Below, in pieces: positions 1 through 36,007 of a DNA stretch of 36,007 bases. The DNA lies in the NCBI GenBank assembly GCA_019634275.1, contig JAHQVP010000150.1:1-36007 (forward strand), read 5' to 3'. The notes under the pieces are model-generated. The model made no database searches and was not told the origin of the DNA. It worked only from the letters and a program-made list of their open reading frames with translations. A program made the position numbers and the translations under genes. This DNA comes from Saprospiraceae bacterium (lineage in GTDB: Bacteria; Bacteroidota; Bacteroidia; Chitinophagales; Saprospiraceae). Every line of letters begins with the position of its first letter. Position 1 is the stretch's first letter.

Positions 1-1
1 C

Positions 2-781
2 CATCGCCTCTGGGCTAGAGCAATGGGTTTCATATTCTTGGTGCCTTTCATTTTATTTCTATGGAAGGGTGCCCTCACGAAAAGACTTGTAAGACGATTG
101 TTGGTTACGGTATTGTTAGCTGGCTTAGCGGGTATCTTCGGTTGGATAATGGTTGCGAGCGGCCTGGTTAATCGACCTTGGGTGAATGCATACAAACTAA
201 CGATCCATCTTGGAATTGCCTTAATACTCTACAGCTATCATTTTCAGACAGTATTGTTGACCAGAGGATTCAATGATGGTGGTTTATATCCAAAGGTGAG
301 GAGAGCGATAGGCTTTTTTTTGAGTTTGCTTGCGTTGCAGATCTTCTTTGGAGGATTGATGAGTGGAATGAAAGCTGCATTGGTTTTTCCCACGTTTCCA
401 GATATGCATGGAAGTTTTATTCCAAATGTACTGTTGGATTTAGGTAACTGGTCTGTGGATAATGTTGTGCATTATGATAAAAGTGCCTTTATGCCTGCAT
501 TGATCCAAGTAACCCATAGATCTCTAGCTTATTTGCTGGTAATCAGTCAATTGTACATTATTTGGAAGTACCAAAAGGCTCTATTTAGTGGCGCATATAA
601 GAAGCTATCCACATTGTGGATAATTTTGTTGATTACGCAAGTGGTGCTTGGAGTTTCTGTCCTATTGGGCTCTGTAGGTACTATTCCGATCTATTCAGGA
701 GTAGCGCATCAGGCTTTCGCTATCCTTTTGTTGTCTGCGACAATCGCTTTGAGGTATAGGCTAAGAGATTCCAGGGAGTGA
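2..781 (+). CDS. ctaA: Heme A synthase, COX15/CtaA family (5' partial)
   Basis: Integral membrane enzyme that oxidises the C8 methyl of heme O to give heme A for cytochrome oxidase. The reading frame is open to the left edge: the first codons read HRLWARAMG, the end of the family's conserved E-Y-x-H-R motif, so the gene begins before the window and the ATG at 23 is internal. Visible candidate heme-ligand histidines are the His in HRLW, the one in LTIHLG, the one in VTHRSLAY and the one in AHQAFAI. At least six hydrophobic segments are seen, as expected for the C-terminal two thirds of the protein. The family assignment is firm. The frame ends at a TGA 68 bases before the next gene. Confidence 0.9.
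   Translation, partial: HRLWARAMGFIFLVPFILFLWKGALTKRLVRRLLVTVLLAGLAGIFGWIMVASGLVNRPWVNAYKLTIHLGIALILYSYHFQTVLLTRGFNDGGLYPKVRRAIGFFLSLLALQIFFGGLMSGMKAALVFPTFPDMHGSFIPNVLLDLGNWSVDNVVHYDKSAFMPALIQVTHRSLAYLLVISQLYIIWKYQKALFSGAYKKLSTLWIILLITQVVLGVSVLLGSVGTIPIYSGVAHQAFAILLLSATIALRYRLRDSRE
454..623. other. Cluster of DnaA-box-like 9-mers inside ctaA
   Basis: TGTGGATAA, the exact reverse complement of the DnaA box TTATCCACA, occurs at 454-462 and again at 615-623. CTATCCACA (one mismatch, opposite orientation) is at 605-613, forming a back-to-back pair. I found no other exact copy in the window. They lie in coding sequence, so a DnaA role is only a hypothesis. Confidence 0.3.
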
Positions 782-821
782 ATCTCCTGACAAAAGGAAT
801 CGCGAGGTAGGCACATTTCGA

Positions 822-829
822 TACCTTTG
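822..829 (+). promoter_or_regulatory. Bacteroidota -7 promoter element (TACCTTTG)
   Basis: TACCTTTG matches the Bacteroidota housekeeping -7 consensus TAnnTTTG and ends 19 bases before the ATG of the alpha/beta hydrolase gene. No clear -33 TTTG is visible upstream. Confidence 0.4.
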
Positions 830-848
830 CAGCTCAATAGTATGGAAC

Positions 849-1634
849 ATGACAGAGTTTGAGACCATTGAAGAGGATGGATTTGTGTATTTGGACATGG
901 GACCAAGGACGGATGAACCTCTTTTATTGCTTCATGGATTGTTTGGTACGGCTTCGAACTTTGATGGGGTTATTCGCCATTTTTCGAAGAGCATGCGCGT
1001 AATTTTACCAGTACTGCCCATATTCGAAATGCCCATGAGGAAGCTTTCAGTGGGAGGACTAGTTGACTACGTCTGCGATTTTATTGGTCATAAAGGCCTG
1101 AAAAAGATGCATGTCTTAGGAAATTCACTTGGTGGCCACATCGCACTTCTTTTGACATTGAGGATGCAGGAAAAAATTAGCTCTTTGACATTAACGGGAA
1201 GCTCCGGATTATTTGAGGATTCTCTTGGCACAGGCTTTCCAAGACGTGAAGACTACGAGTACATTAAGAATAAGATCCGATTAACATTCTATGATCCAGG
1301 CATTGCCACGAAAGAAATGGTCGATGAGGTATTTGGAATTGTTAATAATCGACTGAAGGCCCTAAGAATTGTAAAGATTGCCAAGTCAGCTATACGTCAC
1401 AATGTAGGTGATCGTTTGGATCAAATCGATACAGAGACATTGTTGGTTTGGGGCAATCAGGATACCATTACTCCTCCATTTGTCGGCGAGAAGTTTAAGG
1501 AGCTGCTTAAGAATTCGAGACTGGTATTTCTAGATAAGTGCGGTCATGCACCAATGCTAGAACTTCCCGGTGCATACAATGAGATTCAGGAAGACTTTTT
1601 TAAAGAGCTAAGCCAACCGAAACAGTTGACTTAG
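849..1634 (+). CDS. Alpha/beta hydrolase
   Basis: Cytoplasmic alpha/beta-hydrolase-fold enzyme of 261 residues with no signal peptide. The oxyanion-hole region reads LLLLHGLFG (about residues 25-33). The nucleophile elbow is GNSLGG with Ser93, the acid is Asp205 in WGNQDTITPP and the base is His233 in CGHAPMLELP, so the catalytic triad is complete. The overall pattern resembles the meta-cleavage-product hydrolase/esterase group, but the substrate cannot be read from sequence. An ATG at 842 is in another frame; 849 gives the full domain. Its 3' end converges on an M1 peptidase gene. Confidence 0.8.
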   Translation: MTEFETIEEDGFVYLDMGPRTDEPLLLLHGLFGTASNFDGVIRHFSKSMRVILPVLPIFEMPMRKLSVGGLVDYVCDFIGHKGLKKMHVLGNSLGGHIALLLTLRMQEKISSLTLTGSSGLFEDSLGTGFPRREDYEYIKNKIRLTFYDPGIATKEMVDEVFGIVNNRLKALRIVKIAKSAIRHNVGDRLDQIDTETLLVWGNQDTITPPFVGEKFKELLKNSRLVFLDKCGHAPMLELPGAYNEIQEDFFKELSQPKQLT

Positions 1635-1654
1635 CTAAGTTTGATTCTGTAATG

Positions 1655-3961
1655 CTAAGAGCCTTTTGCTTTCGCTCTTTTCGCACGTTGCATTCCATTT
1701 TCGGTCGCCGCTCTTTGTTGCTTAAATAGATCAAAGCGACTGATTTCTGGCCGTGGTGGATAATGGTTGTCGCTTCTGTCCACATCTGCTGTTTCAAGGA
1801 AAGGATCCAGCGTAATGGACTTTACAGTTTTCTGTTTTACAAAGACCTTGGAAACCTTCTGATTCTCCAACTTCCAGATTTCTGCAGGAATCCGTTCAAC
1901 TTCTTTTGATCCGTCTTCGTATTCAAATTCAAGAATGATTGGCATAGGAATGCCTCCTTTGTTCTCGAAACTGATTTGGTAGTAGTTTTGATCGTCCTTG
2001 AGCATGGCTTTTTCTTCTTCAGAGAGTGTGCTCATGTACTGTTGGTAGCGCTGTCGGTCGATCGCATCAGCAGTTAAGGGATCATGCTGGCTGTAGAAAT
2101 CGAGAATGGAAGGATCCTTATCCGCAAGTCTTTCAATATTTTCGTTTCGAATGGTGCCTATATCTCGAGGACCATCGTCTCGGTTTCTGCGGGCTAGATC
2201 TTTTTCTACATCTGGATTGCCGGTGCTTAACTTATTGTGTTTGACCTCAGTCATCGCAATGTCAACATGATCATTGGTATAGAACCAGCTGCGCCAAAAC
2301 CAATCAAGATCCACGCCGGAGGCATCCTCAAGTGTTCTGAAAAGATCTGCGGGGTAAGGTTGTTTGAATTTCCACCGTTCACAATATTCCTTAAACGCCA
2401 TGTCAAAAAGCTCTCTGCCCATGATGGTTTCCCTAAGGATGTTGAGTGCTGTGGCTGGTTTGGCATAGGCGTTTGCTCCGAATTGATATATGGACTCGGA
2501 GTTGGTCATAATAGGACTAATTCGTGACTTATCTCCACCCATGTAGCTGGTAATTTTATCAGCAGGGCCACGCCTCGAGGGATAGTTGCGCTCCCAATGT
2601 TGTTCAGTAAGGTATTGAACAAAGGTGTTGAGGCCTTCATCCATCCACGTCCATTGGCGTTCATCTGAATTGATGATCATGGGAAACCAATTATGTCCGA
2701 CTTCATGAATGATTACACCGATGTGGCCATATTTGACCCGCTCAGCGTATGTTCCGTCCGAGGCACAGCGACCATAGTTGAAACAGATCATGGGGTATTC
2801 CATGCCCATACTACCATCTATAGACCAAGCTACCGGATATGGGTAGTCGATGGTGTAATGAGAATACCACTTGACGGTATGCGCTACGGCTTTGGTAGAA
2901 TACTTGCTCCATAGGCAATCGCCTTCTTTTACCCACATGGACTGGGCCATGACCGTGGAACCATCATCCATGGGTACCCCCATGGCATCCCAGATAAACC
3001 TTCTTGAACTGGCGAATGCGAAATCCCGTACGTTTTTAGCATGAAACGTCCAGGTCTTTGTCTTTGTAGATCTGGTCTTAATGCGTTCTTCGGCCTCGTC
3101 ATAGCTAGCAATGGTGATGGGCTGAATGTGTTCCTTGGCGGCTTCTTCTAAGCGGTCTCGTTGCGCTTTAGTAAGCACTTGCTTGGGATTCATCAGCTCA
3201 CCGGTTGAAGCCACGAGGTGATCAGCTGGTACGGTTATGTCTACCTCATAATCTCCAAAAACCAGGGTAAATTCACCTCTTCCTAGGAACTGCTTGTTCT
3301 GCCAACCCTCTAAGTCATTATAGGCACACATTCGCGGGAACCACTGTGCAATTACATAAACATTATTGTCATCGGGTTGAAAATTTTCATAGCCGGAACG
3401 TCCTCCTATTTCTCTTGTGTTGTTGATATTGTACCACCACTTCACCTGGAACGTAAAAGATTCGCCGGGTTGTAGGGGATTAGGTGGATCCACCCGCATC
3501 ATGGTCTTATTGATTACATGCTTCAAGTCATTTCCCGTGGCATCTTTAACAGCTTCGATCTTGAATCCGCCGTCAAAATCGGGCTCCAGCCGTTGAAGTT
3601 GGCGAGAAGATGCTCGTTCTGAAAGGCTAGAATTCCCAATTTTGTGTGTATCGGAGTCCTTGGATCGTACATTTTGATCCAGTTGCATCCAGAGGTAATT
3701 CAAAACATCAGGGGAATTGTTGGTGTATGTGATGGTTTCGTGTCCATGCAGTTGCCGCTCAGCATCTTTGAGCTCGATGGAGATTTTGTAGTCAGCCTTT
3801 TGCTGCCAGTATGCATGTCCTGGCGCACCGGATGCATTCCGGTAACTATTTGGTGTGGGGAGTTCTTGTTTTAGCTGACGAAATAGATTCGTATTTGTGT
3901 TTTCCTGAGAATACAAGAGAGTGCAGGAAAGGAAAGAAAGAAGCAAAAGTGATAGTCGCAT
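1655..3961 (-). CDS. M1 family zinc metallopeptidase, exported
   Basis: Exported peptidase of about 768 residues with a signal peptide (MRLSLLLLSFLSCTLLYSQ). The zinc site HEVGH is at about residues 419-423, followed 18 residues later by the third ligand Glu in WMDEGLN (about 442). A GMEYP motif stands where classical M1 aminopeptidases have GAMEN, which is common in the large secreted Bacteroidota M1 subgroup. The C-terminal part is rich in charged residues and ends in a basic tail. It probably degrades peptides in the periplasm or outside the cell. I chose the ATG at 3961 because the only longer in-frame start is a TTG two codons upstream. A good promoter lies just upstream and a parS-like site behind that. 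Confidence 0.88.
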   Translation of the reverse strand: MRLSLLLLSFLSCTLLYSQENTNTNLFRQLKQELPTPNSYRNASGAPGHAYWQQKADYKISIELKDAERQLHGHETITYTNNSPDVLNYLWMQLDQNVRSKDSDTHKIGNSSLSERASSRQLQRLEPDFDGGFKIEAVKDATGNDLKHVINKTMMRVDPPNPLQPGESFTFQVKWWYNINNTREIGGRSGYENFQPDDNNVYVIAQWFPRMCAYNDLEGWQNKQFLGRGEFTLVFGDYEVDITVPADHLVASTGELMNPKQVLTKAQRDRLEEAAKEHIQPITIASYDEAEERIKTRSTKTKTWTFHAKNVRDFAFASSRRFIWDAMGVPMDDGSTVMAQSMWVKEGDCLWSKYSTKAVAHTVKWYSHYTIDYPYPVAWSIDGSMGMEYPMICFNYGRCASDGTYAERVKYGHIGVIIHEVGHNWFPMIINSDERQWTWMDEGLNTFVQYLTEQHWERNYPSRRGPADKITSYMGGDKSRISPIMTNSESIYQFGANAYAKPATALNILRETIMGRELFDMAFKEYCERWKFKQPYPADLFRTLEDASGVDLDWFWRSWFYTNDHVDIAMTEVKHNKLSTGNPDVEKDLARRNRDDGPRDIGTIRNENIERLADKDPSILDFYSQHDPLTADAIDRQRYQQYMSTLSEEEKAMLKDDQNYYQISFENKGGIPMPIILEFEYEDGSKEVERIPAEIWKLENQKVSKVFVKQKTVKSITLDPFLETADVDRSDNHYPPRPEISRFDLFKQQRAATENGMQRAKRAKAKGS

Positions 3962-3983
3962 AGTCAAAAATAGAATTTGACTC

Positions 3984-4015
3984 CAAAAGTACTGATTTAG
4001 CTTTCAGGAAAGCAA
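3984..4015 (-). promoter_or_regulatory. Promoter of the M1 peptidase gene
   Basis: On the minus strand TACTTTTG (plus coordinates 3984-3991) matches TAnnTTTG, and a TTG (4013-4015) lies 21 bases upstream, fitting the -33/-7 spacing of Bacteroidota promoters. The -7 element is 22 bases from the ATG. This is the best two-part promoter in the window. Confidence 0.55.
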
Positions 4016-4047
4016 GCGCTGAGTAAGCAGGCAAGAATACGAAGGAT

Positions 4048-4063
4048 TGTTCCACGTGGAACG
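4048..4063. other. parS-like ParB centromere site 1
   Basis: TGTTCCACGTGGAACG contains a perfect 14-base palindrome (GTTCCACGTGGAAC) and matches 15 of 16 positions of the symmetric parS form TGTTCCACGTGGAACA. It sits between the thrC stop and the M1 peptidase promoter. parS sites are bound by the CTPase ParB and usually cluster near the chromosome origin. No T-run follows, so it is not an obvious terminator. Confidence 0.7.
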
Positions 4064-4080
4064 ACTAAAAGAGGTAGGAG

Positions 4081-5379
4081 TTATCTGCTCATCAGATGTG
4101 CCTTGAAAGCAGTGTAGTCAGCAGGTATTGACACCGCGTTTTTAGGCAAATCTTGGAGACGTTGCAGCCTAATTGGTATATCTAAATGAATGCCCAGGGC
4201 GTCTTGTACGACATCAATAAATTTTGAGGGGTGGGCTGTTTCGAGAAAGATTAACATCTCGCCGGTATTATAGATGCCCTCATACTCTTTAGCTCCCAAT
4301 GCCCCAATGGCACCATGTGGATCGCAGATGTATCCAAAGTCTCGGTAGAGAAGCTGCATCTCCGAAAGCGTTTCGCTATCAGAATAGGAATACCCCACGA
4401 CATCATCTCGCATTGCGTTCCACGTGGAACCATACAAGTGTTGCATCCTGGCAAAATTTGATGGATTGCCGACATCCATGGCGTTTGATAGGGTAGTAAC
4501 AGATTGTTTAGGATGGAATTCGCCTGTATTCAAGTACTTGGGAACAACGTCATTTCGATTGCTTGCGGCAACAAAATGTTTCACCGGAAGGCCCATTCTT
4601 TTGGCTAAAAGACCGGCGGTGAGATTGCCGTAGTTGCCACTGGGAACAACAAACACTGGATTGTCCCCTTTCATTTGTGCATAGGCTCCGAAGTAGTAAA
4701 AAGACTGTGGAATCAACCGTGCTATGTTTATGGAATTTGCCGATGATAAATTATACCGCCTTTTGAGATCGGGATCTTGAAATGCAGTCTTGACCATGGC
4801 CTGACAATCGTCGAAAGAACCTTCGACTTCACATGCTGAGATGTTGTCGCCCCAGGTAGTCAATTGACGCTCCTGCAATTCACTCACACGACCAGAAGGG
4901 TATAAAATCACAACCTCAACGCCTGGGACACCGTGAAAACCTGCAGCTACCGCACCACCAGTATCCCCACTGGTGGCAACAAGGATGGTTACCAGATCAT
5001 CGGCATCGCGATTAAAGTAACCGATGAGCTCAGCCATAAACCGAGCCCCAAAATCCTTGAATGCGAGCGATGGGCCATGAAACAACTCCAAGACAGATAG
5101 GGTGGGCGTCAACTCCACCAACGGGGCCGGAAAATTGATGGCACGCTCTACAATGGGAATTAGTTCGGATTCGGGAAGGACTCCATCTAACAATCGGGAA
5201 GCAACCTGGATAGAAACGTCTGCCAGAGGTTGACCCTTCATTCCTCTAATGTCACTGGGTTCGAACAGTGGTAACTGCGTAGGAACGTACAACCCACCAT
5301 CCTCTGGAAGAGAGTGAAGAACAGCCTCTTGCAGAGACACGATTTGAGATGAATTGCTGTTGGTGCTGACGAGCTGCAT
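4081..5379 (-). CDS. thrC: Threonine synthase
   Basis: PLP enzyme converting O-phosphohomoserine to threonine plus phosphate, the last step of threonine synthesis. About 432 residues, the usual size. The PLP-binding lysine is in HGPSLAFKDFGARF (Lys at about 108). The N-terminal EDGGLYVP and SGDTGGA motifs are typical of the family, as is the glycine-rich SGNYGNL. The ATG at 5379 is preferred over the in-frame TTG at 5388; it lies two bases after the thrB stop, so the genes are probably translationally coupled. It is the last gene of thrA-thrB-thrC. A second parS-like palindrome is embedded in the coding sequence, where it encodes G-S-T-W-N. Confidence 0.95.
   Translation of the reverse strand: MQLVSTNSNSSQIVSLQEAVLHSLPEDGGLYVPTQLPLFEPSDIRGMKGQPLADVSIQVASRLLDGVLPESELIPIVERAINFPAPLVELTPTLSVLELFHGPSLAFKDFGARFMAELIGYFNRDADDLVTILVATSGDTGGAVAAGFHGVPGVEVVILYPSGRVSELQERQLTTWGDNISACEVEGSFDDCQAMVKTAFQDPDLKRRYNLSSANSINIARLIPQSFYYFGAYAQMKGDNPVFVVPSGNYGNLTAGLLAKRMGLPVKHFVAASNRNDVVPKYLNTGEFHPKQSVTTLSNAMDVGNPSNFARMQHLYGSTWNAMRDDVVGYSYSDSETLSEMQLLYRDFGYICDPHGAIGALGAKEYEGIYNTGEMLIFLETAHPSKFIDVVQDALGIHLDIPIRLQRLQDLPKNAVSIPADYTAFKAHLMSR
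4416..4431. other. parS-like ParB centromere site 2 (inside thrC)
   Basis: CGTTCCACGTGGAACC carries the same perfect 14-base palindrome as the site at 4048-4063, 368 bp away (start to start). Read on the minus strand it encodes Gly-Ser-Thr-Trp-Asn of threonine synthase. parS sites inside genes are known in other bacteria. Two exact copies of a 14-mer so close together are very unlikely by chance. Confidence 0.65.
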
Positions 5380-5381
5380 AG

Positions 5382-6320
5382 TTAACAAATGTAAGCCCCC
5401 TCCTGATTGATGGTGGAAAGATATGCTGTTGCTTCGATGCCTTTCTGATGAAATATCGTACTCATTTTCGCTGCAGCGTTTTCAGCAAGTAAGGTGTTGT
5501 TAAAAAGAGCAAATATGGAGGGTCCCGCTCCAGAAATGCTGCACCCAAGCGCTCCCTCCTGAATCGCAGCAGTCTTCACCTCTCCGAAGTGAGGTATAAG
5601 TTTCATTCGTTGTGGTTCAATGATTAGATCCTGCAAGGAGGCACCAATCAACTCAAAATCACTCTGCATCATACCTAAAATGAGTCCTCCCAGATTCGCC
5701 GCTTGCTTGCTATGCAGTTCTAGCGAGACTGTTGGTTGGATGATTTCTCTGGCAGACCTGGTCAGCACTTCTATTTTTGGATGTACAACAAGGGCCACTA
5801 GCCCCTTTGGCAGAGGAACGCGAACCCAACGAAGGGAGGCAGTATCCTGAATCAAGATGAGGCCCCCTAGTAAAGCGGGGGCAACATTGTCGGCATGATA
5901 AGCCCCATCAGCACTTTGTTCACCCAGTACCGCAAAAGGAAGGAGCTCTGATTTGGTATAAGGGGCACCTAAGAGTTTATTTACGGCCACAACTGCGGCG
6001 ACAGCACTGGCTGCTGAAGAACCCAATCCACTGCCAAAGGGCATCTTCTTCTGGATTTCTAGGTCAATCGAGGTCGATGACTCTCCTAAATGATCAAGAA
6101 GGGCTTGTACCGCAACAGTAGCTGTGTTTTTGCGAACATCTCTGGGGAGTTTGCCTTGATCCCCTGTAATCTTTGTAATTCGAAGGCCGTCACTGTGATC
6201 TGCGTGGCGGGCCACCACAAAATCCCCAGGATTCTTAAGCGCAAACCCTAATATGTCGAAACCACAAGCGACGTTGGCCACTGATGCAGGCGCAAAAGCC
6301 TTGATCCCTGGATTTGTCAT
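5382..6320 (-). CDS. thrB: Homoserine kinase
   Basis: GHMP-family kinase that phosphorylates homoserine with ATP, feeding threonine synthase. It has 312 residues, the normal length. The N-terminal segment APASVANVACGFDILG is typical of homoserine kinase, and the phosphate-binding loop MPFGSGLGSSAAS lies at about residues 93-105. The C-terminal GHMP motif is the SGAGPSIFA stretch near residue 260. Its ATG overlaps the thrA stop (ATGA, 4 nt) and its stop is two bases before the thrC ATG, so thrABC is one tight operon. Confidence 0.95.
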   Translation of the reverse strand: MTNPGIKAFAPASVANVACGFDILGFALKNPGDFVVARHADHSDGLRITKITGDQGKLPRDVRKNTATVAVQALLDHLGESSTSIDLEIQKKMPFGSGLGSSAASAVAAVVAVNKLLGAPYTKSELLPFAVLGEQSADGAYHADNVAPALLGGLILIQDTASLRWVRVPLPKGLVALVVHPKIEVLTRSAREIIQPTVSLELHSKQAANLGGLILGMMQSDFELIGASLQDLIIEPQRMKLIPHFGEVKTAAIQEGALGCSISGAGPSIFALFNNTLLAENAAAKMSTIFHQKGIEATAYLSTINQEGAYIC

Positions 6321-8767
6321 AGCAAATTACCAATGTGTATGATTTCTGAAAATACGCCCGCTGCGGTCACTTCCGCACCCGCCCCAGGACCTTGTACAAC
6401 AAGGGGCCTGGTAGCATAGCGCTCGGTGGTAAATACGATCATATTATCGCTACCACTTAGGAAGTAGAAAGGGGAGTCTTTCCCAACCTCTTCCAGACGG
6501 ATACTGGCGTTGCCGTGTTCGAGCTTTGCGATCATACGCAGCCTTTTTTCCCTCTTTTCTGCTGTTGAGCGCAAGGCTTCAAAGTGCACATCGGCATTTT
6601 TCAGTGCACGATCAAGAGGTTTACCCAAATCTGCTTTTTGACAATCAACCGGTAGGATGTTCTCTACATCTATATCGTCTGGTTCCATGGCGAATCCGGC
6701 CTCACGAGCCAAAATGAGAATTTTACGCTTCACGTCGACCCCATTGAGATCTATTCTGGGATCTGGTTCTGTGTAGCCGAGTTCTCCAGCCGTTTTAACC
6801 GCTACACTAAACGGTGTCTCGTTGTCAAAATGGTTGAATATGTAGGACAAGGAACCGGATAAGACCCCTTCGATCTTGGTGATTTTATCTCCACTGTCAA
6901 CCAGGTTTCTCAATGTCGAAATGACAGGAAGACCAGCGCCAACGTTCGTCTCATAACCGAAGTACACGTTATTGCGCTCCGCTTTTGATAAAAGGTCTAA
7001 ATACTGCTCAAAGTTAGAAGAGGTCGCTACTTTATTAGGAGTAGAAATCGAAATGCTTGCGTCCAAAATACGACGATACTGATCTGGAATAAGCAGGTCG
7101 GCAGTGTTGTCAATGAAGATGGAGTTGGACATATTCATCTCAATCATGTAGTTGACAAATGCTTCAATATCTGTTTTCTCCCCCTTGTTCAGTCGATTTT
7201 TCCATCGACTGAGCCCGATTCCACGATAGTCAAATAGCATGTGGGAAGTATTTGCTAGGGCCACTACCCTGATTTCAAGCGATCTCTTCTCAATCAGAAA
7301 TTTGGTCTGGCGAGACAATTGCTTGAGTAAGGTGCTCCCAATCAAGCCTACTCCAACCATAAATACATGGAGAACCTTTGTAGGAGACAAGAAGAATGCC
7401 TCATGCAGCACATTTAGGGCTTTGGTTTCGTGTACGCGATTGATGATAATAGATATGTTCAGTTCCGAAGAACCTTGGGCAATGGCGACAACATTGATGC
7501 CATTATTGCCAAGCGCGGTCAACATTTTTCCAGCGACTCCTGGAGTCATCCGCATATTCTCCCCAATGATGGCTACAGAACTCAGGTCTGTCTCCACTCG
7601 CAGAGGATCCACGCTCTTGGATTTCATCTCGAAGGCAAACTCTTCGTCGATAGCCTTGACAGCACGCTTTGTAGCACGTGGTTGGATGGCTAAACTGATC
7701 GAATTTTCTGAAGATCCCTGGGTGATCATGATGATGTTTATCTCTTCTCGAGCAAGGCAGGAGAAAAGCCGGGCGGCTACTCCTGGAACACCAAATAAAC
7801 CACTTCCCTGTAGGGTCAATAAACTAATGGCGCTGATGGAACTAATGCCTTTAACTGCCTTGCTGTCCTCGGAAGAATGTGCCGAAATCAATGTACCAGG
7901 ATGCTCGGGTTGGAAAGTATTCTTGATGTGGATAGGAATCCCCTTTTCTTGAGCAGGACGCATCGTGGGAGGAAAAATCACTTTTGCTCCGAAGTGCGAC
8001 ATTTCGACGGCCTCTGCGTACGTCATCATGGGTATGGTCATCGCCTCTTGCACCTGACGAGGGTCTGAGGTTAAGACCCCATTTACGTCGGTCCATATTT
8101 CGATGGCTTCGGACCCTAAGGCAGATCCAATGATGGAGCAGGTGTAATCTGACCCTCCACGTCCCAGTGTTGTGGTGAGGCCTCCTCGGTCAGCACTGAT
8201 AAATCCCGTAACCACCTGCAGCGCTTTGGCCGATTTAAAGTGAGTGGTGATGTTTTTTCGAGTTCTCCTAAAGTCTACCTGTGCAGATCCAAAACGTTTG
8301 TTGGTGATGATGATTTTACGTGCATCTAAATATTCGGCATGCACTTTAATGTACTTCAAGTATGTCGTCACGATGATAGCACAGTAACGTTCTCCAAAGC
8401 TCAAAACATAGTCCATGGTTCGTGGACTAGCTTCCCGTACCAAAAAGATGCCTCTCAGTAGGCCTTCTAGGGTTTCGTCTAGTTTGGAAAGCTTCTTTTG
8501 CAAGTCTTTAGCCAGCTTATTCGGCAGAAGGTCCTTGGCAAGCTGATGGTGGTGAACCTTAAGGCGATCGAACAATGTCTGATATGAGTCTTTTCCCTGT
8601 GATGCTCGTCTCGCCATTTCAGATAAATGATCCGTAGACTTACCAGATGCTGAGACCACTACCGCCCTATATTGGTTTTTCTTTACACCAATAGAGACAA
8701 CCCGACCCACTTGCCTAATGCTCTCCTCACTAGCAAGACTGGACCCACCGAACTTTACAACACGCAT
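6317..8767 (-). CDS. thrA: Bifunctional aspartate kinase / homoserine dehydrogenase
   Basis: Fusion enzyme catalysing the first and third steps from aspartate towards threonine. The N-terminal aspartokinase starts with VVKFGGSS and contains GRGGSDYTCS. Two ACT regulatory segments follow in the middle (about residues 315-460), the expected site of threonine feedback. The homoserine dehydrogenase half begins at about residue 465 with the NAD(P) motif VGVGLIGSTLL and has EGVLSGSLSYIF and GYTEPDPRIDLNG. About 816 residues, matching the E. coli ThrA type. I chose the ATG at 8767 (MRVVKFGG); the only upstream in-frame alternative is a TTG two codons earlier. First gene of thrABC. Confidence 0.95.
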   Translation of the reverse strand: MRVVKFGGSSLASEESIRQVGRVVSIGVKKNQYRAVVVSASGKSTDHLSEMARRASQGKDSYQTLFDRLKVHHHQLAKDLLPNKLAKDLQKKLSKLDETLEGLLRGIFLVREASPRTMDYVLSFGERYCAIIVTTYLKYIKVHAEYLDARKIIITNKRFGSAQVDFRRTRKNITTHFKSAKALQVVTGFISADRGGLTTTLGRGGSDYTCSIIGSALGSEAIEIWTDVNGVLTSDPRQVQEAMTIPMMTYAEAVEMSHFGAKVIFPPTMRPAQEKGIPIHIKNTFQPEHPGTLISAHSSEDSKAVKGISSISAISLLTLQGSGLFGVPGVAARLFSCLAREEINIIMITQGSSENSISLAIQPRATKRAVKAIDEEFAFEMKSKSVDPLRVETDLSSVAIIGENMRMTPGVAGKMLTALGNNGINVVAIAQGSSELNISIIINRVHETKALNVLHEAFFLSPTKVLHVFMVGVGLIGSTLLKQLSRQTKFLIEKRSLEIRVVALANTSHMLFDYRGIGLSRWKNRLNKGEKTDIEAFVNYMIEMNMSNSIFIDNTADLLIPDQYRRILDASISISTPNKVATSSNFEQYLDLLSKAERNNVYFGYETNVGAGLPVISTLRNLVDSGDKITKIEGVLSGSLSYIFNHFDNETPFSVAVKTAGELGYTEPDPRIDLNGVDVKRKILILAREAGFAMEPDDIDVENILPVDCQKADLGKPLDRALKNADVHFEALRSTAEKREKRLRMIAKLEHGNASIRLEEVGKDSPFYFLSGSDNMIVFTTERYATRPLVVQGPGAGAEVTAAGVFSEIIHIGNLL

Positions 8768-8790
8768 AAACAACTGTTAATCAACAAGTT

Positions 8791-8806
8791 AGTTAATATT
8801 TTAACT
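8791..8806 (-). promoter_or_regulatory. Small inverted repeat in the thrA leader
   Basis: AGTTAATATTTTAACT is a 6-bp inverted repeat with a 4-base loop, lying between the putative thrA promoter and the thrA ATG. It is AT-only in the stem apart from the outer base pairs and may be an operator or a weak hairpin. No leader peptide or attenuator accompanies it. Confidence 0.2.
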
Positions 8807-8828
8807 GCGGTTAAATTGCAGCAAGCCG

Positions 8829-8862
8829 CAAAGATAAGACATGACTAGCCCATTTAAACCAA
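8829..8862 (-). promoter_or_regulatory. Promoter of the thrABC operon
   Basis: On the minus strand TATCTTTG (8829-8836) matches TAnnTTTG. A TTG (8860-8862) lies 23 bases further upstream, slightly long for the -33/-7 spacing. The element is 61 bases from the thrA ATG, leaving a leader of about 55 nt. Confidence 0.45.
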
Positions 8863-8879
8863 TTTGCAGTGAATGAGAC

Positions 8880-9341
8880 CTATTCGGGATTTCTCGATGG
8901 ATGCTTTGCGAGACATTGATCTTCTAAGGCACGCATCTTTTTCTTTTCCTCAGGCCCTTTGTCACCATGTCCACAGAGGTGCAGCAGCCCATGAACGATA
9001 ACCCTAAGCAATTCCTGTTTAGGAGAGCAGTCGTAGAGTACCGCATTTTCGCGAATGCGATCAAAACTGATATAAGCTTCTCCGTTGATGGTGTTTTCCG
9101 ACTCACTTGAACGATAGTCAAATGTAATGATGTCGGTAAGTTCGTCGTGATTGAGGTATTGTTGATTAAGGTCGAGTAGATACTGATCATCGCAGATTAC
9201 CACGCTGTACTGCGCCAAAGCAAGACCCTCCATTCTTGAACAGATTGCAAGCCACTCTTTTACCTCAGCAATGTTGAGATCAAAGGGGACTTGTATGGAG
9301 TGGAAGGTAATCTGAATGACTGATGCTGCAGAATCAGACAT
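8880..9341 (-). CDS. ybeY: Endoribonuclease YbeY (rRNA maturation)
   Basis: Single-strand endoribonuclease involved in 16S rRNA 3' maturation and ribosome quality control. 153 residues. The metal-site region reads HGLLHLCGHGD near residues 117-127. The first two histidines are conserved, but the third canonical position (His in HGxLHLxGxDH) is Asp here, with an extra His two residues before it. The ATG at 9341 is preferred over a TTG one codon upstream. It overlaps the stop of the RsbW-like gene by 8 nt, so it is translationally coupled to it. Last gene of a DUF4175-ATPase-ybeY group. Confidence 0.88.
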   Translation of the reverse strand: MSDSAASVIQITFHSIQVPFDLNIAEVKEWLAICSRMEGLALAQYSVVICDDQYLLDLNQQYLNHDELTDIITFDYRSSESENTINGEAYISFDRIRENAVLYDCSPKQELLRVIVHGLLHLCGHGDKGPEEKKKMRALEDQCLAKHPSRNPE

Positions 9342-9723
9342 CAAAGTTGATGATTACCGTACGACCGTTATTCACAAAACGAACACGATCAGATAATTGC
9401 CGAATAAGGAAGACACCACGACCACCGCAACATTCAATGTTTTCAATGCGCGTAGGATCTGGAAGATTATTATGGTCAAACCCTTTGCCTTCATCAGATA
9501 CTTCGAATGTCAGTCCTTCTTTCTTTTGATATCGATGATTGATCAGGACGTTTTTGCCTTTTATCTCCTCATTGCCATGGATAATGGCATTGTTGACGGC
9601 TTCTGTCAAACTGATCAGAATATCAGGATATCGATCTTGGGCTATTCCATATTGCTCGGTAACCCTTTGGACGAAGTACTCCAGTTTGCAAATGCTTTCT
9701 TGGCAAGAAGAAAGTTTCAACAT
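9334..9723 (-). CDS. RsbW-like ATP-binding protein (GHKL / HATPase fold)
   Basis: Small stand-alone GHKL ATPase of 129 residues, resembling anti-sigma serine kinases (RsbW/SpoIIAB type). The N box EAVNNAIIHGN is at about residues 41-51, the G1 box DEGKGFD at 77-83 and the G2 box GGRGVFLIRQL at 100-110, so the ATP site is complete. No histidine-kinase dimerisation domain or membrane segment is present. It could act as a partner-switching kinase. No anti-anti-sigma (STAS) or PP2C phosphatase gene is visible nearby, so its partner is unknown. It starts one base after the DUF4175 stop and overlaps ybeY by 8 nt. Confidence 0.82.
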   Translation of the reverse strand: MLKLSSCQESICKLEYFVQRVTEQYGIAQDRYPDILISLTEAVNNAIIHGNEEIKGKNVLINHRYQKKEGLTFEVSDEGKGFDHNNLPDPTRIENIECCGGRGVFLIRQLSDRVRFVNNGRTVIINFDV

Positions 9724-9724
9724 T

Positions 9725-12700
9725 CTAGTTTCCTTTTAACGAGTTATAGTATTGTTCTACAAGGGCTTTATAGTAGGGCCTCAAAGCAGGAGAGATCGTA
9801 CGAAATGGATCAATCTGTGCTTCACGCTCCTTAATATACGCTTCTACTTCAGGAGGCAATTTTCGTTCCAATTCTTCACTTGATTTAGCTTCGCGCTTTT
9901 CGTCAAATTCTTGTTCTCTTTCTGCCTTTTCATGTTCCAGTAGACGCGTAAGAATATCCTCCTGTCTCTTCAGCATCTCATTGGTTAACCGTTTGTTGAC
10001 CAGATCAGTTTCAATCTTGTCCATTTGTTCTAGAATTTCTTCCAGCTCTTTGGATCCTTTGCCCTGTTGCTGTTTGGCATTCTGAATGTCTCGTAGCGCT
10101 TTTCTTAGGGCAGCCTGCTTAGCAGCCATTTGAGCGAACTCTTTACTGGAACCCTTCCCTTCTTTCATTTCTCCTTCGCCCTGCCCCTCTTTCATCTTTT
10201 GCATCTGCTGGTTAAGACTCTTCTGACCTTCTGAAATCTTATCCGATGGTTTTTGCCCGGGCTTTTGTCCGGGTTTTTGTCCCGGTTTAGTGCACATTTG
10301 ACTACCAGACATCATGCCCGACATTTGCTGTTGCATCTGATTCATAGACTCGCTAAACATAAGCGCAAGATCGTTGACGTTTTTCATGGTTCTTTGCTGA
10401 TGGTTTGACGCATCGCCCTTCTTACGATCTTCCAGTAATTTAAGCCCATCCTTGAGGTGCGTCTTTACCTCGGCCGTTTTTTCGAGCACAAACGACTCTA
10501 TTTCATATACACGCTGACTAAGTGCTTGCAAGCTGTCTTCGATTAAACTAAAATCATCTTTTAGCTTGTATTGGTGCTGAACCAGCTCAGTATACCGTGG
10601 CGTAGATACGCTGGTCTTGTTTATGCTGCCCATTAAGTCTTCTTGGTCAAAGGATAGTGCAACAAGGTTTTCAAGCAGCTGCCTCATTGCCTTCATGTCT
10701 TCTTCCATTTGCTCCATATCCGACTGTTGCATCTGCTGTTCCATTTGCTCAGCCATCTCTTGCATTTGCTCACCTGCCTGTTTTTGTGGTTGACTTGCAT
10801 CTTGAGGTTGTCCCTGCTCAAGCTGCTCCATGCTTTTGTCCAGGTTTTCCTGGATGTCATCCATTTCTTCTGAGGGGCTCTCTAGTTCATTGGGATTGGA
10901 GAGCTCTTCATTGCGCTCCATCAATTCTTCCATCTCCTCCTTAATCTCTTCGAAGGCGTCCTGAATTTCTTGCTGTTCTTGCGTTAGTTGTTCTTGCTCT
11001 TCTTGTGTCTCTGCTTGCTGAGATTCTTCACTAAGTTCCATTTCTTGTTCTCCCAGCTCTTTTAGCTTTTCAAGCTCTTGCTTTAGATCACGCTCAAACT
11101 CAAGCTGCTCGAACAGCTCCTCTAAACGGTCCAGTTCCATTTCGAGTTGCTCCTCACTCATTTCCATATCCTCCATCATTTGGAGGGCATTCTCCTTGTT
11201 GAGCTCTTCCATGAGCTCGCGGATTTTTTCCATTAACTCTTTGGTCTCCTCATCGGCCAACTCTTCGAACATTTCCTGGAGCTTTTCCTGTTTTTCGAGA
11301 ATGTCTTCGCTGACCTGTTCAAATTCTTCCTGGTTTTTTAAGTTCTCCTCAAATTTTTCTTTTGCTTCCTCAATCTCTTTTTCAAGGTCTTCCTGGCGAG
11401 ATAGAAGGTCTTCTAACTCCTTCTTCATTTGCCAATCAACACTTTTTTCTTGAAGCATTTTTTCCCGCAGGGATTTAAATTCCTTCTTGATCTCTGCAGA
11501 TTCTTTCCGTGCCTCCCGAAGGTTTTTCTTTATATCTTCCTCATTGTCGTCTTCAGCTTGTGCAAATTCTTCAATGGTGGGCTTATTGAAAGTGGTGAGC
11601 GTCGACTTAGTGCTCTTTGATCCATTTACGCCATCATTGTCAAAGACTTCAAAATAGTATGTTACTTCATCACCCGGCGCAAGTTCAAGGTCTGCAAGGT
11701 CGAATACGTGATCGAAGGAATTGCGCGAGGCGGACGGTGTCGCCAGATCAGTTGTAGTCAATGCCGTTTTCTCCTCACCGGAATTGGTGATGCGATAATT
11801 AAAGGTCAAGCGCGTCAAACCATAGTCATCTGAAGCGTCTCCCACGGAATAGATTAGTGTTTGTTGAAGGCTATCTACAAATTGCTTGACAGCAATACTC
11901 GGATATAAGTCTGGTACCACGGCGATCGTATAGCCCACAGAGTCGGCATTGGGAAGTTCTTGGTTGCCAAACCGGATCAAATACGGTGTATTGCGATAGA
12001 TGCGGGAGGAGTAGGTAAAGTCATTCGTGCCAATGCGATCAGCAGATATCGCATCCTTGTCACCCAAAGCAAAGGAAATTTCTTCTGTGTGAATGGCCTC
12101 CATGATCCAATCGATCTTGGTGCCTTGAGGCACAACCAAGTCACCAATATTTTCTAGAACCTCATCCTTCCTGCCTGTATATCCAGGATAATCCAGTTCA
12201 GTAACCAAGTCCAGTATGTTTGGTTTTCGTAGGATGTCAAGTTCGTAAGGCGATGAAGAAATCCCCGCTGCTGTGAGTTGGAACTGTAGATCTTCCTGCA
12301 CATTGTTGAAGGTGTACTGATATTTACCGGGAGATTGCTTGCTAAGACGGTATTGAAAGCCGTTAATCTCTATAAATGCTTGATCAGGTAGGGCCTCGCC
12401 TTCTATGGCCACGTCAAGAACGAAGTCATCATATTGAGGGACCTGGAGTGAGGAGTTGAGTACCGCGAAACCAAAAGGAGCTTCCCGCTCAAATTCCACG
12501 TTGTTTTTAATAATGCGAGATGTAGAGTCCTTGATCACACTAGGTGCACCTACCAGTAGTCCCAGTAGGATCAGCAGAGGCGGGAGTGCATATGGCAAGT
12601 AACGCTTGTTCTTACGTAAATCAATGGCATGTTGAAATGGTACCGGTGTGATAGCCGATGTCTTTTTATCGATGCTGGCCATCAACAAGGCTTGATCTGG

Positions 12701-13066
12701 GCTGGCCTCACTTTGCCTTTTCAGCTGGAGAACATTTAGAAGCTTGTCCTGAACATTTTCAAAATGATCGCCAATGATGTCGGCCGCCTTTTCATGGGAT
12801 ATTACCTTCCCCAATCTGAAATAGTGCATCAAAGGGGTGAAAATCCATTGCCACAAGGCTACGGCCGAGATTCCGACAAAGCCAAAGAACATGGCCTTGC
12901 GAACACCTTTTCCAAAGTAAAAGAAGTGTTCTGCCAGTGCAAAAATGAGAAAGGAGAGAACGATCAGTCCCAGGCTATAAAGAGAACCTCGGACCAATTT
13001 ATTGAGATAAAATTTCCTAATGAACCGATCAAGTTTTTCGATCAGAAGCTGATACGTGCTCGCCAT
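9725..13066 (-). CDS. DUF4175 family giant membrane / coiled-coil protein
   Basis: Protein of 1113 residues matching the Bacteroidota DUF4175 type; its function is unknown. Two hydrophobic helices are at about residues 26-48 and 58-78 and a third at about 155-177. A large, probably extracytoplasmic, beta-rich region runs to about 510. It is followed by a very long Glu/Gln/Met/Lys-rich segment (about 520-830) predicted as coiled coil. After that come a short GQKP repeat, another helical segment (about 950-1080) and the C-terminus. The charge bias looks like a scaffold or a protein spanning the envelope. Co-transcription with an RsbW-like ATPase and ybeY is likely because the genes abut. Confidence 0.8.
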   Translation of the reverse strand: MASTYQLLIEKLDRFIRKFYLNKLVRGSLYSLGLIVLSFLIFALAEHFFYFGKGVRKAMFFGFVGISAVALWQWIFTPLMHYFRLGKVISHEKAADIIGDHFENVQDKLLNVLQLKRQSEASPDQALLMASIDKKTSAITPVPFQHAIDLRKNKRYLPYALPPLLILLGLLVGAPSVIKDSTSRIIKNNVEFEREAPFGFAVLNSSLQVPQYDDFVLDVAIEGEALPDQAFIEINGFQYRLSKQSPGKYQYTFNNVQEDLQFQLTAAGISSSPYELDILRKPNILDLVTELDYPGYTGRKDEVLENIGDLVVPQGTKIDWIMEAIHTEEISFALGDKDAISADRIGTNDFTYSSRIYRNTPYLIRFGNQELPNADSVGYTIAVVPDLYPSIAVKQFVDSLQQTLIYSVGDASDDYGLTRLTFNYRITNSGEEKTALTTTDLATPSASRNSFDHVFDLADLELAPGDEVTYYFEVFDNDGVNGSKSTKSTLTTFNKPTIEEFAQAEDDNEEDIKKNLREARKESAEIKKEFKSLREKMLQEKSVDWQMKKELEDLLSRQEDLEKEIEEAKEKFEENLKNQEEFEQVSEDILEKQEKLQEMFEELADEETKELMEKIRELMEELNKENALQMMEDMEMSEEQLEMELDRLEELFEQLEFERDLKQELEKLKELGEQEMELSEESQQAETQEEQEQLTQEQQEIQDAFEEIKEEMEELMERNEELSNPNELESPSEEMDDIQENLDKSMEQLEQGQPQDASQPQKQAGEQMQEMAEQMEQQMQQSDMEQMEEDMKAMRQLLENLVALSFDQEDLMGSINKTSVSTPRYTELVQHQYKLKDDFSLIEDSLQALSQRVYEIESFVLEKTAEVKTHLKDGLKLLEDRKKGDASNHQQRTMKNVNDLALMFSESMNQMQQQMSGMMSGSQMCTKPGQKPGQKPGQKPSDKISEGQKSLNQQMQKMKEGQGEGEMKEGKGSSKEFAQMAAKQAALRKALRDIQNAKQQQGKGSKELEEILEQMDKIETDLVNKRLTNEMLKRQEDILTRLLEHEKAEREQEFDEKREAKSSEELERKLPPEVEAYIKEREAQIDPFRTISPALRPYYKALVEQYYNSLKGN
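10248..10288 (-). repeat. 12-bp tandem repeat encoding GQKP
   Basis: Three tandem 12-base units (10248-10259, 10260-10271, 10272-10283) plus a partial fourth lie inside the DUF4175 gene and encode KPGQKPGQKPGQKP. The units differ at only one to three positions, consistent with recent slippage expansion. Copy number may vary between strains. Confidence 0.75.
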
Positions 13067-13274
13067 TCGCTGCTGTTTAATTTCTTAGGTGTGCGCCAAA
13101 AACGTTCAAAATAAGTTGTTTGTAGCTACAAATCAACACCTTAGGAAGAAAAGAGGTTCGAAAAGTCAGGGCGAATACCCCTTTTGGGAGCGCCATCGAA
13201 AGCGGAGGTTCCACTTGGGGAAGCCACATCAAGCAGTAGCCATCACATAGTCATGTCTGAAATAGCCTTGCCAA
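13067..13274. other. Intergenic region with a 14-bp palindrome
   Basis: 208 bases between the M1 lipoprotein stop and the DUF4175 start (both minus strand). The perfect palindrome TTTGTAGCTACAAA is at 13119-13132, flanked by GTTG and CAAC arms offset by one base, 52 bases upstream of the DUF4175 ATG. It could be a repressor operator. No clean TAnnTTTG element, RNA gene or ORF is seen in the rest. Confidence 0.35.
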
Positions 13275-15863
13275 CTACGAACCCATCAAGCTCTCGTAGA
13301 TGGAAAGAACCTGTTGGTTGGTCTCCTTAGCCAGCACCTCGTCGATCATTTCTTTCAACGCGCTGGATTCAAGGCCTGGGATTTGGTCTGCTTGCTGAAA
13401 AAAGGCGATAAGGGTGCGCATGGCCGATATACGCGTATATGGATTGGCCGATTTCGCCGTAGCGACGTTGGTACATTTCTGAAGCCATTCTTTCAGCTGG
13501 TCCACCGACATTCTTGCCATCAAGGCCTGCAGGTTTCCGTAGAAACCAAGGGCTTGCAAGCCAGAAATCCCAAACATGTGCTCTTCAAAATAGTCGAGAT
13601 TTTGAAGGTCGCCCAATTGTCGATAAATTCCTGAAATGGCCGCCACTATATCGGGTTGATCCTCCTTTTTGAGGGCATCAATCTTTTCTAAACAGAGATT
13701 TTGGTCAATCTGAAAGAGACCAGCAATTGAGGCCCCGACCACGGGGTAGGGATCATAATCATTTATGCCGTCTGCCATCAATTCTTTAGAGGCTTTGGGA
13801 GCAATTAGGGATAGAACCATCAAGGCATCTGCGCGCACTTGACTATGAGGATCACGGACGGCCATCCCTTGCAACAAGTCTACAGGTGTCCCGGGCAGAT
13901 CCCAATTGGTATAGTTTAGAGCCTTGCGACGTATAGACCAGAATGGGTCGCTCATGGCAAGACGCAACAGGGAAAGAGAGGTAGAATCTTCAAGTCCGGC
14001 AATCCTCTCGACAATAGCATCCCTTAGAGCATAGGGAGTCGAATGATGGTAGAGCAGAGCGGCAGACTGGGCATCCAATTCGGATTCTATCTCAGCAAGA
14101 ATGTCTTCTCCAGGATCTGGTATCACCGCTATGGGCGCATCGTCAAGGATGAGTTCTACTTCTTGTGAGCGTTCACTCAGCAACAAAGAATGGGTTTGAC
14201 TGCTGCCATCGGCAAATACCGTCAGTACCTCCAAAGGCAAACGATATATTGGCAAATTGTTCTGTACATCCTGCACCTGGTCAAATTGAAGTGACAAAAC
14301 ATTTCGTGAGGCGATCCACTCGGAATCAAATACAATCTCTGGATGACCACCAGAGAGGAACCATTGATTGAAGAACCAACTCATGTCCTCACCACTTATC
14401 TTCTCGACCGCAAGCCTAAGATGATGGACCTCTACGGCTTGAAATGCATTCTCCTTAAGGTATTCCTCCCAGCTCTCGAAAAAAAGCTCATCACCAAGGT
14501 ACTTTCTGAGCATGTGTAGGACGAGGCCCCCCTTATTGTAGCTGTGGGAATCAAACATGTCTTCCTTGTCCCCATACTGAAAATCAATCAACGGGTGTCT
14601 TTTCGTCTCCGCTTCATACAAGTAGCCATCCATCTCTTCCAATCGGTGATGTTCTGCCCGGTCCAAACCGTACTTGTGTTCGAACCAGAGGTATTCTCCG
14701 TAGTTGGCAAATCCCTCGTTGAGCGTCAAGTTGGACCAACTTTCACAGGTGACTAAATTCCCAAACCAGTGGTGGATCAGTTCATGAGCAACGATGTAGT
14801 CGTTGTCGTCGTCAATCAATTCTCTTTTATGCTTTTGCACTTGATCTCCATAGATAACAGCCGTAGTGTTCTCCATTGCTCCCGATACGTAGTCGCGCAC
14901 TACGATCTGACTATACTTGTTCCAAGGGTAGGGAGTATTGGTAAGGCGACTGAAAAACGCGATCATCTCTGGAGTGTGGGCAAAGATGGCGGAGGCATCA
15001 CGCTCATATTCAGGTTCCACATAGTATTGAACAGGGACTGTCGAGGTCGAGTCATCCACCACGGCAAATTCTCCAATGCCTAGCATTACTAGGTATGGTG
15101 CGTGAGGTTGATTCATCGTCCAGACGTCACGCCGCATGCCTTCGCCCACCATAGTAGAAGCTACAAGTTCACCATTGGACAATGTGGTAAATCTATCTTC
15201 GACTGTGAGGGCAATAGTGTGCGTCTGTCGCTCATTTGGCTTATCGATTGTGGGAAACCAGTTGGAGTTAAATTCGGTCTCTCCTTGTGTCCAGATTTGT
15301 TGTGGTTTTGATGCTTCGTTTCCATCGGCATTAATAAAGAAAAGACCTTGATCAGACGTAATCGCCGCACTTGCCGAGGATCCTAGAGTCGGAGATGCAG
15401 TATAGTCGACTTCAATGGAAATGGTGTCCCCCTCAGAAACTACACGAGGCAATTCGATCAATATATGGCCGCCTTGATAGGTGTAGTTGTAGGGAGATCC
15501 ACTTAGACCATCACGGATGTGGTGGATGACAAAATTCTTTGCATCTAGGCGCACCGAGGAGACGTCAAGGTTATATGGAGTCAAGCTTAAAACAGCACGC
15601 CCCAGTACTTGCTCCTTAGCCCAATCAAACGACAATTCGAGATCCGTATGCAATAAGTCGACTGTGCGTTTGTGGGTGGCTCGATAGACAGGCAATGAAT
15701 CGGCAATGCTCGCTTCCTTTTCCAAAGAAGGAGCCGTGACCACCAGGGTGTCAAGATTGCGAATTTCCAGTGGCTCTTCTGCAGGTGCTTGCATCACTGC
15801 TTTTGGACCAGAGCACCCTAACCACCCCCATAGAGCGCAAGTTATAACCAAATACCTTCTCAT
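13275..15863 (-). CDS. M1 family aminopeptidase, lipoprotein, with HEAT-like C-terminus
   Basis: 862-residue peptidase. The start MRRYLVITCALWGWLGCSG looks like a lipoprotein signal with Cys17. Canonical M1 features are present: the substrate motif GAMEN (about 328-332), the zinc site HELIHHW (His360, Glu361, His364) and the third ligand Glu383 in NEGFANYGE. After the catalytic part (about residue 530) the tail has repeated helical stretches with HEAT-like spacing (about 620-780), like the ARM/HEAT-type end of other M1 enzymes. It probably acts in the periplasm or on the cell surface. Its ATG overlaps the dapD stop (ATGA), making it the last gene of the OmpA-PAP2-dapD operon. Confidence 0.9.
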   Translation of the reverse strand: MRRYLVITCALWGWLGCSGPKAVMQAPAEEPLEIRNLDTLVVTAPSLEKEASIADSLPVYRATHKRTVDLLHTDLELSFDWAKEQVLGRAVLSLTPYNLDVSSVRLDAKNFVIHHIRDGLSGSPYNYTYQGGHILIELPRVVSEGDTISIEVDYTASPTLGSSASAAITSDQGLFFINADGNEASKPQQIWTQGETEFNSNWFPTIDKPNERQTHTIALTVEDRFTTLSNGELVASTMVGEGMRRDVWTMNQPHAPYLVMLGIGEFAVVDDSTSTVPVQYYVEPEYERDASAIFAHTPEMIAFFSRLTNTPYPWNKYSQIVVRDYVSGAMENTTAVIYGDQVQKHKRELIDDDNDYIVAHELIHHWFGNLVTCESWSNLTLNEGFANYGEYLWFEHKYGLDRAEHHRLEEMDGYLYEAETKRHPLIDFQYGDKEDMFDSHSYNKGGLVLHMLRKYLGDELFFESWEEYLKENAFQAVEVHHLRLAVEKISGEDMSWFFNQWFLSGGHPEIVFDSEWIASRNVLSLQFDQVQDVQNNLPIYRLPLEVLTVFADGSSQTHSLLLSERSQEVELILDDAPIAVIPDPGEDILAEIESELDAQSAALLYHHSTPYALRDAIVERIAGLEDSTSLSLLRLAMSDPFWSIRRKALNYTNWDLPGTPVDLLQGMAVRDPHSQVRADALMVLSLIAPKASKELMADGINDYDPYPVVGASIAGLFQIDQNLCLEKIDALKKEDQPDIVAAISGIYRQLGDLQNLDYFEEHMFGISGLQALGFYGNLQALMARMSVDQLKEWLQKCTNVATAKSANPYTRISAMRTLIAFFQQADQIPGLESSALKEMIDEVLAKETNQQVLSIYESLMGS

Positions 15864-16699
15864 ACTGCTACATCATATTCTCGCAATGCATCATTCAGCG
15901 ACACCTTTTTATTTGTACTCTCTTTGCGCCGTCCAATAATTAAGGCACACGGTACCTGATAGTCCCCAGCGGGAAATGATTTGGTATATGCTCCCGGAAT
16001 CACTACACTACGCGGGGGCACATGCCCTCGATAGGTGATCGGTTCTTCTTGTGTCACATCGATGATTCGACAGGACTTGGTCAAGACAACATTTGCCCCA
16101 AGTACGGCCTCCTTTCCGACCCGCACCCCCTCGACCAAGATGCACCGTGAACCGATAAAACAACCATCTTCGACAATGGTCGGAGTAGCCTGAAGCGGTT
16201 CTAGTACGCCTCCGATCCCTACACCGCCACTAAGGTGAACATTTCGACCTATCTGTGCACAAGATCCGACAGTGGCCCAGGTGTCAACCATCGTGCCCGA
16301 TCCCACCCAGGCCCCTAAATTGACATAACTGGGCATCATAATGACCCCTTTTTCCAAGAAGGAACCATGCCTGGCAATGGCATGAGGAACAACCCGCACA
16401 CCCAATTCAGCGTAGGACGATTTTAGAGGGATTTTGTCGTGAAACTCAAAGGGGCCCACTTCTATAGTTTCCATTTGTTGGATCGGAAAGTACAACACCA
16501 CCGCTTGCTTTATCCATTGGTTGACGATCCAATCCTCGCCCTGGGGCTCTGCTACGCGCACCACTCCCCGATCCAATAACGAAATCACCTCGCGTACGGC
16601 AGCTCGGGTGTCTTCCTTTTCAAGTAAAGTCCTGTCATTCCAAGCCGCTACGATTTTATCCTGAAGTTCTTTCATCGTCCTATTTATTGGGTCAGCCAT
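15860..16699 (-). CDS. dapD: Tetrahydrodipicolinate N-succinyltransferase
   Basis: Succinylates tetrahydrodipicolinate using succinyl-CoA, in the succinylase branch of diaminopimelate/lysine synthesis, so it supplies both peptidoglycan and lysine. 279 residues, close to the usual 270-275. A helical N-terminal domain (VREVISLLDRGVVRVAEP) precedes a left-handed beta-helix of hexapeptide repeats (about residues 105-215; VNLGAWVGSGTMVDTWATVG). The ATG at 16699 is chosen over a TTG one codon upstream. A later ATG at 16675 (MKELQDKI) would match shorter homologues and cannot be excluded. It follows the PAP2-like gene by 5 bases and overlaps the peptidase gene by 4. Confidence 0.93.
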   Translation of the reverse strand: MADPINRTMKELQDKIVAAWNDRTLLEKEDTRAAVREVISLLDRGVVRVAEPQGEDWIVNQWIKQAVVLYFPIQQMETIEVGPFEFHDKIPLKSSYAELGVRVVPHAIARHGSFLEKGVIMMPSYVNLGAWVGSGTMVDTWATVGSCAQIGRNVHLSGGVGIGGVLEPLQATPTIVEDGCFIGSRCILVEGVRVGKEAVLGANVVLTKSCRIIDVTQEEPITYRGHVPPRSVVIPGAYTKSFPAGDYQVPCALIIGRRKESTNKKVSLNDALREYDVAV

Positions 16700-16704
16700 C
16701 AAAC

Positions 16705-17352
16705 TTAGTACAAAAATCCCGTTGCCAGCATCTGCCCCGAAAAACCAACTAGGACGCCGGCCACCACTTGCCTAAACGAGTGCGCTTTTAGGTACAAACG
16801 AGACGATCCAATGATCCCTGCCAAGAGAACAAATGCAACCAAGATTATGAAAAGGTGCACACGGATATTGCCGATGGCTAGCATGGGGGTATTCGTATTT
16901 AACAAGATCAATACGAACACTAATCCGACCAGTCCGCCAGCACCGACACCATGCAAAGAGATCTTATCAAATAAGGAGGCCAAAAAGCTAAGGCTCAGTG
17001 CGATCGATGCTCCCAACACAAATGCCGTGAACGATTCGTCCACCGCCGGGTTCTTCCGAATATTGGCAAAGAACCAGAAGTACAGGACTAAGCAAATGAT
17101 CAAAGGCCCCCACCGCTCTTGTCGAGTGGGCATTTCTAGAGATGAGATCATGCCTAGTCCACGCATCATTAGAATGGCCAAACTGGGAAAGAAAAACGTG
17201 TAAATAAAACAGATGATCAGGAGCCTGTCAGCGCCCCATAGGGAATGGACGCTAAACCCATGAGGGTAGACACATAAAAGGAGTACGAGGCCATACGACA
17301 TCATCAAGAGAGGATGGAAAAGAAACGAAACAATATGTGCTGCGGCTCGCAT
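16705..17352 (-). CDS. PAP2-like integral membrane protein
   Basis: 215-residue protein with six or more hydrophobic helices. It resembles the PAP2 lipid phosphatase family: a loop SLHGVGAGG (His134) stands where PSGH is expected, and SSRLYLKAH (Arg185, His191) matches SRx5H. The final Asp of that motif is Gln195, and the first motif (Kx6RP) is not recognisable, so phosphatase activity is doubtful or altered. It may act on undecaprenyl or phosphatidyl phosphates, or be a non-catalytic relative. Its ATG directly follows the stop of the OmpA-like gene (TAAATG), placing it in an envelope operon. Confidence 0.65.
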   Translation of the reverse strand: MRAAAHIVSFLFHPLLMMSYGLVLLLCVYPHGFSVHSLWGADRLLIICFIYTFFFPSLAILMMRGLGMISSLEMPTRQERWGPLIICLVLYFWFFANIRKNPAVDESFTAFVLGASIALSLSFLASLFDKISLHGVGAGGLVGLVFVLILLNTNTPMLAIGNIRVHLFIILVAFVLLAGIIGSSRLYLKAHSFRQVVAGVLVGFSGQMLATGFLY

Positions 17353-19017
17353 TTAAGATACCTTGATGATGGTGACTTCTACTCTTCTGTTGCGCGCCCG
17401 CAGCGATTCGTTTGAATTGTCGGTGAGGGGCCTACTAGGACCATAGCCCTTTGTTTTAATCCGATGCGCCTGGATCCCACTTTTGACCAGGTATCGTTTA
17501 ATTGCGCGGCTTCGATTTTGAGAAAGTTGAAATAGGGAATATTGATCTCCAACATTGTCCGTGTGACCACCGATTTCAATTTCGATTCGATTGTGGTGGC
17601 GCAAAAGGTCCACCAACCGATCAAGCTCACCATAAGATGGACTCAGAATGCGATCTTTACCACGCATAAAGTAGATAGGAGCCAGACTTATTTTTGTTCC
17701 GGCCGCTATGGGGTCGAGGGCAATTTCCACCTGCGGTTCAGGAAGCTTACTTGCCAATATCGCCCCGGGATCTACCACTATTTCACGGGCAAAGAACTGT
17801 GACTTTTCTCCCTGGAAGTACCATTTGAGCGGGCTGTCGAACTCCATAAGAAATCCTCTTGGGGAGGTCTTTACCGTCTTGCGATTCTGCCGGCTGCTGT
17901 CGCTGTAGGTGACGTTTGCCTCGATGGCCTCACCTGTTTGGGAGTTCACTACGTAACATCTTATGGATCGATTTGCTCTTCTTGCCAAGACCCTGGGCGC
18001 TTTGGGCGCAGCAAACTTTACCCGGAAAATATCGCTAGATCCATCCCGGGTAGAACTGAAATACAGCAAACCCGTTCTCCTGTTTAGGAAAGGCTGGGCA
18101 TCATCGGATGATGAATTTACAGGGCTCTCTAATCGTTGGGGCAATGACCAATTCGTCCACGAGTCGTCTAGACGATCACTCTTGTAGATGTCGGTATTTC
18201 GACCATCTCGTGCTGAAGCAAATAGAACAAAACGTTTGTCATCCGAAATGAAAGGGGTGATGTCTCGGGCAGAGCTGTTTATTACAGAGCCCATGTGTCG
18301 GGGAGCACTCCACAGCGTTTGATGGATTCTAAAGGAGACAAATAGGTCTTGCTCGCCCATGCTGTACGCATTTTCAATGCTGAGTACCATCACTTCGTTG
18401 TCCCTGCTCAGGGAAAGGTTGACCCCGGGGTCCAAAGACTCATAATCGTATATGTATAGGGGCTTTGGAAAAGTCCAATCGTCTCCATCTCGAGAGACGA
18501 AAGAAAACCCCTTGTACATGCTGCCGTCTTCATAAAACTGATTGATCACGACAACCTTGTCAGAAGTCTTCGTAATGGCACAAACACTGTTAGGAAGAGC
18601 ATTGTTAAGAGGGTGCTTGGGGTGTTCGATTGTAGTGAAGTCCGTCCCATCCGCATGAGCAATCCAAACATCCTGGTTAAACTCAGAGTGATGAGGGCTT
18701 TGGAGATTAGAGGAGCCCAACGCACTAAACATTTCTTGCAATTCGCGGCGGTATTCCCGATATGGAACATCGAGCAAGTCCCCTCCATCGACGATAAGTG
18801 ATTTGTCGAAACCCGGGTGCCCTACCCTGGTGAAATAAAGTGTCTTCCCATCTTCGCTTACAATGGGATTGGTTTCGTCATAGACCGTGTTGATAAACCC
18901 GGGTAGCTTTTGGAGTTCTAGCTTTGGGGTCAGATAGAATCCGGCAAAGAGAAGACCACAAGCACACACTAAGCCCAAGCGCAACGTAAGAACAGAACTC
19001 AAAACCCTTATTCGCAT
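17353..19017 (-). CDS. OmpA family protein with PD40 beta-propeller repeats
   Basis: 554-residue exported protein. A hydrophobic signal or anchor lies at residues 9-29 (LTLRLGLVCACGLLFAGFY). Residues 45-340 contain WD40-like PD40 blades, for example GKTLYFTRVG, KRFVLFASARDGRNTDIY and GLLYFSSTRDGSSDIF. A short beta domain follows. The C-terminal 110 residues are an OmpA-like peptidoglycan-binding domain with IGGHTDNVGD and LSQNRSRAIKRYL. It probably tethers an outer-membrane or periplasmic assembly to peptidoglycan. Similar architectures occur in many Bacteroidota envelope proteins, including relatives of T9SS-associated PorE, but specific function is unknown. First gene of its operon, with a -7 element upstream. 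Confidence 0.87.
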   Translation of the reverse strand: MRIRVLSSVLTLRLGLVCACGLLFAGFYLTPKLELQKLPGFINTVYDETNPIVSEDGKTLYFTRVGHPGFDKSLIVDGGDLLDVPYREYRRELQEMFSALGSSNLQSPHHSEFNQDVWIAHADGTDFTTIEHPKHPLNNALPNSVCAITKTSDKVVVINQFYEDGSMYKGFSFVSRDGDDWTFPKPLYIYDYESLDPGVNLSLSRDNEVMVLSIENAYSMGEQDLFVSFRIHQTLWSAPRHMGSVINSSARDITPFISDDKRFVLFASARDGRNTDIYKSDRLDDSWTNWSLPQRLESPVNSSSDDAQPFLNRRTGLLYFSSTRDGSSDIFRVKFAAPKAPRVLARRANRSIRCYVVNSQTGEAIEANVTYSDSSRQNRKTVKTSPRGFLMEFDSPLKWYFQGEKSQFFAREIVVDPGAILASKLPEPQVEIALDPIAAGTKISLAPIYFMRGKDRILSPSYGELDRLVDLLRHHNRIEIEIGGHTDNVGDQYSLFQLSQNRSRAIKRYLVKSGIQAHRIKTKGYGPSRPLTDNSNESLRARNRRVEVTIIKVS

Positions 19018-19066
19018 AGATCTCTACCGTCAAAGCATGCCCGAAAACCGTGAGTGAGAAGTGGTG

Positions 19067-19074
19067 CAAAAATA
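19067..19074 (-). promoter_or_regulatory. -7 promoter element of the OmpA-PAP2-dapD operon
   Basis: On the minus strand TATTTTTG matches TAnnTTTG and lies 49 bases upstream of the OmpA-like ATG. No convincing -33 motif is visible. Confidence 0.4.
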
Positions 19075-19146
19075 TAAATACATTGGGGAGACCCTAAATT
19101 AAAACAGGATGGACGCACCCGAATACGGATGCTTAAGCGTTAATGT

Positions 19147-19761
19147 ATGCACATGGTACGGGGAGTTGCGATTTTGAGTATGGTTTTTTGGAGCTTTTGC
19201 TGTCTTCTAGCACAAGAAGAACCCGAGATTCTAGAAAACCTCGAGATCAACGGCCAAATTGTAACGGCCATCATTACAGAGGACGACACTCTCTATATTG
19301 CAGAGCTAGAGAATGTGAGCGTCACATCTCCCCGGCAGTTTAGCAATCGTAAAGAATACTTGACCTACATGCGGTATCGCCGCTATGCCAATGAGGTATA
19401 TCCGTATGCCGTGGAGGCGATTAAGACGTTTCGCGATTTAGAAGAAAACACAGTTGGAATGAAGCGAGCTAAGCGCCGCCGCTATGCACGAAAACTACAG
19501 AAAGAGTTGAAGCAGAATTTTGAGGATCCGCTACGAAAACTTACCAAAACACAGGGTAGGATACTGGTCCATATGATTGAAAAGGAACTGGAGACTCCGA
19601 TGTACTATCTCATCAAAAGCCTAAGAGGAGGACTTTCCGCCCGATATTGGGACACCTCAGGGCGCTTATTTGGATACCATTTAAGACGAGGCTACATTCG
19701 TGGTGAAGATCCTATTATGGACATGGTATTGGATGATTTCAATATCTCATACGAATTCTAA
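19147..19761 (+). CDS. DUF4294 family exported protein
   Basis: 204-residue protein of the Bacteroidota DUF4294 family; the molecular function is unknown. A signal peptide is visible (MHMVRGVAILSMVFWSFCCLLAQ). The mature part is strongly basic in the middle, with a YMRYRRYANEVYPYAVEAIK segment and KRAKRRRYARKLQKELK. The conserved end reads GGLSARYWDTSGRLFGYHL. The family is usually annotated only by its domain name. It is followed after three bases by the mevalonate decarboxylase gene, so the two are probably co-transcribed. There is an out-of-frame ATG at 19143; the one at 19147 opens the full frame. Confidence 0.8.
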   Translation: MHMVRGVAILSMVFWSFCCLLAQEEPEILENLEINGQIVTAIITEDDTLYIAELENVSVTSPRQFSNRKEYLTYMRYRRYANEVYPYAVEAIKTFRDLEENTVGMKRAKRRRYARKLQKELKQNFEDPLRKLTKTQGRILVHMIEKELETPMYYLIKSLRGGLSARYWDTSGRLFGYHLRRGYIRGEDPIMDMVLDDFNISYEF

Positions 19762-19764
19762 ATC

Positions 19765-20829
19765 ATGACGGAAGCAGCAGCCTCAGATCAATCGCTGGAA
19801 GGACGGGTAGCATGGGCAAGCCCCTCCAATATTGCATTGATCAAGTATTGGGGCAAACACGGTGTTCAACTTCCAAGGAATCCTTCTGTTAGTCTTACAC
19901 TATCTCAATGTGCCACAACTACCGAGATTATTTATAAGCCTTCAGCAGGAGACCTTTCCTTTGATTTTGAGTTCGAGGGACGCCCTCATCCCGCTTTCGA
20001 AGCGCGAGTAGGCACATATTTATCTGCTATGACGGCGGAGATTCCCATGCTGGATCGACTCCACCTTTCCATTCGATCCAGCAATTCGTTTCCACATTCG
20101 TCGGGAATCGCCTCTTCGGCCTCCGCATTTAGTGCCTTGGCCTTGTGTCTCTGTTCCATCGACCATGCCATTAACCATAATTTATCGGAGGATCAAACGT
20201 ATCGACGGAAAGCCAGCCGCTTAGCCCGACTTGGCTCTGGGAGTGCGGCACGATCCATCTATGCGCATGCTGCACTATGGGGTAAAAGCGGAACAATAGA
20301 AGGTTCATCAGATGACTATGCCGTTGCTGTGGGCCAGGACATTGATAAGGTTTTCACCACATATCGTGATGCCATCCTGATTGTAGACCAGGGAGCTAAA
20401 TCTACCTCCAGCTCTGCGGGGCACCAGTTGATGAATGAGCATCCCTATGCAAACGAAAGGTACAACCAGGCTCGCTTGCACATGTCTCAGATAATGGAGG
20501 CAATGCGAACGGGCGATTTAAAGCGATTTGTAGAACTCGTTGAAATTGAAGCCATGCAGTTGCATGCGATGATGATGTGCTCGCGACCATATTATTTATT
20601 GCTGTCCCCCAACAGCATTAAGATCATCAATCTCATTCGAGAATTTCGAAAATCCACCCAAATTCCAGTCTGTTTTACCATCGATGCCGGACCCAACATT
20701 CACCTTTTGTACCCAGCGGACGATCAAGCTCCTGTCCAAGTTTTCATAAAGGATGTATTGGTCCCTTATTGCCAAGCGGGTATGTGGATTGATGACTTTG
20801 TTGGACTAGGTCCACAACAACAAGAATGA
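19765..20829 (+). CDS. mvaD: Diphosphomevalonate decarboxylase
   Basis: ATP-dependent decarboxylase of mevalonate 5-diphosphate to isopentenyl diphosphate in the mevalonate route to isoprenoids. 354 residues. The N-terminal motif ASPSNIALIKYWGK is diagnostic. The GHMP phosphate loop is FPHSSGIASSASAFSA (about residues 110-125), RLGSGSAARSIY follows at about 152-163, and the catalytic Asp is in CFTIDAGPNIHLL near residue 310. All expected residues are present. No other mevalonate gene is in the window. It overlaps the following rhodanese gene by 4 nt (ATGA). Confidence 0.93.
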   Translation: MTEAAASDQSLEGRVAWASPSNIALIKYWGKHGVQLPRNPSVSLTLSQCATTTEIIYKPSAGDLSFDFEFEGRPHPAFEARVGTYLSAMTAEIPMLDRLHLSIRSSNSFPHSSGIASSASAFSALALCLCSIDHAINHNLSEDQTYRRKASRLARLGSGSAARSIYAHAALWGKSGTIEGSSDDYAVAVGQDIDKVFTTYRDAILIVDQGAKSTSSSAGHQLMNEHPYANERYNQARLHMSQIMEAMRTGDLKRFVELVEIEAMQLHAMMMCSRPYYLLLSPNSIKIINLIREFRKSTQIPVCFTIDAGPNIHLLYPADDQAPVQVFIKDVLVPYCQAGMWIDDFVGLGPQQQE

Positions 20830-21350
20830 TGATGAGATTTACTTTAATGCCTGTCTTGCTATTGATGATCTACACCGCTTGTGCACAACCGGGATCTTCT
20901 CAAATGGTGGATAACCCAGATTTTGACAAGACCATCCGTAGCTACCTTTCCTTTAGCGTACCCGTGATTACGTGCAAGGACCTTGCCTCTATTAAGGGGG
21001 ACGTAACCTTGCTTGATGCCCGAGAATTAGAAGAGTATACCATCAGTCATATCCCAGGGGCGGCACATGTGGGATTCAATGATTTTCAAGATTCAGCGGT
21101 TAAAGATATCCCACGTGATCAGCCGATCGTGGTGTACTGTAGCATTGGATACCGCAGCGAAAAAATTGGAGAGAAGTTACAGGCCATGGGCTTTAGCAAT
21201 GTTCAAAATTTGTACGGCAGCATTTTCGAATGGGTCAATCAAGGACACCCAGTCGTCGCCAGGGATCAGGAAACAATGGATCTTCATACGTATAATAAGA
21301 AGTGGGGTAAGTGGGTGGAAAATCCAAACATCACCAAAAGGACCAAATAG
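20826..21350 (+). CDS. Rhodanese-like domain lipoprotein
   Basis: 174-residue exported protein. The start MMMRFTLMPVLLLMIYTACAQ looks like a lipoprotein signal with Cys19. One rhodanese domain covers about residues 48-150: LLDARELEEYTISHIPGA is the family's CH2A-type motif, and the active-site loop is CSIGYRS with Cys105. Rhodanese domains transfer or bind sulfane sulfur; here it would act in the periplasm or at the cell surface, with an unknown acceptor. Its ATG overlaps the mvaD stop, so translation is coupled. A strong hairpin terminator follows immediately. Confidence 0.85.
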   Translation: MMMRFTLMPVLLLMIYTACAQPGSSQMVDNPDFDKTIRSYLSFSVPVITCKDLASIKGDVTLLDARELEEYTISHIPGAAHVGFNDFQDSAVKDIPRDQPIVVYCSIGYRSEKIGEKLQAMGFSNVQNLYGSIFEWVNQGHPVVARDQETMDLHTYNKKWGKWVENPNITKRTK

Positions 21351-21351
21351 A

Positions 21352-21390
21352 AAAAGGCACCAAACGTCTGCCTGGTGCCTTCTATTTTCA
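21352..21390. terminator. Bidirectional rho-independent terminator
   Basis: AAGGCACCA (21354-21362) pairs with TGGTGCCTT (21373-21381) across a 10-base loop. T-rich sequence follows on the plus strand, and the run of five A at 21351-21355 gives TTTTT on the minus strand. It can end both the mvaD-rhodanese transcript and the converging ompH transcript. Confidence 0.8.
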
Positions 21391-21408
21391 AATGGAATTT
21401 ATTATTCC

Positions 21409-21924
21409 TTACATGCCCAACCGGGCCTTTACTTTGGCAGTGATGTCCATGGTCTCATCCGCATACAAGAGGACACCAGAACTTGAATCTATCACATAAG
21501 ACAATCCATCCTCCTTGGCAATTTCTTCGATGAATCCATTGACTTTGTCAAGAATGGGCTGCAGCAACGTCTGTTGTTTTTCCGCAAGTTGAGTCTGCAT
21601 GTCTTGTTCATACTGCTGAATCTTCTTTTCTTCTTCTTGCAGTTTTGCGCCTTCGTCCTGCAACATTTTTGGTGACAACTCACCTTGTTGCTCTTTGCGC
21701 TGCAGTTCCTGATACTTCTTTTGGAATTCTTCCACCATACTTTGGCCTTTCTTCTGCAGTTGTGTCTGCAAAGCTTCCAAATTTGCATTGGCCTGCTTCA
21801 CTTCTGGAATCTCCTGCAGGAGCGCTACTGAGTTGACATACCCGATCTTTGTCTGTGCCGAAGCCAGGACAAAGGTGCCAGCCAATAGGGCGATGGTTAC
21901 AATGTATTTTAAGTGCCTGTTCAT
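21409..21924 (-). CDS. OmpH/Skp family periplasmic chaperone (copy 1)
   Basis: 171-residue exported protein with a signal peptide ending at about residue 23 (LLAGTFVLASAQ). The mature part starts KIGYVNSVALLQEIPEVKQA, followed by a long Gln/Lys/Glu-rich coiled coil (about 45-125) and a C-terminal strand region DGLSYVIDSSSGVLLYAD, all typical of OmpH/Skp. In Skp, three coiled-coil arms form a cage holding unfolded outer-membrane proteins. A paralogue lies directly upstream (21999-22502). Such tandem pairs are common in Bacteroidota, often near bamA, which is not in this window. Confidence 0.88.
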   Translation of the reverse strand: MNRHLKYIVTIALLAGTFVLASAQTKIGYVNSVALLQEIPEVKQANANLEALQTQLQKKGQSMVEEFQKKYQELQRKEQQGELSPKMLQDEGAKLQEEEKKIQQYEQDMQTQLAEKQQTLLQPILDKVNGFIEEIAKEDGLSYVIDSSSGVLLYADETMDITAKVKARLGM

Positions 21925-21955
21925 TACTCTTCCGTTAAATTTTCAAAATGGGTTG

Positions 21956-21963
21956 CAAAAATA
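21956..21963 (-). promoter_or_regulatory. -7 promoter element of ompH copy 1
   Basis: On the minus strand TATTTTTG matches TAnnTTTG, 31 bases upstream of the ATG at 21924. It suggests the second ompH gene also has its own promoter. The nearest TTG is 27 bases upstream, too far for a standard -33. Confidence 0.35.
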
Positions 21964-21998
21964 ATATTTCTCGATTGCTATTCTATGGTACAATCGGC

Positions 21999-22502
21999 TT
22001 ATGATTTGACAAGTCGGAGGATGTCCTCCGTTTTATCATAGCGTTCGTTTGTAAATAAAATGCCTGAGGATCCACCCTTGTCTATGATGATGTCGTATCC
22101 ACGATCGTTGGCATAGTCTTGAATGAGACTATAGACTTGTTCTTGAATGGGTGAGACCAACGACTGTCTCTTTTGAAACAATTCTCCATCTGGACCAAAC
22201 TTCGCCTTCTGCATGTCGCGCACTTCGCGCTCTTTGGCCATAATCTCATCTTCCTTCTGCTTCTTCATCTCTTCGCTCAACAAGACCAGTTCGGCTTGAT
22301 ACTTGTTGTACATGCTGGTAATTTTATCGTGTTCCATGGCAATTTCTTGCTGCCACGTTTTGGCGATGTCATCCAGTTCTTGTTGTGCTTTTTGATAGGT
22401 GTCCATGTTGTCGAGAACTTGGGCAATATCAACGATGGCAATCTTTTGAGCAGAGAGCGTAAGGCTAAGACCCAATGCCAGCGTGGTAAGTATAGTTTTC
22501 AT
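21999..22502 (-). CDS. OmpH/Skp family periplasmic chaperone (copy 2)
   Basis: 167-residue exported protein with signal peptide MKTILTTLALGLSLTLSAQ. The mature sequence begins KIAIVDIAQVLDNMDTYQKA, then a coiled-coil arm (about 35-115) and the conserved end YDIIIDKGGSSGILFTNE. It probably chaperones outer-membrane proteins, as Skp does. The ATG at 22502 is chosen because the upstream extension begins with TTG and would place eight residues before a perfect signal peptide. It precedes copy 1 by 74 bases on the same strand and is diverged from it, so the duplication is old. Confidence 0.87.
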   Translation of the reverse strand: MKTILTTLALGLSLTLSAQKIAIVDIAQVLDNMDTYQKAQQELDDIAKTWQQEIAMEHDKITSMYNKYQAELVLLSEEMKKQKEDEIMAKEREVRDMQKAKFGPDGELFQKRQSLVSPIQEQVYSLIQDYANDRGYDIIIDKGGSSGILFTNERYDKTEDILRLVKS

Positions 22503-22773
22503 GTCAATAAAATTTTTCCTTGTCAATTTAGAGATGAGACCTGCCCAAATTTACGGTTTAGCCTCACCTTTCGAATATTAGACTTTGAGGCGTACGTCCT
22601 TGTTACATCGAAATCCCATTCTTTTTCACGACACTTGTTTTGTAATTAGCTGTAAATCAGTCAGATACGATCAAATTTGAGCAAGAATCGCTTGCTTCTT
22701 TAACGGCAGTTTAACGCAAAGCTTAATAAAATTAACGAAGGCGGTCCTTCCGTAGTGTTGAGTCTATGTATTG
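22503..22773. other. Intergenic region upstream of ompH copy 2
   Basis: 271 bases between the MscS stop and the ompH start. A minus-strand TAAATTTG at 22546-22553 matches TAnnTTTG, 43 bases from the ompH ATG. No ORF, RNA gene or strong hairpin is recognised in the rest. Confidence 0.35.
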
Positions 22774-24120
22774 CTAAGATGGATCTTTAGGCTGCTTGAC
22801 CCAGACGTCCATCTGGGGGAAAGGGACAGAGATTTGGGCATTTTGAAAAGCCCCACTTATTTCGAACCGAAGGTCACTCTTGACATCATCCACATTCATT
22901 ATCGCGTCCGACCAAAAGAACAACTCAAAAATCAAGGCTGAATCACCGAAGTCCGTAAATCGTACAAAGGGATTGGGGTGCCTAAGAATGAGAGGGTGAC
23001 TTCCTGCTGATTTAACCAGAATGCGCTCCACTACTTTTGGATCTGAATCGTATGATACACCAACCTTAACTGAAAATCGGGCTTGCTTTTGAGAGTGTGT
23101 CCAATTGACCACATTAGATGAGATCAATTTTGAGTTAGGTACAATCGCAATCGTGTCCCGAGGCGTGTGCATAAGCGAGGTTCGCAATCCGATTTTCTTT
23201 ATCACACCGAGACCCTCAGACAATTCGATAACATCGCCTACCTCTACCGTTCTCTCAAAAAGCAGGATGATTCCGGAGATCAGGTCTTTAAATATTTCTT
23301 GTAGACCCAGACCAATGCCAACAAGTAGGGCAGCAATCCCACCCCACAGTACAGTCATCTCGATACCAAGATTGTCTATGGCAAGAAAGACGCCGATGAC
23401 ATAAATAAAGTAGGTGATCAATTGATTCACTGCATATCGCCGGCCGGGATCAATGTTGCGTCTCTGGTAGTATGAGTACAATACCAACTGGGTAAAAATC
23501 CAAGCAATGAGTCTTGCCAGCAGCAAGATGAGCAAGACGGAAAGAATGCTGGTGAGTCGAAAGTTATAGGAGCCGTTTTCACTATTGATAATGAAGAGGG
23601 AATAATTCAGATCGAATCCACGTAGCAGGACGATGCCCACAATTACATATAAAATGTACTGGACAATGCGGCTTGCTTTAGACTCAGTATCGCCTACCCT
23701 GTCTACTGGTCGCAAGGGATTGAGGTCGTTGCGGCGCAAATAATAGCGATGCAACAGCACCTTAGCGATGTACCAGTCCAGGAAGCGAGCGATGAGCAAG
23801 ACGCTCAGGCCAAGAAATATGCTGGAAAGACGAATAGTAAACTCGTTGTCTTGAAATAGCAATTGATCAAGATGCAGGGAGCGTAAGGCAAATACGATCA
23901 GCGTAAGGATGAGGAGCCAGATAAACCACCGTCTTATAATGCGTTGTCTCCCTTCTGGCACTTCTTCCTTATTAAATAATGCCGGAAGTAAGTAACGTGC
24001 AATGACATGATACAGGGAAAAGGCAATAACCCAGGATACTAAGACTACTCCTAAATCGAGGACAGTAATCTGCTGATCAAAGATGGTGATGAGCACCCGA
24101 CTTGACTGCGCTGCGAACAT
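22774..24120 (-). CDS. MscS family mechanosensitive ion channel
   Basis: Inner-membrane channel protein of about 448 residues. Several N-terminal helices (about residues 20-215) precede the MscS core. The pore helix and the segment after it read GGIAALLVGIGLGLQEIFKDLISGI (split here: GGIAALLVGIGL then GLQEIFKDLISG). The beta domain follows with FERTVEVGDVIE, RTSLMHTPRDTIAIVPNS and NVVNWTHSQ. The frame is open to a TTG at 24174, but the ATG at 24120 is preferred because it leaves a clean N-terminus and a 95-base gap to rsmG. It probably opens under hypo-osmotic stress. Confidence 0.87.
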   Translation of the reverse strand: MFAAQSSRVLITIFDQQITVLDLGVVLVSWVIAFSLYHVIARYLLPALFNKEEVPEGRQRIIRRWFIWLLILTLIVFALRSLHLDQLLFQDNEFTIRLSSIFLGLSVLLIARFLDWYIAKVLLHRYYLRRNDLNPLRPVDRVGDTESKASRIVQYILYVIVGIVLLRGFDLNYSLFIINSENGSYNFRLTSILSVLLILLLARLIAWIFTQLVLYSYYQRRNIDPGRRYAVNQLITYFIYVIGVFLAIDNLGIEMTVLWGGIAALLVGIGLGLQEIFKDLISGIILLFERTVEVGDVIELSEGLGVIKKIGLRTSLMHTPRDTIAIVPNSKLISSNVVNWTHSQKQARFSVKVGVSYDSDPKVVERILVKSAGSHPLILRHPNPFVRFTDFGDSALIFELFFWSDAIMNVDDVKSDLRFEISGAFQNAQISVPFPQMDVWVKQPKDPS

Positions 24121-24215
24121 ATAGGGGCCTATTGCTAGTGGTAAGATAGGGACAATCAGATAGCTGAGCCACAATGCACCACTGGATTTTAGTCCTCAAC
24201 GAACTGTAATATTGA

Positions 24216-24842
24216 CTAAGGCGCAGGAATTCGAATCTCAACAATGCACTTGTCCTCAAAATAGTCTTGCTCCAATTGTGCTGCCAGCTCATGCACCACT
24301 ATCTCAGTTGATCCTTTTATTCTGCGAAGTTCTTTTGAAAAGTCTCCCCCTTTGAAGAACATCATGACAGTACCATCATGGCAAAGCGGTCTTGACCATT
24401 TGACCAATTTGTCCAGACCAGCGACAGCTCGAGCCGTGATCAAATCGTAAGTCCGGGTCAGTGCCTCAGCACGAATCGCCTGAGGATGGACGTTGTGCAA
24501 TGCCAACTCAGTTACCATGTCCTGCACGGCCTCTATTTTTCGTTGTCGCCCGTCGATACAATCAAAATCAACCTCTGGATGTAAAATGGCTAGCGGCAAG
24601 GTGGGAAAACCACCACCGGTACCAATGTCAAGGACAGAAGATCCTGCATGCAGGGGAAGAATTTTGCTCAAAACCAAGCTGTGCAAAACATGTCTTTCCC
24701 ACAGATGGGCCAGGTCATTTTTGGAGACCAAATTTATTCTTTCGGACTTGACCAGCTGCAATCTCACAAGGTTAGCAAGCCCTTCCACTTGCTCTTCTGA
24801 TAAGTTGAAGTCTGTGCGAATCGTTTCCAATAGTGCTACCAT
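24216..24842 (-). CDS. rsmG: 16S rRNA (guanine527-N7)-methyltransferase
   Basis: SAM-dependent methyltransferase (GidB/RsmG) modifying G527 of 16S rRNA. 208 residues from the ATG at 24842, the usual size. SAM motif I is VLDIGTGGGFPTLPLAI, preceded by NLVSKNDLAHLWERHVLHS, the family's typical N-terminal stretch; ITARAVAGLDKLVKW follows. The frame is open for another 85 codons upstream, but that part lies antiparallel in reading to nothing conserved and overlaps the glycosyltransferase gene. The ATG at 24842 overlaps that gene's stop by 7 nt, indicating coupling. Confidence 0.92.
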   Translation of the reverse strand: MVALLETIRTDFNLSEEQVEGLANLVRLQLVKSERINLVSKNDLAHLWERHVLHSLVLSKILPLHAGSSVLDIGTGGGFPTLPLAILHPEVDFDCIDGRQRKIEAVQDMVTELALHNVHPQAIRAEALTRTYDLITARAVAGLDKLVKWSRPLCHDGTVMMFFKGGDFSKELRRIKGSTEIVVHELAAQLEQDYFEDKCIVEIRIPAP

Positions 24843-25915
24843 GTTTGTTTCGATCTGGAAGTAAGCAACAATGCTACCAAGGGATAGTAAAAGAGGTAAA
24901 ATAAATCGAGCAAAGGAATCCATGGCAACAGTGACGAACCATGCAATGGCACTGCAAACCGGTGCATCCCCCAATAGAGTACGATCAAGCGCAGGAAGTA
25001 TAGTGAAAATGCAGCGCCGCACTGAGAAAGAAAAATCAGCAATAGGACTCCGGACAGGTGCATCCAATGACTTGCAGAGAGCATCAATAGGTACCACTGA
25101 TCCCGAAAGTCATACTCATGCGATGTGGCCAAATGCCTTCGGCGCTGATCCCAGACTTCTTTCCAAGTCGATGGCGAAGGACTATATGTGACGGCCATGG
25201 GATCTAGACAAATGCTGATTGCCCCGCGCTTTTTGATCTCATTAATGGCCAGATCATCATCGCCCCCTAGATGTTTGCGATCGTCTTTTTTCAGGGCACC
25301 TCTCATTTCGTCGGTCTCTACAAGTAGATTTCTGCCAACGGCCATGTAAGGTTTTCCTTTCACCGTACGGTAAGCATAACCGAGCGCGATGAGGAGTGCA
25401 TCGTACGCTGCGAACCGGCCTGCTCCGGTAGATCCTCCACGCAGAGGGGAGATGCCAATGCACGCGAGAGCATGCGGCTCCAGGCAGCCGAACATGAGAT
25501 TGGACCATTGGTCGCTGCGAGGAGTACAATCGGCATCCGTAAGCAACACGTATTTCGTGGAGATTTGATCTAAACCAAATTGAAGGGCCTCTTTTTTGCC
25601 ACTAAAAGTGCGGGGAATGCTCCATCGAATCAGTTGATCAAAGCGATTGGCGAGCACGTCAAGAAAATGCGCAGTCCCATCTTCAGATCCGTGATCCACT
25701 ACATGAACGGGCCCCTCGAACTGGGTCAGAATGCCTTCCAAGTTTTGACGTAGGGCATTTTCCATATTGTGAGAACAGATAAGAATGGAGAGTCCTCCAA
25801 TGTCCGCTGGGGCCGAGGCAGTAAGACGTGCCTTGGTTATGCTTGTCATCCACCATACTAGCTGGACTAAGGTTGCCATGCAGGTGACAATTAGAACGGT
25901 TATAGTCAAAGCCAT
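24836..25915 (-). CDS. Family 2 glycosyltransferase, membrane-bound
   Basis: 359-residue protein with an N-terminal membrane helix (about 3-24) and two or three C-terminal helices (about 285-350). The GT-A fold starts LSILICSHNMENALRQNLEG. The nucleotide-sugar DxD-type motif is LLTDADCTP (about 130). The later acidic motif is GGDDDLAINEI, and the acceptor-side motif is a Q-R-R-R-H segment, as in processive-like GT2 enzymes. It probably transfers a sugar to a lipid or polysaccharide on the cytoplasmic face. Donor and acceptor are unknown. Its C-terminus overlaps the rsmG start; a GH5 gene diverges from it. Confidence 0.87.
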   Translation of the reverse strand: MALTITVLIVTCMATLVQLVWWMTSITKARLTASAPADIGGLSILICSHNMENALRQNLEGILTQFEGPVHVVDHGSEDGTAHFLDVLANRFDQLIRWSIPRTFSGKKEALQFGLDQISTKYVLLTDADCTPRSDQWSNLMFGCLEPHALACIGISPLRGGSTGAGRFAAYDALLIALGYAYRTVKGKPYMAVGRNLLVETDEMRGALKKDDRKHLGGDDDLAINEIKKRGAISICLDPMAVTYSPSPSTWKEVWDQRRRHLATSHEYDFRDQWYLLMLSASHWMHLSGVLLLIFLSQCGAAFSLYFLRLIVLYWGMHRFAVPLHGSSLLPWIPLLDLFYLFYYPLVALLLTSRSKQTW

Positions 25916-25950
25916 TGATAGAAAGCCGGTATTTTTACGTTCATATTCGG

Positions 25951-27285
25951 ATGGTGTGGCTTCAATGTAGATATAAAATTTTCATTGCTGCAGCAGTAAT
26001 GTTGTTGGGCACTGATCTCGCATGGGGACAAAGACTTTCCTTAGGCAAAGGAGATACCTATATACATGGGATCAACATTCCCTGGCGCTTCTATGGCAAT
26101 GACTTTGGGAGCACCGGCCAACGTGGTTATGATCCGATATTTTATGATCGACTTTTTGAACGAGTGGCAAACGCCGGACTAAACACCGTGCGCATGTGGA
26201 TCCACTGCGACGGCAGGAATACCCCCAGAAGACATTCTGAGAATTCCATGGCTCCGCCGACACCTCAATTCCTGGAAGATCTCGAATCATTTATTGACTT
26301 GGCCTCAGATCATGGCCTTTTGGTCCTTCCAGTATTATGGACTTTCGAGATGGTGGATGGTCGGGTGCGTCAAGTCCTTTCAGATGACGAATTGCAACAA
26401 TCGTACCTCGATTCATTTTTGAAACCTATGATTGTGAGGTTGGCTGACAAGTGCAATATTCTGGCATGGGAGATTATCAATGAACCAGAGTGGGCAATGG
26501 ACATTCCTTTTGCAGGCACCACGAGAAGAACCGTCGAGCCCCATTTGATGCAGCGATTCGTAGCCAATGTGGCACATGTCATACATGCCCATAGTGATCA
26601 TTGGACCACCGTAGGAAGTGCGGGCATTCGGTTCTCAACCGAGGCGTTTCCCTTGACCACAAACTACTGGTCCGATCAAGCTCTGTTAAGACAAGGGGCC
26701 ACCTGCAAGAGTCCGATTTTGGATTTCTATTCCATCCATTACTATAAATGGAATTTCGAAGCCCTATCTCCATTTGGACACCGAGCCAAAGAACTGCAGC
26801 TGGATAAGCCCATTCTAATCAGCGAATTCGGATTAACAGATGAACACACTGGAACCCTATTGAGTAAGGCACTGATCAATGGATATGCAGGTACCATGCC
26901 TTGGTCTATGATGGCGGGTGACAGTGAAGGTTCCTGGCAAGATTACGAACAAGCTTTGCAGGACTTTGCTCACGAGAAGAAAGTGCTGGTGGAAATGCCT
27001 GAACCGTGTCTCAATGGGAAGAAGACCCCCCTGGGGCAGTGCCATATCTTTCCCAACCCTGCAATGGACCACTTGTCAATAGAGAGTCAAATACATTCCC
27101 AAGTGGAAGTGACCTTGATCGATCTACTTGGCCGAACAGTATTGTCGCGACTTGTGCAGAGCGACGGGACTGATGCTTTGGATCTGGCGGGTATTGCTTC
27201 AGGCACGTACCTCGTACGTTTGGTTGCTCCCGCAGAGCGAAGTCATAGTGTTGGACATCAGACCCTGATTATCCTTGATAGATAA
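25951..27285 (+). CDS. Secreted GH5-like glycoside hydrolase with T9SS sorting domain
   Basis: Secreted glycan hydrolase of 444 residues. A signal peptide is visible (KIFIAAAVMLLGTDLAWGQ). The (beta/alpha)8 domain follows from about residue 35 (HGINIPWRFYG) to 350. The acid/base Glu is in AWEIINEPE (about residue 178) and the nucleophile Glu in ILISEFGLT (about 292), as in clan GH-A, family 5, often mannanase or cellulase. The last 75 residues (CHIFPNPAMDHLSIES ... GIASGTYLVRLV) are a type A T9SS C-terminal domain. The start is the ATG at 25951, since the longer frame begins with TTG inside the divergent promoter region. Confidence 0.88.
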   Translation: MVWLQCRYKIFIAAAVMLLGTDLAWGQRLSLGKGDTYIHGINIPWRFYGNDFGSTGQRGYDPIFYDRLFERVANAGLNTVRMWIHCDGRNTPRRHSENSMAPPTPQFLEDLESFIDLASDHGLLVLPVLWTFEMVDGRVRQVLSDDELQQSYLDSFLKPMIVRLADKCNILAWEIINEPEWAMDIPFAGTTRRTVEPHLMQRFVANVAHVIHAHSDHWTTVGSAGIRFSTEAFPLTTNYWSDQALLRQGATCKSPILDFYSIHYYKWNFEALSPFGHRAKELQLDKPILISEFGLTDEHTGTLLSKALINGYAGTMPWSMMAGDSEGSWQDYEQALQDFAHEKKVLVEMPEPCLNGKKTPLGQCHIFPNPAMDHLSIESQIHSQVEVTLIDLLGRTVLSRLVQSDGTDALDLAGIASGTYLVRLVAPAERSHSVGHQTLIILDR

Positions 27286-27287
27286 GA

Positions 27288-28124
27288 TTAGTAGGGGAGT
27301 GAGGTATTGGGATTAAACCCAAAGTGCGCGTCAAGTCCGCCCCCGATTTCGGGAAAATGCTTCATAAAGGCAGACCTAAATTGGAAATAGTAGGTTAGCA
27401 TTAATGCATGCAGATCAATCTCCTCCAAAGGAAGTCCAAGATGTGCAGTAAGGCGATCTACAGCAAAACCACTAACCCTTGATAAAGCGTCATGATCATG
27501 AGCTTTCTGGCCCATCTCAGGGAGCCCCACCAGTTTGGCAAATTCGTACAAGATGAGGTTGGGGTACTCTTGTGGCTTATGATAGCCCTCCACTGCATGA
27601 GTTGCGCTAAAGATGGCGATGCCATCATGTCTGTGCAGTTCTGATGCATGCAGATGTTTGGGATAACGTGGCGAAGGGAAAGGATGTCGGTAAACGGCAA
27701 TTTTGCCAATATCAGCAATGGCTGTTGCACTCTGATGATCTATCGCATGCAAGAGGGCCATGTGGGCACATACTGCAGCCTTAAATTCTTCCGCGATTTC
27801 ACTGAACCCCTGTGGCAAAAATTCGACGTGTTGCAAGTAGAGGTCCAGTTCTTTGTGCAGAGAACCTCTCTGCTCCGCATTAAGCAACGGATAGCCAGGA
27901 AGGAATCGCTCCAAAAACACAATCATGCCGGAAGGAAGTCGCTGGGGGTTCCGCTCTCTCCACCGACGATCCAGCTCAGGATGTACCATATACAACATAG
28001 CCAGAAGCAACACAGGCACAACCAGCCAGATGGAATGCTGGGGATGATCGAAAACATAGACATGAATCCCCAGGGCAGCCAGTAGGAGGATCAGCGGTAA
28101 GGCAATTCTTTTCGAAAGTGTCAT
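27288..28124 (-). CDS. MtfA/M90-like membrane-anchored protein lacking the zinc site
   Basis: About 278 residues with two N-terminal membrane helices (ALPLILLLAALGIHVYVF, then WLVVPVLLLAMLYMV). The soluble part resembles the MtfA (peptidase M90) family: an ERFLPGYPLLNAEQRGSL segment, the EEFKAAVCAHMALL helix, and then NLILYEFAKLVGLPE where MtfA has HEFAH. Both zinc histidines are replaced (Tyr193, Lys197), while the Glu is kept. A peptidase activity is therefore unlikely. A longer frame starts at an ATG at 28199, but a -7 element lies inside that extension, so I prefer 28124. It may be a regulatory or scaffold derivative. Confidence 0.65.
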   Translation of the reverse strand: MTLSKRIALPLILLLAALGIHVYVFDHPQHSIWLVVPVLLLAMLYMVHPELDRRWRERNPQRLPSGMIVFLERFLPGYPLLNAEQRGSLHKELDLYLQHVEFLPQGFSEIAEEFKAAVCAHMALLHAIDHQSATAIADIGKIAVYRHPFPSPRYPKHLHASELHRHDGIAIFSATHAVEGYHKPQEYPNLILYEFAKLVGLPEMGQKAHDHDALSRVSGFAVDRLTAHLGLPLEEIDLHALMLTYYFQFRSAFMKHFPEIGGGLDAHFGFNPNTSLPY

Positions 28125-28186
28125 ATCAAGGTACACCAGCTCTTTGTCCGAGCGCAGGTCTTTTTTTAACCATATGCTGGGTGCAT

Positions 28187-28194
28187 CAAAAATA
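28187..28194 (-). promoter_or_regulatory. -7 promoter element of the MtfA-like gene
   Basis: On the minus strand TATTTTTG matches TAnnTTTG. It lies downstream of the longer candidate ATG (28199), which would then not be transcribed from it, and 62 bases upstream of the ATG at 28124. Confidence 0.4.
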
Positions 28195-28199
28195 AGCAT

Positions 28200-28207
28200 T
28201 AAATTTG
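28200..28207 (+). promoter_or_regulatory. -7 promoter element of tRNA-Phe
   Basis: TAAATTTG matches TAnnTTTG and ends 23 bases before the tRNA 5' end. It is back-to-back with the divergent minus-strand element at 28187-28194, five bases apart. Confidence 0.5.
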
Positions 28208-28230
28208 CCGTCCCTCAGTTACGAGGTGGA

Positions 28231-28303
28231 GGTACCTTAGCTCAGTTGGTAGAGCAATGGACTGAAAATCCATGTGTCCCTGGTTCGATTCCTGGAGGTA
28301 CCA
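28231..28303 (+). tRNA. tRNA-Phe (GAA)
   Basis: 73-nt cloverleaf without encoded CCA. The acceptor stem GGTACCT pairs with AGGTACC, followed by discriminator A. The D arm contains AGCTCAGTTGGTAGAGC. The anticodon loop is CTGAAAA between GGA and TCC, giving anticodon GAA. The T loop contains GGTTCGATTCC. It appears to be monocistronic, with a -7 element upstream and a hairpin terminator six bases downstream. Confidence 0.97.
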
Positions 28304-28309
28304 CACAAT

Positions 28310-28347
28310 GACCTTCTCATGTTTTACGTGAGAAGGTCTTTTGTTTT
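28310..28347 (+). terminator. Rho-independent terminator after tRNA-Phe
   Basis: GACCTTCTCA (28310-28319) pairs perfectly with TGAGAAGGTC (28329-28338) over a 9-base loop, followed by TTTTGTTTT. It directly follows the tRNA. Confidence 0.88.
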
Positions 28348-28434
28348 CGACTATACTTCAATGGATTCCCTCTCTTTGACAATTCATCGACTGTAGCGGC
28401 CTATCAACATATTTAAAAAAACTATATTTATAGA

Positions 28435-28932
28435 ATGGTCCTCAAGTCAGTAGTCATCGATACTTCGTTCGGAAAATTGGCCCTCTCGTTTACCGCACAA
28501 GGATTGAGTGCCATCTCCTTTGTGGACACGGAATCAGAAGTGTCAGAACCCTTACCACCTGCGGCACGACAGGTGCAACAACAATTGGAAGAATTCTTTG
28601 CGGGCAGCAGGACGTCCTTTGATATTGTCATCGATTTTTCAGCGATGCCACAGTTTCAGGCGGATGTGCTTAAACTCGTTCGATCCATCCCTTACGGCAA
28701 GACACGGTCTTACGAACAAATTGCCATCCACCTAGGAAATGCCAAGGCTGCGCGGGCTGTGGGTCAAGCCAACGGAAACAACCCGATTCCGATCGTCATC
28801 CCATGTCATCGTGTGATTGGAAAGGGCGGAAAACTGACGGGCTATGCCTATGGCCTCGACGTTAAGAAAAAATTGTTGCGGATAGAAAATCCAGCAGCCT
28901 ACCGGCCACAGATAGAACTCTTTTCTGCCTAG
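28435..28932 (+). CDS. ogt: Methylated-DNA-[protein]-cysteine S-methyltransferase
   Basis: Suicide DNA-repair enzyme that removes O6-methylguanine lesions. 165 residues. The acceptor Cys124 lies in the diagnostic motif IPIVIPCHRVIG. The helix-turn-helix part with the arginine finger is ARAVGQANGNNP, preceded by the conserved stretch SIPYGKTRSYEQIA. An RNase-H-like N-terminal region is also present. No AdaA/AraC domain, so it is the stand-alone Ogt type. It converges on apaG, with the 3' ends overlapping by 4 bases. Confidence 0.94.
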   Translation: MVLKSVVIDTSFGKLALSFTAQGLSAISFVDTESEVSEPLPPAARQVQQQLEEFFAGSRTSFDIVIDFSAMPQFQADVLKLVRSIPYGKTRSYEQIAIHLGNAKAARAVGQANGNNPIPIVIPCHRVIGKGGKLTGYAYGLDVKKKLLRIENPAAYRPQIELFSA

Positions 28933-29315
28933 TTATAGGTGAAGGGCGCCACCAGGTCAAAGGCAGGAATATCAACCTCAATCTGCTGATCAGTGCCCAC
29001 AATCAACATTTCGTAAGTGCCGTACATGCGGCCGATAGCAGTACTGAGTGGACACCAAGACCCGTATTGGTGCATATGCCCTGGCTGGATGTAAGGCTGC
29101 TGCCCCACTACGCCATCTCCGGAGACCATCTTGCGTGTTCCATTCGAACTAAAGATGATCCAATTGCGACGTAGGAGCTGTACGGGTTTGTCACTAAGGT
29201 TTTCGATTTCAATTTGATAGGAGAACAAGTACTTGTTCTCTATAGGGTTAGAGTGCTGGGCTTGAAAAGCAGCCACCACTGAAATTTTAATGCCGTGTGT
29301 GATCTGGGTATTCAC
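28929..29315 (-). CDS. apaG: ApaG family protein
   Basis: Small immunoglobulin-like beta-sandwich protein of 128 residues; the family has been linked to metal efflux and Ap4A levels, but its biochemical role is unsettled. Conserved stretches are ITHGIKISV at the start, SYQIEIENLSDKPVQLLRRNW, and VVGQQPYIQPGHMHQYGS. The start is a GTG that overlaps the gmk stop (GTGA); no ATG is available before residue 64, and the N-terminus fits the family, so GTG initiation is well supported. Last gene of yicC-gmk-apaG. Confidence 0.9.
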   Translation of the reverse strand: MNTQITHGIKISVVAAFQAQHSNPIENKYLFSYQIEIENLSDKPVQLLRRNWIIFSSNGTRKMVSGDGVVGQQPYIQPGHMHQYGSWCPLSTAIGRMYGTYEMLIVGTDQQIEVDIPAFDLVAPFTYN

Positions 29316-29914
29316 TCTTCTTCTGTAACAGATTTTATGCCAAGAAACTCTTCCACCATGAGCTCTGCCTCCTGGAGGGCGACGGCAAGCAGATCATTAA
29401 TAAGGATTCGATCAAATTTGTCTTCATAGGTCATCTCTTCCTTCATCCTGGCAATTCTCCGTTCTAAGCTTGCGTCGGTGTCTGTAGCCCTGGCCTTTAG
29501 TCTTTTGACCAAAGTGGTAAAGGAAGGAGGGCGAATAAAGACGACCATACATTGATCGCCATAGAATGATTTGATGGCAGTAGCTCCCCGTACATCGATA
29601 TCAAAAATAACGTGTTTGCCAGTGTCTAGGATATCAGCAACTTCTGATTTAAGGGTTCCGTAATATTGACCCTCATAGACTTCTTCCCATTCAAGGAATT
29701 CCTTATTGTGCACCTTTTCTAGGAAGGCTTCGGTAGAAAGAAAGTGGTAGTCTCTGCCGTCGACTTCGTGTTCACGAGCTGGTCGATTAGTAGCTGATAC
29801 CGAAAAAGAAAGAGCGCTAAACTCCTTAATGAGGTGCCGGACGATTGTGGTCTTGCCTGCGCCTGATGGAGCAGTGAATACGATTAGCCTTGTTCTCGTT
29901 TCGCCCTGCATCAT
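29312..29914 (-). CDS. gmk: Guanylate kinase
   Basis: Phosphorylates GMP to GDP with ATP. 200 residues, typical length. The P-loop is APSGAGKTTI near residues 15-24. The GMP-binding part reads SVSATNRPAREHEVDGRDY, and the EFLEWEEVYEGQYYGT segment is diagnostic of guanylate kinase. FDIDVRGA and FIRPPS follow as expected. The start has tandem ATG codons (29914 and 29911), the first overlapping the yicC stop. The yicC-gmk order is conserved in many bacteria. Confidence 0.96.
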   Translation of the reverse strand: MMQGETRTRLIVFTAPSGAGKTTIVRHLIKEFSALSFSVSATNRPAREHEVDGRDYHFLSTEAFLEKVHNKEFLEWEEVYEGQYYGTLKSEVADILDTGKHVIFDIDVRGATAIKSFYGDQCMVVFIRPPSFTTLVKRLKARATDTDASLERRIARMKEEMTYEDKFDRILINDLLAVALQEAELMVEEFLGIKSVTEEE

Positions 29915-30786
29915 AGCACGTTCGCTAGTTGTTCCTTGATCTTTTCAAGATCATCCTTCATGAGGACAACAAGTTTTTGAAGGTCGGTCGAGTAGGCTTT
30001 GGCGCCTAGGGTATTGATTTCGCGGCCCATTTCTTGGCCGATGAAATTGAGTTTTCGCCCTTTCTGTTCGGTTTGATCTCCAAGCACCTCTAAGAAGTAA
30101 TCACAGTGTTGACGCAGACGAACTTTTTCTTCCGAAATGTCAATTTTCTCCAGATAAAACATCACTTCCTGCTCAAAACGATTTTCGTCGACATTCTCCT
30201 TCTTCATGTATTCCTGCAGGTTTCTAGACATGCGGGAGCGTATCGCACTCACTCGCTGGCGCTCGAAAGGATCTACCTTGACCAAATGCTCAGATATCGA
30301 ACCCACATAAGAGCGCAGCGCTTGCTCGATTGAGTTGCCCTCCTCTCTCCGGTGTTTTAACACCTGCTCCAGGGCCTCGTCCACCACAGCTTCAAAGGTT
30401 GTCCTTTCTTCCTCGGTCAAGGCAGCCTCATCCGACGACACCAATTCAGGCATACGTACAATGGAACCCAAAAGATCGGGAGCATCAATGGCCATTTCAT
30501 CGGTTAAGCCTTTAAGTTGTTTGTAGTAGGACTTGAATCGGGCACGATTGATCTTGTAGGTGTCGGTGCCAAGCTCATTCTCAAACGCCACCGTGGTTTC
30601 GACCTTGCCCCTGGACAAACGCTCCTGGATTTGTTTCCTGAGCCAAATTTCGTGGCCATTGAGGGTGCTGGGCATTTTAATGCGCAAATCGATAAACTTG
30701 CTATTGAGCGTCTTGATCTCCACAACGAGGTGTCGATCATCTAATGGGGCCGACGCCCGTCCATAGCTTGTCATCGATAAAAGCAT
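29911..30786 (-). CDS. yicC: YicC/YloC family endoribonuclease-like protein
   Basis: 291-residue cytoplasmic protein of the YicC/YloC family, members of which have been shown to be endoribonucleases acting on RNA. Family hallmarks are the N-terminal SMTSYGRASAPLDDRHLVV, the EIKTLNSKFIDLRIKMP stretch, and the C-terminal KLNFIGQEMGREINTLGAKA. Length is normal. The ATG at 30786 is four codons before a second ATG that would give the MTSYG start common in homologues. Its stop overlaps the gmk start by 4 nt. A -7 element lies 13 bases upstream. Confidence 0.92.
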   Translation of the reverse strand: MLLSMTSYGRASAPLDDRHLVVEIKTLNSKFIDLRIKMPSTLNGHEIWLRKQIQERLSRGKVETTVAFENELGTDTYKINRARFKSYYKQLKGLTDEMAIDAPDLLGSIVRMPELVSSDEAALTEEERTTFEAVVDEALEQVLKHRREEGNSIEQALRSYVGSISEHLVKVDPFERQRVSAIRSRMSRNLQEYMKKENVDENRFEQEVMFYLEKIDISEEKVRLRQHCDYFLEVLGDQTEQKGRKLNFIGQEMGREINTLGAKAYSTDLQKLVVLMKDDLEKIKEQLANVL

Positions 30787-31009
30787 AGTGTCTTTTTGCC
30801 AAAGATAGAGTTTGTACCTAATCTCACGCCTCGAGCCACACCCCCGTCCTTCAATGAAGGCGCAAGAAACTGATAATCAAGGATCTGAATTTCGAAAATG
30901 GCCTAAAAAAGGAGGGATCTAATTTTTTTTTCTCAAATTAATTGCGACATTTGCCTCGCTTCAAAATCAGGCTTTAAATCTTTTATAACTATCTATAAAC
31001 CAAAGGATA
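30787..31009. promoter_or_regulatory. Divergent promoter region of yicC and the HU-like gene
   Basis: 223 bases. A minus-strand TATCTTTG at 30800-30807 matches TAnnTTTG and serves yicC. For the HU-like gene I see only a weaker GACATTTG at 30949-30956, missing the TA. A run of T at about 30924-30932 is AT-rich and may be a UP-like or bent segment. No ORF or RNA gene is seen. Confidence 0.4.
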
Positions 31010-31315
31010 ATGAGAAAAGCGGACCTGGTAAGTTCGATCTCGGAAAAAACTGGGGTTCCGAAGGTTGATGTACTTGTCACACTCGAGTATTTCTTTACAG
31101 AAGTAAAGGATTCACTAGCCGAGGGCGAGAACGTCTACATCCGAGGCTTTGGTTCTTTTGTAATCAAACGAAGAGCGAAAAAGATAGGGCGACACATCAA
31201 GAAGAACATAGCAATCGAGATTCCAGAGCACTATATACCCTCGTTTAAGCCGGCCAAGATCTTTGTTGATCAGGTTAAGCAAAATGTAAACGAGTTACCC
31301 AACGACGAATCCTAG
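31010..31315 (+). CDS. HU/IHF family DNA-binding protein
   Basis: 101-residue histone-like protein that bends DNA as a dimer. The N-terminal helices start MRKADLVSSISEKTGVP. The dimer core is GENVYIRGFGSFVIKRRAKK, and the DNA-binding arm GRHIKKNIAIEIPEHYIPSFKPAK matches the family's GRNxxTGxxIxIPxxxxPxFKPGK pattern, with Tyr and Ser near the tip. The subfamily (HU versus IHF-like) is not certain. It is followed after three bases by a TPR gene, and the whole block to 35054 is on the same strand. Confidence 0.94.
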   Translation: MRKADLVSSISEKTGVPKVDVLVTLEYFFTEVKDSLAEGENVYIRGFGSFVIKRRAKKIGRHIKKNIAIEIPEHYIPSFKPAKIFVDQVKQNVNELPNDES

Positions 31316-31318
31316 TCT

Positions 31319-32098
31319 ATGAATCGACAGCAGCAGGTCGTGCTTTTATCGGCAGGACTTCTTTTTCTGGTGCTGTATTTGGGATTCGATATCAAATCAC
31401 CCCAACAACTTGATTTGATTGAAACAAGAGCCAAAACAGGTTTATCGCTTGACGTTGGTTCTATTGTAGAAAAGGCCGGGGAAAGCCTCGGATCTGAAAA
31501 GTCTGCCGAACTTGCTTCTCTGGAAGTTAGATACCAGCAAGCAAGTGAATCAGAGCAGACGGAAATATTGAAAGAAATATCAGGTTTTTGGTTCCGTCAA
31601 AAAGAGTACTACTTGGCGGGAGCCTTTGCAAAGCAAGCGGCTGAGAAAGAAGAAAATGATCAGGCTTGGAGCATAGCGGGGACTACCTTTATGAGTGGAC
31701 TTCAAACAGGCCCGGAAGAACAGCAGCGGGCTTGTGGACAACAAGCTGCATTTTGCCTCGAGCAAGCGATAAGCTTAGCACCGGATGACATAAATCACCG
31801 CGTCAATCAGGCATTGATTTATGTCCGACAGCCACCCCAGGAAAATCCTATGAAAGGGATTCAAATGCTTTTGAGATTGAATGAAAAACAGCCAGAAAAT
31901 GTGGTGGTCCTCTTCAATCTGGCTAAACTGGCAGTGGAAACAGGACAATGGGATCGAGCAAAAGAAAGACTCGAATCTGCCGTTGCAATGGAACCTGAAA
32001 ACAAAAGAGTTGTTTGTTTACTAGCAGACGTGCTTGCACAGATGCAAGACCCCAATTGGCAAGCAACCAGAGAGAAATGTGATTTACTAACTGAATAA
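31319..32098 (+). CDS. TPR repeat membrane-anchored protein
   Basis: 259-residue protein with an N-terminal membrane helix (about residues 6-24, VVLLSAGLLFLVLYLGF). A helical region (about 45-105) and TPR-like repeats follow in the rest: FWFRQKEYYLAGAFAKQAA, CLEQAISLAPDDINHRVNQA, LFNLAKLAVETGQWDRAKER and LESAVAMEPENKRVVCLLA. The topology suggests periplasmic TPRs. Such proteins act as protein-binding scaffolds; its partner is unknown. Its position between HU and RNase G appears to be a recurring Bacteroidota arrangement, which I state from memory. Confidence 0.8.
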   Translation: MNRQQQVVLLSAGLLFLVLYLGFDIKSPQQLDLIETRAKTGLSLDVGSIVEKAGESLGSEKSAELASLEVRYQQASESEQTEILKEISGFWFRQKEYYLAGAFAKQAAEKEENDQAWSIAGTTFMSGLQTGPEEQQRACGQQAAFCLEQAISLAPDDINHRVNQALIYVRQPPQENPMKGIQMLLRLNEKQPENVVVLFNLAKLAVETGQWDRAKERLESAVAMEPENKRVVCLLADVLAQMQDPNWQATREKCDLLTE

Positions 32099-32108
32099 GC
32101 ATTAAAAG

Positions 32109-32204
32109 ATGCCTTGCGGTAAAAAAAGAAAAAGACACAAAATTGCGACTCATAAGCGCAAAAAGCGTTTGAGGAAAAACAGACATAAGAAGAAGAACAG
32201 GTAA
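32109..32204 (+). CDS. 31-residue Lys/Arg/His-rich protein, possible ribosomal or RNA-binding protein
   Basis: Very short gene of 31 codons from ATG to TAA. It starts MPCGKKRKRHKIATHKRKK, and of its 31 residues 11 are Lys, 7 Arg and 3 His. The rest is almost only small or polar residues. Very similar tiny basic proteins are, to my recollection, conserved across Bacteroidota in front of RNase G. Such composition is typical of small ribosomal proteins that thread into rRNA. Whether it corresponds to a described ribosomal protein cannot be settled here. It begins 10 bases after the TPR gene stop. Confidence 0.75.
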   Translation: MPCGKKRKRHKIATHKRKKRLRKNRHKKKNR

Positions 32205-32462
32205 ACTGTACCCCTTTTATTTTATAGGACAGGTACCTGTTTATTGTTTTTAGGCTTGCTGTGCCGTCTATCCTTGCATGCCAACCGATCGCACATTTAG
32301 ACATCCCGTAATTGCTAGTTGCAATTAGCTAGATGCAAAGGATATCTTAGATAGGACAGCTTTAGAAGCCCTGGATCGAGTTCTTCGTTCCAAGCGATAT
32401 GTCTCATTTGGAGGCTATTATTCTCCGTCATCTGGCAATGCAGGTACCACAGTAGTTATACA
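32205..32462 (+). promoter_or_regulatory. Leader region upstream of RNase G
   Basis: 258 non-coding bases. A short palindrome ACAGGTACCTGT at 32229-32240, followed by TTTATTGTTTTT, could form a weak terminator. A weak stem-loop with CTAG arms is at about 32312-32337. CAGGTACC from the palindrome recurs at 32441-32448, just before the GTG start. No TAnnTTTG element is seen. RNase E/G genes elsewhere are autoregulated through their 5' leaders, which may be relevant here. Confidence 0.3.
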
Positions 32463-34013
32463 GTGGATAAAGAATTAATCATTAATTCCACTCCTACAGA
32501 AGTTGAAATTGCTCTATCAGAAGACTCTAAACTCGTAGAGCTTCATACGCAAAAGACAAATTCTAAGTTTTCAGTAGGAGATATTTTCTTAGGGCAAATC
32601 AAGAAATTGATGCCTGGACTCAATGCGGCTTTCGTAGACATTGGGCATTCTAAAGATGCCTTTTTGCACTATACTGATCTCGGACCAAAGCTGCCCTCCT
32701 TGCAGAAGTTTACCAAGCGAGCCATAAGCGGCGGCAGCACTGATCATGGTCTCGGAGACTTTGATCTAAGGGACGAAATCGTCAAGACGGGAAAGATTGA
32801 TCAAGTACTCAGTAAAAAGCAGAGCATTCTTGTACAGATCCTCAAGGAACCGATCTCAACAAAGGGTCCAAGGCTAAGTTGTGAAATCACTTTGCCAGGA
32901 AGATTTTTGGTGTTGACGCCTTTTTCAACGATTGTCTCCGTCTCTAAGAAAGTGGGTTCAAGTGAGGAGCGCAAAAGGCTTAAGCGACTGATCGAAAGTA
33001 TTCGCCCCAAAAATTTTGGTGTCATTGTAAGAACTGCGGCAGAGGGAAAAAATGCGGCTACTTTGCACGAAGAATTGCGGGATCTGGAGGAGAAGTGGAA
33101 AAGAATCCATTCTCAGTTACAGAAGAGCGAACCGCCCATGAAACTCCTGAGTGAGTTGGACAAGACCTCCAGCATGTTGCGTGATATGTTGACGGATGAC
33201 TTCAATAACATCGTGGTCAATGACCGTGATATGTATGAGTCCATCCAACAGTATCTGGCTTCCAATGTACCGGAAAAGAAGAAGATCGTGCACCTGCACC
33301 GATCCAGGCGCCCTCTGTTTGACAGCCATGGCATCACACGACAAATAAAGGCATCGTTTGGTAAAACCTATACAATGCCCAGTGGGGCATACATCGTGAT
33401 CGAACATACGGAAGCGATGCACGTCATCGATGTCAATAGTGGTCCCAAGATGGCCCGTCGCAAGCAAGATGAAGCGGTGCTGAACGTTAACCTCGAGACA
33501 GCAGAGGAGATCGCCCGGCAACTGCGCCTACGTGACATCGGCGGCTTGATCATCGTTGACTTTATTGACATGAAGTCATCAGAACACAAGCGCTTGCTGG
33601 TGCATAAGATGCGAGAGTTTATGCGCAATGACCGAGCGCAACACACGGTATTGCCCTTGTCCAAATTCGGCCTCATGCAAATCACGAGACAACGTGTGAG
33701 ACCCGAAGTGAAAATCAATACTGCCGAAGCTTGCCCCACCTGTAATGGCTCTGGAAAGATTAACGCGACCATCCTGATTCCTGATTTGATAGAGAGAGAT
33801 TTGGAATATGTTTTGCAAAATCGGCCAAACGTCAAAATTTCTCTTCAAGTCCACCCCTATATTCATTCCTACCTAACGCGAGACTGGCGCAAGGTGCAGC
33901 GTGGCTGGTATCGGCAATACCGCAAATGGATTCGCATTTATCCAAACAACGACTTCTTTATCAATGCCTACAAATTTTTTGACGGCAGAGAGGACGAGAT
34001 CAGACTTAACTAA
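32463..34013 (+). CDS. rng: Ribonuclease G/E family endoribonuclease
   Basis: 516-residue single-strand endoribonuclease for rRNA processing and mRNA decay. It starts at a GTG: the resulting N-terminus MDKELIINSTPTEVEIAL aligns with the family, and no ATG fits. An S1 domain occupies about residues 36-130 (VGDIFLGQIKKLMPGLNAAF). Catalytic Asp residues are in MHVIDVNSG and IGGLIIVDFIDM, and the Zn-link dimerisation motif is CPTCNGSGK. There is no RNase E-type C-terminal scaffold, so it is the short RNase G form. It is followed without a gap by a glycosyltransferase gene. Confidence 0.93.
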   Translation: MDKELIINSTPTEVEIALSEDSKLVELHTQKTNSKFSVGDIFLGQIKKLMPGLNAAFVDIGHSKDAFLHYTDLGPKLPSLQKFTKRAISGGSTDHGLGDFDLRDEIVKTGKIDQVLSKKQSILVQILKEPISTKGPRLSCEITLPGRFLVLTPFSTIVSVSKKVGSSEERKRLKRLIESIRPKNFGVIVRTAAEGKNAATLHEELRDLEEKWKRIHSQLQKSEPPMKLLSELDKTSSMLRDMLTDDFNNIVVNDRDMYESIQQYLASNVPEKKKIVHLHRSRRPLFDSHGITRQIKASFGKTYTMPSGAYIVIEHTEAMHVIDVNSGPKMARRKQDEAVLNVNLETAEEIARQLRLRDIGGLIIVDFIDMKSSEHKRLLVHKMREFMRNDRAQHTVLPLSKFGLMQITRQRVRPEVKINTAEACPTCNGSGKINATILIPDLIERDLEYVLQNRPNVKISLQVHPYIHSYLTRDWRKVQRGWYRQYRKWIRIYPNNDFFINAYKFFDGREDEIRLN

Positions 34014-35054
34014 ATGCGACGCGTCCTTGTAGCACCGCTCAATTGGGGGCTGGGTCATGCTACCAGGTGCATTCCTTTGATTCGACACATGATCACACAG
34101 GGTCATGAAGTCGTTCTTGCCTCAGACGGACGTGCCGGAGCATTATTGCAGCAGGAATTTCCCGAATGTCCCTACTATGAACTTCCAGGCTACGATGTGA
34201 CCTATCCTCAAGAGCACATGCTGCTCTATTGGTTAAGGAGGATCCCTCACTTATATCAGCGTATTCAGGCAGAAAATGATGCACTGCAGGAGATTGCATC
34301 CGTTGCAAAAATTGACCGCGTTATCTCTGATAACCGATATGGAATCTGGCACCGATCCATTCGATCTATCATTTTGACTCATCAACTGACCATCCCGATT
34401 CCCAGAATGAGATCCTTTACTGCCCCAGTGCTCGCAAGGCTGATAAACAAGTTTCAGACATGTTGGGTCCCCGACGCTGCTCCACCTCATGACCTTACCG
34501 GCACCCTGTCAGCGAATAGATTTATAAAGATCCCAGTACAAAGGATTGGTAGACTCAGTAGATTCAAGTGTCATGCCCGTAAGGAAGACATATACTGTAC
34601 AGCAGTTGTTTCCGGCCCCGAGCCCGATCGGAGCCGATTTGAGCAACTCCTGAGACAGCACCTGCAGTCACTGAGCGCACCGACGTATCTGGTCAGCGGT
34701 CGCATCTCTGGTGGACGGAACAGCTCGAATAGCCAAAGTCAATTGACTACGCTCCATTCGCCAACTGCTGATGAGTTGGAGTCGATACTCAGCCGGTCAA
34801 AATTTGTCGTCTGTCGCTCGGGTTATTCTTCGATTATGGACCTTCTTGCCTTAACAAAACCTGCCATTTTGGTGCCGACACCTCGTCAACCAGAGCAATT
34901 ATACCTGGCAGCACAACTGAAGCATCATCAGTTGTTCGACATTCAAAGCGAAGAGACACTCAACCTCAAGACTTTTAAAATGGAGGGGAGAATAATTGAA
35001 CCCGACAAGGAAGTACTGGACTTCAAGCCCCATTTGAGTGCATTCCTAGACTGA
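34014..35054 (+). CDS. MurG-like (GT28-type) glycosyltransferase
   Basis: 346-residue GT-B fold enzyme. The N-terminal donor/acceptor motif is NWGLGHATRCIPLIRHM, typical of glycosyltransferases related to MurG and the UDP-glucuronosyl type. The C-terminal nucleotide-sugar part has VVCRSGYSSIMDLLALTKPAILVPTPRQPEQ, i.e. the CRSGYSSIMDL and ILVPTPRQPEQ segments seen in GT28 enzymes. True MurG is usually in the dcw cluster, so this is a paralogue of unknown substrate. Its ATG directly follows the rng stop (TAAATG), and its 3' end converges on pth. Confidence 0.82.
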   Translation: MRRVLVAPLNWGLGHATRCIPLIRHMITQGHEVVLASDGRAGALLQQEFPECPYYELPGYDVTYPQEHMLLYWLRRIPHLYQRIQAENDALQEIASVAKIDRVISDNRYGIWHRSIRSIILTHQLTIPIPRMRSFTAPVLARLINKFQTCWVPDAAPPHDLTGTLSANRFIKIPVQRIGRLSRFKCHARKEDIYCTAVVSGPEPDRSRFEQLLRQHLQSLSAPTYLVSGRISGGRNSSNSQSQLTTLHSPTADELESILSRSKFVVCRSGYSSIMDLLALTKPAILVPTPRQPEQLYLAAQLKHHQLFDIQSEETLNLKTFKMEGRIIEPDKEVLDFKPHLSAFLD

Positions 35055-35055
35055 C

Positions 35056-35682
35056 TTAGTTGCGATTGAACTTGGTCATGGTGTGGTCTGGCCCAATGGC
35101 GACAAAGGATAGTGCAATCTCGACAGCCTTTGCAATAACTCCATCAAGGTCCTGTCGCTGTGCAGCATTCCATTTTCCGAGAACATAGTTTACTTGTTGT
35201 CCGGGTTTAAAATCGCGACCAATGCCAATACGGAGTCGGGCATAGTCAGTGCCCTGCAGCATGTTTTGTATGTCTCTCAAACCATTGTGCCCCCCATCTT
35301 TGCCTTTCTTGGTGAGTTTGGTCTTACCATATGGCAACTGGAGTTCATCCACGATGACAAGCAGGTTGGAACGCGGAATCTTAAGCTTCTGTAGCCAATG
35401 GCGCACAGCCTTTCCACTCCGATTCATGTAGGTGGATGGCTTAAGCACATAGATCCGCCTACCACGGTGTTTTATGAGGGCGAGATCTCCGAGAGATTCA
35501 TGATCAAAGGACGCCGATCCTTCTCTGGCCAATGCATCTGCCACATCAAAGCCTATGTTGTGACGAGTGTTTTCATACTCAATCCCCATATTCCCCAGAC
35601 CTACGAGAAGGTATTTCATAGCGGGGTCAAAAGTATCCGATTTTGGACGAAAAAATCGAGAAAGTAGACGTTGCAGAAACAT
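35056..35682 (-). CDS. pth: Peptidyl-tRNA hydrolase
   Basis: Releases peptide from prematurely dissociated peptidyl-tRNA. The core starts MKYLLVGLGNMGIEYENTR, with catalytic His in NTRHNIGF, followed by KPSTYMNRSG and GGHNGLRDI, the expected Pth motifs. From the ATG at 35682 the protein has 208 residues, including a basic 21-residue N-terminal extension (FLQRLLSRFFRPK). An alternative ATG at 35619 gives the bare enzyme. Extensions of this kind occur in other Bacteroidota Pth proteins, so I keep 35682; the TTG at 35697 is disfavoured. Convergent with the glycosyltransferase gene, one base apart. Confidence 0.93.
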   Translation of the reverse strand: MFLQRLLSRFFRPKSDTFDPAMKYLLVGLGNMGIEYENTRHNIGFDVADALAREGSASFDHESLGDLALIKHRGRRIYVLKPSTYMNRSGKAVRHWLQKLKIPRSNLLVIVDELQLPYGKTKLTKKGKDGGHNGLRDIQNMLQGTDYARLRIGIGRDFKPGQQVNYVLGKWNAAQRQDLDGVIAKAVEIALSFVAIGPDHTMTKFNRN

Positions 35683-35735
35683 GGGTCGAATGTACAAATC
35701 GAATATGATCTGCGGCGAAGGGCTATTTTTACAAG

Positions 35736-36007
35736 ATGGTGGCTCGTCTTACCGATGCATTTGGATTTGTGCGGAACCTTTCGCCCTTCAAGCTGTGGAA
35801 TGCACTTTTGCTCTATTGTTCTTTTCATTGGAGTCGGTTTCGGAAAAAACCGAATCAGTGGGGCTTACCCTTTACGATCTCCTTCGAACCCACAACCGCA
35901 TGCAACCTCCGCTGCCCGGAATGTCCGAGTGGACTTAGATCCTTTACCCGTGCGACAGGAAATCTAAAGGAGGATTTTTTTAGGAAGACCATCGATGACA
36001 ATCATCG
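35736..36007 (+). CDS. Radical SAM protein (3' partial)
   Basis: The first 90 codons of a gene that runs off the right edge. The ATG at 35736 opens MVARLTDAFGFVRNLSPFK, followed by a membrane-like helix LWNALLLYCSF and a basic stretch SRFRKKPNQWG. Then comes the radical SAM [4Fe-4S] motif TACNLRCPECPSG (CxxxCxxC) preceded by TISFEPT. The pattern resembles SPASM/B12-like radical SAM proteins with TM-like N-termini that act on lipids or peptides. Substrate is unknown because the rest is missing. It is divergent from pth, with 53 bases between them. Confidence 0.82.
   Translation, partial: MVARLTDAFGFVRNLSPFKLWNALLLYCSFHWSRFRKKPNQWGLPFTISFEPTTACNLRCPECPSGLRSFTRATGNLKEDFFRKTIDDNH

Follow-up and report, generated by a model that had tools for sequence, protein, structure and literature searches.

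A 31-codon gene upstream of rng in a Saprospiraceae bacterium very probably encodes the 30S ribosomal protein bS22

We report that a 31-codon open reading frame (ORF) in front of the RNase G gene of a Saprospiraceae bacterium encodes, with a probability that we put at about 0.96, the ribosomal protein bS22 of the Bacteroidota/spirochaete type. This is an already known and ordinary protein, easily missed in annotation. The gene and its neighbours are listed in Table 1; "the window" refers to the whole stretch of 36,007 nucleotides that was analysed. The original prediction had seen here a ribosome- or RNA-bound peptide and had thought of bL38, a Bacteroidota ribosomal protein reported in Flavobacterium. 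Its reading as a real, conserved and ribosome-bound protein holds, while bL38 was the wrong candidate, the ORF being bS22, a protein of the 30S subunit.

Table 1. Features of the window around the bS22 gene
Feature	Position	Strand	Description	Evidence
HU/IHF-family DNA-binding protein gene	31010..31315	+		PF00216 E 6e-25
TPR protein gene	31319..32098	+	between HU and bS22	TPR_17 E 2.2e-9, TPR_19 E 2.9e-9
bS22 gene	32109..32204	+	31 aa, very probably 30S ribosomal protein	PDB matches, conservation, codon changes
bS22-rng spacer	32205..32462	+	258 nt, no conserved RNA element found	
rng	32463..34013	+	ribonuclease E/G family (RNase G type)	PF10150 E 2.9e-99; TIGR00757 E 3.2e-134, above cut-off

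A PDB sequence search with the ORF returned three matches only, which link it by homology to what has been modelled as bS22 in 70S ribosomes: 7jil_5 from Flavobacterium johnsoniae, 30 residues long (E 1.4e-9, 25/29 identical), 9i5v_10, named AURKAIP1/COX24 domain-containing protein (E 2.1e-9, 26/29 identical), and 8fmw_V, the Borrelia bS22 (E 2.1e-7, 22/28 identical). We take 7jil to be the F. johnsoniae 70S entry, in agreement with the papers; in the comparison with the small proteins of this ribosome, proposed with the original prediction, the ORF matches its chain 5. Scores of the ORF against the F. johnsoniae and Borrelia chains exceeded those of all 2000 peptide shuffles. A profile search added no independent support, as 7jil_5, 9i5v_10 and 8fmw_V were themselves inside the profile. 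The protein also has the size and shape of the bS22 type (about 28-33 aa, more than half basic, helical), with 31 residues, 21 of them Lys, Arg or His, and a predicted helix: AlphaFold, run on the single sequence, gave one helix over residues 5-29 with a mean pLDDT of 90.6. Pfam and NCBIfam models returned 0 families at E <= 10 for this short and biased sequence, which fits the earlier remark that such genes escape annotation; passages of the Borrelia ribosome paper make the same remark on bS22 (PMC10618245). Some records name bS22 "AURKAIP1/COX24 domain-containing protein".

The ORF runs from an ATG at 32109 to a TAA at 32202-32204 and encodes MPCGKKRKRHKIATHKRKKRLRKNRHKKKNR, with 11 Lys, 7 Arg and 3 His; coordinates and composition are exactly as first described. 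No other of the 440 window ORFs of at least 25 aa is as rich in K/R/H (fraction 0.68, the next being 0.38). Being short and simple in composition, it could be suspected of having arisen by chance within an A-rich stretch, but this is vanishingly improbable: none of 34,522 null ORFs from 60 dinucleotide-Markov windows reached 21/31 K/R/H, the protein is conserved near-perfectly, and codon changes are mostly synonymous. Extreme basic composition and conservation together show that the gene is real, conservation being the stronger proof. An overlapping antisense ORF (31861-32304) was unsupported, the antisense frames being broken inside the gene in 40, 101 and 73 of 147 relatives.

Conservation among relatives, which the original prediction had made decisive, is indeed high. 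Of 40 genomes of relatives, a set that includes the window's own, 39 encode an identical or near-identical protein, and the sole miss was a genome 57% complete. Of 148 genomes drawn from across the phylum, 147 carried bS22, with a single match each (E <= 0.01), so that the gene is near-universal and single-copy in the phylum. Compared with the window over codons 2-28, a set of 147 related loci showed 2037 synonymous and 221 non-synonymous changes, while an equal number of random codon changes is expected to give 297 and 1944; these loci, like the named loci considered below, are not independent (several are near relatives and some genomes are possibly present twice), which touches the counts but leaves their direction beyond doubt. 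The codon count excludes a weak second match of one genome (L045, in G014), which has no such ORF. At 63 of the 147 loci there were zero residue changes and a median of 14 synonymous ones. The ORF is a real gene under strong purifying selection.

One genome of high quality (G186, 99% complete, 2 contigs) gave no bS22 match even at E 10 and is a possible natural loss; the gene is thus not indispensable everywhere, or it has diverged in this genome. We found no phage-borne bS22 among viral_contigs, where 93 pattern matches left 0 confirmed, nor among 50,697 phage records.

The closest comparison is with F. johnsoniae bS22 (7jil chain 5, with the identical sequence in 9oz9, 9ozn, 9ozz and 9p0e). 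At 30 aa it belongs to the same length class, and beyond the 25/29 shared residues the two are set apart by the substitutions C3S, I12V, L21A and K23A and by a different C-terminal end in the window protein. In the Flavobacterium loci HU and rng are likewise neighbours of bS22, but HU stands directly before it, leaving no room for the TPR gene of the window. The more distant Borrelia burgdorferi protein (8fmw chain V) begins, according to passages of PMC10618245, with a GUG start, unlike the ATG found here, and in the spirochaete loci examined bS22 adjoins neither HU nor rng.

Kinship with the actinobacterial proteins is another matter. The best ungapped register against Mycobacterium bS22 had 8/31 identities, and the local score against actinobacterial bS22 (45) was not above that of shuffled sequences (mean 39.5, p 0.17), so that a link to Mycobacterium bS22 from sequence only is not significant. 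As the similarity does not rise above shuffles, we file the window protein as Bacteroidota/spirochaete-type bS22. Passages of PMC10085706 report 37% identity and a structural overlay between the Cutibacterium acnes and F. johnsoniae proteins, and those of PMC10618245, PMC10085706 and PMC6582356 place actinobacterial bS22 (Mycobacterium, Cutibacterium) and mS38/AURKAIP1/Cox24 reportedly in the same rRNA pocket, again as a basic helix, the mitochondrial mS38 being longer than the window protein (PMC10618245). A common origin of these proteins and the window protein would rest on such published overlays.

The C. acnes protein also raises the idea that, besides its ribosomal role, the peptide might act free, as an antimicrobial or inhibitor of translation, since C. 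acnes bS22 inhibited the growth of E. coli, S. epidermidis and S. aureus as well as cell-free translation (passages of PMC10085706). In those experiments, however, the peptide was added, at 80 uM in the cell-free test (PMC10085706). Other basic helices may act alike, the C. acnes protein is only distantly similar to the window ORF, and no secretion signal was seen in the 31 residues. We consider such an activity unlikely in our organism.

The assignment to bS22 has to be held against bL38, a 50S protein of Bacteroidota. What speaks for bL38 is a name: of the five PDB entries with the matching 30-residue sequence, one or more call it "50S ribosomal protein L38". Yet the L38 chain of 7jil is chain 4, a separate 50-residue DUF4295 protein, while the ORF matches chain 5; against the DUF4295 homologue of an in-class genome (L034) the ORF scores 18, with a shuffled mean of 18.7. 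That homologue itself matches chain 4 with E 3.7e-23, so that the ORF lacks a homology to 7jil chain 4 and DUF4295 that a true relative displays. PMC10618245 treats bS22 and bL38, in the passages concerned, as different proteins at different sites, bL38 sitting at H95 near uL6 and uL14. Both are small Bacteroidota ribosomal proteins present in the same structure, but bL38 has 50 aa, belongs to the 50S subunit and is reported in the same passages to contain beta strands, and it has no sequence similarity to the ORF. The match to chain 5, together with the lack of DUF4295 similarity and of any Pfam match, refutes the bL38 identity, which we regard as extremely improbable.

Across five PDB entries the 30-residue bS22 sequence bears both S22 and L38 names, a label that may mislead, and 7jil chain 4 bears the name L38 alone. 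DUF4295 gave no match in the window's own genome, an assembly 89.8% complete. With the protein of a same-family genome as bL38 query, only a weak match with an internal stop (E 0.176) was obtained there; this query matched 9i5t_15 at 1e-6 and 7jil_4 only at 0.024. PMC9976891 mentions neither bS22 nor bL38.

The site of bS22 has been described in solved ribosomes. In the passages of PMC10618245 consulted, its pocket in 16S rRNA is formed by h2/h27/h44/h45 in F. johnsoniae, Borrelia and Mycobacterium, and bS22 contacts H68 of 23S rRNA. Published structures show this pocket to lie near the decoding centre and the protein to reach 23S rRNA (H67/H68) on subunit joining. The basic helix, bent in both bS22 and mS38, lies deep between h27, h44 and h45 and makes an extra intersubunit contact (passages of PMC10618245 and PMC10085706), and yeast mS38 steadies the upper part of h44 and helps in the assembly of the mitoribosome and in initiation (passages of PMC6582356). 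From the near-identity with the F. johnsoniae chain we infer the same role in this organism: as a basic helix, window bS22 would neutralise and fix the h2/h27/h44/h45 rRNA junction, steady the upper part of h44 and add an intersubunit contact.

We also looked at the genes around bS22. In the window, 10 nt separate the stop of the TPR gene from the bS22 start, and 258 nt separate the bS22 end from the GTG start used for RNase G. The TPR gene stood upstream of bS22 in 31 of 36 testable order-level loci (tblastn), and in the phylum sample HU stood upstream in 35/36 in-class and 22/32 out-of-class loci. On the downstream side, rng followed bS22 on the same strand in 36/36 in-class genomes sampled, the window's own excluded (8 + 28), and in 0/31 testable out-of-class loci (20 + 11); the out-of-class count comes from 32 of 110 genomes with a match, 31 of them testable, and 21 of the 32 are the best-scoring ones. 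All 12 out-of-class genomes searched have an RNase E/G gene elsewhere. Since, in these samples, HU lies upstream outside the class as well and the rng pairing occurs inside it only, HU is the most widely kept and older neighbour, and the bS22-rng pairing marks the class. The order HU, (TPR), bS22, rng (31010-34013 in the window, loci L155-L183) recurs in almost every in-class genome of the sample.

At order level, where 38 loci were examined, rng follows bS22 on the same strand in 36 of the 37 with enough sequence. The exception (L027) has rng 1935 nt downstream on a longer sequence (L174 238-2173, G016:C124, minus strand), the longest spacing seen. The named loci are the best 80 out of 221 confirmed ones; 75 of them were testable, and 57 of these have rng downstream of bS22. 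The 18 rng-less loci of these best 80 of 221 are labelled Spirochaetes/Treponema (7), Marinimicrobia (5) and, with 1 each, Chlorobiota, Rhodothermia, UBP2, FCB group, unspecified Bacteroidota and an Armatimonadetes metagenome-assembled genome (MAG). As assigned by reading ORFs, bS22 is flanked in Marinimicrobia by HU on one side and an XseA-like gene on the other; in two Treponema/Spirochaetaceae loci (L134, L143) the flanking genes are MiaA-like and Dxs-like. The position before rng had been taken as a hint of a ribosomal role; given these other neighbours outside the class, adjacency to rng is in itself no argument for it.

Several observations stand beside this. Of 72 testable named loci (best 80 of 221), only 6 have the glycosyltransferase that stands behind rng in the window (34014-35054). 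Two sequences labelled as other phyla, Armatimonadetes (L075, JADZEY010000010.1) and SAR202 (L130, VFGW01000013.1), carry a Bacteroidota-type bS22: the former has the same zinc-ribbon/TPR and aminotransferase-like neighbours as a Chlorobiota locus (L086), the latter has HU and rng beside bS22, as in Flavobacteriales. Both are probably mislabelled or mixed MAGs. Elsewhere in the window we noticed a cellulase/GH5-like protein that carries a sorting tail of the Por secretion system (25915-27285; PF00150, PF18962) and a DUF4175 protein of 1113 aa whose long middle part is rich in Glu, Gln and Met (9725-13066).

The constant place of rng downstream, on the same strand, in all 36 in-class genomes could also mean that the ORF is a leader peptide acting in cis to control rng, for instance through ribosomes that stall on the basic run; the distance to rng may be large, the 104 spacers ranging from 44 to 1103 nt with a median of 205.5. 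We consider such a leader role very unlikely, because the peptide is kept where no rng adjoins it (0/31 out-of-class loci; Treponema, Marinimicrobia); moreover, its relatives are ribosome components in structures and the spacer lacks conserved structure. Against the 103 other spacers, that of the window gave one weak match (L122, E 0.005) and nothing else below E 0.2; its fold z-score of -1.12 is not unusual, and Rfam returned no match. A structured RNA in the spacer was rejected on these three results. Promoter and terminator scans found no more than in shuffles. Leader and ribosomal roles are, for their part, not mutually exclusive.

The pairing of bS22 with rng in the class may exist because both products serve the maturation of the 30S subunit. 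RNase G of E. coli makes the mature 5' end of 16S rRNA (passages of PMC3985665), and bS22 touches h2 near that end, which makes a joint role attractive. Taken further, the two genes might form a 30S maturation unit, in which RNase G would trim the 16S 5' end, bS22 would lock the h2 pocket beside it, and joint expression, or surplus bS22 binding the shared mRNA, would balance both; we hold this full scheme to be doubtful, though less so than the alternatives weighed above. The pairing is not mentioned in the passages of PMC10618245, PMC10085706, PMC6582356 and PMC3985665 consulted, and we do not claim it as unpublished.

In conclusion, a ribosomal gene that easily escapes annotation is identified and bS22 is separated from bL38, with a warning that the PDB label mixes the two. 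The class-wide pairing of bS22 with rng offers a small, testable lead on small-subunit maturation.
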